From: Selenomonas sp. AB3002
GTDB lineage: Bacteria; Bacillota; Negativicutes; Selenomonadales; Selenomonadaceae
NCBI RefSeq assembly: GCF_000702545.1
Contig: NZ_JNIO01000002.1
Span: 558,001-622,000 of the forward strand
Direction of reading: 5' to 3'
Length of the DNA: 64,000 bases
Numbering within the stretch: position 1 is the stretch's first letter; the number at the start of each line of letters is the position of its first letter. Made by a program: the position numbers and the translations under genes. The notes under the pieces were generated by a model that searched no databases, was not told the DNA's origin, and saw only the letters and a list, made by a program, of their open reading frames with translations. Below are positions 1-64,000 of this stretch, piece by piece.

Positions 1-2
1 AC

Positions 3-548
3 TGCGCCTGCACCTTCTGCCTGCGCAATATGAAGGAAATGGCTGAAGAGCACAGCCTTTGGCTGAAAAGCGAGCCCACCGTTGACGAAGTGAAAAATGA
101 ACTCAATGCCCTGCCCTGGGACAAGATTGCCGAAGTGGTGTTCTGCGGGTTCGGAGAGCCCACCCTGCGTCTCCCTGCCCTGGTGGAACTGCTGCACTTC
201 GTGAAGGAGAATTACCCCGAGCATCCCACCAGAGTCAATACCAACGGACTCAGCGAGCTGCAGTACGGACATGAGACAGCCTCTGCCTTCCGCGGCATCC
301 TCGATACTGTTTCCATCAGCCTCAATGCCTCCTCTCCAGAGAAATATTATGAACTGACCCGGGCTAAATATGGTCTGGAATCTTATGAGGGCATGCTGAC
401 CTTCGCGGAGCACTGCAAGGAATATGTGCCAAATGTGGTACTTACTATCGTTGATCATGTGACCAGCGAGGAAGATATTGAGAAGTGCAGGAAAATCTGC
501 GAGAGCAGAGGGTTGACACTGCGGGTGCGTCCGTATGAAAACTCATAA
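3..548 (+). CDS. TatD-linked radical SAM protein (5' end outside window)
   Basis: The frame is open from the left edge and ends at TAA 546-548. The first visible residues read CACTFC, the tail of a radical SAM CX3CX2C 4Fe-4S motif whose first cysteine must lie just upstream of the window. A GFGEPTLR segment (SAM-binding GGE-type motif) and VNTNGL follow. Known family members of this size sit beside tatD and are annotated TatD-associated radical SAM proteins; their substrate is unknown. The gene is partial, and translating from the ATG at 30 would drop the catalytic cysteines, so that ATG is not the start. The 3' end abuts a composite palindromic repeat. Confidence 0.8.
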   Translation, partial: CACTFCLRNMKEMAEEHSLWLKSEPTVDEVKNELNALPWDKIAEVVFCGFGEPTLRLPALVELLHFVKENYPEHPTRVNTNGLSELQYGHETASAFRGILDTVSISLNASSPEKYYELTRAKYGLESYEGMLTFAEHCKEYVPNVVLTIVDHVTSEEDIEKCRKICESRGLTLRVRPYENS

Positions 549-641
549 GTTTCGGCTGTTCATTTTCTTTGGCGCAAAGAAAACGTGGCCTTGAATTTGT
601 CCTAAATTCAACGGCCACAGGGCCCCATCCCTGGGGCCCGG
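547..641 (+). repeat. Composite palindromic repeat, copy 1
   Basis: Three palindromic modules in a row: one built on TTCATTTTCTTTGGCGCAAAG (here truncated on its right arm), one with arms GGCCTTGAATTT / AAATTCAACGGCC (587-616), and one with arms GGGCCCCA / TGGGGCCC (620-640). The same modules recur at 1341-1470. A third element with the same three-module design but different bases lies in opposite orientation at 28302-28410. It immediately follows a stop codon. Confidence 0.8.
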
Positions 642-661
642 GGTTCGATAATTGCATACAC

Positions 662-1231
662 ACTAAAAAGCGGCTTGCATCTTATCGGATACGCAAGCCG
701 CTTTTATACAGTAGAAACCATCAAAATTTTACCCTTCTTATTCACTTGTCTGCCATGGCTCCCTCTCGAGCAGGAACCGAAGCGAAGTATTTGATTGCTT
801 GGCCCAAACATTAGTGATTCAGCATCACAACTTCAGTGTACACCACACATACCGTTTGCCGTTACCGATAACGATAGGATACCGATTGGTTTACCTTGGT
901 TTCGAATGGCTAACGATGATTCGTAAAGATACCCGGGATAGAGAACCCCTTTGGAACCGGCCTCGTGCCTTTTATCCACCTAGCTCTGGGTACGACTGGC
1001 GACCAAGTCATCATCACGTCCCATTTTCTGTCTGGCAGATGCTTTCACTTCATCTTCTGCACTGCTATCCGGAACTCAAAGGAAGCTCGCGGCAAGACAT
1101 CTTCAATAACCGCTCACATCCTTTCACGCAAGGGATTGAAGAGAGCCTTTTTCGGCTGGTAGACACCCTGAGGAGCAATCACCCTCTAGGACTCATGCCC
1201 ATTCGGCTTATCTATCCATCTCCTCTTTACG
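662..1231 (-). ncRNA. Large structured non-coding RNA candidate (~570 nt)
   Basis: A near-consensus sigma-70 promoter at 1238-1266 reads leftward and a strong intrinsic terminator at 665-705 ends the unit. No reading frame in between has an RBS and recognisable protein; the plus-strand frame at 799-1275 has unnatural composition. The transcript is rich in self-complementary hairpins: AGCC-GAAAAA-GGCT, AGATG/CATCT, GTTA-TCGG-TAAC, GTGAT-GCTGA-ATCAC and GCTC-GAGAGG-GAGC. Size and hairpin density resemble the large ornate bacterial RNA classes (OLE, ROOL, GOLLD), but I cannot match it to any of them from memory. It is flanked on both sides by copies of the composite palindromic repeat. Confidence 0.6.
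665..705 (-). terminator. Terminator of the minus-strand ncRNA (bidirectional)
   Basis: Perfect 13-bp arms (666-678 and 693-705) built on AAGCGGCTTGC close a 14-nt loop. Read on the minus strand the stem ends in TTTTT. On the plus strand it could also stop read-through from the radical SAM gene. Confidence 0.85.
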
Positions 1232-1237
1232 ATTATT

Positions 1238-1266
1238 ATTATAGCACTCTATTCAGACTATTGCAA
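1238..1266 (-). promoter_or_regulatory. Sigma-70 promoter of the large ncRNA
   Basis: On the minus strand, -35 TTGCAA (1261-1266), a 17-bp spacer and a perfect -10 TATAAT (1238-1243). Transcription would start near 1231. Confidence 0.8.
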
Positions 1267-1340
1267 TGGTTTTGATATAATTTCTTAAAAAAAATTCGTC
1301 TTTGTCAAACACGCTGACGTTGCGTTATAATTATAAAGTC

Positions 1341-1470
1341 AAGTTTCGGCTGTTCATTTTCTTTGGCGCAAAGAAAATGAACCAAAAGAAGTAAACATGC
1401 CAGTGGCATGTTTACGGCCTTGAATTTGTCCTAAATTCAACGGCCACAGGGCCCCATCCATGGGGCCCGG
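1341..1470 (+). repeat. Composite palindromic repeat, copy 2 (complete)
   Basis: This is the intact version of the element at 547-641. Module one is a perfect palindrome with 13-bp arms TTCATTTTCTTTG / CAAAGAAAATGAA around GCG (1353-1381). It is followed by a small hairpin AAACATGCCAGTGGCATGTTT, then the two modules shared with copy 1 (1416-1470). Relative to copy 1 about 37 extra bp sit between modules one and two, so copy 1 has a deletion. The element ends about 40 bp before the yqeB start. Confidence 0.8.
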
Positions 1471-1510
1471 AGTACGATGTAGTGTATGTGCAAAAAGAGG
1501 AGCAACTGCC

Positions 1511-2368
1511 ATGAAACATTTGGTCATCGTCCGGGGCGGCGGAGAGCTGGCTTCCGGGGTCATCCATTGCCTGTACAAGGCGGGGCTTAGGGTCATCATC
1601 CTGGAACAGGAGCAGCCCACCGCCACCCGCCGCAGAGTTTCCTTTGCCGATGCTATTTACCGGGGTGAGGCCACTGTGGAAAGGCTCACCTGCCATCTGG
1701 CTCAGAACGTAAAAGAAGCGAAGCAGAGGGTGAAGAAGGGCGAGCTCATCATGCTCTGCGACCCCAAAGGCGAGAGCATCAAAGAACTGAAGCCCCGGGT
1801 AGTGGTAGATGCCCTGCTGCGCCATGAAAATGTAGCAGGCACCAACCGTGAGATGGCTGACCACACGGTGGCTCTCGGCCCCGGCTTCTGCGCCGGGCGC
1901 GATGTGGATGTGGTGGTGGAAACCATGCGCGGCCACAACCTGGGCCGCCTCATATATGAAGGCTACTCCTACCGCGACCAGCAGAGCGACGGAGGCCTGG
2001 TAGGCGATCCGGCCAACCTTGAGCATCTGGTCTTTGCCCCAGCCTCTGGCAAGGTTAAGATCCTGCAGAATATCTCCATGTATGTGAAAAAAGGAGAGCC
2101 CCTGGCAGTCATCACCTCCAAGGGCAAGAAGACGGAGGTCTGTGCCACCATTGACGGCATGCTCCGCGGAGCCGTGCACAGCGGCCTCACGGTAGAAAAG
2201 GGGCAGAAGATTGCCGACATCCATCCCCACATGAGCCGGGAGGAATGCTTTGCCATCTCCGACAAAGCCCGCTGCATCGGCGGCTCCGTCCTCACCGCCA
2301 TCATGGCATGGGAAAGCCAGGACACAAAGAAAAGCAAGTTCCCCTTCAACCATATCAGCATCAATTAA
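1511..2368 (+). CDS. yqeB: YqeB-type selenium-dependent molybdenum hydroxylase accessory protein
   Basis: The 285-aa product starts at ATG 1511, eight bases after an AGAGGA ribosome site; the longer frame from 1460 has none. The N-terminus VIVRGGGELASGVIHCL is a Rossmann-like nucleotide fold typical of the EF2563/YqeB family, and a biotinyl/lipoyl-like hinge (FAPASGKVKILQNI, about residue 180) follows. Family members occur with selenium-dependent molybdenum hydroxylases (xanthine dehydrogenase-like enzymes) and are thought to help install the selenium or molybdenum cofactor. No hydroxylase subunit lies in this window, so the gene appears solitary. A clear terminator follows. Confidence 0.8.
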   Translation: MKHLVIVRGGGELASGVIHCLYKAGLRVIILEQEQPTATRRRVSFADAIYRGEATVERLTCHLAQNVKEAKQRVKKGELIMLCDPKGESIKELKPRVVVDALLRHENVAGTNREMADHTVALGPGFCAGRDVDVVVETMRGHNLGRLIYEGYSYRDQQSDGGLVGDPANLEHLVFAPASGKVKILQNISMYVKKGEPLAVITSKGKKTEVCATIDGMLRGAVHSGLTVEKGQKIADIHPHMSREECFAISDKARCIGGSVLTAIMAWESQDTKKSKFPFNHISIN

Positions 2369-2375
2369 AAGAACT

Positions 2376-2414
2376 AATAGGCCGCTGCCTGTACCTGGGC
2401 AGCGGCCTATTCCA
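2376..2414 (+). terminator. Terminator after yqeB
   Basis: 14-bp arms AATAGGCCGCTGCC / GGCAGCGGCCTATT around an 8-nt loop, just past the yqeB stop codon. Confidence 0.85.
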
Positions 2415-2494
2415 TTGGTATTTCGTTATCTGACGAATCCTTCATCGCACAATCCCTACCTTATGCAGGCATCTGTCCAGCTTCCTCGCTAAAC

Positions 2495-2905
2495 TCAGAT
2501 GAATGCATTGAAGATGGCTCCTGCCGGCGCGGTAGCAATGCCCATCCCTGCCATATAAGCACGGAAGACCTGCCCTGGCATTCCCTGAAGATCGAAATCA
2601 ATCTGAATGCGCGCAACGTCCAGCACTTTCTCCTCAATCAGCTGGTCACCGTCTACCTTCTGTACCAACAGGGAACCATTTGGCATGACATCTGCAAGGG
2701 TCATGGTACTAGCCGCAGATCCGCCTGACTCTGGCACTTCATCAGCTTTCTGTACCTCCGCCAGCAGATTTCCAAAAGTCTTGGAGTCTTCCTCCTTGTC
2801 TATTTCTGGAACTACTGGCCGGACAGCCTGCTGCTCACGGTTATAAGCCGCACTGATATTATTGAGATTTATGCTGCTGAGCCCGTTCAATGAACTAATA
2901 GTCAT
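2495..2905 (-). CDS. Small protein of unknown function under a flagellar-type promoter
   Basis: A 136-aa product starting at ATG 2905 with GGAGG ideally spaced upstream; the GTG three codons earlier overlaps the RBS and is unlikely. The N-terminus MTISSLNGLSSINLNNIS is Ser/Asn-rich, reminiscent of secreted flagellar axial or motility proteins that lack a signal peptide. The middle is acidic (IDKEEDSK) and the C-terminus hydrophobic (AYMAGMGIATAPAG). I do not recognise a family. The promoter at 2962-2988 matches the sigma-28 pattern found before both flgE genes, so a role in motility is likely but inferred. Confidence 0.65.
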   Translation of the reverse strand: MTISSLNGLSSINLNNISAAYNREQQAVRPVVPEIDKEEDSKTFGNLLAEVQKADEVPESGGSAASTMTLADVMPNGSLLVQKVDGDQLIEEKVLDVARIQIDFDLQGMPGQVFRAYMAGMGIATAPAGAIFNAFI

Positions 2906-2961
2906 CTTGCACACCTCCTTTCATCTATATGTCAGGAAGCATTCAGCCCTGCATACTATTA

Positions 2962-2988
2962 ATATCGTTTGATCAAGGGATTTTCTTA
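2962..2988 (-). promoter_or_regulatory. Sigma-28 (FliA/SigD)-type promoter
   Basis: Minus strand TAAG (2985-2988), exactly 15 bp, then AACGATAT (2962-2969). The known sigma-28 consensus is TAAA-N15-GCCGATAA/T. The same spacing and core occur upstream of both flgE genes. The predicted leader is about 50 nt. Confidence 0.65.
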
Positions 2989-3063
2989 AATGTTTTATGA
3001 AATTTTTTCATTAAAATTTCATTAGAACGTTAAAAAAATACTTTAAATCTGAATGAAAGTGCT

Positions 3064-3561
3064 TCATTCAAGCCAGTGAACCCGCTCCGGCTCATAGCGG
3101 TCAGGGCGTTCCTTTTCCTTCTTGGGATAGCCGAAGGGAATGACCGTAAAGGGCACCAGGCTGTCAGGCAGCTCCAGAGCCTCTGCCACTATCTTCATGC
3201 GTTCCTCCACAGGAGCAATCCCCAGCATCAGGCCGCCAAGTCCCAAATGGGTCAGCTCCAGCCAGATATTTTCCGTACAAATGGCACAATCAATATCCAG
3301 CATCTCAGGTGCAGGATTGCCTTCCTTCCGATAGCAGATAACCACAGCCGCCGGGGCCTTGCCTGCCGGCCAGGCATATTTGCTGGCCGTGCCAATCTTC
3401 TCCAGCACTTCCTTGTTTTCCACCACATAGAACTCCCAGGGGCGCTGGTTCATAGCCGTAGGAGCGGCCATAGCTGCCCTCAGCAGCTGCTCGATTTTCT
3501 CCTTTTCCACCGGCCTTTCCTCATAAGAACGAACGCTGGCACGTGCAAAGATTTCCTTCAT
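3064..3561 (-). CDS. Nitroreductase family protein (FMN oxidoreductase)
   Basis: 165 aa with GGAGG upstream of ATG 3561. It shows the nitroreductase layout: the SVRSYEERPVEKEKIEQLLRAA start (FMN phosphate contacts), the AAPTAMNQRPWEFYVV segment, and the C-terminal GYPKKEKERPDRYE signature. These enzymes use NAD(P)H and FMN to reduce nitroaromatics, quinones or flavins; the physiological substrate cannot be read here. Its length matches the short subfamily. It is transcribed alone, upstream of a convergently placed hairpin that ends the next gene. Confidence 0.85.
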   Translation of the reverse strand: MKEIFARASVRSYEERPVEKEKIEQLLRAAMAAPTAMNQRPWEFYVVENKEVLEKIGTASKYAWPAGKAPAAVVICYRKEGNPAPEMLDIDCAICTENIWLELTHLGLGGLMLGIAPVEERMKIVAEALELPDSLVPFTVIPFGYPKKEKERPDRYEPERVHWLE

Positions 3562-3591
3562 AAAGCATTACCTCCTCACTCTATATATAGC

Positions 3592-3621
3592 AAAAGCCTG
3601 CCCCGTGAAATGGGGTAGGCT
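3592..3621 (-). terminator. Terminator after the secreted protein gene
   Basis: Minus-strand hairpin with arms AGCCTACCCC / GGGGCAGGCT followed by TTTTG, directly downstream of the stop at 3628. Confidence 0.7.
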
Positions 3622-3627
3622 CATCTA

Positions 3628-4563
3628 CTATTTCAGGCTGTACCTGTTCACCCAGGTAGAGTACCCCTTTGCATAAGCCCGCAGGCGGGTCAGACCCTTG
3701 ATGGCTGGCTCGTTGGGGTTGATGGCGCGATAGGCTCCCTCGTACTCATCTTCCACGGGCTTCCAGCCAGTGCCGCCGCTCCAGTAATCCCCCATGACAA
3801 TGCGCTCCGTACCCTGAGCCAGATTCACAGCCTTTTTCACGAACTTTATTTCCAGCACCTTGCCGCTCTTGTCCTTAGTCTCCTGCCACTCCCAGACAAT
3901 GAGGTTAGAGCCCTTCATGCGCATAGTAGTGGTATCAGCGGTGGAAGTGGTGACCTGGCCGTCCTCAGACTCATCCTTCCAGAGGTCAATCCAGCGGTCC
4001 TCAGCAGCTGCCCGTTTCATTTCGCCCACGCGGAAGACCTCATCCACCACGGCGTCATAGTAAGCCTCGTCGAACTCCTGGGAGTTTATCTCCTTGACCC
4101 GGCCCTCGGTGGTAGACCAAACGACTTCGCCCTTGGAATTATAGAAATCTTCTTTCAAATACTGGATATTGCGGTTCTGAGGGTTGATGGTTACCTGAGC
4201 CAGACTATAGGCAAGCTGCCCCGGCTGAAGCACAGCACCTATGCCGTAGCTGTCAATGGTTTCCTTGGCACCGCCATAGCTGTAGCCTGTCTTGATCCAG
4301 GCCTGGATTTCTGTGGCCACCTTCTCCCCATTTTCCTTCTTGGCAGCCTTCACAACCACCACAGATGTAGGGTCAAAGAACTTGCTGTACTTGTCATCAG
4401 AGGAAAGCCAATACCAGGCCTCAGCGGCTCTTTGCTGCTCCGTCTGGGAGTCCTGGGCAATGGCTGCCGCCCCGGCTTCATCCACGAAAGCCGTCCCGCT
4501 CAAAAGGCAGGTGCATACCCCTATAATGGCTAGTCTTCGTGCTTGACGCTTGGTAAATATCAT
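3628..4563 (-). CDS. Secreted protein of unknown function
   Basis: 311 aa from ATG 4563, which has AGAGGTGG upstream; the longer frame to 4698 overlaps the preceding gene and lacks an RBS. Residues 1 to about 30 form a signal peptide (RQARRLAIIGVCTCLLSG core, AGAAAIA end), so it is exported. The rest is rich in Trp, Tyr and charged residues, with segments such as AWYWLSSDDKYSKFFDP and YWSGGTGWKPVEDEYEGAY, and no enzyme motif I recognise. It starts 25 bp after the HydF-like gene ends, so the two may share a transcript, though no functional link is evident. Confidence 0.6.
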   Translation of the reverse strand: MIFTKRQARRLAIIGVCTCLLSGTAFVDEAGAAAIAQDSQTEQQRAAEAWYWLSSDDKYSKFFDPTSVVVVKAAKKENGEKVATEIQAWIKTGYSYGGAKETIDSYGIGAVLQPGQLAYSLAQVTINPQNRNIQYLKEDFYNSKGEVVWSTTEGRVKEINSQEFDEAYYDAVVDEVFRVGEMKRAAAEDRWIDLWKDESEDGQVTTSTADTTTMRMKGSNLIVWEWQETKDKSGKVLEIKFVKKAVNLAQGTERIVMGDYWSGGTGWKPVEDEYEGAYRAINPNEPAIKGLTRLRAYAKGYSTWVNRYSLK

Positions 4564-4588
4564 CCTGTCCACCTCTTGTCCAGATTTC

Positions 4589-5443
4589 TCAGTCTGTTGA
4601 TTCATCTTCTCCCGTGCAATCCTCACTGAGCACTGCAAAGGATGTAAGCATGCTGTCTGCAGGCTTCTTAGCCCGCACCTCGTCCAGATGGCCTTCATCG
4701 GTGATAATCAGCTTCGGCGGCTCCACAAGCTTGGAAAGTGTCTCTTCCATCATTTCCGGGATACAGTTCATGACCAGGCATTTCCTGCCCAAAAGCTCAC
4801 AGATAAGCTTGAACTGCGGCAGGCTTTCCTTGTTCTTGGCCCCGCGGATTTCCCGGGAACTCACCAGGAGCACCAGTTCCCCTTCTCCCACCAGATTGCC
4901 CTTTATTGCATAGCCGCCAAAGACCTCGGAAAAGCGCTTGACGATTTCTTCCCTCAGTTCCTGCAGGCCGTCACCAGTCATGGCGCTGATGCAGAGGGGT
5001 TCCTGCCCAGTCTTCTGCTCCACGATGCGGGCCAGCACCCTGCCTCCATCCCCCAAGGCATCCACCCGGCTGATCACAGGAATCACTGGTTTGCCTGCCT
5101 TCTCAAAATGCTTGAACCAGATGAGTTCCCCGTGCATATCTGCCTCACGGAACAACACCAAAGCAAGGTCCGTTTCCTTGACGGAAGCCTTGGCAGTCTC
5201 CTGACCGAAATTGTCATGCTTCCACATGTCATCAGTGCCGGATGTCTCACTGAAGGTTATCGGGCCTATCCCCTTGATGGAAAGAACCTTGTAGACTCTC
5301 TCCATATCATTGTGGTGCAGCGCCCTCACCAGGGCAGAATGCCTGCCGGTCAAGGCATTTATCAGTGATGTCTTGCCGCTGCCCCGCCTGCCGTAAAGGC
5401 CGATGCGAAAAGGCGCCAGCTCCTGCTCCTCTTGAATTCCCAC
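4589..5443 (-). CDS. HydF-like GTPase lacking the Fe-S cluster domain
   Basis: 284 aa. The N-terminal GTPase domain shows G1 GRRGSGKTS near residue 20 and a G4-like SRVD. A second domain (GEGELVLLVSSREIRGAKNKES, then LPQFKLICELLG, PPKLIITDEGHL, LTSFAVLSED) resembles the dimerisation domain of the [FeFe]-hydrogenase maturase HydF. Canonical HydF continues for about 120 residues carrying the His/Cys ligands of a 4Fe-4S cluster; here the frame stops right after the dimerisation domain and no continuation is visible before the next gene. The G3 motif is also atypical (ETSGTDD instead of DTAGIDD). It is either a degenerate HydF or a paralog with another role. No hydrogenase gene is in the window. 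Confidence 0.65.
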   Translation of the reverse strand: MGIQEEQELAPFRIGLYGRRGSGKTSLINALTGRHSALVRALHHNDMERVYKVLSIKGIGPITFSETSGTDDMWKHDNFGQETAKASVKETDLALVLFREADMHGELIWFKHFEKAGKPVIPVISRVDALGDGGRVLARIVEQKTGQEPLCISAMTGDGLQELREEIVKRFSEVFGGYAIKGNLVGEGELVLLVSSREIRGAKNKESLPQFKLICELLGRKCLVMNCIPEMMEETLSKLVEPPKLIITDEGHLDEVRAKKPADSMLTSFAVLSEDCTGEDESTD

Positions 5444-5607
5444 GCTCCATCACTCCCAAAATTCTCTTTTTTTAAAAATTCGGCACACTTGCCAAAAATT
5501 TTTCACATTTATCATATAGTATAACACAAAACTTCCAAATAAACTACATTTTCTCCTGTATCTGCCCAGAAGTGCAGGGGAAATTGTCCTGTTTAGACTT
5601 CTTTTCA

Positions 5608-5636
5608 TTGACATGTGCCTAGGACTTTGGTACTAT
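5608..5636 (+). promoter_or_regulatory. Sigma-70 promoter of the PilZ gene
   Basis: TTGACA (5608-5613), 17-bp spacer, TACTAT (5631-5636), about 55 bp before the PilZ start. The 250-bp divergent intergenic region (5444-5695) is otherwise AT-rich with no other feature seen. Confidence 0.7.
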
Positions 5637-5695
5637 ATTAATCGGAACCATTCTATCTAATCAGGGTTTAACTAAGTTTTGGAAGGGATTCTGTT

Positions 5696-6217
5696 ATGCA
5701 AGAAAGTTTGAAAAGAAATGGCGCCAGCCAGAGCAGCAGGGTTGAGGATAAGCCTGCCGCTGGCGGCTTTGTCCAGTCCAGGGAATTTTACAGGGTGCGC
5801 CTGGACAAGCCCTTTGAATGGCAGCTTCTTGACCACATTGGCCAGGAACTAGACACTCATGTAGGAGATCTCACCGACATTAGCGGAGGCGGCCTGTGCT
5901 TCACCACTGACTGCCAGGCAGCCCCTGGCGACAGGATGCACATTCTCCTGACAGACCTGCCTATCATTGAAAAGCTGGACACTCATGTGACAGTAGTCCG
6001 TGCAGTGCCCATCGAGGAAGAGGATGCAGAAGAGGAAGCTCCCCCCGCCTGGAAGCTGGCCTGCGTATTGGACGAGCTCTCCACCCGTATGCGGGACCGC
6101 CTGGTCTCCAGCATCTTCGAGCAGCAGCGCCGCGCCATCTTCCAGTCCCGGCAGGAACAGGCAGCAGAGAAAGAAAAGGAAGAACGCGCCCAGAAACTTG
6201 CGGATGCCATCCATTGA
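5696..6217 (+). CDS. PilZ domain protein (c-di-GMP effector)
   Basis: 173 aa, ATG 5696 preceded by GGAAGGGA. Residues about 28-40 hold the PilZ arginine motif (REFYRVR) and residues about 60-68 the DxSxxG motif (DISGGG), the two c-di-GMP contact sites. A highly charged C-terminal helix (QEQAAEKEKEERAQ) follows. PilZ proteins relay cyclic-di-GMP to motility, polysaccharide or adhesion machinery. The gene is monocistronic between its own promoter and a bidirectional terminator, so its partner cannot be inferred from context, though two flagellar hook genes lie elsewhere in the window. Confidence 0.85.
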   Translation: MQESLKRNGASQSSRVEDKPAAGGFVQSREFYRVRLDKPFEWQLLDHIGQELDTHVGDLTDISGGGLCFTTDCQAAPGDRMHILLTDLPIIEKLDTHVTVVRAVPIEEEDAEEEAPPAWKLACVLDELSTRMRDRLVSSIFEQQRRAIFQSRQEQAAEKEKEERAQKLADAIH

Positions 6218-6250
6218 TGCCATCTGCCCGCAACTGAAAATTTTCATCAA

Positions 6251-6287
6251 AAAAGGTTTCCGCCTACCGAGCGGAAACCTTTTTTTC
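6251..6287. terminator. Bidirectional terminator between the PilZ gene and panD
   Basis: 10-bp perfect arms AGGTTTCCGC / GCGGAAACCT, with A runs to the left and T7 to the right, so it can serve both converging genes. Confidence 0.9.
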
Positions 6288-6672
6288 ATGCCTGTATTTC
6301 CCCGTGGCTCTCCCTGCCACGTATTTCCCTTATGTGATTCTTCTCATCCACCATCACCACGGTGGGTTCAAAATCTCTGGCTTCTTCGGGAGTGAACACC
6401 GCATAGTCCATGATGATCACCACATCACCTGGCTGCACGCAGCGGGCTGCCGCACCGTTCAGGCAGATGACCCCGGAACCGCGGGGACCGGGAATCACGT
6501 ATGTTTCCAGCCGGGCGCCGTTATTGTTGTCCACCACCTGCACACGCTCATGAGGCAGGATGCCCGCCGCTTCCATGAGTTCTTCGTCAATGGTGATGCT
6601 GCCCATGTAGCGGAGATCCGCCTCCGTCACTGTGGCACAGTGAATCTTGGATTTAAGCAAATGAAGGAACAT
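6286..6672 (-). CDS. panD: Aspartate 1-decarboxylase
   Basis: 128 aa, full length for PanD. The enzyme makes beta-alanine for pantothenate and CoA. The proenzyme self-cleaves at Gly24-Ser25 to form its pyruvoyl group; this appears as YMGSITID with GS at residues 24-25. The downstream [11 protein letters not shown] segment is also typical. Its ATG follows directly after the panC stop codon, so panC-panD is a translationally close operon. Confidence 0.95.
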
Positions 6673-7536
6673 TTATCTACCTTGCCTTTCAGAACCGAGA
6701 ATTACGTTATCAATCAACCTGGTCTTGCCAATCTTCACCGCAATAGCCAGCAAGGCAGATTCAGTTACCTCCCCAATTTCAGCCAGTCCCGGGAAGGAAT
6801 AGATTTCCACATAGTCGATCTCCGCCAGCTTCTCCTTGCCAATTTCATCGCGCACCAGGTCTTTCAAAACGCTGACAGACTTCTCGCCAGCCTTGAAAGC
6901 TTCTTCTGCCTTCTTCAAGCTTCTCGACAGCACCAGCGCCGCCTCTTTTTCCTCAGCAGACAAGTACATATTGCGGGAACTTCTGGCCAGGCCGGACTCT
7001 TCCCTCACAATGGGCACCATGTGAATATTGACAGGGATGTTCAAATCCTCCACAAACCGGCGCACCACCACTACCTGCTGGGCATCCTTCTGGCCGAAGA
7101 AGGCATCCGTGGCCCGGGAGAGGTTGAAGAGCTTGGTAAGCACCGTGGCCACCCCGCGGAAATGGCCGGGACGGCGGGCACCGCAAAGCTTGTTGGTGAT
7201 ATCTCCGTCCACTGTCACATAAGCAGTATACCCCTCAGGATACATCTCCTCAGGCTCAGGATGAAACACCGCATCAATGCCTGCTTCTTCCAGCTTCCTG
7301 CAGTCCTCCTCGAACTTCCGCGGATAGGCCTCATAGTCCTCATTGGGACCGAACTGGGTGGGGTTCACAAAGACGGAAGCTATCACTGTATCGCAGGCTT
7401 TCCTGGCCTCCCGCATAAGGGTCAGATGCCCCTCATGGAGTGCTCCCATGGTAGGCACCAGGCCGATGGATTTGCTCCCCTTGACAGCCTCTGCAGCAAA
7501 TTCCTTGATTTCCTCAATGGTTCTAAGTATCTTCAT
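6673..7536 (-). CDS. panC: Pantothenate synthetase
   Basis: 287 aa; joins pantoate and beta-alanine using ATP. It shows the PTMGALHEGHLTLMREA nucleotide site, the FVNPTQFGPNEDYEAYPR pantoate region and FGQKDAQQ. The start at ATG 7536 is preferred because AAGGAG lies ten bases upstream; the ATG at 7545 would sit almost on the RBS. It is followed by panD and preceded by a BASS-family transporter. No panB or panE is present in the window, so the pantoate branch is encoded elsewhere or its precursor is imported. Confidence 0.95.
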   Translation of the reverse strand: MKILRTIEEIKEFAAEAVKGSKSIGLVPTMGALHEGHLTLMREARKACDTVIASVFVNPTQFGPNEDYEAYPRKFEEDCRKLEEAGIDAVFHPEPEEMYPEGYTAYVTVDGDITNKLCGARRPGHFRGVATVLTKLFNLSRATDAFFGQKDAQQVVVVRRFVEDLNIPVNIHMVPIVREESGLARSSRNMYLSAEEKEAALVLSRSLKKAEEAFKAGEKSVSVLKDLVRDEIGKEKLAEIDYVEIYSFPGLAEIGEVTESALLAIAVKIGKTRLIDNVILGSERQGR

Positions 7537-7550
7537 ATCTCTCATACTCC

Positions 7551-8501
7551 TTACAAGCTCAAGACACGTTCTGCTTTTTCTTCCTTATCCTCCCGACGGG
7601 CGAAGAAGTTTGCCAGCAGCGACCCGGAAATATTGTGCCAGACACTGAAGATGGCGCCGGGAATGGCTGCCGCAGGAGAGAAGTACAAGAGGGCCAGGGA
7701 AGCTGCCATGCCGGAATTCTGCATACCCACCTCAATGGACACCGTGCGGGACTTCCTGCTGTCCAGCTTGAAGGTGCGGGCCAAAGCATAGCCCAAGGCC
7801 AGGCCGCAGCCGTTGTGCAGGACCACCACTGCCGCCATGAGAGCCCCTACCTCCAGGAGCTTCCCTGCACTCAGGGCCACCACGCCGCCCACCAGGGTGA
7901 CAATCATAGCCACGGAGAACACAGGCAGGAGAGGAGAAACCTTCTCTACGATACTGCCGAAATAGTGGTGCACCAAAAGCCCCAGCAACACGGGAGCCAG
8001 CACCATCTGGGCAATGGAAACCATCATGGCGTACATGGAAATCTCAATCCAGGCTCCCGCCAGGAAATAAGTGAGGGCAGGTGTCACCAAGGGGGCCAGG
8101 AGCGTAGTCACCATAGTCATGGACACGGACAGGGCCACATCCCCCCTGGCCAGGTAGGCGATGACATTGGAAGCAGTGCCGCCGGGGCAGGTGCCCACCA
8201 GCACCACACCGATGGCCAGTTCCGGCGGCAGACCGAAGGCTTTCACCAGCCCCCAGGCAATCAGGGGCATCAGCAGGAACTGGGCAAAGACACCAATGCC
8301 CACTTCCAGCGGGTGCTGCAAAACGCCTTTGAAATCATCCACCGACAGAGTCATGCCCATGCCGAACATCACCAGCCCCAGCATAAAGGGGATATAGGGG
8401 CCCACCCAGGTCAGGGCAGGGGGATAAGCTATCCCCAGCACCGCCACGCCGATGACCAGAAAGGCCATGCTGTCCACAATGGTCTTGCAGATTTTTTCCA
8501 A
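7551..8501 (-). CDS. BASS-family (SBF) sodium symporter, possible ketopantoate importer
   Basis: 316 aa with about nine hydrophobic spans. VVLVGTCPGGTASNVIAYLARGD is the BASS signature near mid-protein and SIEVGMQNSGMAASLA is the second conserved crossover. The start is a TTG at 8501, eight bases after GAGGAGG; the longer frame upstream reads through a structured repeat and is not credible. Known family members carry bile acids, pyruvate or ketopantoate (PanS). Its position directly ahead of panC-panD favours a pantoate-pathway substrate, but that is inference. Upstream lie a structured repeat and a candidate leader RNA. Confidence 0.85.
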   Translation of the reverse strand: MEKICKTIVDSMAFLVIGVAVLGIAYPPALTWVGPYIPFMLGLVMFGMGMTLSVDDFKGVLQHPLEVGIGVFAQFLLMPLIAWGLVKAFGLPPELAIGVVLVGTCPGGTASNVIAYLARGDVALSVSMTMVTTLLAPLVTPALTYFLAGAWIEISMYAMMVSIAQMVLAPVLLGLLVHHYFGSIVEKVSPLLPVFSVAMIVTLVGGVVALSAGKLLEVGALMAAVVVLHNGCGLALGYALARTFKLDSRKSRTVSIEVGMQNSGMAASLALLYFSPAAAIPGAIFSVWHNISGSLLANFFARREDKEEKAERVLSL

Positions 8502-8520
8502 ACGAAAAACCTCCTCAAAA

Positions 8521-8661
8521 TATAACGAGTACAAGATGTCCCCTACTTCTATAAGTGGGGGGCGGTAACTTACTAACAGGCGGTGAGTTAATATCTCCCG
8601 CCTCGTTGAAAGGCCAAGAGGAAGTTTTGCCTTCGGCAAAACTGGAACAATGGCCTTATAA
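8521..8661 (+). repeat. Covarying structured repeat, copy 1
   Basis: About 140 bp with three hairpins (CCCCTACTT/AAGTGGGG, GGCGGTGAG/CTCCCGCC, AGTTTTGCC/GGCAAAACT) and an outer pairing AAGGCCA/TGGCCTT around the last hairpin. Further copies lie at 38532-38676 and 41388-41530 in the same orientation. It lies between the BASS gene and the upstream RNA element. Confidence 0.8.
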
Positions 8662-8676
8662 AAATATAACGGAGGC

Positions 8677-8731
8677 AAAAGAAAACGCCCTTTGCAAGGG
8701 GCCGAAAAATCGGCGCACCAAGCAAAGGGCG
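8677..8731 (-). terminator. Terminator of the leader/sRNA upstream of the BASS gene
   Basis: 10-bp arms GCAAAGGGCG / CGCCCTTTGC enclosing a smaller hairpin, followed on the minus strand by TTTTCTTTT. Confidence 0.8.
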
Positions 8732-8869
8732 TACACGTATCCCGTCATCATTGGCCATGCTATTCCCCTGTCTCAGTTCCATGAATCTGAGCATGAGCCT
8801 TCAGCCAAGTGTATTGAAACATTTATAACGGAAAAGTATAACTCACCTTCGTGATGTCATCTCTTGCCG
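8680..8869 (-). ncRNA. Structured leader or small RNA (~190 nt) upstream of the BASS gene
   Basis: A promoter at 8876-8904 and a terminator at 8677-8731 bound this minus-strand unit. Inside, TTGGC/GCCAA and CATGCT/AGCATG arms stack into a long hairpin topped by CTCAG/CTGAG. The 5' part can pair AACGG with CCGTT. No RBS-supported frame is present. It could be a riboswitch with a terminator as expression platform for the BASS-panC-panD genes, or a free sRNA; the length is also that of 6S RNA. I could not match it to a known riboswitch by eye. Confidence 0.5.
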
Positions 8870-8875
8870 TTCTTG

Positions 8876-8904
8876 ATTCTAGCACAACTGCCCTCCCCAT
8901 GCAA
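8876..8904 (-). promoter_or_regulatory. Promoter of the leader/sRNA
   Basis: Minus strand TTGCAT (8899-8904), 17-bp spacer ending in TGC (extended -10), TAGAAT (8876-8881). Confidence 0.7.
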
Positions 8905-8905
8905 C

Positions 8906-8970
8906 TAAGGCGTGTTGAAAAACTCCACCTGCACGCTACAGCGGACAGTTTCCGTTTTTCAACACGCCTA
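8906..8970. repeat. Small inverted-repeat element (MITE-like)
   Basis: Arms AGGCGTGTTGAAAAAC and GTTTTTCAACACGCCT flank about 30 bp. The outer GGCGTGTTGA matches the ends of the 164-bp element at 45657-45820, so both probably belong to one family. It sits just beyond the DAK2 gene stop and could act as its terminator. Confidence 0.6.
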
Positions 8971-8979
8971 GGAGATGCA

Positions 8980-10230
8980 TCAGTTGGTTTTGGCCGCCGC
9001 CAGCATGGCCTTGGCGTTTTCAGCAGCACTGTGCTTGGGATTGAAGGCCTTCAGTGCTTCTGCCTGCTGTGCCTTGCTTTCCAGCAGCACCAGTTCCACC
9101 CGGTTGCCCAGGAGGCGCTTGGCCTGACGATAAGCCAGCCAGAAATCCCTGTGCCAGGCCACCATGACATAGCTGGCAGCCAGGTCGCTATGAGCAGCGC
9201 TCACCAGCTCGGCTACGCTGGGACCTTCTTCCTCGCTGCCCCGCACGATAAGCTGCACCCCGTTCTCCTGCAGCTCACGGGCCTGTATCTTGTTGCCAGC
9301 CACAGCCAGCACTGCCACAGCCGACAGGGCGCCGTGCATGGTGAGTGCATGGCCCTCGCTCATATTGGTCACATGGACTTCCTTCAAAGGACCCCAGCCC
9401 ACGGCATGCTCGATGACCTCGCCGGGATGGTCCGTATGCAGGTGCACCAGCACCCTGTCCCCCTGGCGCTCCGTCAGCACAAAGCTGGAGAAGTCCTTGA
9501 AAGATTTTTCCAGTTCCTTCATGTTTATCTTGGCATTCTTGATGGCAAAGCGCACGCAATAGGGGCGCACAAGATCCTCTCTGGGATCGGGCAGGCCCGG
9601 CTGCCTGGACTCAAGCCCCAGAGAAAGGCTCACCGCAGGGGAAACGAAATTGCCGTCAAGACCACGCAGGCATCCCCTGAGGAAAGTGAACATGATGCGG
9701 GCACCTGCATCTGCCTCCATGCCTTCCATAGACTCCTGCCCTGCCTCAATGGCCTTTTCCAGGATTTCCGTGATAGGCATGTTGGCGCGCACTGCATGAT
9801 AGGCCCCCTTGGCCACAGCCTTTGCCACGGTGATGATGGGCCGCTCCATATTCTCAGGAATAATGCGCTGGGCGTAGAGGATGCCATACTGGAAGGCCTT
9901 GCCAAACTCTGAAGAGGTGGCGTTGTACTTGCCTGAAAGCCCCTTGCCCAGACCGCGGAAAAGCTGGGCCAGCACTACGCCCGCATTGCCCCGGGCGCCG
10001 AAGACCGCCGCCGCACTGACACGGCGGGCAAGCCCCCCGATGCTGCCATCCTTGCTCTCTGCCAGCGGCATCACCGCCGCCCCCATGGTATGAAGGACAT
10101 GGGTGCCCGGCAGGCTGCCCGCCCCAGGCATGGCATTTATCTGCTCATAGTCCAGCAAGAATTCGCTGTAAGCCCCCGTCACCATACGCTTGAAATCACT
10201 GCCAGTAATAACTTCTTTATTGCCCGTCAT
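8980..10230 (-). CDS. FakA/YloV-like DAK2-domain protein with a degenerate kinase site
   Basis: 416 aa. The layout follows FakA, the fatty-acid kinase subunit that phosphorylates fatty acids held by a DegV/FakB protein: an N-terminal DhaL/DAK2 domain (GARGNAGVVLAQLFRG near residue 95), a middle domain (RPYCVRFAIKN, VHLHTDHPGEVIEHAV) and a C-terminal domain. The metal- and ATP-binding PDGDTGTNM motif expected after the INAxN segment is replaced by a GAGSLPGTHVL sequence without aspartates, so kinase activity is doubtful. It is likely a divergent paralog with a scaffold or regulatory role. No FakB partner is adjacent. Confidence 0.75.
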   Translation of the reverse strand: MTGNKEVITGSDFKRMVTGAYSEFLLDYEQINAMPGAGSLPGTHVLHTMGAAVMPLAESKDGSIGGLARRVSAAAVFGARGNAGVVLAQLFRGLGKGLSGKYNATSSEFGKAFQYGILYAQRIIPENMERPIITVAKAVAKGAYHAVRANMPITEILEKAIEAGQESMEGMEADAGARIMFTFLRGCLRGLDGNFVSPAVSLSLGLESRQPGLPDPREDLVRPYCVRFAIKNAKINMKELEKSFKDFSSFVLTERQGDRVLVHLHTDHPGEVIEHAVGWGPLKEVHVTNMSEGHALTMHGALSAVAVLAVAGNKIQARELQENGVQLIVRGSEEEGPSVAELVSAAHSDLAASYVMVAWHRDFWLAYRQAKRLLGNRVELVLLESKAQQAEALKAFNPKHSAAENAKAMLAAAKTN

Positions 10231-10368
10231 AATATCACGTCCATTTCTGCGTTGTTTTTTTATCTTATAACAGGATTATACTCTATTTTTCTCGAAATAG
10301 TAGTCATATTCCTTCAAAATGTAGTAAGATACTTATGAAAAATATCAACATGAGTTGAGGAGACGCCT

Positions 10369-12861
10369 ATGCCAAATATAAAAAGCCAAGCTGGAAATAA
10401 CAAGGACACGGCTAAAATCAAGGAAAATGCCAAGGTGAAGGCCCCTGCCAAAAAGGCTTCTGCCAAAGCAGCCCCCTCCACTGAAGACAAAACCATAAAA
10501 GCAGAAAACCAGGCAGCGGCTGCAGAAAGCCCTGCCAAAGTCCCTGCCCCTCCGGCAGGATTCTCTCAGGAAGAGAAAGCGCCTGCAGAAATCGTGGAGC
10601 GCATCTTCGCCCTGGATATCGGCACCCGCAGTGTCATCGGCGTGGTGGCTGACCGGGACAAGGAGGGCAAACTGCACATCGTGGGCACCCACCGCCAGGA
10701 ACATATCACCCGGGCCATGCTGGACGGGCAGATACATGATGTGCCCCAGGTAGCTGCCATCATCGAGAAAGTCAAGGGCCCCCTGGACGAGAAATACGGT
10801 CCCCTGCGCACTGCCGCTGTAGCAGCCGCAGGCCGCGCCCTCTACACCATGACCGCTGAAGCAGAGATGGTAGTGAACGGCGTCATCTCCGCCCAGCTGC
10901 AACAGGATCTGGACTTTGCAGGCGTGCAGGCTGCCCAGAAGCTCCTGGCTGACAGCCAGACCCTTGAGGACCCCACCAGATACTACTGCGTGGGTTACAG
11001 CACCGTGCGCTACATCCTGGACGACATCCAGCTCAAGAGCCTCATCGGCCAGCGGGGCAAGAAGGCCAAGGCCGTGGTCATCGCCACCTTCCTGCCCCGC
11101 CAGGTCATTGACTCCATGCAGTCTGCCCTGCACGCCGTTTCCCTTGAAATGCGCGCCCTGACCCTGGAGCCTATCGCCGCCATCAACGTGCTGATACCGC
11201 CCACCATGCGCCATCTGAATCTGGTGCTGGTGGATATCGGCGCAGGCACCTCCGACGTGGCCATCACCAAGAACGGCTCCGTCACCGCCTACGGCATGGT
11301 GCCTCTGGCTGGCGATGAAATCACCGAGGCAATTTCCCAGAAGTTCCTGCTGGACTTCAACGTGGCAGAACACATCAAGAGACAGGCTGCCATAGGAGAA
11401 AATGTCACCTTCACAGATATCCTGGGCATGGAGTACAACCTCACCGCCGAAGAAGTCATCGAGCCCATCCTGCCCAACGTGGAGAATCTGGCCAATGCCA
11501 TCACCAAGCAGATACTGGAGCTCAACAGCGAAGCTCCACAGGCAGTCATGCTGGTGGGAGGCGGCTCCCTCACTCCTCATCTGCAGGAATATGTGGCATC
11601 AGCTTTGGATATGCCCATCAGCCGCGTGGCAGTGCGCCATCCCGACAAGGTAGTGGACATGGAGGGCCTGCCGGAAGAACTGCAGAAACCCGATGCGGTG
11701 ACCCCCCTGGGCATCCTGCAGATTGCTTCCCAGAACACCCTGCACTTCCTGACGGTCTATGTGAACAATGAGGAATACAGCCTCTTCAACTTCCGCGACC
11801 TCACCATCACCGATGCCCTGCTGAACGCCGGCATCAGCCTGAAGAAATACAACGGCCGTCCCGGCCTGGGCCTCATGGTAAGCCTGGGAGGAGAGCGCAA
11901 ATCCTTCCCCGGTACCATGGGCAGCCTGGCCAAGGTCACGCTGGACGGAGAAGACGCAACGCTGGACACCATCATCCACGATGGCAGCCGCATAGGCATC
12001 GTACCCGGCAAGGATGGCTTCACCCCGGAAATCTATCTGGGGGATCTCGTCACCAGCGGCCAGGAATACACCGTCTACATCAACGGCAGGGAAAACCACC
12101 TGCGCCAGAAAGTCACGGTCAACGGCGAGGAATCCGCTCCTGACCGCCAACTGAAAGACGGTGACATCATCGAGAACCGGGAATTCAAGAGCCTGGGAGA
12201 GGCCCTGCAGGCCGCAGGCTACCCGCCCCAGGGACGCCGCATCAGCTACAAGCTGAACGGCACCGAGAGTGTCTACACCTGTACCCCGGAAATCCTGCTG
12301 GAGGATGCCCCAGCCACCATTTCCCAGCCCATCCATGAGGGAGACCACATCGACTACATCCCCCATGATGAGCCAAAACTGGGCGATGTGCTGAAACTCA
12401 AGGACACGGACACCGCCATCACCATCTACTATGAAGGAAATGAATGCAAAATCCCCTGCGGCAGCCTGGAACTGACAGTGAACGGCCGCAAAGCCAGCAC
12501 CGGCACCATCCTGGACGATGGCTGTGACGTGCGCTTCCAGCGCTCCGCCAAGGCCTCCGTCACCGTCAGCGATGCACTGCTGGCCGTGAACTTCAATCCC
12601 CCCTCTGCCACCAGCCGGGTGAGCTTCACCATCCTGGTGAACGGTCAACCCGTAGACTTCACCGACCCGGTGAAGAACGGCGACACCTTGGAAGTGAAGA
12701 TTGCCCCCCTGGGAGACGGCATCCATCCCCCCACCTCCGGCCTGGACCGTGACAATCCCCACCTGACGGACAAAGGCACCACCGCCCCCAAGCTCTCATC
12801 ACTGAACGCCGGCCTGCCTGAGCGCAAGGTAACTATCGAAGACTTCATCCGCCACGATTAA
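10369..12861 (+). CDS. FtsA-like actin-fold ATPase with long C-terminal beta-repeat extension
   Basis: 830 aa, ATG 10369 after GAGGAG. Residues 1-75 are a Lys/Ala/Pro-rich, probably disordered tail. Residues about 80-430 form an FtsA/actin-type ATPase: phosphate-1 loop FALDIGTRSVIGVV, phosphate-2 VLVDIGAGTSDVAIT, adenosine loop VMLVGGGSLTP. The rest carries several repeats built around VNGxx...DGDxI (for example YINGRENHL, KLNGTESVY, TVNGRKAST, LVNGQPVDF), suggesting beta-grasp modules. True FtsA is about 420 aa. FtsA-domain proteins of this long form are known from Firmicutes but their role is not established; a division or envelope-assembly link is inferred. Confidence 0.75.
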   Translation: MPNIKSQAGNNKDTAKIKENAKVKAPAKKASAKAAPSTEDKTIKAENQAAAAESPAKVPAPPAGFSQEEKAPAEIVERIFALDIGTRSVIGVVADRDKEGKLHIVGTHRQEHITRAMLDGQIHDVPQVAAIIEKVKGPLDEKYGPLRTAAVAAAGRALYTMTAEAEMVVNGVISAQLQQDLDFAGVQAAQKLLADSQTLEDPTRYYCVGYSTVRYILDDIQLKSLIGQRGKKAKAVVIATFLPRQVIDSMQSALHAVSLEMRALTLEPIAAINVLIPPTMRHLNLVLVDIGAGTSDVAITKNGSVTAYGMVPLAGDEITEAISQKFLLDFNVAEHIKRQAAIGENVTFTDILGMEYNLTAEEVIEPILPNVENLANAITKQILELNSEAPQAVMLVGGGSLTPHLQEYVASALDMPISRVAVRHPDKVVDMEGLPEELQKPDAVTPLGILQIASQNTLHFLTVYVNNEEYSLFNFRDLTITDALLNAGISLKKYNGRPGLGLMVSLGGERKSFPGTMGSLAKVTLDGEDATLDTIIHDGSRIGIVPGKDGFTPEIYLGDLVTSGQEYTVYINGRENHLRQKVTVNGEESAPDRQLKDGDIIENREFKSLGEALQAAGYPPQGRRISYKLNGTESVYTCTPEILLEDAPATISQPIHEGDHIDYIPHDEPKLGDVLKLKDTDTAITIYYEGNECKIPCGSLELTVNGRKASTGTILDDGCDVRFQRSAKASVTVSDALLAVNFNPPSATSRVSFTILVNGQPVDFTDPVKNGDTLEVKIAPLGDGIHPPTSGLDRDNPHLTDKGTTAPKLSSLNAGLPERKVTIEDFIRHD

Positions 12862-12870
12862 GGAAAAATC

Positions 12871-13033
12871 AAGTGAGGGGCACAGGCATAGCATAAGCGG
12901 AACGTGTGGAAATTTACCATAAATCTTAGCGAGCACAAGTGCAGCACTGCGAAGCAGAGCTGCACGCAGTGGGAGCTTAGATTCTATGGTAAATTTCCAA
13001 GTGAAGCGTTGCTATGCCTGTGCCCCGAACGCC
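12871..13033. repeat. Long-stem hairpin repeat, copy 1
   Basis: Outer arms GGGGCACAGGCATAGCA / TGCTATGCCTGTGCCCC form a 17-bp perfect stem. Conserved flanking sequence GCGGAACGTGTGGAA / CCAAGTGAAGCG and an inner stem GGAAATTTACCATA / TATGGTAAATTTCC complete it. A shorter copy with a different centre is at 41827-41923. It fills most of the 330-bp gap after the FtsA-like gene and may act as its terminator. Confidence 0.8.
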
Positions 13034-13057
13034 TTAGCACTGCCCCGTAAATTTTTC

Positions 13058-13086
13058 TTGCAATACTAGCCAAAAACAGTTATAAT
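13058..13086 (+). promoter_or_regulatory. Promoter of rpmF
   Basis: TTGCAA (13058-13063), 17-bp spacer, perfect TATAAT (13081-13086). The leader to rpmF is about 100 nt. Confidence 0.75.
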
Positions 13087-13191
13087 TGCTTTATGTGTCG
13101 AAAACTGTAACCGAGAAATATTCCATTCAGCATCAACCAAATTGTCTGTGGAGAATTTCCGGTATTGCATCACACCGGAGGTGAACCAAAA

Positions 13192-13371
13192 ATGGCAGTT
13201 CCAAAGAGAAAAATGTCCAAGGCCCGCCGCGACAGCCGCCGTGCCAACTGGAAACTGGAGGCCCCTGGCTTCGTGTCCTGCCCTCAGTGCCACGAGCCTA
13301 AGCTCCCCCATCATGTCTGCACCGAATGCGGCTACTACGATGGCAAGGAAGTAATCCAGGCCGCTGAGTAA
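13192..13371 (+). CDS. rpmF: 50S ribosomal protein L32
   Basis: 59 aa with the invariant start [20 protein letters not shown] and a zinc-ribbon (CPQC near residue 30, CTEC near residue 43), so it is the zinc-binding form. ATG 13192 follows GGAGGTGA. In many bacteria rpmF precedes plsX and fab genes; here a terminator follows immediately and the next gene is unrelated. Confidence 0.97.
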
Positions 13372-13380
13372 GCAAAGTCA

Positions 13381-13413
13381 AAGACCCGTCGGATTATCTG
13401 CCGGGTCTTTTTC
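13381..13413 (+). terminator. Terminator after rpmF
   Basis: Arms AGACCCG / CGGGTCT followed by T5. Confidence 0.85.
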
Positions 13414-13472
13414 ATTTGCCTGCTTCCCCGCACCACAATTCTCATCTCACATACCGCGAAAGGATGATTTGC

Positions 13473-14129
13473 ATGTTCAAAAAAATCTTTATGCTTCTGG
13501 CAGCTGTCATCATATGCTGCAATGTTCCCGCTGCAGAAGCCGCCATTGACCTCAGCACCCTTAATGCCAAGACTACTAATATCTCCGTGGTGTTGGACAC
13601 CCCGGCAGGCTACGCTGCAGAACCTGAAAGAGTCTACACTTCCATCAAGGAATCCCTGGACAAAATCTTTCCCAACAAGTCCATCTACAAAATCCAGCCC
13701 ATCGAAGACAACGAAGCCTATGTGCAGGTTTACCGCGAAGAACACTGTCAGGCTGCCAGTGTTGACGATGGATACACCGCAGGCAATGGCATGCGCGATC
13801 TCACCCTCAAGAAAAACGACCTAGCAACCCTGAATGACCACTTCGGCTCCGATTATCTGGTCTACATCCGCATCACCAACAGCGTCCCCCAGATCAAAGT
13901 GGACTGGTTCTCCGCCGGACAGCAGGTCAATGTCACCATGGACTTCCGCATCTGGTCCAAATCCAAGAATGACTTCATCTACATGAAGCGCGCCATGACC
14001 ACCGGCAAATCCACCTCTTACTACGCAGGCATGGGCGACTCCGGCCACGCCATAGAAAAGGGCATCAAGAAAGGCCTGGCCGAGGTAGAGAAAGAAGCCA
14101 CCAAAATCAGGATGGCTATGACGGAATAA
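13473..14129 (+). CDS. Exported protein of unknown function
   Basis: 218 aa from ATG 13473, eight bases after AAAGGA; the earlier ATGs overlap or precede the RBS. The N-terminus MFKKIFMLLAAVIICCNVPAAEA is a clear signal peptide ending in an A-x-A-type site. The mature part is moderately charged with no recognised enzyme motif; segments such as DYLVYIRITNSVPQIKVDWF suggest beta structure. A similar small-secreted-protein style is seen in other unknowns of this window. It has its own terminator and no operon partner. Confidence 0.7.
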   Translation: MFKKIFMLLAAVIICCNVPAAEAAIDLSTLNAKTTNISVVLDTPAGYAAEPERVYTSIKESLDKIFPNKSIYKIQPIEDNEAYVQVYREEHCQAASVDDGYTAGNGMRDLTLKKNDLATLNDHFGSDYLVYIRITNSVPQIKVDWFSAGQQVNVTMDFRIWSKSKNDFIYMKRAMTTGKSTSYYAGMGDSGHAIEKGIKKGLAEVEKEATKIRMAMTE

Positions 14130-14157
14130 CCTCAGAGCATAAATATATTGCACACAC

Positions 14158-14194
14158 CAAAAAGCGGCCGTATGAGCAGTACGGCCGCTTTTTG
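14158..14194 (+). terminator. Terminator after the exported protein gene
   Basis: Perfect arms AAAAGCGGCCGTA / TACGGCCGCTTTT followed by T. The 110-bp stretch after it is AT-rich and holds nothing I recognise. Confidence 0.9.
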
Positions 14195-14304
14195 GCTGTG
14201 TATTGTATTTAGGAGAGCTTAACGAAAGCCTGTATTTATAGTACAGTAAATGATATTCATTGTCAATACTTTATTGAAAACTTTTCTCAAATATTTTTAC
14301 CCCC

Positions 14305-14868
14305 TTACTCCTTCCCCTTATTCACCCGGAAATTGTCCTCATCATCCCAATCATCTGGCATCCCCTTCACCAGCAGCACGGGGCACTCCACATGCTGCAT
14401 GACGTAGTTTGACACGCTCCCTACCAGGAGACTGCGTATGGTGCCGAAGCCGCGGCAGCCCATGACGATGAGGTCGCTCTCTTCTTCTTCCGCCACATCT
14501 GCAATGCACTCGCCGGGGTCGCCTATCTCCACCCTGGTGTGGGCATTGACTTCCGGGGGAATGACATGCATGAGGTCTGCCAGGAACTGGAAGGCGGCTA
14601 CCTTCAGCTCGGCGGGGATATAGCCGGAGAGGCTCACCTGCTCAAAGGCAGAGATATTGCGGTTCAGATCCACCGCCATCATCACCGTCATTTCCGCCCC
14701 CGTCACGGCTGCCAGATGTATGGCCTGATTCACTGCCTTGAAAGCCTGGCCGGAGCCGTCTGTGGGCACCAGGATGCGCTTGCACTCCATCTTCCGCTCC
14801 TGCCTGGGACGGTTCTGTATTTCCTCGATCAGTTCCTCTGCGTTCTTTTCTGTTGTGTTCTCTGCCAT
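14305..14868 (-). CDS. Universal stress protein (UspA family)
   Basis: 187 aa. A charged N-terminal tail of about 28 residues (EEIQNRPRQERKME) precedes the Usp fold, which begins KRILVPTDGSGQAFKAV. The ATP-binding motif G-2x-G-9x-G-S is present as GCRGFGTIRSLLVGSVS, then CPVLLVK. Usp proteins with this motif bind ATP and help cells survive growth arrest and stress; their precise activity is unsettled. It is transcribed singly. The tails at both ends (C-terminal DDWDDEDNFRVNKGKE) are longer than in typical 140-aa members. Confidence 0.9.
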   Translation of the reverse strand: MAENTTEKNAEELIEEIQNRPRQERKMECKRILVPTDGSGQAFKAVNQAIHLAAVTGAEMTVMMAVDLNRNISAFEQVSLSGYIPAELKVAAFQFLADLMHVIPPEVNAHTRVEIGDPGECIADVAEEEESDLIVMGCRGFGTIRSLLVGSVSNYVMQHVECPVLLVKGMPDDWDDEDNFRVNKGKE

Positions 14869-14957
14869 GTAGACCCGCCCTTTCTGTCAATTCAATCGTC
14901 TATGTAATAATTATCCACAAAAAGAAAAAAATCCTGCCTATCGAAAAGACAATAACG

Positions 14958-15097
14958 TGCAAAAGCCTTCCCCTCTGGGGAAGGTGCCCCGAAGGGGCGG
15001 ATGAGGTGCGACCTAACAAGTTAATGTTGTAATGCCTTGTAACGCCCCACCTCATCCGTCATTCCTTCGGACTGACACCTTCCCCAGAGTGGAAGGC
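14958..15097. repeat. CCTTCCCC-type inverted repeat, copy A
   Basis: Ends AGCCTTCCCCTCTGGGGAAGG and CCTTCCCCAGAGTGGAAGGCT are inverted, with GGATGAGGTG / CACCTCATCC nested inside. The same family occurs at 60568-60704. It fills most of the gap between the Usp gene and the ABC permease and could end the permease transcript. Confidence 0.75.
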
Positions 15098-15129
15098 TAT
15101 GTTGTCATTCATAATGACGTTTACTATAT

Positions 15130-16317
15130 TTACTTGCTTACAATCTCTGCCGCCAGCTTGTCCAGTTTATGCTGATGCTCGTCTGCATTCTCCAGCCGCT
15201 TCTGAGCTGCCTTTTTGGCGCTATAGAACCTCCAGCAGAACAGCATGATCACAGCCGCCATATAGAGCATGAAGGCCCCTATCTCCTGAGTGATGTCCAA
15301 AAGCCCCGCTCCCCGGGAAATGATGTCCCGGGTGAAGTGGAACTCCCAGGTCAGGGGGAACACATGGCTGAGGGTCACCACCCAATCCTGGAAGGAAGTC
15401 ACCGGCCCTGTGGGGCCGCCCAGGATGAAGCCCCCGGGGATGAAGAGGATCATGCGGGAGGAGGCAATGCCCGGATTGGCCGCCGTCCAGCCGAACAGGA
15501 GGCTCAGCATGCCCACCACCATGACTACAAAGATTTCCAGAAACAGGAAAGTCACCAGATGGCCGGAGAAATTCAAATCTCCCCAAAGGCGCAGCACCGC
15601 CAGGCCCACCACCCAGGAAACGATCAGGCAGCCTGCATAGGGCAGCAAGCGCTGGATGAGATCCCAGGGATTGCCTTCCATGAGGGTCCTATCCAGCTGC
15701 CCGGTCAGGCGCAGGCGCGGTATCATGCCGATGGTGGCAAAGGTGAAGAACATGGCGCCAAAGAAGAACAGGAAGTTCATGGTAGTGGCATTGCTGGTGG
15801 ATTCCTGGGGGTTGAACAGTATCCTGTCTGCCAGGCTCAGGCTCCCCATCAGCGTGTCATTGGTGCTGCCTGTATCTCCCATTGCCACGGCATTATCCAT
15901 GCCGACAATCTCATTCAGCGCCACCTTGATATTGGATGTAGTGGCTGGATTGGTGGTATCGTAGAACACACCGATATTAGTCTCCACTCCCGTATAGCGG
16001 TCCTTTTCCAGCCCCTGGGGGAAATACACCACCGCATAGGCCTGATCCCGGTACATGAGTTCCTTGGGGTCCACGGGGGTATTCAGCACTGCCGTGACCT
16101 GCATGTACTCTGACGCGTCAATCCTGTTGGTCAAATCCCGGCTATAGGCAGAATTATCCAGGTCAATGACCACCACTTCCACATCTTTGCCGAAGTTGCC
16201 GGACAGCAGTACCGACAGCACCACGGAAATGACCATGGCCACCATGATGCACACCTTTTCATAGGGCATGCCCTGCCCGGAGAACAGGAACTTTATCTCA
16301 TCTCTTAGTGAATTCAC
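15130..16317 (-). CDS. ABC-2 type transporter permease
   Basis: 395 aa. One N-terminal membrane span (about 22-42), a large extracytoplasmic domain (about 45-190) and five C-terminal spans match the YhhJ/YbhR permease layout. PGGFILGGPTGPV lies in the last membrane block. It follows a HlyD-family adaptor gene and overlaps its end by 20 bp, so the two are co-translated. No ATP-binding subunit is encoded next to it, which is unusual for this class; the ATPase must come from elsewhere. Likely exports a drug-like or lipid substrate. Confidence 0.85.
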   Translation of the reverse strand: MNSLRDEIKFLFSGQGMPYEKVCIMVAMVISVVLSVLLSGNFGKDVEVVVIDLDNSAYSRDLTNRIDASEYMQVTAVLNTPVDPKELMYRDQAYAVVYFPQGLEKDRYTGVETNIGVFYDTTNPATTSNIKVALNEIVGMDNAVAMGDTGSTNDTLMGSLSLADRILFNPQESTSNATTMNFLFFFGAMFFTFATIGMIPRLRLTGQLDRTLMEGNPWDLIQRLLPYAGCLIVSWVVGLAVLRLWGDLNFSGHLVTFLFLEIFVVMVVGMLSLLFGWTAANPGIASSRMILFIPGGFILGGPTGPVTSFQDWVVTLSHVFPLTWEFHFTRDIISRGAGLLDITQEIGAFMLYMAAVIMLFCWRFYSAKKAAQKRLENADEHQHKLDKLAAEIVSK

Positions 16318-17410
16318 TGTCTTTCACCCCAATGGTCATCCCCGGGATAATGCCCTCCTGGGGGTCGATGTAAATGCGCACCTGGAAAGCTGTGAGGTCG
16401 GACTGGCCCTTTTCACGTGACTGCTTGAGGTCAGCAAAGCCAGGGGCCTTGGTGAGCAGGCGCACAGTGCCCGTGACCTTCTTTTCCCCGGCCACAGATT
16501 CTCCTGTCACCGCATCTCCTTCGGCCAGATGCTGGGCTTGCTCCTCACTGATGTAGATATCATAGTAGCTGCGGCTGCTTTCCAGCAGCACCACAGGGGT
16601 GGAGGGAGAAATCATCTCCCCTTCCTTGGCCAGGACCTTCAGGATCTTGCCATCCTCAGGAGCGCGGAGCACCAGGCGTTCCTTGGCTACCATGAGTTCC
16701 TTCAGCTGCACTTCCAGCTGGGCCTTCTGCTGGCGCAGGGCCTCGATGTCATTGGCCATGTTGGCAGCAGAATCCCGCTCGTTGGCAATGGTGGGCAGGC
16801 TCAGGCTGTCAGTGCTGCCTGTGTCCACGGCGCCCCCCAGGAGACTCTGCAGGACCTGCTGCTGCTGGGCTACAGCTTCCTGAGCCACCTGCAGGTTCAT
16901 GGTTGCATCGTCCAGCTGGGCCCTGGCCACGGCTCCCGCCTGTACCAGCGCCGCAGTGCGGTTGTAATTGATTTCTGCATTCTTCAGGGTTGCCTGAGCA
17001 CTGGACACAGCCGCCTTCTGCTGGTCAATCTGACGGAAGCTCTGGGTCTCGGCAGTATTGGCCCGGTTGAAATTGATGCCCATGGTACCGGAGGTGGAGT
17101 TTATCTGGGCCTCCATCTGGGCAATCTGGGCCTTAAGCTTTTCAATGGCCAGGTCCGTGTCTGTGGGGTCAAGCTCCATGATGATATCACCCTTCTTCAC
17201 CATGTCCCCTTCCTTGACACCTTCCCTGATGAGGCGCCCGCTGACAGAATCAAAGGACATCTTCACCTGCTCGGCAGTGAGGATGCCCTCCTTCTTGCTC
17301 ATGCCCTGGACAATGGCATCATTGCCCGTATACATCAGGGCCACGCCCCCGATAATGAGAAGCAGGATAAAGACTATGCCCACCCGCTTGGCTTTTTCAT
17401 TGCTGTTCAT
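16298..17410 (-). CDS. HlyD-family membrane fusion (adaptor) protein
   Basis: 370 aa. One N-terminal span (GIVFILLLIIGGVALMYTG) anchors it in the inner membrane. A split lipoyl domain (VSGRLIREGVKEGDMVKKGDIIMELD and LRAPEDGKILKVLAKEGEMIS) flanks a long coiled coil, about residues 85-245, rich in Gln and Ala. Such adaptors bridge an inner-membrane transporter to an outer-membrane channel, consistent with a diderm cell. It lies between a MarR regulator and the ABC permease, and a palindrome like the MarR operator lies at 17428-17445, just upstream. Confidence 0.9.
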   Translation of the reverse strand: MNSNEKAKRVGIVFILLLIIGGVALMYTGNDAIVQGMSKKEGILTAEQVKMSFDSVSGRLIREGVKEGDMVKKGDIIMELDPTDTDLAIEKLKAQIAQMEAQINSTSGTMGINFNRANTAETQSFRQIDQQKAAVSSAQATLKNAEINYNRTAALVQAGAVARAQLDDATMNLQVAQEAVAQQQQVLQSLLGGAVDTGSTDSLSLPTIANERDSAANMANDIEALRQQKAQLEVQLKELMVAKERLVLRAPEDGKILKVLAKEGEMISPSTPVVLLESSRSYYDIYISEEQAQHLAEGDAVTGESVAGEKKVTGTVRLLTKAPGFADLKQSREKGQSDLTAFQVRIYIDPQEGIIPGMTIGVKDSEFTKR

Positions 17411-17427
17411 TCTCTCTTCTCCTTATT

Positions 17428-17445
17428 TAATTAGAATGCTAACTA
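17428..17445. promoter_or_regulatory. Putative second MarR operator, before hlyD
   Basis: TAATTAG-AATG-CTAACTA, an imperfect copy of the palindrome found upstream of the MarR gene at 17987-18004. It lies in the 69-bp gap between marR and hlyD, suggesting separate control of the efflux genes. Confidence 0.55.
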
Positions 17446-17479
17446 TCTTCCCGTACAAAGGCCTTGCGGCCCTTTCCTG

Positions 17480-17962
17480 TCAATCCGTCAGCTTGTGCAG
17501 CAGCCTGATGACTTCCTTCTGCTCCTCCTCGCTGAGCTTTTCCATCAGCTTGGAAACCCTCAGATAATGCGGAGGCAAAATCTCCTGCATGAAATCATTG
17601 CCTGCGCGGGTGAGCTTCACCTTCTTGCTGCGGGCATCTGCCTTGTCAGCTTTCACCGCCACCAGCCCGTCCCGCTCCATGCGCTGGAGCATGCTGCTGA
17701 TGGTGGCCCGGGTCACCCCCACCTTCTCTGCCAGCACCGAAGGGGCAATGCCCTCGGTGTGCTGATGCAACACCACCAGCACGCAGAACTTTCCTTCGGA
17801 AAGATGGTACTCGCTCTGCAGGATATCCAGGATTCCCTGCTGGATTTCCTCCGCCGCCTGCTTGATGCGCAGCATGGCGATGACCGCCGAGGGATTTATC
17901 TCCGCCACCAGTTCCCTGTGCTTCTGCAGCTCTTCCCAGGTAGGTATCATTTCCCGCTTCAC
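17480..17962 (-). CDS. MarR-family transcriptional regulator
   Basis: 160 aa with a winged helix: VLAEKVGVTRATISSMLQRMERDGLVAVK is the recognition region and KADARSKKVKLTRAG the wing. MarR proteins are ligand-released dimeric repressors, often of adjacent efflux genes. Here it heads the transcript with hlyD and the ABC permease. A palindrome lies 25 bp upstream and a similar one in front of hlyD, so autoregulation is expected. Confidence 0.9.
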   Translation of the reverse strand: MKREMIPTWEELQKHRELVAEINPSAVIAMLRIKQAAEEIQQGILDILQSEYHLSEGKFCVLVVLHQHTEGIAPSVLAEKVGVTRATISSMLQRMERDGLVAVKADKADARSKKVKLTRAGNDFMQEILPPHYLRVSKLMEKLSEEEQKEVIRLLHKLTD

Positions 17963-17986
17963 ATGCTCACTTCCTCACTTGCAAAT

Positions 17987-18004
17987 TAGTTAGTTTGCTA
18001 ACTA
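17987..18004. promoter_or_regulatory. Putative MarR operator
   Basis: Perfect 7-bp inverted arms TAGTTAG-TTTG-CTAACTA upstream of the MarR gene. Confidence 0.65.
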
Positions 18005-18134
18005 TCATGATGTGATTATAGCTAATCAACCTGGGAATGTCAACGAAAACCTTCTAAGAAATGACTTCATGTTGACACCCCTAACCTATTTGCTACAATG
18101 ATATTAGAAAGTTCTACGAAATGAGGTGACAGTA

Positions 18135-19826
18135 ATGCAGGAGTTAAAGCGGCCCATGCCCGTGGGCATTGAGGATTTCAAACGACTTGTAACGGACAAC
18201 TATTATTTCATAGACAAGACCAGATTCATCAAAGAACTCATAGATACTCAGGGGGTCGTCACCCTAATCACCCGCCCCCGGCGGTTTGGCAAGACCCTGA
18301 GCCTTTCCATGCTGCAGTACTTCTTCACTCTCGAAAATGCCGCAGAGAACCGCCAGCTCTTTGCAGGGCTGGACATAGAGCGGGCCGGTGAGAAATACAT
18401 GAACCAGCAGGGCACCCGGCCGGTAGTGTTTTTGACCCTCAAGGAAGTGCGTCGCCCGAGTCACACGTCCATGCTGGCCATGCTTGCTTCTCTGTTGCAA
18501 GAGATCTATGAACAGCAGCGTTGCATATTGGACAGCAATAACCTTGAAGAGCCAGAAGCAGAATATTTCAAGCTGATACTGGCAGGGAAAGGTTCCGAGG
18601 AAGACATGGCTATTTCCTTGAAACGACTTATGGCATACATGGAAAAGCACTATGGAACCCAGCCTGTCCTGCTGCTTGACGAATACGATGCCCCTATCCT
18701 TTCCGCCTGGGAAAATGGCTACTACCAGGAGTGCATAGACTTCATGCGGGGATTCCTGGGGGCTGCCCTGAAAACGAACCCTGCCTTAGGCTTTGCCGTC
18801 CTGACGGGCATCACGCGGATTTCCAAGGAGAGCATTTTCTCGGGTCTGAACAATCTCAAGGTCTGCTCGGTGCTGTCAAACCGCTACTGCGACATCTTCG
18901 GCTTTACCCCGGAGGAAGCCGCAAAACTCATGGCCGAATGCGGTGCAGCTGACAAACTGCCAGACTTGGCACAGTGGTATGATGGCTATCGATTCGGTCA
19001 GGCCGAAATCTATAACCCCTGGTCGGTTATCCAATACCTCGACAATGACTGCAATTTCCAGCGATATTGGGTCAATGTCTCCGGCAATAGCATTCTGCAA
19101 GTCCTGCTTCAAAATGCCAGCGAAGACCGCTACGAAGAGTTGCAGAGCTTGCTCAGTTTTCGGGAATCTTATGTAGAGTCCTTGATGGATGAGGGCATCA
19201 TCTACCCAGATATCGAAACGGATGACAATGCCCTTTACATGATGCTCCTGACCACAGGCTACCTGAAAGCCATCGACACTTGGCAGGATCGCCGTGGCCG
19301 CTGGTGGTGCCGCTTGCAGATACCGAACCGTGAAGTCCTGCTGGCCTACGAAGACGAAGTCCTGGCCAGGGTGGCAGGCCCTGGCAACCGGGTTCCCCTC
19401 TTTGCCATGCTGAAGGCCATGACGGCAGGCAAGGCATCGGTTTTCCAAAAGCATTTGAGCAAGATTCTAAGAGATATGGTAAGCTACCACGACACCGCCC
19501 AGCCAGAAAGCTTCTACCACGGCCTGATGCTTGGCCTCACCGTCCTGATGGAGGGAGAGTATAGGGTAAAGTCAAACCGCGAAAGCGGCTACGGCCGCTT
19601 CGATCTGGCCTTCTTCCCCCTGCGCCCCGGCACTCCCGGCGTTATCCTGGAGCTGAAAGCCGCTGGCTCTGAGGAAGAACTGGAAGAAAGGGCAAAAGAA
19701 GCCCTGCAGCAGATTGCAGAGAAGGAATACTGTGCCGAGCTATCCCGTCAGGGCGCGTCAGATATCTGGCGCTACGGCATCGCCTTCCACGGCAAGAAGG
19801 TCTGCATGACAGGCACACAGGAATGA
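18135..19826 (+). CDS. AAA-ATPase-like / PD-(D/E)XK nuclease-fold protein
   Basis: 563 aa from ATG 18135, six bases after GAGGTGA; the GTG three codons upstream overlaps the RBS. The N-terminus (PMPVGIEDFKRL, YYFIDKTRFIKEL, TRPRRFGKTLSLSML) is the AAA-ATPase-like (Pfam 09820) signature with a Walker A variant RRFGKT, and LLLDEYDAPI is Walker B. The C-terminus (GYGRFDLAFFPL... VILELKAAGS) carries the D and ExK of a PD-(D/E)XK nuclease fold. These genes are multicopy in anaerobes such as Bacteroides and Selenomonas; their function is unknown. A terminator follows directly. Confidence 0.85.
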   Translation: MQELKRPMPVGIEDFKRLVTDNYYFIDKTRFIKELIDTQGVVTLITRPRRFGKTLSLSMLQYFFTLENAAENRQLFAGLDIERAGEKYMNQQGTRPVVFLTLKEVRRPSHTSMLAMLASLLQEIYEQQRCILDSNNLEEPEAEYFKLILAGKGSEEDMAISLKRLMAYMEKHYGTQPVLLLDEYDAPILSAWENGYYQECIDFMRGFLGAALKTNPALGFAVLTGITRISKESIFSGLNNLKVCSVLSNRYCDIFGFTPEEAAKLMAECGAADKLPDLAQWYDGYRFGQAEIYNPWSVIQYLDNDCNFQRYWVNVSGNSILQVLLQNASEDRYEELQSLLSFRESYVESLMDEGIIYPDIETDDNALYMMLLTTGYLKAIDTWQDRRGRWWCRLQIPNREVLLAYEDEVLARVAGPGNRVPLFAMLKAMTAGKASVFQKHLSKILRDMVSYHDTAQPESFYHGLMLGLTVLMEGEYRVKSNRESGYGRFDLAFFPLRPGTPGVILELKAAGSEEELEERAKEALQQIAEKEYCAELSRQGASDIWRYGIAFHGKKVCMTGTQE

Positions 19827-19873
19827 AAAACGGGAACGCACGCGTCAATTGGACGCGCAGCGTTCCCTTTTTG
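19827..19873 (+). terminator. Terminator after the AAA-ATPase-like gene
   Basis: Outer arms GGGAACGC / GCGTTCCC, inner CGCGTC / GACGCG, then T5. Confidence 0.85.
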
Positions 19874-19914
19874 CTATCAGGACATCTTCCTGCTGCCTTT
19901 CGGCACCGGGAAGG

Positions 19915-20991
19915 CTATGACACCTTCACCTGCAGCCACAGCTTGGTATATATCTTGTCCAGTTCCTCCCCCAGGTAGCTGTAGGATTCCTGTCCTTTGT
20001 AGACTTCCTCGGGAGGGAAAGCTATCTCTGCCTTGTCCTCCAGTTCATCCTCCACCAGCTCCCGCACAGCAATATTGGGAGTGGAGTAGCCCAGCCGACG
20101 GAAATTATCCGCGGCTATGTCCGGGCGGCACATGAAGTTGATGAATTTATGGGCATTTTCCACATGGCGGGCATTCCTGGGAATCACCCAGCCGTCAATC
20201 CAGACATTGGTGCCCTCCTTGGGGGCGGGCTGGAACTTCAGATCGGGGTTGGCTTCCATGAGGTTGATGGCCTCACCGGAGAAGATAACCCCCAGAGCCG
20301 CCTCGCCGGAGCTCAGCTTGTCACGTATATCGTCCACGCCATAAGCCTGCACCAGAGGTTTCTGGTCTATGAGCATATCCCTTGCCTTTACGAGATTAGC
20401 CTCGCTCATGGTATTCATGGATTTGCCCATCAGCTTGAGGGGAATCATGATGGCATCCCGGGCAGAATCCTGCATGAGGATATTATCCCTGTATTTCTCA
20501 TTCCAGAGAATGGCCCAGCTGTCCACAGGCTCATCCACCAGGTTGGTGTTGTACATGATTCCCACGGTACCCCAGCAATAAGGCACTGTGTACTTGCCTT
20601 CCCAGTCAAAAGCCTTGGACTGGTCGAAGAAATCCTTGCCAATGTATTTCCTGGCATTGGGCAGCTTCCCGAAATCCAGGGGCTGCAACAGCTCATTGTG
20701 TATCAGCTTGTTGATCATATAGTCCGAAGGGCACAGGATATCATAGGCCTCTGCCCCCTCGGCGATGCGGGGATACATGCTCTCGTTGGTGTCGTATTCG
20801 TCCAGCACCACATGTATGCCCGTCTCCTCTTCAAACTGCTCCAGCACCTCCTCGCTGAGATAATCCCCCCAGCTGTAGACGTAGAGGATATCTTCCCCCT
20901 CTTCCTCCTCCTGGGCAAACATATCGCAGCCAGCCAGGGCAAATGGCACAAAGAGCAACAGCAGGGCCAAGAGATAGCGCAGATGCTTCAT
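19915..20991 (-). CDS. potD: Spermidine/putrescine ABC transporter, substrate-binding lipoprotein
   Basis: 358 aa. A lipobox (ALAGC, cysteine near residue 22) ends the signal peptide, so it is membrane-anchored on the outer face of the inner membrane. The mature part begins ILYVYSWGDYLSEEVLEQFEEETG, the PotD/PotF start, and contains PYCWGTVGIMYN and WIDGWVIPRNARH typical of the family. It captures polyamines for PotABC. Last gene of potABCD, overlapping potC by four bases. Confidence 0.92.
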   Translation of the reverse strand: MKHLRYLLALLLLFVPFALAGCDMFAQEEEEGEDILYVYSWGDYLSEEVLEQFEEETGIHVVLDEYDTNESMYPRIAEGAEAYDILCPSDYMINKLIHNELLQPLDFGKLPNARKYIGKDFFDQSKAFDWEGKYTVPYCWGTVGIMYNTNLVDEPVDSWAILWNEKYRDNILMQDSARDAIMIPLKLMGKSMNTMSEANLVKARDMLIDQKPLVQAYGVDDIRDKLSSGEAALGVIFSGEAINLMEANPDLKFQPAPKEGTNVWIDGWVIPRNARHVENAHKFINFMCRPDIAADNFRRLGYSTPNIAVRELVEDELEDKAEIAFPPEEVYKGQESYSYLGEELDKIYTKLWLQVKVS

Positions 20992-21791
20992 GCGGCTTCC
21001 TCCTCTCTGCCAGCTTCGCGGTAACGACGGATGACCTTGTAGTTCAGCATCAGGAGGGCTGCAAAGACCAGCACGCCGCAGAAGAACAAGGTAGAAAGGG
21101 CATACATCTCAGGGTGTACCCCCAGCTTCAATTCTGCATAGATTTCCGTAGTCAGAGTCTCGATGCCTGCCCCCTTGGTGAAGTAAGTGACGATGAAATC
21201 ATCGGCACTCATGGCAAAGGACAGGAGAAAGGCCGCCACGATGCCCGGCACCAGCTCCGGCAGGATCACCTTGCGAAAAGCCGTCACCGGCGGTGCTCCC
21301 AGGTCCCTGGCCGCCTCATAGCACACATCGTCCATTGAAAGCACTTGGGGCAGGATGCAGAGCATGGCATAGGGCAGACTGATGACGATATGGGCCAGCA
21401 GAATAGTATCATAGCCCAGCCTGAGCCCCAGCCCCAAAAACAGCAGCATCAGGGAAATGCCCGTGACGATATCCGCATTCAAAAGGGGCACGTTAGCAAT
21501 GCCTCTGAAAAGCATCCTGCCCCTGAGGCCCATCTGCCTCATGCCCAGAGCCGTGACCAAAGCCAGCAAAGTGGCAAGGATAGCGGAGGTCACGCCAATG
21601 GTCAGGGTATTGGTGAAAGCCGCAATGATTTCTTCATTCTCAATGAGGCGCTCATACCACTGCCAGGTAAAGCCCGTCCACTGGCCCCGATATCGACTGG
21701 CGTTGAAGGACTGGGCAATCAGTACCAGGATAGGCGCATAAAGAAAGAGCACAATGGCTCCCAGATAACCGTTCTTCAGTTTCTCCATCAT
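20988..21791 (-). CDS. potC: Spermidine/putrescine ABC transporter permease
   Basis: 267 aa, six membrane spans. The EAA loop is EAARDLGAPPVTAFRKVILPELVPG (about residues 158-182), which docks on the PotA ATPase. The N-terminal LYAPILVLIAQSFN is typical of PotC/PotI. Starts and stops overlap potB and potD by four bases, indicating translational coupling. Confidence 0.92.
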   Translation of the reverse strand: MMEKLKNGYLGAIVLFLYAPILVLIAQSFNASRYRGQWTGFTWQWYERLIENEEIIAAFTNTLTIGVTSAILATLLALVTALGMRQMGLRGRMLFRGIANVPLLNADIVTGISLMLLFLGLGLRLGYDTILLAHIVISLPYAMLCILPQVLSMDDVCYEAARDLGAPPVTAFRKVILPELVPGIVAAFLLSFAMSADDFIVTYFTKGAGIETLTTEIYAELKLGVHPEMYALSTLFFCGVLVFAALLMLNYKVIRRYREAGREEEAA

Positions 21792-22633
21792 GACCTCCCC
21801 TTCTTTCCCTGTTCCCCGCTGTCGGTGAAGGCCTCCAGCAGGATGTTGAGGATAATGAAGACCATGAGCACCATGGAGAGAGCGCTGCCCAGCTGCCAGT
21901 CATAGGCAGCCGTGAACTCCTGCTCGATGATGTTGCCCACCAGCAGCACCTTGTTGCCGCCCAGGAGGGCGCTGATGACGAAAGTGGTGAGGGCGGGAAT
22001 GAAGACCATAGTGGAGCCACTGACAATCCCCGGCAGGGACAGGGGCAGGAGCACATGGCGCAGAGTCTGCCAGGAATTCGCCCCCAGGTCCCTGGCGGCC
22101 TCAATGATGCTTTCATCTATGCGGCTGATGCTCACATAGAGGGGCAGCACCATATAGGGCAGGAAATTATACACCATGCCGATGATGATGGCAGCAGAAG
22201 TATTGATGAGGTGCACCTCAGGCAGCCCCAGATAAGCCAAAAACATATTGATAAGGCCGTGCTTCTCCATGATGGTCTGCCAGGCCATGGTGGTAAGCAG
22301 TGAGTTCATCCAGAGGGGCAGGAGGAAAAGCAGGAACACCAAAAGCCCCCGGCTCTCTTTCCTCTCCCTTAGGATAAGGCAGAGGGGATAAGCCAGCAAA
22401 AGGCAGATAAAGGTGCTGACGAGAGCAAGTTCTACAGAAAGGCCCAGAGCCTTCAGATACTCGCTTTGCAGCACCGTAGAGATATTTTCCAGGGTAAAAT
22501 TGCCAGCCCCGTTTGTCAGCCCCGTAAAGAGCACGAAAAACAAGGGCAGCACAATAAAGAGCACCGCCCAGAGGGCGAAGGGCAGAGCCAGGAAGCGGTG
22601 GGTGGCAAGCTTGGCCGCAATGCGCTCATTCAT
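21788..22633 (-). CDS. potB: Spermidine/putrescine ABC transporter permease
   Basis: 281 aa, six membrane spans with the EAA loop EAARDLGANSWQTLRHVLLPLSLPG near residue 183. The MVYNFLPYMVLPLY segment is typical of PotB/PotH. It overlaps potA by 8 bp and potC by 4 bp. Confidence 0.92.
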   Translation of the reverse strand: MNERIAAKLATHRFLALPFALWAVLFIVLPLFFVLFTGLTNGAGNFTLENISTVLQSEYLKALGLSVELALVSTFICLLLAYPLCLILRERKESRGLLVFLLFLLPLWMNSLLTTMAWQTIMEKHGLINMFLAYLGLPEVHLINTSAAIIIGMVYNFLPYMVLPLYVSISRIDESIIEAARDLGANSWQTLRHVLLPLSLPGIVSGSTMVFIPALTTFVISALLGGNKVLLVGNIIEQEFTAAYDWQLGSALSMVLMVFIILNILLEAFTDSGEQGKKGRS

Positions 22634-23696
22634 CGCTCACAGCCTCCTCATCCTCAGAAGCAGGCTTGGCCATGATCTGGATATTGGCCGGAGCCAGGCG
22701 GATGCCCACTTCGCTGCCCTGCTCATGGCCCGTGATGGTCTGCACCAGCCACTCAAAGCCACCGGCCTCGATGGTGATATCATAGACAGTGCCTTTGAAA
22801 ACCACCTGGCGGATGTTGCCGTTGAACTGGCCTTCCCCAGGAGCGCAGATCTGGATATCCTCCGGGCGGATCTGCACATCTACCGGCACGTTCTCCCCAA
22901 AACCCGTATTGATGCAAGGAATGTCCCTGCCCAAGAGATGCACCAGCTTGTCACGCACCATGATGCCATCAATGATGTTGCTGTCACCGATGAAGTCTGC
23001 CACAAAGGCATTCTCCGGCTCATTGTACACATTCTCCGGGGTGCCGATCTGCTGGATCCAGCCCTGGTTCATGACCACTACCGTATCGGACATGGAAAGG
23101 GCTTCCTCCTGGTCATGAGTGACAAAGACGAAGGTGATGCCCAGCTCGCGCTTGATTTTCACCAGCTCGCGCTGCATGTTCTGCCTGAGCTTCAGGTCAA
23201 GAGCAGAAAGAGGCTCGTCCAGCAGCAGCACTTTCGGCTCGTTGACGATAGCCCGGGCGATGGCAATGCGCTGCTGCTGGCCCCCGGACATCTGGGTGAC
23301 CCGGGCATGTTCATAGCCGTCCAGATTCACCAGCTTCAAAGCATATTTTATTTTATCCTTGATGTAGCTTGAGCTCTTGCCCTTCAGCTTCAGGCCGAAG
23401 GCGATGTTCTCCGCCACATCCATGTGGGAAAAGAGGGAATACTTCTGGAAAACAGTATTCACCTGGCGCTTCTCCGGCTGCAGGTTCGTGATATCCTGGC
23501 CGTCAAACCAGATTTTCCCGCTGTCAGGCATCTCAAAGCCGCCAATCAGACGCAGGATAGTCGTCTTGCCGCAGCCCGAAGGCCCCAAAAGGGTTAGGAA
23601 TTCATTTTCATGGATAGTCAGATCCAGGTCCTCCAGAATCTGCCGGCCATCAAAGGCCTTGTTGACGCGCTCAAGGCGCAAAAGCTCTTTCGCCAT
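22626..23696 (-). CDS. potA: Spermidine/putrescine ABC transporter ATP-binding protein
   Basis: 356 aa. Walker A GPSGCGKTT, Q-loop QKYSLFSHMDVAENI, signature SGGQQQRIAIARA, Walker B VLLLDEPLSALD and switch His VTHDQEEA are all present. A C-terminal regulatory TOBE-like domain (about 270-345) follows. First gene of the four-gene operon. A structured leader candidate with its own promoter lies 130-300 bp upstream. Confidence 0.95.
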   Translation of the reverse strand: MAKELLRLERVNKAFDGRQILEDLDLTIHENEFLTLLGPSGCGKTTILRLIGGFEMPDSGKIWFDGQDITNLQPEKRQVNTVFQKYSLFSHMDVAENIAFGLKLKGKSSSYIKDKIKYALKLVNLDGYEHARVTQMSGGQQQRIAIARAIVNEPKVLLLDEPLSALDLKLRQNMQRELVKIKRELGITFVFVTHDQEEALSMSDTVVVMNQGWIQQIGTPENVYNEPENAFVADFIGDSNIIDGIMVRDKLVHLLGRDIPCINTGFGENVPVDVQIRPEDIQICAPGEGQFNGNIRQVVFKGTVYDITIEAGGFEWLVQTITGHEQGSEVGIRLAPANIQIMAKPASEDEEAVSDE

Positions 23697-23819
23697 TTAT
23701 CGACCCTTTCCTTCTTGCAAAATAACAATGCTTAACCATGTTATGATACCACAAAACTACTTGAAAAACGATAGCTTTAAGCCTTGCTTTGAGATTCTTT
23801 TCAGAAAGCATTTTCAGGC

Positions 23820-23995
23820 AATGAAATAACCGCCCAGGCTTTCTCGTCACCTCAGGCGGTTACCATACGCAGTCATTATTCACTTCACTCATCTTGCAAT
23901 TGCCCTATGGCCTAACTAGCCCATCGGACTCCCCTCCCGATTAGATTTGCATGTCGGCTGCCACTTGAGGTGGAACACCTCACCTCTTTGGGCTT
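23820..23995 (-). ncRNA. Structured leader or small RNA upstream of potABCD
   Basis: A promoter at 24002-24030 fires toward potA. The transcript folds locally: an outer GCCCA/TGGGC closing stem encloses a GAGGTG-TTC-CACCTC hairpin and a CCGA/TCGG hairpin, with an alternative ATCGG/CCGAT pairing. It ends at AACCGCC/GGCGGTT (23828-23861) with only a weak U tract. No RBS-supported frame was found. Either a regulatory leader of the polyamine operon (a ligand-sensing or attenuation element) or an independent sRNA. I recognise no known riboswitch consensus in it. Confidence 0.5.
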
Positions 23996-24001
23996 GATTC
24001 A

Positions 24002-24030
24002 ATGATACTTCATCGGCGGGCAAAAGTCAA
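24002..24030 (-). promoter_or_regulatory. Promoter of the pot leader/sRNA
   Basis: Minus strand TTGACT (24025-24030), 17-bp spacer, TATCAT (24002-24007). Confidence 0.65.
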
Positions 24031-24089
24031 GGGAATTTTTTGAACTTTCAATGTATTATGTATGCAGGAAGGTCCCCCTTCCTGCCTGC

Positions 24090-24746
24090 TCAGAAATCAC
24101 GCTCAAACTCTGCCAGGGATTGCTCAGTGCCGATGATGAAGAGATTGTCTCCTTCGGCAAAACAATAGGAGGGCGAAGGGGTGACCATGGTCTCTGCCCC
24201 ATGGCGGATGGCGATGACCACGATATTGTAGAGCCTCCTGAGGTCTGACTCGATGAGACTTTTCCCCACCAGGGACTCCGGCACGATGATGCTGATGATC
24301 TTGACGCTGCCCGCCAGATCGATATAGTCCACCGCATTCTTGCTCACCAGATGCATAACCGTGCGGCGTGCCATATCGCGCTCCGAAAAGACCACCTGGG
24401 TAGCTCCCAGCCTGCGGGCCATTTCTGCATGGCGTTCATCAATGGCCTTCACCACGATTTCGGTAACCCCCCTCTCCTTGCAGAGCATAGTAGCCATAAG
24501 GCTGGCTTCCAGATTTTTCAAGGCAATGATCACTGCATCGAAATTGCCTATGCCCACCTGGTCAAGCCCCCTGGCATCACGGATGTCAAAACTCACCACC
24601 TGGGACAAAATGCCCGTCAGGCTCTCTGTCAGGTTCACATCCATATCCACCCCCAGAACCTCAGCCCCCATCTCTTCCAAAGTCCTGGCAGCGCTGAGAC
24701 CAAAGCGGCCCAGTCCCAATACAGCAAACTGCTTCCTGCTTCCCAT
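24090..24746 (-). CDS. ktrA: Potassium uptake regulatory subunit (KtrA/TrkA, RCK)
   Basis: 218 aa. N-terminal RCK Rossmann domain with FAVLGLGRFGLSAARTL (GxGxxG nucleotide site) and VDMD; C-terminal RCK_C domain from about residue 135 (LVGKSLIESDLRRLYNIVVIAI). It gates the KtrB channel by binding ATP/ADP or NAD(H). It directly follows ktrB with a 21-bp gap in the same operon. Confidence 0.93.
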   Translation of the reverse strand: MGSRKQFAVLGLGRFGLSAARTLEEMGAEVLGVDMDVNLTESLTGILSQVVSFDIRDARGLDQVGIGNFDAVIIALKNLEASLMATMLCKERGVTEIVVKAIDERHAEMARRLGATQVVFSERDMARRTVMHLVSKNAVDYIDLAGSVKIISIIVPESLVGKSLIESDLRRLYNIVVIAIRHGAETMVTPSPSYCFAEGDNLFIIGTEQSLAEFERDF

Positions 24747-24767
24747 AATTTCAGCACTTCCTTCAAT

Positions 24768-26177
24768 CTAGCCCAGCATAATCTCTTCCTTCGGATACTT
24801 GACGATGGACTGCCTCTGCTGTATCAGGGACAGCAGGAAGGTCATGATGCCCACCCTGCCCAGCAGCATGGTCAGGCACAGCAGAACCTTGCCCCATTCA
24901 TCCCACTCCGACGTAATGCCAATGCCCATGCCCACGGTGCCAAAGGCAGAAACTGTCTCAAAAATCACCCTCCCCAGGTCATTTGTTTCTCCGTCAACCA
25001 CTGCCAGCAGGATTCCCATGGTCACTACCCAGAGGGTGCCCACAGTGAAAATAGCAAAGGCCTGGTTCCGCGCTCTGGTGCTGATAGTCCTGCCAAAGAC
25101 AGTGACCTCGTTCTCACCGCGGAAAATCGCCCATACGGAGCGCAGCAGGACAAAGATGGTGGTGCACTTGATGCCGCCCCCAGTAGACAGGGGCGATGCC
25201 CCAATGAACATGAGGATGATCATGGCAAACTTGGTGACCTGGGTGGACGCAGCGATATCAAAACTGTTGAACCCCGCCGTGCGGCAAGAAACTGACATAA
25301 AGGCGGAATTGGCCAGCTGCTCTGCCAGGGGCATGCCCACCAATACGCCGTCATAGCGGCTTTCCACCCCGAAGATAAGCAAGGTGCCTCCAACAATCAG
25401 GACGCTGTTGACAGCGAGCACTATCTTGGTATGCAGGGAAAACCTGTGCCATTTCCTGCGGTGCATGACATCATGCATGACCGTGAAGCCAATGCCTCCC
25501 AGGATAATGGACAAGCCAATACCCGCCAGCAGGAAAATATCATCCTGCCGCTTGCACAGGCTGTCATAATTCCCAAAGAGGTCAAACCCGGCATTGCAGA
25601 AGGCAGAAACCGCATGGAAGATGCCATAGCCTATGGCATCGAAGCCAAACTCCGGGATAAAATGCACCGTCAATAGCAGGGCAAAGAAACCCTCCACTGC
25701 CAGTGTATACTTTATCATGCGCCGTATCAGCTCAAAAAGCCCCGACCGGCCGCTCTGGCCCAGTGACTCCTGCAAGGTCAGGCTTTCCCTCAGGCGGAAA
25801 CGGTAGCCCATGGCATGGACGGCCATGGTGCCCAGTGTCATGATTCCCAGGCCTCCCACCTGTATCAGCATAATCATCACGCATTTGCCAAAGAAACTCA
25901 GGTCATTTTTCACATCCACCACCGTCAATCCCGTGACGCAGGAGGCAGAGGTGGACACAAAAAGGGCATCAATGAAGGGCAGGCTCGTCTCCCTGGCAGA
26001 GCTTATGGGCAGCATAAGCAAAATGGTGCCTATGCCAATCATCAATACAAAACTGAGCAAGATAGTCTGGGTTGGTTTCAGGCGGAATTCCTGCTGGGCC
26101 TTGACCCCGGTTACTTTTTGCAGGGGACGGAAGACCGCAAGTCCCTCCAGATCCCTGTCCATCTTTTCCTCATCCAA
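24768..26177 (-). CDS. ktrB: Potassium uptake channel subunit (KtrB/TrkH)
   Basis: 469 aa with the four-fold M1-P-M2 repeat of the Trk/Ktr/HKT superfamily: selectivity-loop segments TSASCVTGLTVVD, SAFCNAGFDLFG, MSVSCRTAGFNSFD and SAFGTVGMGIG. The start is read as TTG 26177, eight bases after GGGAGGG; an ATG five codons in is the alternative but has a weaker RBS. Forms the K+ pore with KtrA. Confidence 0.92.
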   Translation of the reverse strand: MDEEKMDRDLEGLAVFRPLQKVTGVKAQQEFRLKPTQTILLSFVLMIGIGTILLMLPISSARETSLPFIDALFVSTSASCVTGLTVVDVKNDLSFFGKCVMIMLIQVGGLGIMTLGTMAVHAMGYRFRLRESLTLQESLGQSGRSGLFELIRRMIKYTLAVEGFFALLLTVHFIPEFGFDAIGYGIFHAVSAFCNAGFDLFGNYDSLCKRQDDIFLLAGIGLSIILGGIGFTVMHDVMHRRKWHRFSLHTKIVLAVNSVLIVGGTLLIFGVESRYDGVLVGMPLAEQLANSAFMSVSCRTAGFNSFDIAASTQVTKFAMIILMFIGASPLSTGGGIKCTTIFVLLRSVWAIFRGENEVTVFGRTISTRARNQAFAIFTVGTLWVVTMGILLAVVDGETNDLGRVIFETVSAFGTVGMGIGITSEWDEWGKVLLCLTMLLGRVGIMTFLLSLIQQRQSIVKYPKEEIMLG

Positions 26178-26202
26178 AGGCCATCCCTCCCCTCTTTAGG
26201 AA

Positions 26203-26235
26203 ACAAGCCTTCCCTTTTAGGAAGGCTTGCAAAAT
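26203..26235 (-). terminator. Terminator after the 26242-26742 gene
   Basis: Arms CAAGCCTTCC / GGAAGGCTTG around a 7-nt loop, between the small gene and ktrB. Confidence 0.6.
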
Positions 26236-26241
26236 CTGTTC

Positions 26242-26742
26242 TTACTTCTTTTTCTTCTCTGCCTTGTCATCCTTGGCCCAGACAAAGGCCATGACATCGC
26301 CGTAGACTGCCTCCAGATGTTTCACCAGGATGGAGAGCATGAGCTGCACCATCTGGCTGTCAAAGCTCTCGTCCACAAAGGGCAGGCAGATATCAAGGTA
26401 GACATTGCCATCCTCACGCAGGTAGTATTTGAAAATCTTGAACTCCCGGTTCAAATCATTGAGATAGGTCTTGAGCTTGTCTGCCTGGGCATCTTCAATA
26501 CCCGTGACAATCTGGGTGCGGATGATGGTAAAGACGCTCTTGTCGATGATGATGACCATGGGCAGCATCTGCCCCCGCACCTCTATGCGGGAACGGAAGA
26601 GCACCGTCTCATACTCATCTTCCAGAGACTCCGTGCTGAAGACATTGATGTTGTTGTCCACCAGGAAGGACTGGAATTTCAAGGCCTTCTCGTTGGACTC
26701 CACCCCTTTGACATCTTTTTCTTCGCTGCTTTTCTTTGGCAT
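26242..26742 (-). CDS. Small cytosolic protein, YbjN-like fold suspected
   Basis: 166 aa, charged at both ends, no signal or membrane span. Alternating beta/alpha pattern with ALKFQSFLVDNNINVFS, TQIVTGIEDAQADKLKTYLNDLNREFK and YLREDGNVYLDICLPF resembles YbjN-type or type III secretion chaperone-like folds, but no diagnostic motif lets me assign it. Its ATG lies 30 bp downstream of the uxaC stop, so it may be co-transcribed with uxaC. Function unknown. Confidence 0.6.
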   Translation of the reverse strand: MPKKSSEEKDVKGVESNEKALKFQSFLVDNNINVFSTESLEDEYETVLFRSRIEVRGQMLPMVIIIDKSVFTIIRTQIVTGIEDAQADKLKTYLNDLNREFKIFKYYLREDGNVYLDICLPFVDESFDSQMVQLMLSILVKHLEAVYGDVMAFVWAKDDKAEKKKK

Positions 26743-26774
26743 ATAAATTGCTCCTTTCTATTGCTGCAAACTAC

Positions 26775-28220
26775 TCAGACCCTGAAGCCAAAGTAGCGCA
26801 GAGCGTTGGCATAACAGACATCCCTGACCATGAGTCCCAGCCTCCCCGTATCTGCCAGGTATTCTCCATTCTCCACCATATTTCCTATGAAATTGCAGAG
26901 GATGCGACGGTAATACTCATGTCGGGACAGAGAGAAAGGTGTGCGGGCATCTGCCAGCATGCCGATGTCCTCTCCCAGTAGAGACAGGGAACTGACAGTG
27001 ATAAGCTGACGCTCCAGACCCCGCTTGGCATCATTGAACCAGCAGGCCGTGCCTTGCTGCAAGCGCCCCCTGATTCCCTCCCCTTCCTGGTTCTCCACGC
27101 TTTCCTGGAAAGCTCCCAAGATAGAACCAATCACTGCCTGGTCGGCAGGATTGAGGGAGTATATGACCATGCGGGGCAAGGTACAGCGCTCATCAAGAGC
27201 ATTCAGGAAGTTTGCCAGCACCTGGGCGCAGGAGAAGTCCCCCATGCCATCACAGCCAGCCTCAATGCCCAGCTTTTCCGTCATTCTGGAGTTGACGCTG
27301 CGAAGAGCAGAGAAGCGTATCTGCATGACCCAGCCGCGCTTGGTGCACTCTTTGGCCAGGAACATGAGCATGGCTGTCTTATACTGCTCTGCTTTGTTGC
27401 AATCGGGGTTGCCTCGTTCTCCCAAAGTCCTGCCCACGATATCATCAAGCTCATACTCTTCTGCAGGAGCATAGTACATGTGATCAAGCACGATATCAGC
27501 TGCCCGGCAGCCAAGCTTCTCAAAGTAGTTGATGCGCTTCTTGAGAATATCTCGGATATCCTGCATGGTAGCCACATCTTCAGCCTCGACCTCCGCAGAC
27601 ACAGCCAACTCATGCCGTATATAGTTGCACCACTGGGGATGGTCTATGCGCAGCACATAGTCAAGCCGCATAGTGGGCAGTATCTCCATAGAGCAGTCAG
27701 GATCTTCGGCCATTTTCTTGTGCCAACGCAAATCCTCCGTAGGGTCATTGGTGGTGCAAAGCACCTCCACCCCGGCCTGGGTCAGGAGTCCCCGCACAGA
27801 ATAGCCCGGGCCGGAGAATTTCTCATTGCACATATCCCAGACTTTTTTGGCAGTCTCAGCAGAAAGCAACCCCTGGAAGCCAAAGAACTTCTTCAGCTCC
27901 ATGTGCGACCAATGAAAGACCGGGTTTCCCGCAGCCCTGGGCAGGATTTCTGCAAATTTCAGGAAACGCTCATAAGGGTCAGTATCCTTGCCCGTGATGT
28001 ATTTTTCCTCAATGCCCGCCGTGCGCATAAGGCGCCACTTGTACGGGTCCGTATCAATCCAGGCCTCCGTGAGATTGTTGTACTGCCTGTCCTCAGCAAT
28101 ATCCCTGGCGGACAGATGGCTGTGATAATCCACTATGGGCAAAGGCTCCGCATATCTATGATAGAGAGATTTGGCAGTTTCCGTCTGCAGCAGGAAATCC
28201 TTGTCCATAAAGCTGCGCAT
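26775..28220 (-). CDS. uxaC: Glucuronate isomerase
   Basis: 481 aa, usual size for UxaC. Converts D-glucuronate to fructuronate (and galacturonate to tagaturonate), the first step of hexuronate breakdown from pectin or plant glucuronides. VDYHSHLSARDIAED carries the metal-binding His pair of this amidohydrolase-superfamily enzyme, and the C-terminal EYYRRILCNFIGNMVENGEY segment is typical. No other hexuronate gene is adjacent. ATG 28220 has GGGGGGAT upstream. Confidence 0.95.
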   Translation of the reverse strand: MRSFMDKDFLLQTETAKSLYHRYAEPLPIVDYHSHLSARDIAEDRQYNNLTEAWIDTDPYKWRLMRTAGIEEKYITGKDTDPYERFLKFAEILPRAAGNPVFHWSHMELKKFFGFQGLLSAETAKKVWDMCNEKFSGPGYSVRGLLTQAGVEVLCTTNDPTEDLRWHKKMAEDPDCSMEILPTMRLDYVLRIDHPQWCNYIRHELAVSAEVEAEDVATMQDIRDILKKRINYFEKLGCRAADIVLDHMYYAPAEEYELDDIVGRTLGERGNPDCNKAEQYKTAMLMFLAKECTKRGWVMQIRFSALRSVNSRMTEKLGIEAGCDGMGDFSCAQVLANFLNALDERCTLPRMVIYSLNPADQAVIGSILGAFQESVENQEGEGIRGRLQQGTACWFNDAKRGLERQLITVSSLSLLGEDIGMLADARTPFSLSRHEYYRRILCNFIGNMVENGEYLADTGRLGLMVRDVCYANALRYFGFRV

Positions 28221-28246
28221 AATGATCCCCCCTAATATTCTTAAAA

Positions 28247-28283
28247 AATCCGGCCACTTCCGTACGAAAATGGCCGGATAAAA
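28247..28283. terminator. Hairpin upstream of uxaC / after cstA region
   Basis: Arms ATCCGGCCA / TGGCCGGAT flanked by A-rich and T-poor sequence. It may be a bidirectional terminator between the CstA gene and uxaC. Confidence 0.55.
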
Positions 28284-28301
28284 TAGCCCAAATAATTCAA
28301 A

Positions 28302-28410
28302 CCTCAGCCCATGGATGGGCGTTCAGCGGCCTTCCGATTTTACGGACGAAATCGAGGCCGCAGTTTCTTTGGTTACTTTCTTTGCACCAAAGAAAGTAAC
28401 CGCCGCTACT
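28302..28410 (-). repeat. Composite palindromic repeat, divergent copy 3
   Basis: Three palindromes in reverse order relative to 1341-1470: CCCATGGATGGG, then arms GCGGCCTT / AGGCCGC, then GGTTACTTTCTTTG / CAAAGAAAGTAACC around CAC. The design and module sizes match the copies at 547 and 1341 although the bases differ. It overlaps the last codons of the CstA gene. Confidence 0.7.
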
Positions 28411-29824
28411 TTTTCATCAGTGTTGACTTAGCAAACAAGAACACGCATACCACTGCAAACACGATACCTATCGGATAGGTGATGGAGCTTGCCAGCTGGA
28501 AGCCCTCAGGTGCCTGCAGGATGTAGGTGCTGGTCACCGCTGCCATGAAAGTAGCGGGAATAGCAGGTATCAGATATGCCTTGCTGCCGGGCTTCGTGCG
28601 GTAGAGATACACGGCGCCGGTCCAGAGAACAATCATGGCGAGAGTCTGGTTGGTCCAGGAGAAATAACGCCAGATGATGTTGAAGTCCATCTGGGAGAGG
28701 ATGCCGCCGATAGCCAGGATAGGCACAGCCAGCATCAGGCGCTTGGCAGGGAATTTCTGCTCCATGCCGATCCAGTCAGCCAAGGTCAGGCGGGCGCTGC
28801 GGAAAGCCGTATCACCGGAAGTGATGGGGCAGGCCACCACGCCCAGCATGGCAAGGGTTGCACCCACGCCAGTGCCCATGAAGCCAACGCAAATGTCATA
28901 AACCACGGTGCCAGCGCCGCCAGCCTTCATGGCTGCAGCCAGGCCGCCAGTGCTCTCATAGAAGGTGATGCCGGCAGTTGCCCAAATCAGGGCGATGATG
29001 CCCTCAGCCACCATGGCGCCGTAGAACACAGGACGGCCCAGACGCTCGTCCTTCAGGCAGCGGGACATGATGGGGGACTGGGTGGAATGGAAGCCTGAGA
29101 TAGCGCCGCAGGCCACGGTGATGAACATCAGCGGCCAGATGGGCATCTTATCAGCGCCTGCAGGATGCAGGTTCGCCAGGGTAAGCTCAGGCATATGATG
29201 ACCGCCCACGCCCAGGAGCATAGCTCCCATGATGCCCAGCGCCATGATGATAAGGCAGGCGCCGAACAAAGGATAGAAACGGGCGATGATCTTGTCCACC
29301 GGCAAAAGGGTGGCCAGGAAGTAATAGAGGAACACACAAGGCAGCACATAGGTCACGGCCACGCCAGTGAGCTTGGACAGCAAGCCCGCCGGGCCCGTTG
29401 CGAACACTGTACCTACCAATACCAGCAGCACCACAGCGAAAACGCGCATGATCATCAGCATGGTACTACCCATGTGATGTCCTACCACCTCAGAGATGCT
29501 CTTGCCATCCTCGCGCAAGGAAATCATGCCCGAAAGGTAGTCATGGACGCCGCCGGCAAAAATGGTACCGAACACAATCCAGAGATAAACACTGGGCCCC
29601 CACATAGCACCGCCCAGGGCACCGAATATAGGGCCAAGGCCTGCGATGTTCAGGAGCTGGATCATGAAGACTTTCCAGGTGGGCAGAGGGATGTAGTCAA
29701 CCCCGTCATTATGCACCACAGCAGGAGTAGGCTTGTCCGTGGGACCGAAGAAGGTATCCACGATCTTGCCGTAAATGAAAAAACCAAGTATCAGTGCCAG
29801 TAGAGCTACCAAAAAAGTTACCAT
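28406..29824 (-). CDS. cstA: CstA-family peptide/pyruvate transporter
   Basis: 472 aa from ATG 29824, six bases after GGGGTG. About 14 membrane spans. VHNDGVDYIPLPTWKVFMIQLLNIAGLGPIFGA is the CstA N-terminal signature and GVHDYLSGMISLREDGKSI follows. This is the short class (about 480 aa versus 700 in E. coli CstA). Family members take up peptides or pyruvate during carbon limitation. A Rho-independent hairpin is not obvious; a palindromic repeat occupies the 3' end. Confidence 0.9.
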   Translation of the reverse strand: MVTFLVALLALILGFFIYGKIVDTFFGPTDKPTPAVVHNDGVDYIPLPTWKVFMIQLLNIAGLGPIFGALGGAMWGPSVYLWIVFGTIFAGGVHDYLSGMISLREDGKSISEVVGHHMGSTMLMIMRVFAVVLLVLVGTVFATGPAGLLSKLTGVAVTYVLPCVFLYYFLATLLPVDKIIARFYPLFGACLIIMALGIMGAMLLGVGGHHMPELTLANLHPAGADKMPIWPLMFITVACGAISGFHSTQSPIMSRCLKDERLGRPVFYGAMVAEGIIALIWATAGITFYESTGGLAAAMKAGGAGTVVYDICVGFMGTGVGATLAMLGVVACPITSGDTAFRSARLTLADWIGMEQKFPAKRLMLAVPILAIGGILSQMDFNIIWRYFSWTNQTLAMIVLWTGAVYLYRTKPGSKAYLIPAIPATFMAAVTSTYILQAPEGFQLASSITYPIGIVFAVVCVFLFAKSTLMKK

Positions 29825-29932
29825 ACAATACACCCCATTCTATTGGTTCCCACAATATCCCAAATATACCTGATCCTCTTAATGTCCGCCTCCCCTCCGG
29901 ATTATGAAATTTTACTGGGTTCTATCTCTATA

Positions 29933-30769
29933 TTATAGATTATTTAAAAAATTCCTGCTTGACAGGAAAGAAAAAACTTTTTTTGGGTGAGCGCAGGCTT
30001 CTCCTATGAAATCTTCCAGGTAGTCCGGGAAAATCTGCTCCTCCCTGCACAGCTCCTGCAATTCCCTGAAACTTGCTTCCGGATCAATATCATACTCCAC
30101 CCTGTGCAGCAGGAACGCCAGCCTCCGGCGCAGTTCCGGACTGTAAAGGCTCTTGAGATTCGCCACGGCAGCAGTGGAGCGGCAGACCCTCACCAGCCAG
30201 ACAGAAGTTGCCAGGTCACGGCTGAAGTCATCAAAGCCCAGTTCTGCCCAGGCCTTCTCGTCTTCCTCCCCGCCGTCCTGCTCCCCCGGGGCAAAGGCAA
30301 CTTCCTTGAACAGGGTATCATCCATCAGCCGCACCACCTCTGCCTTGGCCCAAAGATGCTCCGCCCGGTAATTGAACTCCCCCTGCCGCAAAGCTTCCAA
30401 GACGCCTTGATAGCGCACATTATAGAACCGGGTGAAAAGTTCCCCCGTACCCTTCACCAGCTTGCCCAGAGCCATCAGTTCCAGGTAAGGTTCGTAACAA
30501 GTAGTCAAGGCTTCTTCTGCCAGCACATAGTCAAAGGCTTCCTCCGGAAAGGTCAGCTGCTCCTTGCGGTGGTCCAGGACGTGCCAGTCAACCTCCAGAC
30601 CTTGCAAAGGCGGCAGCTCCGGCACCTCCTCCAGACGGGTTACGGCAGTTATCCGGGCATAGGGGCAGAGCTTGCGCAACTTCGGCAACAGGCGGGAAGT
30701 GTCGACTGTCAGAATATCAACTTTTTGTTTTATGCCTCCTGCAGGGAGAAATTCCAATACGTCCCTCAT
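29933..30769 (-). CDS. Methyltransferase-like protein linked to a GT41 glycosyltransferase
   Basis: 278 aa. The N-terminal half suggests a class I SAM-dependent methyltransferase fold: VDILTVDTSRLLPKLRKLCPYARITAVT resembles strand beta1 to beta2, and FDYVLAEEALTT the motif IV/post-IV region. The glycine-rich motif I is degenerate, so SAM binding is unsure. The C-terminal half (from about 190) is helical and charged. It starts 135 bp downstream of the GT41 gene on the same strand, with a dispersed repeat between them, so modification of a glycan or glycoprotein is the likeliest role. Confidence 0.55.
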   Translation of the reverse strand: MRDVLEFLPAGGIKQKVDILTVDTSRLLPKLRKLCPYARITAVTRLEEVPELPPLQGLEVDWHVLDHRKEQLTFPEEAFDYVLAEEALTTCYEPYLELMALGKLVKGTGELFTRFYNVRYQGVLEALRQGEFNYRAEHLWAKAEVVRLMDDTLFKEVAFAPGEQDGGEEDEKAWAELGFDDFSRDLATSVWLVRVCRSTAAVANLKSLYSPELRRRLAFLLHRVEYDIDPEASFRELQELCREEQIFPDYLEDFIGEACAHPKKVFSFLSSRNFLNNL

Positions 30770-30803
30770 ATAGTTAACCTCTCAAATCGCAGAAAAACTG
30801 AAC

Positions 30804-30936
30804 TTACAGGCCTTACCTGCCCCGTGAAACGGGGAAGGGGGACCGTCGAAGACGGTGGAAGGGGCGAAGATAACGTTACTGCTTCGATTCCCCCTTCCGT
30901 CAGCCTACGGCTGCCACCTCCCCCGCAAGCGGTGGA
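30804..30936. repeat. GC-rich inverted repeat, copy B
   Basis: Contains CCTTACCTGCCCCGTGAAACGGGG at one end and CCCGCAAGCGGTGGAGGT at the other, with internal hairpins GACCGTC/GACGGTG. Nearly the same element is at 47285-47425. It extends into the 3' end of the GT41 gene and supplies its last dozen codons and stop. Confidence 0.75.
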
Positions 30937-32278
30937 GGTATGATAACTCATCAGCCAGCTTTCTAACATATGTGCTGACATCCAGCAACGATGAATCAAC
31001 AATTTCTTCAAACAGCCTTTCCTGCTCCTGCCGCAATTTCACGGCATCGCCACCAAGCTCCAACGCCTTCCCCACATACTCTTCCACGCTGCCAGCAATC
31101 CACTCTTCCCTGCCGGCCGCTTTAAGTATCGAAGCCCCAAACCTTGCCCCATAGCTGCAGCCTCTTAGTGTCACCACCGGCACCCCGAAATACAGTGCCA
31201 GCGCCGTCATAAAGCCTCCGGGATAAGGGAAGGTATCCAGCACTATGTCAATCTCTTGGTAAAAATGCCAATAACTGAGACTGCCCCCCTGCAGTTTCAC
31301 ACGCTCCATGGGCAGACCCAGGTCTTTCGCTCTTCTCCTGAGCCGTTCCAACCTTTCCGACTGGGGCAATACGTCCTTGATAATCAACCGGCTGGCCGGC
31401 AGCTCCTGCAAGACACGCCCCCATGCTCGCAATGCCCCATTTGTCACCTTCAGCACATTCTGCACCACGCCAAAGGTCACTGGCCCCTGCGCCCTTCTTG
31501 CCGACATTCCCTCCCGGAAATCTCTCATGGCAGCCGTAGGCTGAAAAGCCACAGCCTGAGGCAGGCGGAAGATTGGCTCGGTGAAAAAGCCTTCCTCCCC
31601 ATTTTGTACCAATGCTCCATCAGCCAGCAAACCATCAACCGTACCTTCAGGCAATCCCAAGGTATCGAAGTAACCCAGCCCGGAAAGCTGTATCGGTGCA
31701 GGTTTCTTCGCCATAAGCATCAGGGTCTGTCCGCCTTCGCTATGGCCCCCCAGGTCAAAGAGTATGTCTATTTCCTGATTGCGAATAGCCCAGGCTCCTT
31801 CCTCAAGGGATTGACCATACAGGCAGAAGTAATGCTCCCCCTGCGTATCAAGCTGCTCCTTCAGATATGAGGTGAAGCTGTCCTCCTCTTCCTCAATAGC
31901 AAAAGCAAAAACTTCAAACTGTTCCCTGTCCAATCCCAGCAGCAACGGCTCGGCAAAACGCATGACTGAACTCTCTACAAATCGGGGCGCCAGAAAACCT
32001 ATGCGGATTCTCCTGTGTTGATAGTTCGAAGCAGCTGGCAAAGCTTCTTCCTCACCATACAGCTCCCCATAGGCCAGATGAGCCGCCCGCAAATCCTCCG
32101 CCCCTATTTCCTCCAGATAGTGCAGGGCAAAGAGATAGCCCGAGTAATGCTGCCGCTGGCTGCGCAGGTACTTGTCATGGACAGCTGCCTGATAGAGGGC
32201 CGCCGCCACTCCCTCGGCATCCCCTGCCAGGCTGAACTCTTCCGCCTTTTCCTCATAATAATAGGCATCACGTTCCAT
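30905..32278 (-). CDS. GT41 (OGT/SPINDLY-like) glycosyltransferase
   Basis: 457 aa. A short helical N-terminal region (about 1-95) stands in for the TPR repeats of larger relatives. The catalytic part shows IRIGFLAPRF, IDILFDLGGHSEGGQTLMLMAKKPAPIQLSGLGYFDTLG (the conserved DLxGHT-like and QVxWxGY-like motifs) and DIVLDTFPYPGGFMTALALYFGVPVVTL (UDP-sugar site). GT41 enzymes add GlcNAc or similar sugars to Ser/Thr of proteins; bacterial ones often modify flagellin or adhesins. The C-terminal residues SYLHRLRGRWQP are encoded by a dispersed repeat, so the tail is recently acquired. Confidence 0.85.
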   Translation of the reverse strand: MERDAYYYEEKAEEFSLAGDAEGVAAALYQAAVHDKYLRSQRQHYSGYLFALHYLEEIGAEDLRAAHLAYGELYGEEEALPAASNYQHRRIRIGFLAPRFVESSVMRFAEPLLLGLDREQFEVFAFAIEEEEDSFTSYLKEQLDTQGEHYFCLYGQSLEEGAWAIRNQEIDILFDLGGHSEGGQTLMLMAKKPAPIQLSGLGYFDTLGLPEGTVDGLLADGALVQNGEEGFFTEPIFRLPQAVAFQPTAAMRDFREGMSARRAQGPVTFGVVQNVLKVTNGALRAWGRVLQELPASRLIIKDVLPQSERLERLRRRAKDLGLPMERVKLQGGSLSYWHFYQEIDIVLDTFPYPGGFMTALALYFGVPVVTLRGCSYGARFGASILKAAGREEWIAGSVEEYVGKALELGGDAVKLRQEQERLFEEIVDSSLLDVSTYVRKLADELSYLHRLRGRWQP

Positions 32279-32288
32279 AGCCGCCCTC

Positions 32289-33416
32289 CTACTTTGCTAG
32301 CAAAGTGAAAGTCACAATCTCCGGCGGGCACCCTATACGGCAGGGGAACCAGCTGCCGTTGCCCGAGTGGACATAACCGTAACTGCCCCCTGTCTTCACC
32401 AGCCCCCGATTATAGCGGAAGAAAGGAAAGATGGGCTTGCCCAGGATGCCGAACTGACCACCGTGGGTGTGTCCTGTCAGGGTCAGGGCCACACCGGACT
32501 CTGCCCCGTCGTCTATGCACTCAGGATGATGCCCCAACAGCACCGTGGTCACTCCCTCAGGCACATTGGCCATGGCCTGACGGTGCATTTCCCGTCTGTC
32601 CTTCTCAAAATGGTCCCTGCGCATGGGATAGTCCACCCCCGCCAGCCACAATTCCCTGCCTGGCACCTGGCGGGCCTCGTTTTCCAGCACATTGATGCGG
32701 GTGCCGGACAGATAGCTCTTGATCTGTCCCACGCCCCGAAAGTGCTCATGGTTGCCAAAGACAAAGTAAATGCCATCGGGGAAAGCAGGTACAAAGCTGT
32801 CCAGCAGCTTCACTGCTTCCGCGTTGATCCTCTCATCATCAAAGAGATCTCCCGTCACCGCCAGCAGGTCTGCTCCCTGGCTCTCTGCCTGCTGCAGCAG
32901 CCTAGCAAAGTCTTCCAGATTGAAGAATTCTCCCAGATGCACATCACTGAGCTGCAAGATGCGGTAGCCTGAGGGTGCCGTCAGCCCTTTCACGGGAATC
33001 TCCACCTCCCGGAGCACCTGATGGCGGCTTTCCACCAGTCCCCCGTAGGCAGAAAGACCGCCAGCCAGCAGAGGATATAAGAAAGACTTTTTCATGAGTT
33101 CCCTCCGCCTGGAATCAAAGGGCACCCTATGCACCCGCCGCAAGAGGAACCTGATAAGCCAGGCCGCCGTCACCAGCATGTTGAAGATGGACTGGACCAC
33201 CAGCAGCAGCACCATAGCCCAAATCAGATATTTGCCCACATCATGGTAATTGGGCAGATGGCGCAGAATAAACCATACGAGCCCCAGATCCAGCGCCCCA
33301 AAGCAAAGGCAGGCCAGCCACAGCCGCCAGCCTCTCCACAAGCGCCGGGCCGACCAGGCAGACCAGAGCAGCTGCACCACGGCAAAGACCAATACCATCA
33401 CAAAAAAATTCCCCAT
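32289..33416 (-). CDS. Membrane-anchored metallophosphoesterase (YkuE/YaeI type)
   Basis: 375 aa from ATG 33416, seven bases after GGAGGA. Three or four N-terminal membrane spans (about 1-120) precede a calcineurin-like phosphoesterase domain with its five blocks: SDVHLGEF, VTGDLFDDE, FGNHEHF, LGHHPE and LTGHTHGGQ, which supply the di-metal ligands. Relatives cleave phosphodiester or pyrophosphate bonds of envelope lipids such as UDP-diacylglucosamine; the substrate here is unknown. It ends 11 bp before the GT41 start, so the two probably share a transcript. Confidence 0.9.
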   Translation of the reverse strand: MGNFFVMVLVFAVVQLLWSAWSARRLWRGWRLWLACLCFGALDLGLVWFILRHLPNYHDVGKYLIWAMVLLLVVQSIFNMLVTAAWLIRFLLRRVHRVPFDSRRRELMKKSFLYPLLAGGLSAYGGLVESRHQVLREVEIPVKGLTAPSGYRILQLSDVHLGEFFNLEDFARLLQQAESQGADLLAVTGDLFDDERINAEAVKLLDSFVPAFPDGIYFVFGNHEHFRGVGQIKSYLSGTRINVLENEARQVPGRELWLAGVDYPMRRDHFEKDRREMHRQAMANVPEGVTTVLLGHHPECIDDGAESGVALTLTGHTHGGQFGILGKPIFPFFRYNRGLVKTGGSYGYVHSGNGSWFPCRIGCPPEIVTFTLLAK

Positions 33417-33491
33417 AACGGATTCCTCCACTAATTGCACTATCTGTCGTAAATATTCTGCATTTCCTTCCTGTTAACCTTTGCAAGAGGA

Positions 33492-33520
33492 TAAAAAAAA
33501 GACCGGCGAACCGGTCTTCG
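33492..33520 (-). terminator. Terminator after the small HTH-like gene
   Basis: Minus strand arms AAGACCGG / CCGGTCTT followed by T7. Confidence 0.85.
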
Positions 33521-33544
33521 AGTATGCCGCAATAAATGATTCCT

Positions 33545-33784
33545 TTAAGCCAGGCCGCGCAGGTGCGCGTTTTCTGCCTGATTCTCCCGATAATACCAGC
33601 GGGTAGATTTGCCAATAGCACAGCGAACGGCATCAAGCTCTCCTGCTAGGGCCAGCTTCTTGAGTGAAGCCACGTCAAAGCCGCTGACGGACAGGTAGCT
33701 TGCTGATAGGAAACCTCCTCGTTTCAACATCTTGCGATAACTTGCGCTGTCACGACGGTCCATTTCAATGTTCTTGATTGCCAT
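33545..33784 (-). CDS. Small protein with excisionase/HTH_17-like segment
   Basis: 79 aa from ATG 33784, preceded by a GGGGGG run at RBS distance. The C-terminal half (FDVASLKKLALAGELDAVRCAIGKSTRWYYREN) resembles the MerR-like/excisionase HTH pattern in which helix-turn-helix is followed by a short wing, here with the usual RRWxIP replaced by STRWYYRE. It may be a small DNA-binding protein. A CTGTA-N6-TACAG palindrome lies within its upstream region. That region was duplicated by the adjacent IS, leaving this gene its own copy. Confidence 0.5.
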   Translation of the reverse strand: MAIKNIEMDRRDSASYRKMLKRGGFLSASYLSVSGFDVASLKKLALAGELDAVRCAIGKSTRWYYRENQAENAHLRGLA

Positions 33785-33846
33785 ACCGAATCCCCCCACA
33801 GTATGTTTTTCAAAACTTGCTGAGATGCTACTTCGCGGCGCTTTTA

Positions 33847-34002
33847 TTATATCATAAATCTGTAACTGTGTACAGATGTCAAATATTTATCTTAATTGAA
33901 AAAGAGAGAAAATTTTATTTATACTATATATAGGGTTATTATTACGATGGAGCTATATACTTAGGAATATGCTGAAATATTTATCAGAATTTATTTTCTT
34001 TT
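33847..34002. repeat. 156-bp target-site duplication, left copy
   Basis: Identical base for base to 36030-36185. It abuts the IS left end CCCGACTTTGCC. It contains the promoter-side DNA of the 33545-33784 gene, including TTGACA and a CTGTA/TACAG palindrome on the minus strand. Confidence 0.92.
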
Positions 34003-36029
34003 CCCGACTTTGCCACGTAAAAAATGCACGAAGCCACAGTACATATGGCTTCGTGCTTATTTTTTCGAAAATAATATACACCTACACTTCAAAGGTCCAT
34101 ATCAGCCTTCATCTTTCGTAAATCACCTCTTGTGTAAAGCTTCGGGACAATATCCAGTGAGAACGCAGACAGTATCTTCTTTAGGTCATCATCCATTGTG
34201 TTATTGAATCGGTAAAGGTCTCCGGGCAGTTTGTCAATTTGCCACTTTTGCAGGGCTGACTGGACACGTCTGCCAGAAAGGCCGTAACTCCACAGGCTGT
34301 CAGCATTTCCGCCAGGGGTAGCAGATAAAACTTTTTTCTGAATCAGGCGGAGCATTGTCAATGCCATCATGCATACCAGGAGATGCGCCTGTATATGCTC
34401 CCTGGTTGAGACATATATTGGGCGTGTGGCCAGCGTTCCTTTCATTTCCCTGAACTGGTCTTCGATCTGCGTCAGCCCGTGGTAAGCCTCCACAACATCT
34501 TCATCGGCCATGTCTGTTTCCGAAGTCACAATCTGGTAATAACCCATGTATGCCGTTAGTTCCTCAAGCTTTTCTTCATCCAGCATGCCCAGCAGTTTGC
34601 CGGACTCGATCATCTCCCCGGTTTCCTTGTGGACAAACTCTTTCTTGAAATATTTCTTGAGCTGGCGGGACTGTGTTGCCGTCACGCGGAATGTTGACGG
34701 GTTATTGCGCAGTTTCTCCAGAAAATCCAGGAATCTCTTATGCTCGTGGTACTCGCGCTTGTAGAAGCGTTCGCTCCAGTAGACAACAACTTTCTCTTTG
34801 AGTTCCACGGTATTGCCGTCCTCATCCTTTACCCTGCGGGTCAGAATACGTGATTTCAGACGGAAGGAACTGCCCTTGGATGTATAGCCTTCCTGCTCCA
34901 GAATCCAATGTCTCTCAGCCTTCGGGGTCTTGCGTATGCTCTTGCTTACTATGTAGCCCTGTCCATCCCTGACAAGATGACAGAGGTTGTAGAAAGAATG
35001 CATGCCTCGGTCAGCCACCAGAACAAAACGTTCCGTCTCAAGTCTCCCCATGCTTTTCTTCAGGGCAGGACGCAGCGTAGCCTGGTCAAGGGTATTGCCG
35101 GGGAATGACTCAATGGTTATGGGGATGCCGTTGTCATCAAGGAAAAGCCCCATCTGCACGATTGGCTCTCTGCGATTCTCCTTGGAAACGCCTTTCTGCC
35201 GCAGGCCTTTTTGCGTATCACCGTTTACGCGCTCATCAGGATCTGGATCTTCTATCTCAAAGAAGAAGTTCGTGACATCATAGTAAATATGCGCCGTGGA
35301 ACGTCCTACGGATTTGCAGATGGAAGAATGCATCCGGCGGATGAACTGTTCCTTGTGCTCCGCCAGCACATCCAGTGCATCGTAGATATGGTAGGGATAG
35401 GAAACATCTGCCAACGGGGCAAAATACTGCTCGTTCTGCTGTGCGGTTTCCCACTTGGAAGCAGGCTGCAGTATGCGCCCGAAAATGAGCAGGCGTATGA
35501 ATCCGGCCAGGTCATATGTAAGTCCCAATGAGTGCTTCAAAGTTGCACAAAGCTTGTCCAGCCCCAGCTGCCCAAACAGTCGGTCAAGCAGAAACTGGGC
35601 AACGAGTTTTGGCGCGCCTATACAGGCAGCCTCTCCTTCGACGTAAGTTACGACATGCTTTTGCGGCAGTGGGGAATCGACATAAGGAAGCAGAGAATCA
35701 ATGATGGGGATTCCGTTCTTGTATGAATCCTTCAGACGCTGCACGAAATCCGGCTTGCCGTCATCGAAGCGGGACAAGGGGCCAATGTTCATGACGGTCT
35801 TCTTGCGGGAGACCTTGCGCCCCTGGCTGTCTTCAACCCGGCAGCTTTGCATCAGACGGAGGTAAGGGATGCCATTGTTCTTGCACAGCTCGACAAACAT
35901 AGTCCTCTCCTTATGTAAATATATACCTACTAAATAATTATAACATAAAAGCAATAAAAAAGCAAGGAAAACCTTTGAAATTCCTTACTTTTTTAGGTGT
36001 CTGATTTTAAATTTCGTGGCAAAGTCGGG
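34003..36029 (-). mobile_element. IS1634-family insertion sequence, 2,027 bp
   Basis: The ends are perfect 15-bp inverted repeats CCCGACTTTGCCACG (34003-34017) and its complement (36015-36029). One transposase gene fills the element. It is bounded by 156-bp identical direct repeats, far longer than the 3-10 bp of most IS. IS1634 and IS1549 are known for unusually long, variable target duplications, which fits. Confidence 0.92.
34089..35900 (-). CDS. IS1634-family DDE transposase
   Basis: 603 aa from ATG 35900 after AAGGAGAGG; the longer frame has no RBS. The catalytic core shows YDVTNFFFE (first Asp), LVADRGMHSF (second Asp) and IEDQFREMKGTLATRPIYV (Glu in the YREK-like signature), followed by HIQAHLLVCMMAL, all typical of the IS4/IS1634 group. 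The frame is intact and the IS ends and target duplication are perfect, so the element is young and possibly active. Confidence 0.95.
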   Translation of the reverse strand: MFVELCKNNGIPYLRLMQSCRVEDSQGRKVSRKKTVMNIGPLSRFDDGKPDFVQRLKDSYKNGIPIIDSLLPYVDSPLPQKHVVTYVEGEAACIGAPKLVAQFLLDRLFGQLGLDKLCATLKHSLGLTYDLAGFIRLLIFGRILQPASKWETAQQNEQYFAPLADVSYPYHIYDALDVLAEHKEQFIRRMHSSICKSVGRSTAHIYYDVTNFFFEIEDPDPDERVNGDTQKGLRQKGVSKENRREPIVQMGLFLDDNGIPITIESFPGNTLDQATLRPALKKSMGRLETERFVLVADRGMHSFYNLCHLVRDGQGYIVSKSIRKTPKAERHWILEQEGYTSKGSSFRLKSRILTRRVKDEDGNTVELKEKVVVYWSERFYKREYHEHKRFLDFLEKLRNNPSTFRVTATQSRQLKKYFKKEFVHKETGEMIESGKLLGMLDEEKLEELTAYMGYYQIVTSETDMADEDVVEAYHGLTQIEDQFREMKGTLATRPIYVSTREHIQAHLLVCMMALTMLRLIQKKVLSATPGGNADSLWSYGLSGRRVQSALQKWQIDKLPGDLYRFNNTMDDDLKKILSAFSLDIVPKLYTRGDLRKMKADMDL

Positions 36030-36185
36030 TTATATCATAAATCTGTAACTGTGTACAGATGTCAAATATTTATCTTAATTGAAAAAGAGAGAAAATTTTA
36101 TTTATACTATATATAGGGTTATTATTACGATGGAGCTATATACTTAGGAATATGCTGAAATATTTATCAGAATTTATTTTCTTTT
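36030..36185. repeat. 156-bp target-site duplication, right copy
   Basis: Identical to 33847-34002. It lies directly upstream of the promoter at 36195-36222, so the insertion did not separate the downstream gene from its promoter. Confidence 0.92.
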
Positions 36186-36194
36186 CGAAGCATA

Positions 36195-36222
36195 TTGCAT
36201 ATCGGAAGAAATCGTGTATAAT
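36195..36222 (+). promoter_or_regulatory. Promoter of the cytidylate-kinase-like gene
   Basis: TTGCAT (36195-36200), 16-bp spacer, perfect TATAAT (36217-36222). The 150-nt leader that follows is AT-rich; I see nothing else in it. Confidence 0.65.
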
Positions 36223-36378
36223 AAGAGTAAAGAAATCGTTTACTGTACTAAACACGAATGATTTCCACGAAAATATATTTTCACTGTACACAATCTCTAA
36301 GCCTGTCCATTCGGGAAAGATTTTCCCTTTTATTTTAGGACAGAAATGAAAACGTTTACGAAAGTAGGAGGTATCATC

Positions 36379-36981
36379 ATGAAGGAGAATCTAGTGCTCA
36401 CCATCAGCCGCCAGTATGGCGCCGGTGGACGGGAGCTGGCGCAGATACTGGCGGACAAGCTCGGCGTGAAGCTATATGACAGGCAGATTGTCCATATCGC
36501 CGCCGCCAAGCTGGGCATCAACGACCTCAGCGAAGAGGAACTGCTGCAGATGGAGAACCAGGTGAAGCCCCTTTCCATGAGCTTCATTCCCTTCCATTCC
36601 TTCGGCACCCACATGGGAGAAAGCTCCCATGGCATGTTCCTGTCCGAGTCTTCCGCCATCAAGAAGCTGGCCAAGGACGGCTCCTGCGTGATTCTGGGAC
36701 GCTGCGGCGACTATGTGCTGCGCAATGACCCCAATAATTTCTCCATCTTTGTCTGCGCCGATGACGAGTACCGCGAGAAGCGCGGCCAGGAGGTCTACGA
36801 GGGCAAGAGCCTCAAGGAGCTGGACAAGGAAAACGAGAAGCGCGCCCGCTACTACGACTACTATACAGGCCGCACCTGGGGTGACGGCGCCAACTACGAC
36901 CTGGTGGTAAACACCAGCCGTGAGCCTCTGGAGAAAATCGCCGATGCGATTCTTGCCTACATTGAAAGGGTGAAAAACTGA
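36379..36981 (+). CDS. Cytidylate kinase-like protein (Cytidylate_kin2)
   Basis: 200 aa from ATG 36379, seven bases after AGGAGG; an in-frame ATG 33 bp upstream lacks an RBS. P-loop variant SRQYGAGGRELAQILADKLG near residues 10-28, then YDRQIVHIAAAKLGI. VILGRCGDYVL and RAYYDYYTGRTWGD-like segments (here RARYYDYYTGRTW) match the family that is related to CMP kinase but of unproven substrate. It overlaps the next gene by one base (TGATG-type coupling). Confidence 0.88.
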   Translation: MKENLVLTISRQYGAGGRELAQILADKLGVKLYDRQIVHIAAAKLGINDLSEEELLQMENQVKPLSMSFIPFHSFGTHMGESSHGMFLSESSAIKKLAKDGSCVILGRCGDYVLRNDPNNFSIFVCADDEYREKRGQEVYEGKSLKELDKENEKRARYYDYYTGRTWGDGANYDLVVNTSREPLEKIADAILAYIERVKN

Positions 36982-38441
36982 TGAGCATGGAAAATACCGC
37001 AGTTTTGGAGGAATCTACCGTGAACGAGAAGACAAGCAACTTCTGGCCCCGCGTGGCTTATGCCTGCGGCACCTTTGGCCACGATGTTTTTTACGCCATG
37101 CTGGGCACCTACTTCATGATTTTTGTCACCAGCAATCTTTTCCATTCTGACAATCCCAGCCGTGATGCCTATATGATCGGCATTGTCACCACCATTATCC
37201 TGGTGCTGCGCATTGGTGAGCTCTTCATTGACCCCTTCATCGGCAACATCATTGACAAGACAGAAACAAGATGGGGCAAATTCAAGCCTTGGGTTATCGT
37301 AGGCGCTTTCGTGGCAGCCCTGACCCTGGCTTTCCTCTTCACTGACATGGGCGGCCTGGCTGTCAGCTCCCCCATCACCTACCTTGTCCTCTTTGCCATC
37401 ATCTACTTTGTCATGGATGTGTTCTATTCCGCCAAGGACGTGGCTATCTGGTCTATGATCCCCGCCATTTCCTTTGATTCCCACGAGCGTGAAGTCACCG
37501 CTACCTTTGCCCGTATCGGCTCTGTGTTCGGCGGCCAGCTGGTGACCATCATGGTCATCCCCGTGGTCATGTACTTCTCCCATGATGCCAACGGCGGCGC
37601 AGGCGATCCCACCGGCTGGTTTGCCTTTGCCTGCATCGGCGGCGGCATTGCCACTCTGGGCGCCATCATCCTCGGCCTCTTCACCAAAGAGCAGAAATCC
37701 ACTCTCCGTGAGAACAAGACCCAGACTTCCTTCAAAGATGTCTTCAAGATCCTCCTGAAGAATGACCAGCTTCTCTGGGTAGCTATCGCTTACCTGGTCT
37801 TTGGCCTGGGCCAGAACCTTATCAACAACTTCAACCTCTACTACTTCACTTATGTTATCGGTGATAATTCTGAATTCTCCATTTTGGGTGTCATCAATGT
37901 AGTCATCGGCCTGGCTGCCGTGGCCCTCTTCCCCATTCTCACCACCAAATTCAGCCGCCGCAAGCTGTTCTTTGCCTCCATTGTAGTAATGCTGGCAGGC
38001 ATCGTCTGCTACGCCCTCTCCGGCAAGAACGTCAGCATGGCACTGCTGGGCGCCGGCATCTTCAGCCTGCCCCAGCCCCTGATCTTCCTGGTAGTGCTCA
38101 TGACCATCACGGATACTGTTGAGTACGGCCAGCTGAAGCTGGGCCACCGTGACGAAGCCCTGGTGCTCTGCGTGCGCCCCCTCATTGACAAGCTCGCCGG
38201 CGCCATCACCAGCGGCGTCGTAGGCCTCACCGCTGTATGGGTCGGCATGACCGCCGGCGCCACGGCTGACAGCATCACTACTGAGGGCCTCGCCAACTTC
38301 CAGCTGGTAATGTTCGCAGCTCCCCTGGTACTGATTGCCGCAGCCGCTTTCATCTACAGAGCCAAAGTTACCCTTACCGAAAAAGAACATGCCCGCATCG
38401 TCCGCGAACTCGAAGAGAAATGGGACGAGATGAGCAAGTAA
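36981..38441 (+). CDS. GPH-family sugar/cation symporter (MFS)
   Basis: 486 aa, about 12 membrane spans. The segment DPFIGNIIDKTETRWGKFKPWVI is the glycoside-pentoside-hexuronide symporter signature, and DTVEYGQLKLGHRDEA near residue 375 is the second conserved block of this family. It imports a glycoside or uronide with Na+ or H+. Translationally coupled to the kinase-like gene, an uncommon pairing. uxaC, a hexuronate gene, is 9 kb away, but no direct link is shown. Confidence 0.9.
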   Translation: MSMENTAVLEESTVNEKTSNFWPRVAYACGTFGHDVFYAMLGTYFMIFVTSNLFHSDNPSRDAYMIGIVTTIILVLRIGELFIDPFIGNIIDKTETRWGKFKPWVIVGAFVAALTLAFLFTDMGGLAVSSPITYLVLFAIIYFVMDVFYSAKDVAIWSMIPAISFDSHEREVTATFARIGSVFGGQLVTIMVIPVVMYFSHDANGGAGDPTGWFAFACIGGGIATLGAIILGLFTKEQKSTLRENKTQTSFKDVFKILLKNDQLLWVAIAYLVFGLGQNLINNFNLYYFTYVIGDNSEFSILGVINVVIGLAAVALFPILTTKFSRRKLFFASIVVMLAGIVCYALSGKNVSMALLGAGIFSLPQPLIFLVVLMTITDTVEYGQLKLGHRDEALVLCVRPLIDKLAGAITSGVVGLTAVWVGMTAGATADSITTEGLANFQLVMFAAPLVLIAAAAFIYRAKVTLTEKEHARIVRELEEKWDEMSK

Positions 38442-38450
38442 TTCTCTTGG

Positions 38451-38484
38451 AAAAGTCTTCCTTAATTGGAAGGCTTTTTTATTT
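38451..38484 (+). terminator. Terminator after the GPH symporter
   Basis: Arms AAAAGTCTTCC / GGAAGGCTTTT and T6. Confidence 0.9.
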
Positions 38485-38531
38485 TCCCATAGCAGGATAT
38501 TTTGCACCTATGTGGAAATATTCTCATAATG

Positions 38532-38676
38532 TATAACTCGGAAGAAGATGTCCTCCACCTCTATAGTTTTTGGGGTGGCTAATGTCATAACAAGCAACGA
38601 GCATATATCTCTCGCCTCGTTGAAAGGCTAATTGGAAGATTTTGCCTGCGGCAAAATTTGAACAATGGCCTTATGA
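38532..38676 (+). repeat. Covarying structured repeat, copy 2
   Basis: Same element as 8521-8661. The last hairpin reads AGATTTTGCC / GGCAAAATTT with a TGCG loop, keeping pairing despite changes. It ends 23 bp before the MgtC start, so it is probably part of the mgtC leader. Confidence 0.8.
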
Positions 38677-38698
38677 AAAAATCTCAGGGGGTGAAGCT

Positions 38699-39379
38699 AT
38701 GATTTCGGACTGGGAACTTTGCTTCCGACTTCTTCTGTCCTGTGTCATGGGCGGCGTGATTGGCTATGAGCGGCAGTCACGGCGGAAGTCGGCGGGGCTC
38801 AGAACCAACATGCTGGTCTGCCTGGGCTCCTGCCTCATCATGGTGCTGTCCCAGGATATGTACCAGCAGGTGGAAGGCAAGACCAATGCGGACCCGGCCC
38901 GCCTGGCGGCTCAGGTAGTCAGCGGCATCGGTTTCCTGGGGGCCGGGGCCATCATGAAGGAAGGCCTCACCGTCACAGGCCTCACCACCGCCGCCTGTCT
39001 CTGGGTGGTGGCAGGAGTAGGGCTGGCCATTGGAGGCGGCTTCTACGTGGGTGCCATCTTCACGGGACTGCTGGTGTTCATCGCCCTGGGCAGGCTCTCC
39101 CGATTGGACGACTGGGTAGACCACGAAAAGCGGCTCTCCCTCGTCATCCACACCATCGACAAGCCGGGGCAGCTCATGCTGATCAACAAATGCGTTGACA
39201 AAATGCAGTTCAAGGTCAAAGGCATAAAAGTAAAAGCGGACGAAGATGAGGTGGAAAGCGAAGAGACAAAGCAGCTTTATATAGAGCTGGATGCCTTCAA
39301 CTACAAAGGTATTCCGACCGCCGAGATCATCGAAGTGCTGCGGAACATACCAGGCGTTACCAGTGTAAATATAACTTAA
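38699..39379 (+). CDS. mgtC: MgtC/SapB-family membrane protein
   Basis: 226 aa from ATG 38699 after GGGGGTGA. Four or five N-terminal membrane spans with the hallmark GGVIGYERQSRRKSAGLRTNMLVCLGSCL and GIGFLGAGAIMKEGLTVTGLTTAACLWVVAGVGLA. A C-terminal cytosolic ACT-like domain (about 145-226) follows. Known relatives support growth at low Mg2+ and modulate the F-type ATP synthase. The structured repeat in its leader is not an Mg2+ riboswitch I recognise. Confidence 0.92.
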   Translation: MISDWELCFRLLLSCVMGGVIGYERQSRRKSAGLRTNMLVCLGSCLIMVLSQDMYQQVEGKTNADPARLAAQVVSGIGFLGAGAIMKEGLTVTGLTTAACLWVVAGVGLAIGGGFYVGAIFTGLLVFIALGRLSRLDDWVDHEKRLSLVIHTIDKPGQLMLINKCVDKMQFKVKGIKVKADEDEVESEETKQLYIELDAFNYKGIPTAEIIEVLRNIPGVTSVNIT

Positions 39380-39381
39380 AC

Positions 39382-39412
39382 AGGAGCAGGTTTCCCTGCT
39401 CCCATTTTATTT
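39382..39412 (+). terminator. Terminator after mgtC
   Basis: Arms GGAGCAGG / CCTGCTCC and a T-rich tail. It is followed by three tandem GCTTATTT octamers (39413-39436) that run into the 3' end of the next, convergent gene. Confidence 0.8.
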
Positions 39413-39430
39413 GCTTATTTGCTTATTTGC

Positions 39431-41350
39431 TTATTTCTCTGGCACCACCGGCACCTGCAGGTAGCTTTCGTATTTGCCCCCCAGGTGGATGATATGTCTG
39501 CCCTTATTTCGTGTCTTGGGCGGGGTTACAGTCTTTTTCACATAACTCCTGCCGTCCAGGCCTCCCACCGTCTTCATGGACACTTTCGTGCCCGGTTCAT
39601 ATGTATAGCCTTCTTCCGGCACGGTAATCTTGGCGGAGCCAAAGGCGGGCACCATATCAGGCGAAGGCGGATTGTAAGCTCTCACCGTCAGCCTGATCTT
39701 CTCCCCTGCATGATACTTCATGCCCATGGGCCAGATGGGAATATCCACGGGAACAATCTCGCCTTTCTTCAGCAAATCCTCACGGTCATGCTTCAGTACC
39801 GGCTCTACCTCCGTGGATTTTGCTTCATCCAGGGCACGCTGGGATACCCTGAGATAACCCTCGGCCACGATGGGCTGATGTGTCATCCTGTCAGGGATAG
39901 GATTGCCCTTCTCGTCCAATTTCTCCACCTGCACATGGAGTTCCATATCATCAGCACCGTCCGCTTCCACATAGGTGTGCAGCTTCATGTAGCCGGTAAG
40001 TTCCGTGTCCTTGTCAAAGGTCATAGTGAAAGCAGCAACAGCCTCCTTGACAGATGTATCATAGGAAGCGGTATCTTCCTGCTTCTGAGGCGTCACGGAA
40101 AGCCCCTGCCCACCCGTAAGGTAGAGCTTCTTGTACTCGGTTCTCGCCAGGGGGAACTCCTGCTCCACCCGGTTCACTACATCCTCATGGCCCGGGTCAA
40201 GCACGGCGAGGCGCACCTTAGGCGTTGCTTCCCAGCCGTTATCCTCTCCCAGCAGATAGTGGTCGAAGAACTTCCTCAGGTCTTCCATATTGCCGGGTGT
40301 ATAGTAATCAAACCACTCCTGGGTATTGTGGACGCGCAGCCACTTGTCCTTGGAAGCAATCTCCCGAAAGCCCGCGAAGGTGCCATGGGTATGCACGGGA
40401 TTGGTATAGCTGGCCACCACATAGGCGGGAATCTTGATATTCTCCAGTTTCGCAATCTTGTCCTGCCAGTAGGCATCCATGAGGGTGTGGGTCACTACCA
40501 TGCGGGGCTGATCCTCAAGGTAATTCTGGCTGGTGAAGGTGTCAAAGATGGCCTCGGGAAAGACGGGATTGGGAATACCGCCACGGTTGGCAGTCTCTCG
40601 GAAGTGGTCCACAAATCCCTCCCAGGGCGCGATGGCAGCCAGATGTGGCGGCTGCTCCCCTGCGATGAACCACTGGGACACCGTGAGCCAGGAATTGCCG
40701 CTCATGCCAATCTTGCCATTGCTCCAGGGCTGCTTTGCCGCCCACTCAATGGTGTCGTATCCGTCCTGGGAGTTCTGGCTCCCCCAGTAATTAAGGTTGC
40801 CCTCAGAGTAATATGCCCCACGGCTGTCAGGGTTGATGATGACATAGCCGTGGCTTACCCAATAGGCAGGGTCGGGACCCTCGAATTTTTCCAGCCCGGA
40901 AGTGGCTGCCACAGGTATCCCCGCCCGCATGGGCACGTCGTCCAGCATCTGGCCGCCGATTTCCTTGCCATAAGGGCTCCAGGCCATCAGTGCCGGGTGC
41001 CTGCCTTCGTCAGCAGGTCGGAATATATCAGTGTAAATGACAGTGCCGTCACGCAGGGTAACGGGAGTGTCCTTCTCCATTATGATGTCACAGGGCAAAG
41101 GCATGGCGCCCTCACGGCGGATAGTGCCCTTTTTCAGCAGCAGGGTTTCTGTCTTGTGCTCTGCAGCACGGACTCTGGGGGCAGTGAGGGGATTGCCCTT
41201 GCGGTAATAGACTTCTACGGTTTCACCATTGCCCATTTTCTGAGGGATAGTGATTGATACCGGGTCGGCAGCTTCTGCTGCTCCGCCTATGCCAGTTACG
41301 ACTGAAAACATCAGACTTGCACATAAGACACGTTTCAAGGTTCTTTTCAT
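39431..41350 (-). CDS. Secreted CocE/NonD-family hydrolase (X-Pro dipeptidyl-peptidase type)
   Basis: 639 aa with a signal peptide (KRVLCASLMFSVVTGIGGAAEAA). The alpha/beta-hydrolase core begins VTLRDGTVIYTDIFRPADEGRHPALMAWSPYG and has the nucleophile elbow GMSGNSWL (Ser near residue 225) after GYDTIEWAAKQPWSNGKIG. A C-terminal jelly-roll domain (about 400-600) matches CocE/PepX acylases. These hydrolyse esters or X-Pro peptides; the real substrate is unknown. Secretion implies nutrient scavenging in the periplasm or outside. Confidence 0.88.
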   Translation of the reverse strand: MKRTLKRVLCASLMFSVVTGIGGAAEAADPVSITIPQKMGNGETVEVYYRKGNPLTAPRVRAAEHKTETLLLKKGTIRREGAMPLPCDIIMEKDTPVTLRDGTVIYTDIFRPADEGRHPALMAWSPYGKEIGGQMLDDVPMRAGIPVAATSGLEKFEGPDPAYWVSHGYVIINPDSRGAYYSEGNLNYWGSQNSQDGYDTIEWAAKQPWSNGKIGMSGNSWLTVSQWFIAGEQPPHLAAIAPWEGFVDHFRETANRGGIPNPVFPEAIFDTFTSQNYLEDQPRMVVTHTLMDAYWQDKIAKLENIKIPAYVVASYTNPVHTHGTFAGFREIASKDKWLRVHNTQEWFDYYTPGNMEDLRKFFDHYLLGEDNGWEATPKVRLAVLDPGHEDVVNRVEQEFPLARTEYKKLYLTGGQGLSVTPQKQEDTASYDTSVKEAVAAFTMTFDKDTELTGYMKLHTYVEADGADDMELHVQVEKLDEKGNPIPDRMTHQPIVAEGYLRVSQRALDEAKSTEVEPVLKHDREDLLKKGEIVPVDIPIWPMGMKYHAGEKIRLTVRAYNPPSPDMVPAFGSAKITVPEEGYTYEPGTKVSMKTVGGLDGRSYVKKTVTPPKTRNKGRHIIHLGGKYESYLQVPVVPEK

Positions 41351-41387
41351 TTAAATCATACCTTTCTACATTTTTCTATTACTGTGC

Positions 41388-41530
41388 TATAACGAGGAAC
41401 AAGATGTCCCCCACCTCTATAGGTAGGGGTGGCGAATATCATAACAGGCGGTGAGCACATATCTCCCGCCTCGTTGAAAGGCCAAGAGGAAGCTTTGTCT
41501 ATCGACAAAGCTGGAACAATGGCCTTATAA
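41388..41530 (+). repeat. Covarying structured repeat, copy 3
   Basis: Same element as at 8521 and 38532. The last hairpin here is AGCTTTGTC / GACAAAGCT, changed at two paired positions relative to copy 1 with pairing kept. Its right end supplies the TATAAT used as the likely toxin -10. Confidence 0.8.
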
Positions 41531-41531
41531 T
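41502..41531 (+). promoter_or_regulatory. Toxin mRNA promoter (within the repeat)
   Basis: TCGACA (41502-41507), 18-bp spacer, TATAAT (41526-41531). Transcription would start near 41538 and give an RNA of about 190 nt ending at 41730. Confidence 0.55.
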
Positions 41532-41573
41532 GTAAATGCTGCCCCTTCTCTCCAACGGAAGGAGGTGAGTTAG

Positions 41574-41660
41574 GTGTCGTTCAATGATTTTTTGCTTTCG
41601 GTATTGGCAAGCTTAGTGGCTTCTCTGATTGTCCACTTTGTGAGCAAATGGTTAGATTAG
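41574..41660 (+). CDS. Fst-like type I toxin, 28-residue membrane peptide
   Basis: GTG start at 41574 five bases after a GGAGGTGAG ribosome site. The peptide begins MSFNDFLLSVLAS, continues as one hydrophobic helix and ends HFVSKWLD. A short transmembrane helix followed by a basic/Trp-Leu-Asp tail is the pattern of Fst/Ldr-type toxins that perturb the membrane. The first 18 bases of the gene consist of two direct repeats (GTGTCGTT and CAATGATTTT) found again downstream of the terminator, where they can make the antisense RNA complementary to this start. I infer repression of translation by that RNA. Confidence 0.78.
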   Translation: MSFNDFLLSVLASLVASLIVHFVSKWLD

Positions 41661-41681
41661 CAGCAATCTAGCCTATCGTAC

Positions 41682-41730
41682 AAAAAGCCCCCTTGGGAGT
41701 TTGCGCCTCCCTTGGGGGTTCTTTTTGTTT
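41682..41730. terminator. Shared bidirectional terminator of toxin mRNA and antisense RNA
   Basis: Long arms AGCCCCCTTGGGAG / CTCCCTTGGGGGTT around a 6-nt loop, A5 on the left and T5 on the right, so it can terminate in both directions. Confidence 0.85.
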
Positions 41731-41762
41731 GTGAGTAAGTGTCGTTTACTCAATGATTTTGC
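41682..41762 (-). ncRNA. Antisense antitoxin RNA (RNA II-like, ~80 nt)
   Basis: A near-consensus promoter at 41769-41797 fires leftward, toward the toxin, and the shared terminator ends it. The 5' part is complementary to GTGTCGTT (41739-41746) and CAATGATTTT (41751-41760), the same two repeats that form the toxin start. Both the terminator stem and the repeats therefore offer pairing with the toxin mRNA, as known for pAD1 par. Confidence 0.75.
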
Positions 41763-41768
41763 AATTAG

Positions 41769-41797
41769 ATTATATCACCCGTTACCCAAAAACTCAA
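41769..41797 (-). promoter_or_regulatory. Antitoxin RNA promoter
   Basis: Minus strand TTGAGT (41792-41797), 17-bp spacer, TATAAT (41769-41774). Confidence 0.8.
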
Positions 41798-41826
41798 TAG
41801 TTTCGTTCACGTGGCATAGGTTCAGT

Positions 41827-41923
41827 AAGTGAGGGGCACAGGCACAGCATAAGCGGAACGTGTGGAATTTGGCCGCAGGCCGAAGTCCAAGTGAAGCGTT
41901 GCTGTGCCTGTGTACCGAACGCC
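41827..41923. repeat. Long-stem hairpin repeat, copy 2
   Basis: Arms GGGGCACAGGCACAGCA / TGCTGTGCCTGTGTACC share the framework of 12871-13033 with a T-A to C-G compensated pair. The centre is reduced to GGCCGCAGGCC. It lies between the antitoxin promoter and the yjfF stop and may end the ytf operon transcript. Confidence 0.75.
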
Positions 41924-41937
41924 TCGCCAGGACAACT

Positions 41938-42969
41938 TCACACCGCACTGGGCTTGGGGTCGCTGGGGGGCTCTTCCATGGAGGATTTCTGGGAAAGCTT
42001 GTTTTTCTGCTCGGTGATGAAGGCCTGCATGACGATGAAGACGCAGAGCAGGGCTCCTACCACGATTTTCGTCCACCAGGCGGAAAGAGTGCCCTGGAAG
42101 GAGATGAAGGTCAGGATGACGCCCTGGATCAGCACACCGAAGAGGGCGCCAGGGATGAAGGCCACGCCGCCGGACAGCAGGGTGCCGCCGATGACGGAGG
42201 AGGCGATGGCATCCATTTCCATGCCAAGGCCGTGGAGGTTGTAGCCCGTCAGCATGATGAGAGCATAGGCCACGCCGCCCAGAGCGGAGCAAAATCCGCT
42301 GATGGTGTAGACGATGACCTTGGTGCGGAACACCGGCAAGCCCATGAGGGCAGCAGAGCTTTCGCTGCCGCCGATGGCGAAGACAGCCCGGCCAAACTTG
42401 GTGAACCCGAGAACCACAGCTGCGATGGCGAGAACTATCATGGCCAGCACCGCGCCCACAGACAGGAAGCCAAAGCCCAGGTCAATGCGATAGCTGGCAA
42501 TAGCTACGAAAGTCTCATTGGTAATCTGGATGGTATCACGGGAAATCACAGCCGTCATGCCGCGGCAGAAGAACATGCCTGCCAGGGTGATGATGAAGGG
42601 CTGCAAATCAAATTTGGTGATAATATACCCCTGAGCGGCACCGAAAACCAGGCCCATCAGGAGCACGAGAAGCACAGCCAGTCCCACGGGAATGGAAGTA
42701 TTGGCCAGGAGCCATGCCAGCACCATGCAGGACAGGGCCAGCACAGCACCTACAGAAAGGTCGATGCCCACGATGATCAGGGTAAAGGTAATGCCTACGG
42801 TCACGATAATCAAGGCCGCATTATCAATAAAGAGATTGAGGAAAACCTGGGGCCTTGAGAACCCCTTGTAAGCCATGATGCCTGCCCCGTAGAGGATGGC
42901 AAAGAGAGCCACCGTCACAAAGAAGGAAAAATAGGGTGAGGCAATAAGATCGTTTAATCTGCGTTTCAT
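41938..42969 (-). CDS. yjfF: Sugar ABC transporter permease (YjfF type)
   Basis: 343 aa, eight to ten spans of the RbsC-type permease. IIVGIDLSVGAVLALS is the family loop that contacts the ATPase, followed by DTIQITNETF. A charged C-terminal tail (SMEEPPSDPKPSAV) is unusual. Fourth gene of the ytfQ-R-T-yjfF set and overlapped by ytfT by four bases. In E. coli the set imports galactofuranose; here the sugar is inferred. Confidence 0.88.
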   Translation of the reverse strand: MKRRLNDLIASPYFSFFVTVALFAILYGAGIMAYKGFSRPQVFLNLFIDNAALIIVTVGITFTLIIVGIDLSVGAVLALSCMVLAWLLANTSIPVGLAVLLVLLMGLVFGAAQGYIITKFDLQPFIITLAGMFFCRGMTAVISRDTIQITNETFVAIASYRIDLGFGFLSVGAVLAMIVLAIAAVVLGFTKFGRAVFAIGGSESSAALMGLPVFRTKVIVYTISGFCSALGGVAYALIMLTGYNLHGLGMEMDAIASSVIGGTLLSGGVAFIPGALFGVLIQGVILTFISFQGTLSAWWTKIVVGALLCVFIVMQAFITEQKNKLSQKSSMEEPPSDPKPSAV

Positions 42970-44051
42970 GCTTCATTCACCATCCTTTCAGCCAGCCTGT
43001 GAGGGTCCTGAACTGCCGTCTTGCCTTTCTGGTTGCGTTTTTCCTTCCAGGCAGCGAACATTTCCTGGGCTTTCTTGGACTGGATGAGGCAGATGATGAT
43101 GACGGCTGCGGCCTTCACCACTGGCAGTTGGTCAGAGGAAACACCCAGTGCGTACATGGTAGTGGTCAAGGTCTGGATAGTGATGGCGCCCACCACGGAG
43201 CCGCCGATGTAGAACTTGCCGCCGGAGAGCAGGGTACCGCCCAGGGCCACGGCCAGGATGGCATCCATTTCCATATTGAGGCCTGCGTTGTTGGCGTCAG
43301 CCGCACGAATCAGGGAGCTCTCAATCAGACCTGAGACACCAGCGCAGAGACCGGAGAAAGCGTACACCAGGAAGATGACCATGGTGACATTGATGCCTGC
43401 ATAGCGGGCTGCGGTGGGGTTGATACCCACGGACTGGATGAAGAGGCCGATGCTGGTTTTCTTCATTAAGAAGGCCACCAGGAGAACCATTGCCAAGGCG
43501 ATGAAAATATTGGTGGGCAGGATATTGCCAGGAATGACGCCGGAGATGTACTCAAAGGGCTTGTAGTACACAGTGATGATCTGGCCCCCGGTCATGAGCT
43601 GGGCCACACCGCGGCCTGCGGTCATGAGAATCAGGGTTGCCACCATGGCCTGGATCTTGAACTTGGCCACCAGGAGGCCGTTCCAGATACCGCAGAAAAT
43701 ACCTACACCGATGGCAGCCAGGATAGCCAGGAACATGGGGGTCTCAGCCACACCGTCCCCGCGGCCGCCGATAAGGCTGCAGACCACGGCAGCGGAAATA
43801 GCCACCACGGCACCTACGGAGATATCGATGCCTGCCGTGGCAATGACGAAGGTCATGCCCAGGGACAGGATGACCAGTGAGCAGCTGCGGTTCAGGATAT
43901 CTATCAGTCTCCCGTACAGCCTGCCGTCCTCGGTAAGCTGTATGGTCATGAATCCATCTACAAACAGGGCATTGAAGGTCAGAAGCACTGCCAGCGCCAC
44001 TACCGGCAAGAACAGCGAACTGTCGCTGAAAGCCTTTAATTTCTCCCTCAT
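42966..44051 (-). CDS. ytfT: Sugar ABC transporter permease (YtfT type)
   Basis: 361 aa, RbsC-like spans with FVIATAGIDISVGAVVAISAAVVCSLIGG and LNMEMDAILAVALGGTLLSGGKFYIGGSVVGA. Overlaps ytfR and yjfF by four bases each, so the three are coupled. It forms the heterodimeric membrane channel with YjfF. Confidence 0.88.
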   Translation of the reverse strand: MREKLKAFSDSSLFLPVVALAVLLTFNALFVDGFMTIQLTEDGRLYGRLIDILNRSCSLVILSLGMTFVIATAGIDISVGAVVAISAAVVCSLIGGRGDGVAETPMFLAILAAIGVGIFCGIWNGLLVAKFKIQAMVATLILMTAGRGVAQLMTGGQIITVYYKPFEYISGVIPGNILPTNIFIALAMVLLVAFLMKKTSIGLFIQSVGINPTAARYAGINVTMVIFLVYAFSGLCAGVSGLIESSLIRAADANNAGLNMEMDAILAVALGGTLLSGGKFYIGGSVVGAITIQTLTTTMYALGVSSDQLPVVKAAAVIIICLIQSKKAQEMFAAWKEKRNQKGKTAVQDPHRLAERMVNEA

Positions 44052-45562
44052 GCCGTTTCACCTCCTGCAATAGCACGCATCACGTTGTCAGAGCTGACCT
44101 CGCTGCCAGTGAGCTCCGCCACCTTGCGGCGGTCCTTCATGACAATGAGCTTCGTGCAGGTACGCACCATCTCGTCCATCTCACCAGAGATAAAGACCAC
44201 GGCCATGCCCCGCTCCTTGGCCAGCTTGATGGCCAGCTTCTCGATTTCCGTCTTGGTGCCCACGTCGATACCGCGGGTGGGCTCGTCCAAAATCAGGAGC
44301 TCCGGCTGGGTTGCCAGCCAGCGGGCGATGATGACCTTCTGCTGGTTGCCGCCGGAAAGGTTCTTGATGAGCTGCTCACGGTCGGACACCTTGATTTTCA
44401 GCAGATCGATGTACTTGTCGGCAATCTCACACTGCTTCTTATAAGGAATATGCTTCATCATGCCGTCTTTGGCCTGCATGGCCAGAATAATGTTCTCGCG
44501 CACAGAAAGATCGCCAATGATGCCGGAGGTTTTGCGGTCCTCAGGGCAGAAAGCAATGCGCTCCCGCATGGCGCTCATGGGGCTGCCAAACTTCACGGGC
44601 TGGCCCTTGACCTTGAGCTGTCCCTTGCTGATGCCCTCCACGCCGAAGAGCAGTTCTGCTGTCTCCGTGCGGCCAGAACCCAGCAGACCTGCAAAACCTA
44701 CCACTTCGCCCTTGTGGATCTGCAGGTCCACATCGGCCAGCTTGCCCACCTGGGAAATATGGTCTGCTTCGATGAACATTTCTTCCTGCGGCTTGCTCTT
44801 GTCGTTGGCATCGTCCATATGGGCCACTTCGGAGAGATCCTTGCCCACCATCTTGGCGATAAGCTCCAAACGGGGCAGCTTGGCCACTTCATAAGAACCA
44901 ACCAGTTCGCCGTTGCGCAGCACTGTGATATGGTCGCAAAGGTCGTAAATCTGTTCCAGGAAATGAGATATGAAGATAATGCCCATGCCCCGCTTCTGCA
45001 GCTGGCGGATGATCCTGAAGAGGCGTTCCGTTTCCTTTTCGTCCAGAGAAGAAGTAGGCTCGTCCAAAATCAGAATCTTGGCTTCGATATCCACAGCTCT
45101 GGCGATGGCTATCATCTGCTGCACAGCCACTGAATAATGGTCCAGAGTCTTGGTGACATCAATGTTTACTCCCAAACCTGCCAGCAGCTCCTCAGAGCGC
45201 TGGTTGATGGTCTTCCAGTCGATGAAACCGTACTTGCGCGGCTCCCTGCCGATATAGATATTCTCTGCCACCGTCAGATTCTTGCACAGGTTGACCTCCT
45301 GATACACGGTGGAAATGCCGCATTCCTGGGCTTCCTTCGGCGTGCGGGGAGAAATGCGCTTCCCCTGCAGGGTGATGGTGCCCCCATCACGCTGATAAAC
45401 CCCTGTCAGCACCTTGACCAATGTGGATTTTCCTGCACCGTTCTCACCCATCAGGGAGTGAATCTCACCTGCGTGGAGGGTGAAGTCCACATTGGAGAGC
45501 GCCCTGACTCCCGGAAAAACTTTGTCGATGTGCCGCATTTCCAACAAGGCTTTTTCTTCCAT
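44048..45562 (-). CDS. ytfR: Sugar ABC transporter, dual ATP-binding protein
   Basis: 504 aa from ATG 45562 after GGGGTGGG; the longer frame to 45715 has no RBS. Two fused ABC domains: Walker A GENGAGKST and Walker B ILILDEPTSSLD in the first; signature LSGGNQQKVIIARWLA and LLILDEPTRGIDVG in the second. The second Walker A (FAGLLGSGRTETAELLFG) is degenerate, as usual for RbsA/YtfR proteins. It sits 370 bp after ytfQ, separated by a hairpin and a MITE-like element. Confidence 0.92.
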   Translation of the reverse strand: MEEKALLEMRHIDKVFPGVRALSNVDFTLHAGEIHSLMGENGAGKSTLVKVLTGVYQRDGGTITLQGKRISPRTPKEAQECGISTVYQEVNLCKNLTVAENIYIGREPRKYGFIDWKTINQRSEELLAGLGVNIDVTKTLDHYSVAVQQMIAIARAVDIEAKILILDEPTSSLDEKETERLFRIIRQLQKRGMGIIFISHFLEQIYDLCDHITVLRNGELVGSYEVAKLPRLELIAKMVGKDLSEVAHMDDANDKSKPQEEMFIEADHISQVGKLADVDLQIHKGEVVGFAGLLGSGRTETAELLFGVEGISKGQLKVKGQPVKFGSPMSAMRERIAFCPEDRKTSGIIGDLSVRENIILAMQAKDGMMKHIPYKKQCEIADKYIDLLKIKVSDREQLIKNLSGGNQQKVIIARWLATQPELLILDEPTRGIDVGTKTEIEKLAIKLAKERGMAVVFISGEMDEMVRTCTKLIVMKDRRKVAELTGSEVSSDNVMRAIAGGETA

Positions 45563-45656
45563 AAATCCCACCCCATAACTTTCAGAATCCATGCTTCTGC
45601 ATGATAATACACACTTATTATAGCATTGCATAAAATTATATAAAAGTTTCCGTGCC

Positions 45657-45820
45657 AGGGCGTGTTGATTAAATGAGCTTGGTCCAGATTTGCGGGGATT
45701 GGCTATCCAATGCAAGGCGACAAACCGGAGGCATAGCGGTGCTATGTCGAGGATTTGTCAACGCAGCAGGGACAGTCAAGACCCGTGAAGATGGGCTGAG
45801 TGAATTAATCAACACGCCCT
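45657..45820. repeat. MITE-like element, 164 bp
   Basis: Perfect 16-bp terminal inverted repeats AGGGCGTGTTGATTAA / TTAATCAACACGCCCT bound a non-coding centre. I see no clear target duplication. A shorter relative lies at 8906-8970. It is inserted between ytfQ and ytfR. Confidence 0.75.
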
Positions 45821-45839
45821 ACGCCCTTTTGGGCATAGA

Positions 45840-45893
45840 AAGGGCCGCGCTGCCTTAGGAGGCTTTTGATACTCCCCTGGCGGGCGCGGCCTT
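45840..45893 (-). terminator. Attenuating hairpin after ytfQ
   Basis: Minus strand arms AAAGGCCGCGCC / GGCAGCGCGGCCCTTT with an internal hairpin, 40 bp past the ytfQ stop. Likely lowers read-through so the binding protein is made in excess. Confidence 0.65.
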
Positions 45894-45933
45894 TCCTGCT
45901 TGCTGTGTCTAGGTTTGGATCATTAGTTTGTTC

Positions 45934-46962
45934 TTAGTACTTGCGCTCCGGCAGGGTCTTCTCAGCTACATCAGCAGGGAAGATGCCTTCGTCAACGTAT
46001 ACGAGCTTCTCAACCTTTTCGCCCTTGAGGATCTTCTTGGCAGTCTCCATGAGCAGCTGGCCCTGGAGGGGGTTGCACTCTACGGTGCAGTTTGCCTTGC
46101 CCTCGATCATAGCCTGGAAGATACCCTTCACGCCATCGATGGAAACGATGGTGATGTCCTTGCCGGGCTGGAGGCCTGCAGCCTCGATAGCCTGGATAGC
46201 GCCGAGAGCCATGTCATCATTATGAGCGAAGAGAACGTCAATCTTGTCACGGTCGGACTTCAGGAAGGACTCCATGACCTCCTGGCCCTTCTGACGGGTG
46301 AACTCACCGGTCTGGGAAGCGAGGATATTGAACTTCTTGCCATCAGCAGCTTCTGCCATAGCATTCTTGAAACCTTCCTGGCGGCGGATAGCCACGGAAG
46401 AACCAACAGTACCTTCAAGGACAACTACCTGGAACTGGTCGCCACCAGCGCGGGGGGTCTTGTTGTTCTTCTTCATGTACTCATCGAGCCATTTGAAGAC
46501 GTTCTGGCCTTCCTTCACGGAGTCGGTGCCAATCTTTGCAACATAGAGGCTGTCATCAGAGAGCTTCACATCGCGGTCAACTACGATGACGGGAATCTTG
46601 GCATCCTTTGCTTCCTTCAGCACAGTGTCCCAACCGGTCTCAACGATAGGAACGAAAGCGATGATATCAACGCCCTGGGCGATGAAGGAACGGATGGCCT
46701 TGATCTGGTTCTCCTGCTTCTGCTGAGCATCGGAGAACTGGAGATCAATGCCTGCGTCCTTGGCAGCCTGCTTGACGGATTCAGTATTGGCAGTTCTCCA
46801 CTCGGATTCCGCTCCGATCTGGGAGAAGCCCATGGTGATTTTCTTGTCCCCGCCGGCGCTGGAGCCAGAGCTGGAACCGGAGGATTTCTCATCGCCGCCA
46901 CCGCAGCCTGCGGCCACTACCATCATCATGATGGCCATTACTAATGCAAGAATCTTTTTCAT
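45934..46962 (-). CDS. ytfQ: Sugar ABC transporter substrate-binding lipoprotein
   Basis: 342 aa from ATG 46962, seven bases after AGGAGACG; the longer frame is spurious. Lipobox VVAAGC (Cys near residue 20) then a Ser/Gly linker. The mature part (ITMGFSQIGAESEWRTANTESVKQAAKDAG, VVDRDVKLSD, HNDDMALGAIQAIEAAGLQPGKDI, VECNPLQGQLLMETAKKIL) matches YtfQ, the galactofuranose-binding protein, rather than RbsB. First gene of the operon, with its own strong promoter and operator. Confidence 0.92.
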   Translation of the reverse strand: MKKILALVMAIMMMVVAAGCGGGDEKSSGSSSGSSAGGDKKITMGFSQIGAESEWRTANTESVKQAAKDAGIDLQFSDAQQKQENQIKAIRSFIAQGVDIIAFVPIVETGWDTVLKEAKDAKIPVIVVDRDVKLSDDSLYVAKIGTDSVKEGQNVFKWLDEYMKKNNKTPRAGGDQFQVVVLEGTVGSSVAIRRQEGFKNAMAEAADGKKFNILASQTGEFTRQKGQEVMESFLKSDRDKIDVLFAHNDDMALGAIQAIEAAGLQPGKDITIVSIDGVKGIFQAMIEGKANCTVECNPLQGQLLMETAKKILKGEKVEKLVYVDEGIFPADVAEKTLPERKY

Positions 46963-47060
46963 TTCTTCGTCTCCTTTGGGTTTGCCAGAACCTAGACTGA
47001 AACTAAACTCTTGAAATTCCCCTGTTTGTAGTCTCCCATCCCTCCTCAAAATTGTACCCC

Positions 47061-47078
47061 TCGAGCAAGTTTGCTCGA
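47061..47078. promoter_or_regulatory. Perfect palindromic operator upstream of ytfQ
   Basis: TCGAGCAA-GT-TTGCTCGA, 8-bp arms, just downstream of the ytfQ -10. A degenerate second copy begins TCGAGCAC at 47162. It looks like a LacI/GntR-type site, but no regulator gene is adjacent. Confidence 0.65.
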
Positions 47079-47099
47079 ACACAATTTCAATCTACTTAT

Positions 47100-47128
47100 A
47101 AGATACACATTTATCAGACAGTTGTCAA
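47100..47128 (-). promoter_or_regulatory. Promoter of ytfQ
   Basis: Minus strand TTGACA (47123-47128), 17-bp spacer, TATCTT (47100-47105). Confidence 0.75.
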
Positions 47129-47216
47129 GTTCTTTCTTGAATTTTATTTTTATAAATCGGTTCGAGCACACTTTCTCGTGGTGCACCATATAAATTTGGA
47201 CATACACATATAAAAA

Positions 47217-47425
47217 AGCCTCCCTCTCAGAGGGAGGTGGCAGCCCGAAGGGCTGACGGATAAGTTTTAGAAGCGTACATTATAGGCCTTACCTGCCCCG
47301 TGAAACGGGGAAGGGGGACCGCCGCCAGGCGGTGGAAGGGGCGATGGTAACGTAACGGCTTCGATTCCCCCTTCCACCGGCTTCGCCGGTCCCCCTCCCC
47401 CGCAAGCGGTGGAGGTAAGGTCTGC
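47217..47425. repeat. Compound GC-rich inverted repeat, copy C
   Basis: The left part (47217-47265) resembles one end of the CCTTCCCC family (copies A and D). The right part (47285-47425) matches copy B at 30804-30936, with CCGTGAAACGGGG, GGCGGTGG and CGCAAGCGGTGGAGG. It appears to be two related repeats placed side by side, filling the 480-bp gap between ytfQ and the helicase gene together with the ytfQ promoter. Confidence 0.7.
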
Positions 47426-47484
47426 TAAAAACGTAGCCCCCTAAATGGAAAAATTCACTGCTCGCAAGTATAGCTCATTGCCCC

Positions 47485-50400
47485 TCACCTCTGAAACAGC
47501 TCCCTTATCTCCTCATCCGTCAGCTTGGACAGGAAGTTTTCGCCGGGCTGTATCATCTTGTCTATGAGATTCTTTTTCTTCTGCTGCAGGTCGTAGATTT
47601 TCTCCTCCACCGTATCCTTCATGATCAGGCGCACCACCTGCACATTGTTCTTCTGGCCCAGGCGGTAGGCGCGGTCGGTGGCCTGGTCCTCCACGGCGGG
47701 GTTCCACCAGGGGTCGACATGCAGCACCATATCCGCCCCCGTGAGATTCAGCCCCGTGCCACCGGCCTTGAGGGAAATCAGGAACACAGGCCTGTTGCCT
47801 GCGTTGAAGGATTTCACCAGATTAAGGCGTTCAAGAGCAGGGGTGCTGCCATCCAGATAGTGATACTTCATGCCCATCTTTTGGAGCCTGTCCCCAATAT
47901 GCCCCAGAAGGGTGGTGAACTGGGAGAAAATCAACAGGCGGTGGCCAGCCTCCACCGCATCTCCCACGATTTCCTCCAGCACATCCAGCTTGCCAGAGCC
48001 GCCATTGTAATCCTCCAAAAAGAGCGAAGGGTCGCAGGCAATCTGCCGCAGACGGGTGAGGATAGCCAGGATCTTGATCTTCGTCTCCCCAATATTCCTC
48101 TCTTTCAGAGCTTCGTTGAATTCCTTCTGGCTCTTGAGGAACCAGGCCTTGTAGACCTTGTCCTGCTTCGGGGTCATCTCGCAGGTCTGGCGGCGCTCCA
48201 CCTTGTCAGGCAGCTCTGTCAGCACATCCTGCTTCAGGCGGCGCAGGATAAAGGGCATGATGTGGCGTCTGAGGTCTGCGGCCGCCTGCTCGTCCTGCTC
48301 CTTGACAATGGGGGTTTCATATTTCTGCTTGAACTTCGGCTGGGTCAGGAGATACCCGGGCATCAGGTAATCAAAAAGCGACCACAATTCCGTCAAAGTA
48401 TTCTCTATAGGCGTGCCAGTGAGGGCAAAGAAACCCTCTGCCTGCAGCTGCTTCACGCTATGGGCATTCTGGGTGCCGGGATTCTTGATATGCTGGGCCT
48501 CGTCCAGGATGGCATAGCGGAAATGGCAGGGAGCATAAAGATCAATATCCCGCTTCAGCATATTGTAAGTGGTGATAAGAAGATCTGCCTCCCCGGGCTG
48601 ATTCTTCTGGGGCAAAGATTTTTTGAGGATTTCCTCTCGCTCTTCCTTGGTGCCCGCCACCGCTATGGCTTTGAGCCGGGGCGTGAAGCGCCGGGCCTCA
48701 TCCAGCCAGTTGTAGACCAAAGAGGTGGGAGCCACCACCAGGGAAGGCGGCGAAACCTTACCCTCTTTCTCATCTTCCTCCTTCTTGGCCAGCAGGAAGG
48801 TTAGCACCTGCAAGGTCTTGCCCAGACCCATGTCATCGGCGAGAATCCCCCCCAGATGGCACTGGGCAAGGCCAGACAGCCAATTGAAGCCCGTTACCTG
48901 ATAGTCGCGCAGGGTATCAGTGAGACTTGCGGGCACTTCGTAGTCCGAATCCTGAGGGCTCCTCACGCGCCGCACCACCTGACGAAAGATCTGGCTGCGC
49001 TTCAAAGTTATATCACCCTGATTTTCCCGGGCCAGCGTATCAATATACATGGCCTGAGCCAGGGGCAGTACAGCGGTTTCCCCTGCTTTCACATTCTTCT
49101 TGCCCAAACCCGTGTTTTCCACAAACTCTGCCAGAGCCGCCAGCTGCTGATCCCCCAGAGTCACAAAGGTACGGTCTTTCAACCTGTGGTAGCGGCGCTT
49201 TTTGCGGTAAGAGGCCAGAATATCCATCATTTCCTTGAAATCCAGATCTTCCGCCTTGAAGGACACTTCCAGCAGATTATCGTCATTGACGCTGACCCCT
49301 GCCGTCACCTTGGGCATACGGCGGACAGGCTTTTCCTGGAAGGCATCCTCATAGAAGATTTCCACCCATTCCGGCAGGGCAGGCAGTTCCTCATAGAGGA
49401 AATCGTAGCTCCTCTCCTCATCCCGCTGCACGTAACGGTTCCCTTCCGGCTGAAAGCCGTAATTGGCCAGTCGCAACTCGATTTCCTTCTCTCCGCTCTC
49501 GTTGCGCACCAATTGCTGGCCCCGAGGGAGCTGGAGCTTCTTATCAACCAGAGGATTGAACTTATTATCACCATAGGCGTAGACAGGCCGCACGGAAATG
49601 CCTTCACCTTCATAGTCAAGATAGAGTTCACAGGCCAGGGGCTCGAAGATGAACTTATCCTCAAAGCCCTCAGCCACTTCCACCTCCACCACACGGCGAA
49701 GGCGAGGCAGGACCAGGGAGAAGAAACGGGTCATATCCTGAGGGGAAAGGCTGATGCCATGGGGATTATTCCTGGCCACATACATGAAAGGCCGCACATC
49801 TTTATCAAAATCATCGTCAGTATGATAAATCTTGCCATCCACATAGAGATACCTGTTTTCATCGTCCAGGAAGCAGGCAGTATCCCCCACCGCAAAATCA
49901 ATCAGGCCGCCCCCATCATCCTCTCTCTCCACCGTCAGCTTGAAAGGAGGATTTCCCGGTGCTGTCTCCACTGTCTCCGTTTGGGAATTATTTATATTGA
50001 ACTCAAAGGGCTGCCCTGCCATGATTTCCAGGAACTTGGCAAAATTTTCATTGCCAAGTTTGAACTTCTTGGCATCAAAGGTCAGGCTGCGGCCATAGTA
50101 GCCATAACTGTAATAGCCGTATTCCGAACAGGACATCAGGTCCCGTTCCCGCCGCCGGGCTTCATCTATCAGCTTGAACAGCTTCTCCGAGGTCTCATCT
50201 GCCCAGACGAAATTGCTGGTATCAATGGAATTTTTGGTGCCCAAAGGCCAGGACTGGCCCTCCTTGACGCACTGGCGGAAGGAAAGAGGGTCTTTCAGCA
50301 CATAAAGCCTGTCCTCCCCCACCTTGAATTCCAGCCACCGCTCATAACCACCACGCATCTCCACTACCATGAGCTTCGGCACCAGCTGAATCCTCTGCCT

Positions 50401-50904
50401 GCACCTGTTTTCCTGAGCCGACTCCACCTGAGGAGCGTAAAACTCGAACAGTTCCTTACTTACTTTCGCATCCCGTTTCTTCTTTTGCTCCCTGGCCAAA
50501 TCCCTGCCGGTCTTGAGGTCATTTTTGAACTCCCCAAAGGTTTCCATCAAAGCTTCCAAAACCTGCGCAGGCTTTGCATTGGTTCGTTCTATATGCTGGA
50601 CAATTTTTTCGAAACCTTCTTCTTTTTTCTGCTCCTCACGAATGGCGAAAAGAGTTGCCACCACATGCTTGCAAGCATCCTCTTCATCTCCAATGGGACA
50701 ATTGCAGTGCCAATCATATACTTCACTTCCATCCTCTGAAAGCTCTACCGACACACGATATTTCCGTGTTCCCTTGACCACAGCCGAATACGCTTGTTCT
50801 CCTTCGCTCTCCAGCTCGAAAACTCGTCCCTGCTTATAGTAACTCTTTCCTCTGGACAAATATGTGCTGTTAGTGGTATACCTTATGGCTTCAATATCCA
50901 GCAA
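47485..50904 (-). CDS. SNF2-family helicase with N-terminal SWIM zinc finger
   Basis: 1,139 aa. An N-terminal SWIM zinc finger (WHCNCP ... DACKHVVA, about residues 65-82) is followed by a bacterial SNF2-associated domain, then the SNF2 ATPase: motif I ADDMGLGKT near residue 690, motif II DEAQHIKN, and helicase C motifs FLISLKAGGTGLNLTGAD and DQATDRAYRLGQ (motifs V and VI). Known family members remodel protein-DNA complexes; bacterial examples resemble RapA and act in transcription or repair. It stands alone. Starting at the ATG 50904 keeps the full SWIM domain. Confidence 0.93.
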   Translation of the reverse strand: MLDIEAIRYTTNSTYLSRGKSYYKQGRVFELESEGEQAYSAVVKGTRKYRVSVELSEDGSEVYDWHCNCPIGDEEDACKHVVATLFAIREEQKKEEGFEKIVQHIERTNAKPAQVLEALMETFGEFKNDLKTGRDLAREQKKKRDAKVSKELFEFYAPQVESAQENRCRQRIQLVPKLMVVEMRGGYERWLEFKVGEDRLYVLKDPLSFRQCVKEGQSWPLGTKNSIDTSNFVWADETSEKLFKLIDEARRRERDLMSCSEYGYYSYGYYGRSLTFDAKKFKLGNENFAKFLEIMAGQPFEFNINNSQTETVETAPGNPPFKLTVEREDDGGGLIDFAVGDTACFLDDENRYLYVDGKIYHTDDDFDKDVRPFMYVARNNPHGISLSPQDMTRFFSLVLPRLRRVVEVEVAEGFEDKFIFEPLACELYLDYEGEGISVRPVYAYGDNKFNPLVDKKLQLPRGQQLVRNESGEKEIELRLANYGFQPEGNRYVQRDEERSYDFLYEELPALPEWVEIFYEDAFQEKPVRRMPKVTAGVSVNDDNLLEVSFKAEDLDFKEMMDILASYRKKRRYHRLKDRTFVTLGDQQLAALAEFVENTGLGKKNVKAGETAVLPLAQAMYIDTLARENQGDITLKRSQIFRQVVRRVRSPQDSDYEVPASLTDTLRDYQVTGFNWLSGLAQCHLGGILADDMGLGKTLQVLTFLLAKKEEDEKEGKVSPPSLVVAPTSLVYNWLDEARRFTPRLKAIAVAGTKEEREEILKKSLPQKNQPGEADLLITTYNMLKRDIDLYAPCHFRYAILDEAQHIKNPGTQNAHSVKQLQAEGFFALTGTPIENTLTELWSLFDYLMPGYLLTQPKFKQKYETPIVKEQDEQAAADLRRHIMPFILRRLKQDVLTELPDKVERRQTCEMTPKQDKVYKAWFLKSQKEFNEALKERNIGETKIKILAILTRLRQIACDPSLFLEDYNGGSGKLDVLEEIVGDAVEAGHRLLIFSQFTTLLGHIGDRLQKMGMKYHYLDGSTPALERLNLVKSFNAGNRPVFLISLKAGGTGLNLTGADMVLHVDPWWNPAVEDQATDRAYRLGQKNNVQVVRLIMKDTVEEKIYDLQQKKKNLIDKMIQPGENFLSKLTDEEIRELFQR

Positions 50905-51024
50905 GCCATCCCTCTCCCCTCATCTATGCAAACCGCCTTGAACCAATCACAGCGTTATGTTAAACTTTATCTATCTTAATATTCTAGCATAATCAGAAGT
51001 AATCTGGAAAGGTCTGAACACCTT

Positions 51025-52131
51025 ATGAATAAAGCCACGGGGCTGCCTCCCTGTCCCCGCATTCTCATGATACGTCTCTCTGCCATAGGCGATGTGCTCC
51101 ATGCCACCTCCGTGGCCCGCAACCTGAAACTCTTCCTGCCGGAAGCCCACCTTACCTGGCTCTGCAGCCCTCCGGCAGATGACCTGCTGCGGGGCAACCC
51201 GGATGTGGATGAAGTCATCAGCTGGGACAGGCGGATATTCGACACGGCCATCTCTGAGCACAGATTCGGCCAGGCCTTCCGCTCTCTCAAAGAAGCCCGC
51301 CGCCTTTTCAAGGAGCATGGTCCCTTTGATGCCGTCCTGGACATCCAGGGGCTTTTCCTCACAGGTGTCCTCGCCCTGCTCACCGGCTGTGGGCGCCGCA
51401 TCGGCATCCACGAACGCCATGAGGGCAATCCCTTCTTCATGACTGATATGGCCCCGGACATAGACGACAAGCACAAGATTCGCCGCTACCTCACAGCCCT
51501 CATGCCCCTGGGCTGGCAGCAGGAGGATTTCGTGCCAGGCACAGTGCTGACCCTTGATGCCGACTGGAAAAGTTATGCCCATGGCTTCTGGAAAGAGCAT
51601 GATATAGACCCACAGAAGCCAATCCTCATGGTGAACATCCGCACCACCTGGCCGGACAAGCACCTGCGACCCCGTGTCTTTGGTGAGCTTCTGGAGAAAG
51701 CCAATATCCCTGATGATATGCAGCTCATCTTCCCCGGCGCCCCCGGGGACAAGCCGTATATAGAAGAAACTTTGGACTACCTAAAAGAAAACGCCCCTGA
51801 GCTTGCCTCCAGAGCCATCTGCATTGCGGGAGAAACCTCACTGAGGGAACTGGCGGCCCTCATCAAGTCCGCCACCCTCTTCCTCACCTGCGACACCGGC
51901 CCTCTCTACGTGGCCGAAGCCGTAGGCACCCCTACCTTCTCCCTCTGGGGCCCGACGCTCCCCACCATCTACGGTCCCCTCTCCCCAGGCCATCACTTCT
52001 ACATCTCCCCCCATGAATGCAAGGCCTGCTGCAAGACCAAATGCCCCAAGGGCAACGCCTGCATGGAGGCCATCGAGCCGGGGGAGGCGGCGAAGGAACT
52101 GGAAAAGGTTTTAATACATCTGTGCATCTAA
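51025..52131 (+). CDS. GT9-family glycosyltransferase (heptosyltransferase-like)
   Basis: 368 aa. RILMIRLSAIGDVLHATSVARNLK is the GT9 start, followed by VDEVISWDRR. The C-terminal ADP-sugar site shows AGETSLRELAALIKSATLFLTCDTGPLYVAEAVGTPTFSLWGPT. GT9 enzymes add heptose or related sugars to the LPS inner core, consistent with a diderm envelope. The cysteine-rich tail (CKACCKTKCPKGNACM) is typical of this class. The RBS is weak (GGAAAGG about 12 bases upstream), so the start may be the ATG at 51067. Confidence 0.9.
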   Translation: MNKATGLPPCPRILMIRLSAIGDVLHATSVARNLKLFLPEAHLTWLCSPPADDLLRGNPDVDEVISWDRRIFDTAISEHRFGQAFRSLKEARRLFKEHGPFDAVLDIQGLFLTGVLALLTGCGRRIGIHERHEGNPFFMTDMAPDIDDKHKIRRYLTALMPLGWQQEDFVPGTVLTLDADWKSYAHGFWKEHDIDPQKPILMVNIRTTWPDKHLRPRVFGELLEKANIPDDMQLIFPGAPGDKPYIEETLDYLKENAPELASRAICIAGETSLRELAALIKSATLFLTCDTGPLYVAEAVGTPTFSLWGPTLPTIYGPLSPGHHFYISPHECKACCKTKCPKGNACMEAIEPGEAAKELEKVLIHLCI

Positions 52132-52137
52132 AAATAA

Positions 52138-52168
52138 GGGAGCAAGCCCAGCGGCGGGCTTGCTCCCT
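52138..52168 (+). terminator. Terminator after the GT9 gene
   Basis: Arms GGGAGCAAGCCC / GGGCTTGCTCCC. Almost identical in both arms to the terminator of the second flgE gene (59174-59205), suggesting it arrived with the flgE fragment next to it. Confidence 0.85.
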
Positions 52169-52327
52169 GTTTGCTTATGTGATTGAATTTACTGCTTCAT
52201 ATCGATTATGGTCTCCAGCATCTCATCACCTACGGCGATCATCTTGGGGTAATCCTAAAAGCCGCACTGAAGGATGTTCATGTCGGCAAACTCGTTGGTG
52301 ATGTCAACATTGGACATTGCCAGAATC
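52138..52327 (-). pseudogene. Decayed flgE 3' end with its terminator
   Basis: On the minus strand the region keeps the order NVD-ITNEFAD ... VGDEMLETIIDMK of flgE, with frameshifts and stops. The match to the intact flgE 3' ends (53608-53760 and 59030-59156) starts in the terminator and runs to about 52327. No open frame survives. Confidence 0.75.
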
Positions 52328-52338
52328 AAAGCTGCGAT

Positions 52339-52581
52339 TTACAGTCTGCCACGTCTTGCCAGATTGTGACATTTTTCTACCATGTCAGCCCAATCACGTT
52401 TACCCATGTCATGCATATAAGCCCATGATTCCGGACTGTTTATTTGCTGCGTCAGGGGAGATGCCTTCACCATGGCCTTGGCTTCTTTGCCGCTGTAGCC
52501 ACGTTTTACCAATTCCAATACGGTATAACAGAAATAATACCGCTGGTCGCTCATTTTGCGGGCATACCTGTCGAGAACCAT
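52339..52581 (-). CDS. Small protein next to a broken DUF3990 gene
   Basis: 80 aa, ATG 52581 after GGAGGTG. Sequence MSDQRYYFCYTVLELVKRGYSGKEAKAMV is followed by INSPESWAYMHDMGKRDWADMVEKC. I do not recognise a named family. Its position two bases downstream of a DUF3990 remnant suggests it is the partner of that ADP-ribosyltransferase-like gene, as small DUF3791-type proteins are elsewhere. If so, it is now orphaned. Confidence 0.55.
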   Translation of the reverse strand: MVLDRYARKMSDQRYYFCYTVLELVKRGYSGKEAKAMVKASPLTQQINSPESWAYMHDMGKRDWADMVEKCHNLARRGRL

Positions 52582-52582
52582 T

Positions 52583-52776
52583 TCAAAACACCTCCACTTG
52601 TAATATTTTCAGGTAAGATAGAGATTTCTCTGTCTTAAAGACATACTGCATCCCTAACGATTTTTCAGAAATATTTTGCAAAAACTCAAACTTGCTAAGT
52701 TTTCCCTCTTCGCAATCCAAAGCATCTTCACGAACCCGGCGGTCAGCTATCGGTCCTATTATGCAGTCTACGTCAG
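52583..52776 (-). pseudogene. Truncated DUF3990-domain gene (C-terminal remnant)
   Basis: About 64 codons: VDCIIGPIADRRVREDALDCEEGKLSKFEFLQNIS ... QYVFKTEKSLSYLKI matches the C-terminal third of DUF3990 proteins (IGPxADDxV, G-x-LSxxEAL, QYCFHTEKAL). DUF3990 is related to ADP-ribosyltransferase toxins. The N-terminal two thirds, which would hold the NAD-binding region, are absent and replaced by a piece of flgE. Confidence 0.7.
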
Positions 52777-52829
52777 AGTTGGACTGTAAGCAGCGCTGGG
52801 TGATAATCATATCTGCAAATTCGTTGGCA
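52777..52829 (-). pseudogene. Short flgE-derived fragment fused to the DUF3990 remnant
   Basis: It encodes NEFADMIITQRCLQSNS, the invariant FlgE C-terminal motif (intact copies have QRGFQSNSK). The piece joins directly to the DUF3990 frame and abuts the higA stop codon. This is the second flgE fragment within 700 bp. Confidence 0.75.
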
Positions 52830-52838
52830 TGGCTGCAT

Positions 52839-53150
52839 TTATGCCGTGACAATGGAAACAGCCTGTCTGTCCAGCAGTTCCAGAAGACGGCTAGATGGTC
52901 CATTGGGTGTATTCCGACCCGATTCCCATGCTTCTATGGTTTTCTTGCTGACACAGAGGTATTTAGCAAGGACAGCCTGGGTTAGGTTGTTCTTCAAGCG
53001 AATGCTGCGCACCTCAGCACCGCTGAACTTGCGGGCAGGGGCAATGTTTATGGTTAGAGTTTCATGGGTAAGGTTAGCCCCATTATTTTCTTCATAATCA
53101 GCAATAAGTTCATTTAATGAACCAGCTATCATATCATAAGTCCTGCTCAT
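52839..53150 (-). CDS. higA: HigA-type antitoxin, XRE helix-turn-helix
   Basis: 103 aa. The C-terminal half is an XRE HTH: VRSIRLKNNLTQAVLAKYLCVSKKTIEAWESGRNTPNGPSSRLLELL. The N-terminal segment is the toxin-binding part. The ATG overlaps the higB stop by four bases, giving the toxin-first order typical of higBA. It would bind the palindrome in the higB promoter and repress the operon. Confidence 0.88.
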   Translation of the reverse strand: MSRTYDMIAGSLNELIADYEENNGANLTHETLTINIAPARKFSGAEVRSIRLKNNLTQAVLAKYLCVSKKTIEAWESGRNTPNGPSSRLLELLDRQAVSIVTA

Positions 53151-53503
53151 TTTGTTACTCCCTTCTGCATACTCTTTTCCAAACGCTCAATCAAGGCTTT
53201 CAAACCGTTCCGCTCTGCCTGTGAGAGATTTTCCATCTCGTTCTTCGCAAATACCATGACCAGAAAAATACGTCCGTGGATTTCAAAGTCCACATAACAT
53301 ACACGGGCACAGTGAGATTTCCCCCGATTCCCGTAGGAAAAACGCATTTTCCGCAACCTGCCAGTGCCACGCATAACAGCACCGGCTTTAGGATTGTCCA
53401 GCAATATAGATTGCAGTTCCTTCATGTGTTCATCGGTTAGCCCCAGAGCCTTCCACTGTTCATCAAATTTCTTGCCATGTATAAACTCTCGTGATACCAG
53501 CAT
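53147..53503 (-). CDS. higB: HigB/RelE-superfamily toxin
   Basis: 118 aa. GAVMRGTGRLRKMRFSYGNRGKSHCARVCYVDFEIHGRIFLVMVFAKNEMENLSQAERNGLKALIERL is the HigB-type RelE fold: the GTGGLRKLR-like, R-Y and K-NE motifs are present. Such toxins cleave mRNA on the ribosome. Intact frame and neighbour suggest a functional module. AGGGG sits at RBS distance before ATG 53503. Confidence 0.88.
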   Translation of the reverse strand: MLVSREFIHGKKFDEQWKALGLTDEHMKELQSILLDNPKAGAVMRGTGRLRKMRFSYGNRGKSHCARVCYVDFEIHGRIFLVMVFAKNEMENLSQAERNGLKALIERLEKSMQKGVTK

Positions 53504-53523
53504 ATTCTCGCCCCTTTGTTTAT

Positions 53524-53552
53524 ATTATACCCTATTTGATAGGGTTCAGCAA
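53524..53552 (-). promoter_or_regulatory. higBA promoter with embedded operator
   Basis: Minus strand TTGCTG (53547-53552), 17-bp spacer, TATAAT (53524-53529). The spacer is a perfect palindrome ACCCTAT-CAA-ATAGGGT (53529-53545), the expected HigA operator, so bound repressor would block RNA polymerase. Confidence 0.8.
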
Positions 53553-53555
53553 GCA

Positions 53556-53592
53556 AAAGAGGAGCAGGCCCGCCGGGCCTGCTCCTCTTTTA
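53556..53592 (-). terminator. Terminator after flgE copy 1
   Basis: 18-bp arms AAAAGAGGAGCAGGCCCG / CGGGCCTGCTCCTCTTTT with almost no loop, placed between the flgE stop and the higBA promoter. Confidence 0.85.
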
Positions 53593-53607
53593 CTTATGTG
53601 GCTAACT

Positions 53608-55155
53608 TTACCTCTTCATATTGATGACGGTCTCCAACATCTCGTCACCTACGGTGACAATCTTTGAATTAGACTGGAAGCCGCGCTGGGTGATGATCAT
53701 ATCTGCAAATTCGTTGGCGATGTCTACGTTGGACATTTCCAGAGCGGATGGCGTAATCTTCACGCCAAGATCGGTAGCAGTTTTTACGTTTGCTGCACCA
53801 GAGTTGTTAGAGGTCTGATACAGCGAACTGCCGGTCTTAGTGAGACCAGAAGCATTAGTGAACTGAGCAATAGCTACCTGTGCTTCTGCCTTCTGAACAC
53901 TGTTTGTGTAAGTTCCCATGATAACCCCGGAACTATCAATAGAAATGCTTTCGAGAGACCCCGCCGCATTGCCATCAGCATCGCCATTGATGGTATTCAT
54001 ACCAGCATACTGAGTCAAATCGCCTAATTCCAGACTTATGCTCTGTGGGGTCGAAGAGCCATTGGGAGCCGTATGCGTAACAGACAAAGAGCTTTTTTTG
54101 ACGCTGTCACCATCAAGCGCCCCTGGAGGTGTAGTGATAGTTACCTCCGAATTTGTATCAGCAACCAATGTTTCTGTTCCACTAAAAGTACCTTCCCTGA
54201 TAATACCGTCATAATCAAAAGTTATCGTTGTAGATCCCAAAGTATAAGTGGACGTAGACCCATCGGCTTCATTCACAGTCGCTTCTGGCAAGGACATTAC
54301 CCACGCCGTGGCTTTTTTAGTTACAGGATTCCCTTCCTCATTAGTATAAGTTAGGTCTGCTACAACACTTTTCTCAAACAAAACAGTAGATGTATGTTCT
54401 ACCCCTAGGCTATCATAATAAGTCCAGGCTGTAGTCTGAGGCATAGAACGACCAATAACATACCTTCCTGAATTAACAGTCATTTTACTGCCATCACTAA
54501 AATACAAAGTCACTGGCTGCTCAGATGAAGCCCCAATGTATTTTCCTGCAGTGGTTTCTGTATGTGTAGTGCCATCAGAAGGCTTAACAAAAGAATACGA
54601 TGTAATTACAGGCACATCAGCATCAAGATTATTTGTATATGTAGCTGTGCTTGTTGCTTCTGCCGCCATGGTCTGTCCTAGCTTTACAACAATATCCGTT
54701 GTTGGGCCCGTAGTACTAAGGGCACCACTATCATCCGCCATCCATCCCTGCACTTTAAGACCACTGCCAGGCATTACATAGTTGCCATCAGCATCAAATT
54801 CAAAGTCACCATTGCGAGTATAGTATGTCTGTTTGTTGTCTTTTACCACAAAAAGTCCATTACCTGAGATACACAAATCTGTGTTCTTACCTGTTGACTG
54901 CACGGAACCATCGCTAAAAAGCAAATCTACGCTAGCCACACCAGAACCCAATCCTACCTGCTTGGCATTTACACCGCCTTTTGTTCCAGTAGGTGCTGCA
55001 GCACCGCTCATAGTCTGATTCAAGGTATCAGCAAAAGTCACGCGGCTGGACTTGAACCCTGTGGTATTGACATTAGAAATGTTGTTGCCAATGACATCCA
55101 TTCTCGTCTGGTGGTTCTTGAGGCCGGATACGCCTGAGAAGAGCGAACGCATCAT
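53608..55155 (-). CDS. flgE: Flagellar hook protein FlgE, paralog 1
   Basis: 515 aa. N-terminus MMRSLFSGVSGLKNHQTRMDVIGNNISNVNTTGFKS and C-terminus SNVDIANEFADMIITQRGFQSNSK ... VGDEMLETVINMKR are the conserved hook-protein ends that form the tube core. The middle (about 130-430) is the variable exposed domain. FlgE polymerises into the hook joining the basal body to the filament. Ends are almost identical to paralog 2 while the middles differ strongly. Promoter at 55284-55310 is sigma-28 type. Confidence 0.93.
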   Translation of the reverse strand: MMRSLFSGVSGLKNHQTRMDVIGNNISNVNTTGFKSSRVTFADTLNQTMSGAAAPTGTKGGVNAKQVGLGSGVASVDLLFSDGSVQSTGKNTDLCISGNGLFVVKDNKQTYYTRNGDFEFDADGNYVMPGSGLKVQGWMADDSGALSTTGPTTDIVVKLGQTMAAEATSTATYTNNLDADVPVITSYSFVKPSDGTTHTETTAGKYIGASSEQPVTLYFSDGSKMTVNSGRYVIGRSMPQTTAWTYYDSLGVEHTSTVLFEKSVVADLTYTNEEGNPVTKKATAWVMSLPEATVNEADGSTSTYTLGSTTITFDYDGIIREGTFSGTETLVADTNSEVTITTPPGALDGDSVKKSSLSVTHTAPNGSSTPQSISLELGDLTQYAGMNTINGDADGNAAGSLESISIDSSGVIMGTYTNSVQKAEAQVAIAQFTNASGLTKTGSSLYQTSNNSGAANVKTATDLGVKITPSALEMSNVDIANEFADMIITQRGFQSNSKIVTVGDEMLETVINMKR

Positions 55156-55283
55156 AGTAAATCACATCTCCTTATTATGTATAGATAGGCAGCTCCTTGC
55201 GACGTTCCCTGTCGGCGTGGCCTGACGGCCCTGTTCTTCCCTGTTTATCACATGATTTATAACATACTTATGTTACGACATAT

Positions 55284-55310
55284 ATATCGTATAAAACTTA
55301 GAAAAACTTA
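55284..55310 (-). promoter_or_regulatory. Sigma-28-type promoter of flgE paralog 1
   Basis: Minus strand TAAG (55307-55310), exactly 15 bp, TACGATAT (55284-55291). The 120-nt leader contains AAGGAGATG near the start and a second GGAG further up. Confidence 0.7.
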
Positions 55311-55435
55311 AATATTTTTATGTTAAAAATTTTCAACATAAAAATCACCACGTAAAAATACATAAATTACAGTATAATGGGCCCCTTGTCAAGACCACAT
55401 CCTGAAATTTTAAGAGTGTCAGTGAACAGAGTATC

Positions 55436-56344
55436 CTACGCAGCGAAGCAGCCAAAATAGAATTCGTTAGGAACCTTGTAGCCTAAAGCCTCGTGGGGAC
55501 GTATATTGTTGTAATCATCCACGTATTGGTTGATCAGGCGGCGAAGCTCTCTTGGCGTACGGTATTCGTTAGGATAGAGCTGCTCCGTTTTGAGGCTGCG
55601 AAACCAGCGTTCAATCATGATGTTGTCAGCCCAGCGGCTCCTGCCATCCATGCTTTGACGGATGTTAAGGCTACGAAGCAGGTCTTTGTAGTCATCACTG
55701 GTAAACTGGCTGCCCTGGTCTGAATTGATGATGGCTGGAACGCCACATGCCTTAACGGTTTCCTTTACGGCATAAATGACAGATTCTGCTTCCAGACTAT
55801 CTGAAAGATAATGGCCGACCAGCCGCCGGCTATACCAATCAATTATTGCAGTCAGATACATGTGTCCATGTGGCATCGGAATATAGGTGATGTCAATGGA
55901 CCACACCTGGTTGGGGAAAGACACATTATAATTGCGTAACAGATAAGGCACGATAGACTCCTTGAAATTGCGCTTGGACAGATTAGGTTTAGGGTAAACG
56001 GCATAGATGCCCATCTTCAGCATAAGTCGCCGTACTGTCTTGCGACAGGCTGAAAAACCTTCTTCCTGCAGTTTGGCAACAATCTTACGAGAGCCGAGAT
56101 AAGGACACCTGGTATGCCAGTAGTCGATACGTGCCATTAAGGCTTCATCAAGCTTGACAGCAGCTTTATCTGGTTCAGTGGGCGTGTAATATAGGCTTGA
56201 GCGGTTTAGTCCCAGCAGCTCGCACTGACGGCGTATGGAAAGACCATTACCCTTTCGGATCATATTCCGGGATTCGTGGGATGGTCTCCCCAGCCTGGCG
56301 AAAGCAGTCCTGAAGAAAGTCGCGTTCAAGCGTAAGCTGACCAA
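55436..56344 (-). CDS. IS3-family transposase OrfB (integrase domain)
   Basis: 302 aa frame. The HTH_21 segment (RRQCELLGLNRSSLYY) leads into an rve integrase core: VWSIDITYIPMPHGHMYLTAIIDWYSRRLVG (first Asp), INSDQGSQFTS (second Asp) and NIMIERWFRSLKTEQLYPNEY (Glu). The first codons before about 56250 overlap orfA. OrfAB is expected from a -1 frameshift; an AAAAAG run at 56367-56374 is a candidate slippery site. Confidence 0.93.
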   Translation of the reverse strand: MVSLRLNATFFRTAFARLGRPSHESRNMIRKGNGLSIRRQCELLGLNRSSLYYTPTEPDKAAVKLDEALMARIDYWHTRCPYLGSRKIVAKLQEEGFSACRKTVRRLMLKMGIYAVYPKPNLSKRNFKESIVPYLLRNYNVSFPNQVWSIDITYIPMPHGHMYLTAIIDWYSRRLVGHYLSDSLEAESVIYAVKETVKACGVPAIINSDQGSQFTSDDYKDLLRSLNIRQSMDGRSRWADNIMIERWFRSLKTEQLYPNEYRTPRELRRLINQYVDDYNNIRPHEALGYKVPNEFYFGCFAA

Positions 56345-56600
56345 TGGTCTTTAGCATTTGGTCATTCTTTTTCTTCAGGTCGTCCTCCTTCCTCTGAACG
56401 GCCTTACGCTCAGAGTCTGCGCCAAAGGCGAGATAGGCATTCTGCAAGAATTCTTGCTTCCATTTTCTGACCATGTTTGGATTCAGGCCGTTTTCAGAGC
56501 AGATGACATTGAATTCCTTGTCGCCTTGAAGAATTGACAAAACAATCTTGGTCTTGAATTCAGCAGTGTACTTTTTTCTTGGCATAATGGCAACCTCCAA
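56247..56600 (-). CDS. IS3-family transposase OrfA (HTH)
   Basis: 117 aa. MPRKKYTAEFKTKIVLSILQGDKEFNVICSENGLNPNMVRKWKQEFL is the HTH_Tnp_1 start, followed by a leucine-rich coiled coil (DDLKKKNDQMLKTIGQLTLERDFL). The real start is MPRKK at about 56585. It overlaps orfB by roughly 100 bp in the -1 frame. Confidence 0.92.
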   Translation of the reverse strand: MEVAIMPRKKYTAEFKTKIVLSILQGDKEFNVICSENGLNPNMVRKWKQEFLQNAYLAFGADSERKAVQRKEDDLKKKNDQMLKTIGQLTLERDFLQDCFRQAGETIPRIPEYDPKG

Positions 56601-56794
56601 TTTTCGTTACCTATACTATATCATGCACTCTTAAAATTTTCAGTACTGGTCTGAATTCATGGGCCCATTATACAGTGATTTTTCCTTTTAAAAATCACCT
56701 AATTAATGTTAAAGAATAAACATAATTTCTTTGATTAAAATAACATATAAAATTAACTTTAAAACTGTTAGAATTATATCGAGGTGATGTGATA

Positions 56795-56992
56795 ATGGCA
56801 GAGAAATTATTGATTACCAAAAAGAACGCCAGAGGCACCGATGGCTACAAGGTTTTTTCGGTACGTTTGAAGGAAGATACGGTGGATGAAATAGGGCGAC
56901 TTTCGGATGTCACGGGGAGGACTAGGAACGAGCTAATCGGCTTGCTACTTGACTTCGCGCTGGCTAACAGCGAGGTTGTCACTGAGAAATAA
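56795..56992 (+). CDS. Small ribbon-helix-helix-like protein
   Basis: 65 aa from ATG 56795, eight bases after GAGGTGA. KVFSVRLKEDTVDEIGRLSDVTGRTRNELIGLLLDFAL follows the beta-strand then two-helix pattern of CopG/MetJ-type RHH repressors. It lies between the IS3 element and flgE paralog 2 and has its own terminator. It could regulate flgE or have belonged to a lost toxin-antitoxin pair; neither is shown. Confidence 0.65.
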   Translation: MAEKLLITKKNARGTDGYKVFSVRLKEDTVDEIGRLSDVTGRTRNELIGLLLDFALANSEVVTEK

Positions 56993-57007
56993 GATTCAGA
57001 TAATCAA

Positions 57008-57048
57008 AAAAACGAGGCTATTCTGACTGTCAGAATAAGCCTCGTTTT
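57008..57048 (+). terminator. Terminator after the RHH gene
   Basis: Arms AAAACGAGGCTATTCTGAC / GTCAGAATAAGCCTCGTTTTT with almost no loop. Confidence 0.9.
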
Positions 57049-57106
57049 TATGTTATAAATTATGTTTAATTTTTATGTTTTTTCAAAAAACAATAGTTGT
57101 AATCAT

Positions 57107-57133
57107 TAAGTTCAAAAGACGTTTTTCCGATAT
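57107..57133 (+). promoter_or_regulatory. Sigma-28-type promoter of flgE paralog 2
   Basis: TAAG (57107-57110), exactly 15 bp, TCCGATAT (57126-57133), the closest of the three to the known consensus. The 110-nt leader has ACGGA and AGGAG motifs that could bind CsrA, which is an inference. Confidence 0.75.
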
Positions 57134-57248
57134 AAAAATTGAAAAGAAAACACGGATGAAAATCATGTTAAATCAAGCATGAATTACAGGCAAAAATGAC
57201 AGGGAAAGTCGGCTCGCCTAATGACTATAAAAAAGGAGACGATATATT

Positions 57249-59156
57249 ATGATGCGCTCACTGTTTTCCGGCGTTTCCGGCCTTAAGAACCACCAGACCC
57301 GCATGGATGTCATAGGCAACAACATTTCAAACGTGAACACCACCGGCTTCAAGTCAGGCCGGGTGAACTTTGTGGACACCCTGAATCAGACCATCAGTGC
57401 GGCTACTGGTGGTACTGACAACCTGGGTGGCACCAACCCCAAGCAAATCGGCCTCGGTTCCTCTGTCAGCAGCATTGATACCCTCTTCACCGATGGCTCC
57501 GTGCAATCCACGGGCAAGAATACTGACCTCTGTCTCTCTGGCAACGCCCTTTTCGTAATCAAGGAAGGCAACCAGACTTACTACACCCGCAACGGCGCTT
57601 TCGAGTTTGACGGGGACGGCAACTATGTGCTGCCGGGCAGCGGCTTCAAGGTACAAGGTTGGAACGGGACAGACGGTGCTCTCGACACCAGCACTGCGGT
57701 AACTGATATCAATGTGCAGGTAGGAAAGAGCATGGCAGCTTCCGCTACCGTCATGGCCAATTATGCCAACAACCTTAACGCAGCTGCACTTACCATTGCC
57801 TCCATGGATGGCGGTACAGCAGAAGGCACACTTACAGCTTCCGCCGCCGATAAAGTCACCCTTACCATAAACGGTGTCGAATATCTTGCTACTTCTGGAA
57901 CTTTTTCTACCAAAGAAACGTATACTGTATCAGCGGCATATACTGCTAGTGCCACATCTATGAAAGTCAAGGATTCAGATGGCAATGAACAAACTATTAC
58001 CGTTGATGCCAATACGACTGCTGTTGCTGCCGATACGGCTGTTACTTCTGTCACAGGCGGCACCTCTACTGACTTCACAAAAACCAAGGCTTCAGCTAGC
58101 AATACAGTCATCATAAATGACGGCACCAACGACTATGAGATTACCAGCGGTACTTTCTATAGCGAAAGAACCTACACCTTCTCCAAGGCAGTAGCCTCCG
58201 GTGACACCACAATTACCTTGGAAGATTCTGAAGGGAATACGCAGACCGTAGCCCTTAAAACGCCCGCTACCAGTACTACAGCTGCCAGTACTGCTGCAAC
58301 CTATACTGGCGGCACTACTGTTACTCCCAAAACTGCCAGCATAACTAACCCCATTACTATGACGATGAGTGACGGCACCAAGATAAGCCAGACCAGCGGC
58401 ACCTTCTGTGAGGGTGAGAGTCTTCCTATCACTACTACTTTAACCATCTATGATACTTTGGGCAACGTGCATAGTCTGCCTGTATATTTCACAAAAACAG
58501 CTATTGACAGCACCAGCGGTAACTCTTGGACTGTATCCCTTGCTACAAACGGAAGCGGCACTGTAACCCTTTCCGAAGCCGATGGAACTACCACGACTGT
58601 GACTATGTCAGATACGACAGTAGATTTCACTACAATGGGCAAATATGATACCGACGCCACCAGAAATCTCGGCGGCAGAACCAGCGTCCTTACCCTTACC
58701 AATGGTTCACGCGGCACGCAGACTGTAACCCTTGATTTCGCTTCCCTCACCCAGTTCGCTGGCAACAACACCGTCAACGGCACCACTGATGGTTATGCCG
58801 CTGGTACGCTGGAGAGCATCTCCATTGACACCACCGGCACCATCTACGGCACCTATACCAACGGTGTCCGGCAGGCAGAGGCTCAGGTAGCTGTGGCTCA
58901 GTTCACCAATGCCGCAGGCCTCACCAAGACCGGCAGTTCCCTCTATCAGGCCTCCAGCAACTCCGGTACCCCCAATGTGAAAACCACTACCGACTTAGGC
59001 GTAAAGATTACGCCGTCTGCTCTGGAACTCTCCAACGTGGATATCGCCAACGAATTCGCAGACATGATCATCACCCAGCGCGGCTTCCAGTCCAACTCCA
59101 AGATGATTACCGTAGGCGACGAAATGCTTGAGACCGTCATCAATATGAAGAGATAA
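57249..59156 (+). CDS. flgE: Flagellar hook protein FlgE, paralog 2 (with internal duplications)
   Basis: 635 aa, 120 longer than paralog 1. The conserved ends are the same: MMRSLFSGVSGLKNHQ and FQSNSKMITVGDEMLETVINMKR. In the middle, two tandem segments of about 80 residues recur: TINGVEYLATSGTFSTKETYT ... DSDGNEQTITV ... SVTGGT and IINDGTNDYEITSGTFYSERTYT ... DSEGNTQTVAL ... TYTGGT, with a third partial copy (MSDGTKISQTSGTF). This explains the greater length. Thr/Ser-rich, so potentially glycosylated. Own sigma-28 promoter. Confidence 0.93.
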   Translation: MMRSLFSGVSGLKNHQTRMDVIGNNISNVNTTGFKSGRVNFVDTLNQTISAATGGTDNLGGTNPKQIGLGSSVSSIDTLFTDGSVQSTGKNTDLCLSGNALFVIKEGNQTYYTRNGAFEFDGDGNYVLPGSGFKVQGWNGTDGALDTSTAVTDINVQVGKSMAASATVMANYANNLNAAALTIASMDGGTAEGTLTASAADKVTLTINGVEYLATSGTFSTKETYTVSAAYTASATSMKVKDSDGNEQTITVDANTTAVAADTAVTSVTGGTSTDFTKTKASASNTVIINDGTNDYEITSGTFYSERTYTFSKAVASGDTTITLEDSEGNTQTVALKTPATSTTAASTAATYTGGTTVTPKTASITNPITMTMSDGTKISQTSGTFCEGESLPITTTLTIYDTLGNVHSLPVYFTKTAIDSTSGNSWTVSLATNGSGTVTLSEADGTTTTVTMSDTTVDFTTMGKYDTDATRNLGGRTSVLTLTNGSRGTQTVTLDFASLTQFAGNNTVNGTTDGYAAGTLESISIDTTGTIYGTYTNGVRQAEAQVAVAQFTNAAGLTKTGSSLYQASSNSGTPNVKTTTDLGVKITPSALELSNVDIANEFADMIITQRGFQSNSKMITVGDEMLETVINMKR

Positions 59157-59173
59157 AATAACTGCATAGCAAA

Positions 59174-59205
59174 CAGGGAGCAAGCCCACCATCGGGCTTG
59201 CTCCC
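59174..59205 (+). terminator. Terminator after flgE paralog 2
   Basis: Arms AGGGAGCAAGCCC / GGGCTTGCTCCCT, then a T-rich tail. Both arms recur in the terminator at 52138-52168. Confidence 0.88.
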
Positions 59206-59218
59206 TTTATTATGCTCA

Positions 59219-60037
59219 TCACTCTGTTATCTGCAGCAGCGCCAGTTTGTCCGCTGCTTCATTCATCTCTGCTTCAGCCTTCTCTGCCTCGGCAACAGCC
59301 GCATTAGCCTTATCTCTCAGCCTCTCGGCCTTGGCCTTCTTGTGTTCCAGTTCCCTCGCTGCCTTTTCTATGGCCGCCTGCCTGTTCTTGTGGGCTGCTG
59401 CAAGCTCTGCCTTGGAAAGGCCTTTTTCCGGGTGCTTCTTCGCTTCCAGTTTCAGCTCATCTTCATGGGTGAGAGTCCCCCGGGTGCGGGCGATGAGTTC
59501 GTCCTGATGAGCCTCGGCATACTTGAGGATGGCGGCGTAGAACTTGCCATCCACATCTTTTTCTGAAAGGTTCTCCAGCTTGATGACGCCCCCGTCTTTT
59601 TCGACGGGCTTCACCGAGTTGATGACACCGAAGCCGCTGTCCAGATCATCATGCTGGCTTATGGTAACGGTTTTATTTTTGAGGTCAAAATCCAGATACT
59701 CAGCCGCCCCCACCAGATCGCCATAACCGTCCAGAGAAAGGCCGTTCCAACGACGCTTGGAACGTACATCCTCTATCTGCACAGCATCATAAGTGCGGAC
59801 AGTAGGCACGATCAGGTGATTGAGGTCGATATGCCCCTGTGCGTTCACCGCATAGCACATCTGCTCCATATTGAAGTAGTAGTTCTGGCGGGAGGTGGAC
59901 TGCACCCACTGGAAAGTCTTTTCCGGCAGGCTCACCGCCGCCTCAGCCTGAGGTGCAGCAGGCATGGCAAGGAGGGCTGCCAAACAAAGGCCAGCCCCTA
60001 TCTTCTTCACCATATTGACAGTCTGTATCTGAATCAT
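59219..60037 (-). CDS. Secreted coiled-coil protein of unknown function
   Basis: 272 aa from ATG 60037, eight bases after AGGAG; the longer frame is unsupported. A signal peptide (MVKKIGAGLCLAALLAMPAAPQAEA) is followed by a beta-rich domain (TFQWVQSTSRQNYYFNMEQMCYAVNAQG, VPTVRTYDAVQIEDVRSKRRW). Residues about 195-270 form a Lys/Glu/Ala coiled coil. No known family. It may be an envelope-linked protein. Independent of neighbours. Confidence 0.65.
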   Translation of the reverse strand: MIQIQTVNMVKKIGAGLCLAALLAMPAAPQAEAAVSLPEKTFQWVQSTSRQNYYFNMEQMCYAVNAQGHIDLNHLIVPTVRTYDAVQIEDVRSKRRWNGLSLDGYGDLVGAAEYLDFDLKNKTVTISQHDDLDSGFGVINSVKPVEKDGGVIKLENLSEKDVDGKFYAAILKYAEAHQDELIARTRGTLTHEDELKLEAKKHPEKGLSKAELAAAHKNRQAAIEKAARELEHKKAKAERLRDKANAAVAEAEKAEAEMNEAADKLALLQITE

Positions 60038-60119
60038 GTTTTCAGCTCCTATTTTCCCATATATCACAAAATACGAGCGTAATTCTACCATATCATGCTG
60101 AAAACATAATGAAGTAATA

Positions 60120-60548
60120 TTATTCTTCAAGTTGTCCCAAAACGTAGAAAGTTCCATGAGCTTTGGCAAAGAGCTTGCCTTCCCGGCTCAGCATTTCGCA
60201 CTCGCAGGCCATAGTGCGGCGTCCATCGTGAAGCACCTTCGCCTTGGTGATGATCCGCTCCGTGAGCGGCACCGAGTGCAGGAACTCTGTCCCCAGCTGC
60301 ATGGTGACCACCTTCTTGCCCAGTTCCAGGCAGGCCGCCCCCATGGCGGTATCTGCCAGGGTCATGAGCACTCCGCCATGGACGATATTGTAGAGATTAG
60401 TATGGTATTCCTCCACCACCAGTTCCAGATGGACGCTGCCTCCTTCTTCTGGCACCACCTCCACGTTCATGTGGTCAGCAAAGGTATTCTGATGGAAAAA
60501 GCGGATAATCTGGCGCTGGCGTTCGGTTAAATTCTGTTCTTCGATCAT
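60120..60548 (-). CDS. PaaI-type hotdog-fold thioesterase
   Basis: 142 aa from ATG 60548, eight bases after GAGGAG. NIVHGGVLMTLADTAMGAACLELGKKVVTMQLGTEFLHSV is the PaaI signature with the catalytic HGG. It hydrolyses acyl-CoA thioesters, often aromatic or medium chain; the substrate cannot be told from sequence. Monocistronic, followed by the secreted coiled-coil protein gene. Confidence 0.88.
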   Translation of the reverse strand: MIEEQNLTERQRQIIRFFHQNTFADHMNVEVVPEEGGSVHLELVVEEYHTNLYNIVHGGVLMTLADTAMGAACLELGKKVVTMQLGTEFLHSVPLTERIITKAKVLHDGRRTMACECEMLSREGKLFAKAHGTFYVLGQLEE

Positions 60549-60567
60549 GGTATAGCTCCTCATAGAA

Positions 60568-60704
60568 AAAGCCTTCCCCTTGAGGGGAAGGTGGCAGCCC
60601 GAAGGGGTGACGGATGAGGTGGAACCCAGCTCGTTTAGCTAACATAACCTGAAACGCAACACCTCATCCGCCCCTGCGGGGCACCTTCCCCTCAAGGGGA
60701 AGGC
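60568..60704. repeat. CCTTCCCC-type inverted repeat, copy D
   Basis: Ends GCCTTCCCCTTGAGGGGAAGG and its near complement at the right, with GGATGAGGTG / CACCTCATCC nested inside. Same family as 14958-15097. It lies between the thioesterase start and the DedA stop. Confidence 0.8.
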
Positions 60705-60709
60705 AATCA

Positions 60710-61330
60710 TTATTCGACCTGTGCTTTCGTTCGTGCCTGCGCTTTGCGGTGACGCAAATACAGCACACCAATCACCACTGCGCACACGCCTACAAAGACA
60801 AGGCTGGCCTGATGGCCCACAGCCAGCATGACCTCCCAGCTCTTGCCCAGCATCATGCCTGCAAAAAGAATGAGGGCCGTCCAGGGCAGGCTGCCGGCGA
60901 TGGTGTAGATGATGAAGCGCTTGAAGTCCACATGGGCAAAGCCTGCAGGCAGGGAGATGAAAGTGCGCACCACAGGCAACATGCGGCTGAAGAACACAGC
61001 CTTCAGGCCATATTTGTCAAACCAGTTCTGGGCAATATCCACATGGCTCTTCTTCACGAAGAAATACTTGCCGTATTTATCTACGAAGCTGCGGCCGCCC
61101 TTATGCCCCACGGCATAGGCAAAGACCGAGCCCACGATGCCGCCAATCATGCCGGCGTTCAAAGCACCAATAAAAGTCATATCTCCGGAAAAGATCATAA
61201 AACCAGCAAAGCCCAGGATCAGCTCGCTGGGAATGGGAATGCAGGCGTTCTCAGCTGCCATCAGCACTGCCACTGCCACATAGCCCCAGTCAGCAATGAA
61301 CTGCAGGAATACCCCGGAAAAGCTCTCCAT
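60710..61330 (-). CDS. DedA-family membrane protein
   Basis: 206 aa, four to five spans. AENACIPIPSELILGFAGF and FFSRMLPVVRTFISLPAGFAHVDFKRFIIYTIAGSLPWTALI are DedA (VTT) signatures with the conserved E and R-x3-P-x2-R motif. DedA proteins help maintain envelope energetics and recycle undecaprenyl phosphate. Monocistronic. Confidence 0.92.
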   Translation of the reverse strand: MESFSGVFLQFIADWGYVAVAVLMAAENACIPIPSELILGFAGFMIFSGDMTFIGALNAGMIGGIVGSVFAYAVGHKGGRSFVDKYGKYFFVKKSHVDIAQNWFDKYGLKAVFFSRMLPVVRTFISLPAGFAHVDFKRFIIYTIAGSLPWTALILFAGMMLGKSWEVMLAVGHQASLVFVGVCAVVIGVLYLRHRKAQARTKAQVE

Positions 61331-61424
61331 ATTTCTCTATCGTCCTTTCTTACATTAACACTAACTCTAAGAGGCATTATACAGCATTATTTTTGTTTTT
61401 TCCATGAAAAAAGCAAAAATAAAA

Positions 61425-61453
61425 AGACGCCCTCCCCGAAAGGGGCTGACGCC
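61425..61453 (-). terminator. Terminator after rpsR
   Basis: Minus strand arms AAGGCGTCAGCCCC / GGGGAGGGCGTCTT with TTTTTATTTT. Confidence 0.85.
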
Positions 61454-61463
61454 TTGATATCGC

Positions 61464-61694
61464 TTACTCAGCGGTGAAGGGCAGCAGTGCAATGTTGCGT
61501 GCACGCTTGATAGCCACGGTCACCTGACGCTGATGCTTTGCGCAGTTGCCGGAAATACGGCGGGGCAGGATCTTGCCGCGCTCAGTCACGAAACGGCGGA
61601 GCTTAGCTACATCCTTATAGTCGATATGCTCGACCTTGTCCACGCAGAAAGAGCAAACTTTCCTGCGGGGCCTTCTGCCTCTGTCTCTTCTCAT
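61464..61694 (-). CDS. rpsR: 30S ribosomal protein S18
   Basis: 76 aa with [54 protein letters not shown], the complete S18 sequence pattern. Two of the four Cys expected in the zinc-binding form are visible (CSFC) with a third in GNCAKH. Last gene of rpsF-ssb-rpsR, the common operon order. Confidence 0.97.
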
Positions 61695-61739
61695 CGATTC
61701 TTTCCCTCCTTGCCTTTAGGGACTTATGCGTTCAGTCCC

Positions 61740-62180
61740 TTAAAATGGGATTTCCTCGTCAGAGATATTGGGGCCGAAATTATCGGCCGGTGCCTGCTGT
61801 GCCTGAGGTGCCGGGGCGCCGTAGCCCTGGCCGAACCCACCCTGCGGTGCAGAGCCCTTGGGATCAAGGAATTCCAGCTCGTCCAGCACCACATCAAAGG
61901 CGCTGCGCTTGGAACCATCCTGAGCCTCATAGGTACGGGTCTGAAGACGACCCTCCACGCCTACACGGCGGCCCTTGGCAAGGTTGTTGCCAATTATCTC
62001 CGCCAGCTTATCCCATGCCATGCAGGGGATGAAGTCAGCGGTGGGCTGGCCGTTCTGCTCCGCTTGTCTGCGGAAGCGGCGGTCTACTGCAAGAGTAAAG
62101 GTCGCAAACGCCTTGCCGGACTGAGTATAGCGCAGTTCCGGATCACGCGTCAGGCGGCCAATAAGCACAACTTTGTTCAT
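61740..62180 (-). CDS. ssb: Single-stranded DNA-binding protein
   Basis: 146 aa. OB fold begins MNKVVLIGRLTRDPELRYTQSGKAFATFTLAVDRRF. A Gly/Gln/Pro-rich linker leads to the acidic tail ISDEEIPF, which recruits repair and replication partners. Coats single-stranded DNA. Between rpsF and rpsR as usual. Confidence 0.97.
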   Translation of the reverse strand: MNKVVLIGRLTRDPELRYTQSGKAFATFTLAVDRRFRRQAEQNGQPTADFIPCMAWDKLAEIIGNNLAKGRRVGVEGRLQTRTYEAQDGSKRSAFDVVLDELEFLDPKGSAPQGGFGQGYGAPAPQAQQAPADNFGPNISDEEIPF

Positions 62181-62210
62181 GGCAAATCCTCCCTGACTGG
62201 ATTTAAGATA

Positions 62211-62498
62211 TTACTCTTCGTCGGATTTGACGATCATGTGCTTGAGGAGCTCGTCCGTAATCTTCATCACGCGGTCGCACTCAGCCACAACGGCAGGCTC
62301 GCACGCAACGTTGAACAGGCAGTAAAAGCCTTCAGCGCAATCCTTGATCTCATAGGCAAGACGCTTCTTGCCCCAGCGATCTTCATTTTCGATCGTACCG
62401 CCGTTTTTCTTGATGAGGTTCGAGAACTTCTCGATGACAGCGTTGGTAGCTTCCTCCTCCATCGGCTTAACGATGAATATGATCTCGTACTTTCTCAC
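62211..62498 (-). CDS. rpsF: 30S ribosomal protein S6
   Basis: 95 aa. The start is the GTG at 62498, six bases after GGAGGTG, giving MRKYEIIFIVKP as in other S6 proteins; the ATG eight codons upstream would add a non-homologous tail. The DRWGKKRLAYEIKDCAEGFYCLFNV segment is typical. First gene of rpsF-ssb-rpsR. Confidence 0.96.
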   Translation of the reverse strand: MRKYEIIFIVKPMEEEATNAVIEKFSNLIKKNGGTIENEDRWGKKRLAYEIKDCAEGFYCLFNVACEPAVVAECDRVMKITDELLKHMIVKSDEE

Positions 62499-62598
62499 GA
62501 AATCACCTCCCTCTCTGGTCATTGGCCACGGGTCTGTGCCCGGGGCAGAGGTTCAATAAGTTTCCTTACATAAACCTTGCGTTAATTACGACTAGAGA

Positions 62599-62627
62599 AT
62601 TATACCATCATTACAAGGGTTGTGCAA
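62599..62627 (-). promoter_or_regulatory. Promoter of rpsF-ssb-rpsR
   Basis: Minus strand TTGCAC (62622-62627), 17-bp spacer, perfect TATAAT (62599-62604). The 100-nt leader before the S6 start may hold the S6:S18 autoregulatory site known from other bacteria; I did not confirm it. Confidence 0.75.
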
Positions 62628-62732
62628 GAGTTTTTTCATAGCTGAATAAAATCTTCGCCAAAGCAGGGAAAAGCCGTCTCAGCAAGAACAATAAAGTAAG
62701 CAACTTTCTCTCACTACATATGAAGGAGGCGT

Positions 62733-64000
62733 ATGAACTTGGACAAGCGACAAAGCGAAGCAGATGCTGTCAAAAAGGCCGAAGAGGCCTTTGACCGCAA
62801 ACGGCGCACCATAGGTCTTTTCGGTGCTCCCATCCTGGCTGTGCTGGTTTTCATGACTCCCATTGCCGGACTTACCTTGGAAGCTCACAAGCTTTTAGCC
62901 ATCATGGTATTGGTAGCTCTCTGGTGGATCACGGAGCCCGTGCCAATACCGGTGACCTCCCTTATCGGTCCCACCCTGGCGGTCATTACTGGTGTGGTGC
63001 CCGTGGGCACGGCCTTTGCAGCCTTCGCCAACTCCATGATTTTCCTCTTCATGGGCGGCTTTATCCTGGCCAAGGCCATGATGACCCACGGCCTTGATAA
63101 GCGCTTTGCCTACTGGCTGTTGTCCCGTGAGTGGGTGGGCTCCAATCCCAAAAGGATTTTCCTGGCGGTAGGCCTGGCAGCAGCCCTGTGCTCCGGCTGG
63201 GTCAGCAACACTGCCACCGCCGCCATGATGTTCCCCATCTGCCTTGGACTTTTGACTTCTATAAAAGAAATGTTTGCTGCCAATGGCAGGGAAATCCATC
63301 TCCACGAGTACAAGTACGCCACCGGCCTCATGCTGATGACGGCCTACTCCTGCTCCATCGGCGGCGTACTGACCCCCATTGGCACTCCTCCGAACCTTAT
63401 CATGCTGGGTTTCCTGGATACCATGTGCGACATCCATGTATCCTTCTTCCAGTGGATGACCTGGGGCCTCATTGCCATGGTAGTTTATTTCGCCATTGCC
63501 TATGTGGTGCTTTCCCATTTGTTCCCTGCTGATGTCACCCGCATCGAGGGGGCAGATGTCTTTATCAAGACCAAGCGGGACGAACTGGGAAGCTGGACCC
63601 GTGCCCAGAAGAACACTCTGCTGGCCTTCATCGTGGCAGTGACGCTCTGGGTGCTGCCGGGCTTCATGTCCATTGCTTTTGGCAGCACAGACCCCATGCT
63701 GAAAATGTATAACCTCCTCTTCCCCGAGGCCATCGCAGCCATGGCTGGCGCCCTTCTGCTCTTCCTCCTGCCAGTGAATTTCAAGGAGCGTCAGTTCACC
63801 CTGAAATGGTCCGAGGCCATGCAGGGCATCGAGTGGGGCACTCTGATTCTCTTTGGCGGCGGTCTTGCCATGGGCGGCATGATGTACAAGACGGGCCTTT
63901 CCCAGTGGGTGGGCGACCTCATTGTCAGCTCCATGGGCGGGGCACCCTCTGAGGTGGCCATGGTGGCCATTTTCTCAGTCATGGCGCTCTTGCTCTCCGA
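62733..64000 (+). CDS. DASS-family anion:sodium symporter (3' end outside window)
   Basis: 422 codons visible from ATG 62733, five bases after GGAGG; the frame runs off the right edge. A charged N-terminal helix (about 30 residues) precedes at least nine spans. The SNT-type motif appears as SGWVSNTATAAMMFPI near residue 155 and the second as GTPPNLIMLGF. DASS (SLC13) carriers take up di- or tricarboxylates or sulfate with Na+. ALWWITEPVPIPVTSLIGP is the family's early signature. Substrate not resolvable. Confidence 0.92.
   Translation, partial: MNLDKRQSEADAVKKAEEAFDRKRRTIGLFGAPILAVLVFMTPIAGLTLEAHKLLAIMVLVALWWITEPVPIPVTSLIGPTLAVITGVVPVGTAFAAFANSMIFLFMGGFILAKAMMTHGLDKRFAYWLLSREWVGSNPKRIFLAVGLAAALCSGWVSNTATAAMMFPICLGLLTSIKEMFAANGREIHLHEYKYATGLMLMTAYSCSIGGVLTPIGTPPNLIMLGFLDTMCDIHVSFFQWMTWGLIAMVVYFAIAYVVLSHLFPADVTRIEGADVFIKTKRDELGSWTRAQKNTLLAFIVAVTLWVLPGFMSIAFGSTDPMLKMYNLLFPEAIAAMAGALLLFLLPVNFKERQFTLKWSEAMQGIEWGTLILFGGGLAMGGMMYKTGLSQWVGDLIVSSMGGAPSEVAMVAIFSVMALLLS

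Follow-up and report, generated by a model that had tools for sequence, protein, structure and literature searches.

The window, that is the whole stretch of 64,000 nucleotides analysed here, carries on its minus strand a gene of 136 codons that lies directly behind a sigma-28-type promoter and encodes a member of an unnamed Selenomonadaceae protein family with a conserved FxxxL motif close to the N-terminus. Judged from its sequence, the product is probably a sigma-28-dependent substrate of the rod/hook type that passes the flagellar export gate and acts outside the cell. Control of the gene by sigma-28 (FliA) is strongly indicated by the sequence comparisons described below, and we infer export of the 136-residue protein as well as its route from the signals in the chain. 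The gene and its flanks comprise the following features:

2498-2905, minus strand: coding sequence of the 136-residue protein, from open reading frame and translation, with the ATG at 2905
2495-2497, minus strand: stop codon of the 136-codon gene
2914-2921, minus strand: strong Shine-Dalgarno sequence AAAGGAGG, read from the sequence
2962-2989, minus strand: sigma-28-type promoter with the -35 element TTAAG (2985-2989) and the -10 element CGATAT (2962-2967)
2376-2411, minus strand: terminator-like hairpin downstream of the gene (one found versus 0.8 in shuffles, weak if taken alone)

The product has a computed mass of 14.5 kDa and a pI of 4.3. A GTG at 2914 would start a longer ORF, and it overlaps with the Shine-Dalgarno sequence of the 136-codon gene. 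CGATA and the ATG are 57 nt apart, a distance that suits a promoter role. When region 2300-3100 was scanned for sigma-70-like promoters none was found (shuffles 1.2). Membership in an operon was rejected, since the next gene past the hairpin is convergent, and the 136-codon gene seems to form a transcription unit by itself. Flagellar genes do not adjoin it in the window. Its place 3' of a nitroreductase gene is kept in four of five congeneric relatives, G005 being the exception, and in another genus several relatives of the gene are preceded by a gene that we recognised as presumably guaA. Gene and promoter thus change place together, and little can be learned about function from the neighbors. 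For five congeneric orthologs dN/dS ranged from 0.15 to 0.27 (10 pairs; one of the five is cut by a contig end, and in several pairs synonymous change is near saturation). Four orthologs of the protein show 65-72% identity. On these sequence comparisons the gene is under purifying selection.

We aligned the upstream region from the window with those of seven homologs, together representing two genera; a ninth homolog from a third genus (G012) was left out of this alignment. In the eight regions the -10 core CGATA is invariant, TTNA is also kept, and the GGAGG of the Shine-Dalgarno sequence shows no variation. The G012 homolog has no good site (score 7.5 on the matrix described below).

The promoter of the 136-codon gene, TTAAG-N17-CGATAT, has the same form as the sites before both flgE genes of the window:

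53608-55155, minus strand: flgE paralog 1, sigma-28-type promoter at 55284-55310
57249-59156, plus strand: flgE paralog 2, sigma-28-type promoter at 57107-57133

The first-pass annotation had drawn attention to this pattern at 2962-2988 and at the two flgE promoters. All three sites were confirmed: TAAGN17CGATAT has exactly three matches in the window, 2962-2988 on the minus strand, 55284-55310 on the minus strand and 57107-57133 on the plus strand. Allowing up to one mismatch, we found eight matches, whereas 100 shuffles averaged 1.67 and never exceeded 6. The pattern is thus unevenly spread, and the link to sigma-28 drawn in that annotation came through the sequence half of its refutation test. 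Both flgE paralogs (53608-59156) stand alone and have near-identical ends; between them, at 55436-56600, we noticed by eye an insertion-sequence-like transposase gene pair. A further ORF at 52583-52903, adjoining what by eye is a toxin-antitoxin-like gene pair, contains the stretch FADMIITQRCLQSNSDV, which resembles the C-terminus of FlgE and may be what is left of an additional flgE copy.

A scan of the whole genome, which had been proposed together with the pattern, yielded 14 matches in 3.67 Mb versus eight for the reversed pattern. Seven of them belong to a flagellin gene, both flgE genes, an FlgF/G-type rod gene, the 136-codon gene, a second member of the same protein family and a 341-codon ORF. 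The other seven look like chance, as they fall within long ORFs or next to genes that by eye resemble transposases. Because about half of the genome-wide matches are attributable to chance, the site alone would not be proof. The form TTAAGN16-17CGATA gave 31 matches in the genome (16 for the reversed control), 30 of which we inspected. Half of these 30 are located upstream of flagellar genes or of genes of the unnamed family: seven flagellins (by eye), two flgE, one rod gene, FlgM, YjfB, a gene at the fliK position and two family members. Further sites precede a DUF6033 protein, a DUF4885 protein and four ORFs without a convincing family; the rest are two doublets (four sites) before a 46-residue ORF and three sites without a gene, and another two sites lie at a transposase-like gene or remnant. 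Sigma-28-type sites in this genome therefore precede hook and rod genes besides flagellins. For the fliK-position gene, which lies upstream of flgD, no Pfam match was obtained within the first 494 residues.

Several loci of these scans deserve mention. The DUF6033 and DUF4885 genes and two of the ORFs without a convincing family (L195, L223, L218 and L219) are candidate members of the regulon. The doublets (G000:C8:508154-508308 and C8:653451-653606; L214-L217) are paralogs of each other, and in each of the two loci a spacing of about 130 nt separates the sigma-28-type sites. The 46-residue ORF behind them, seen by eye, has a hydrophobic C-terminus and is followed by a hairpin; from the sequence it is possible that these ORFs are sigma-28-driven membrane microproteins. 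Among the 14 matches of the first pattern, two sites (L010 and L011; G000:C7:274200-274226 and 280081-280107) are identical. One of them lies 36 nt before an IS66-type transposase-like ORF, which may be chance or a captured promoter.

A search with the single protein detected homologs in 9 of 100 genomes, the own genome counted. With a profile built from the nine sequences (A2), 81 of 189 Selenomonadaceae genomes proved to contain a member; among 200 genomes of the class 32 did, every one of them belonging to the Selenomonadaceae. The same restriction was seen with a profile of eighty sequences (A4), by which 94 of 300 class genomes were positive, every one Selenomonadaceae, with up to six copies per genome. 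From the 117 matches of A2 we extracted 113 (G142, G146, G186 and G189 were left out) and dropped five, namely one with an internal stop, three fragments shorter than 98 residues and one without upstream sequence. The remaining 108 members were reduced to 80 at less than 85% identity, a few truncated members still being included. The second member in the same genome (168 residues, E 1.7e-11 with A4) was found both by the promoter pattern and by the profile, and it sits directly behind a match to the pattern. At six loci (L072, L073, L105, L132, L134 and L135) a co-directional gene of 200-240 residues follows the family member within at most 112 nt. These followers fall into two types that recur, one MDISISKLHE-like and the other MDVxxI-like, and are possible operon partners.

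Flagellin is encoded in 183 of the 189 Selenomonadaceae genomes, including all 81 that are positive with A2, and the six genomes lacking it contain no family member. With A4, 94 of 109 Selenomonadaceae in the class sample were positive and the six flagellin-less genomes were all found among the 15 negatives; the 109 are those among the genomes listed, and the 186 unlisted class genomes, which rank behind the first entries from other families, are assumed to hold no more. The association between family member and flagellin reaches p = 2.5e-6 when counted by genomes and p = 0.009 when counted by the 25 genera sampled, the genus being the fairer unit for this test. In the class sample no family member was detected in nine genomes that do have flagellin, and the protein family is therefore not essential to a flagellum.

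In order to score the promoters across the family we used a two-box matrix trained on 40 flagellin upstream regions, 38 from relatives and two from the own genome, of which 36 entered the final matrix; the unnamed family was excluded from the training. The resulting matrix corresponds approximately to NNTTAAG[T/G]-N13-14-NNCGATAWW, and the gene in the window scores 21.2. Considering 250 nt upstream of each family member, a score of at least 14 was found for 60 of 108 members (44 of the 80 non-redundant ones), compared to 23 of 2160 Markov-resampled sequences and 6 of 322 other ORFs of the same loci, a control that was called mechanically with spurious ORFs included; one or more genes resembling flagellin are among these 322, as are others that may depend on sigma-28. 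The best-scoring ORF among these 322 looks like a flagellin. Most of the sites (49 of 60) begin 36-70 nt ahead of the start codon. Scores below 10 were obtained for 22 of the 108 members, the G012 homolog included; misplaced starts may be behind part of these. The genome does contain a FliA gene (256.9 bits, curated cut-off 189.6). Transcribed alone from a sigma-28 promoter, the 136-codon gene would be made when flagellin is made.

The sequence of the product can be divided into the following elements:

2879-2902, minus strand, codons 2-9: hydrophobic residues at the very N-terminus, which may be export signal 1
2762-2776, minus strand, codons 44-48: FGNLL, the FxxxL of this protein, putative gate-recognition motif (export signal 2)
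2621-2707, minus strand, codons 67-95: stretch of highest conservation, predicted to form a three-strand beta-meander
2498-2539, minus strand, codons 123-136: tail ending in AGAIFNAFI, an ending type common to a subset of the family

The Ser/Asn-rich start seen in the first-pass annotation is indeed there, as MTISSLNGLSSINLNNIS. Family proteins are about 100-160 residues long, mostly acidic and of a loose, Ser/Ala/Thr/Gly-rich composition, with a mean identity of about 20% in the alignment of the 80 members. Most members share one architecture, in which the FxxxL, at about residue 33, is followed by a loose linker; then come three strands predicted to form a beta-meander, and a tail that varies. 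The conserved core T.T.V..DGS....G..IS falls in the predicted beta-meander. AlphaFold, run twice with a different lead sequence each time, placed three strands at this core; mean pLDDT was 55 in both models and, in the first, 76-82 in the blocks covering 71-100, and outside the core the models are helical or disordered at low confidence. A loose [LIV][FY]...[IVA] ending occurs in 26 of the 80 members.

The F and the L of the FxxxL are conserved columns, each present in 68 of 80 members, with a median position of 33. Of the 80 members, 69 have FxxxPhi at residues 22-55; among 218 other ORFs, again a mechanically called set with some spurious entries, 60 have it. After shuffling of the N-termini (500 times) the mean was 13% and the maximum 24%. 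The motif is weak in any one protein and gains its weight from being conserved across the family. Two other properties were dropped as indicators. Residues 2-8 contain two or more of A/I/L/V/M/F in 79 of 80 members; since 164 of the 218 control ORFs show the same, the hydrophobic start is not diagnostic of export. Cys is depleted in the family (4 in 14,084 residues, versus 1.48% in the 218 ORFs). This was rejected as proof of export, because two proteins of the own genome that we recognised as presumably the cytosolic FliG and FliJ are also free of Cys.

Early substrates of Salmonella are reported to dock at FlhB via a gate-recognition motif, 36-FLTLL-40 in FlgD, and also to need a hydrophobic extreme N-terminus, 2-SIAV-5 in FlgD; between this start signal and the gate-recognition motif at least 19 residues are needed, 24 being best (PMC8983047). 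An additional C-terminal export signal is described for FlgE, FlgC and FlgG, and is reported to be absent from FlgD (PMC10936197). By its position in the sequence, the FxxxPhi of the family is placed like a FlgD-type gate-recognition motif, and the hydrophobic start is compatible with 2-SIAV-5 without being diagnostic. We found FxxxPhi at residues 31-44 in eight of nine rod/hook-type proteins of the own genome, namely FliE (F31AEYL), FlgD (F42LQLL), the two FlgE (F41ADTL and F41VDTL), FlgJ (F38EAVL), two rod proteins (F41QDLL and F44EPML) and the fliK-position protein (F35DEAL). It is absent from the FlgC-like protein, two flagellins, FliD and FlaG of this genome, and FlgM carries it twice. 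Two such motifs, F31KALF and F35ASQL, are present in the second family member. The FxxxL, which the first-pass annotation had not named, thereby strengthens, on our inference from sequence, the earlier idea of a flagellar export substrate.

The family shares FxxxPhi, with a start region before it, with the rod/hook-type substrates FlgD, FliE, FlgE and FlgJ, but it is small, has a single beta-meander, and these four are encoded by separate genes here. FlaG is a small late flagellar protein; identity with it was rejected, as no match to PF03646 was obtained and a separate FlaG (E 1.7e-23) is encoded next to FliD in this genome; unlike the family, that FlaG is without FxxxPhi. FlgM (PF04316) and YjfB (PF14070) are likewise small and have the same type of sigma-28-type site, but both are separate genes, and the family matches neither in Pfam; in particular, no PF04316 match supports identity with the anti-sigma factor FlgM. 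That the product has no known family, as first suggested, is borne out by Pfam and NCBIfam. When the 80 members were scanned against both libraries there was no consistent match, only weak scattered ones, none of them shared by more than two members: ArlS_N twice, FlgH once per library, YabA once (E 9.9e-6), and single weak matches to MAP7, AATF, FdhE_N, phnS2, comE, PlzR and a type III translocon protein. We read these as noise. A profile search of PDB sequences returned only two matches, with E values of 1.1 and 1.5, and a fold search of the PDB with the first structure model had no match at E ≤0.001. In a literature search, mainly of openly available papers, no publication on this Selenomonadaceae protein family was found. 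The nearest parallel by behavior is the Campylobacter jejuni Feds (flagellar co-expressed determinants) and FspA, which are reported to be secreted in a flagellum-dependent manner, the Feds also requiring sigma-28 for production (PMC5223770). This comparison is by description, concerns another phylum and claims no homology.

The promoter and the FxxxL would also fit a regulator or chaperone of flagellar export that is made under sigma-28 and stays in the cytoplasm, where its FxxxL binds FlhB or another component without the protein itself being exported. FlgM-, FliT- and FlgN-type regulators are small and linked to sigma-28 in other bacteria, the FlgM of this genome also has an FxxxL, and cytosolic flagellar proteins here likewise lack Cys. 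However, the loose Ser/Ala/Thr/Gly-rich composition and the up to six copies per genome fit substrates better, and there is no Pfam match to FlgM, FlaG, FliS, FliT or FlgN. We consider this explanation unlikely. Somewhat less probable still is an accessory of motility or chemotaxis that is coexpressed through sigma-28 and unrelated to the export apparatus, e.g. a motor brake or a signalling adaptor. Sigma-28 regulons include such accessory genes, and the beta-meander is conserved above most of the N-terminus; such a role leaves unexplained, however, the conserved FxxxL shared with eight of nine rod/hook-type proteins. That promoter match and small ORF coincide by chance is very improbable in view of the conserved site, the purifying selection on the frame and the recurrence of the motif across the family, even if about half of the genome-wide matches are random by the reversed-pattern control.

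If the product is an export substrate, the following course can be proposed. The 136-codon gene would be transcribed alone by sigma-28 (FliA), timed with flagellin. The FxxxL at residues 44-48 would dock in the pocket of FlhB, after which the hydrophobic extreme N-terminus would open the gate, and the largely disordered chain would then travel along the flagellar channel. Once exported, the protein would use its beta-meander and tail at the hook or filament or further out, being either a minor structural or assembly part or a released protein. Under the enterobacterial scheme a sigma-28 gene would not usually carry signals of the rod/hook type. The combination is less odd here than in Salmonella, because the flgE genes and the fliK-position gene also carry sigma-28-type sites.

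For the family as a whole, the sequence data leave about even chances that this Selenomonadaceae group, with up to six members per genome, joins sigma-28 timing with signals for the FlhB gate and serves as a set of hook or filament customisers or of secreted proteins. If this is true, a whole unnamed family could be assigned to the flagellar regulon from sequence alone, with a family-wide prediction that names two residues per protein, one gate and one sigma factor. Rod/hook-type export signals would then occur on genes of the filament era, against a simple early/late scheme, and further proteins could leave via flagella in a family that includes rumen selenomonads. Should export fail, the family would still be a new sigma-28-type gene set.

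Two observations in the window lie apart from the flagellar genes. The segments 547-649 and 1341-1478 form a repeated element, 37 nt of which are identical and 63 nt 95% identical, with about 700 nt between the copies in which no gene was recognised. At 8765-8863 on the minus strand the Rfam 'pan' motif (RF01749) was detected with 37.8 bits, slightly above the threshold of 36.2.
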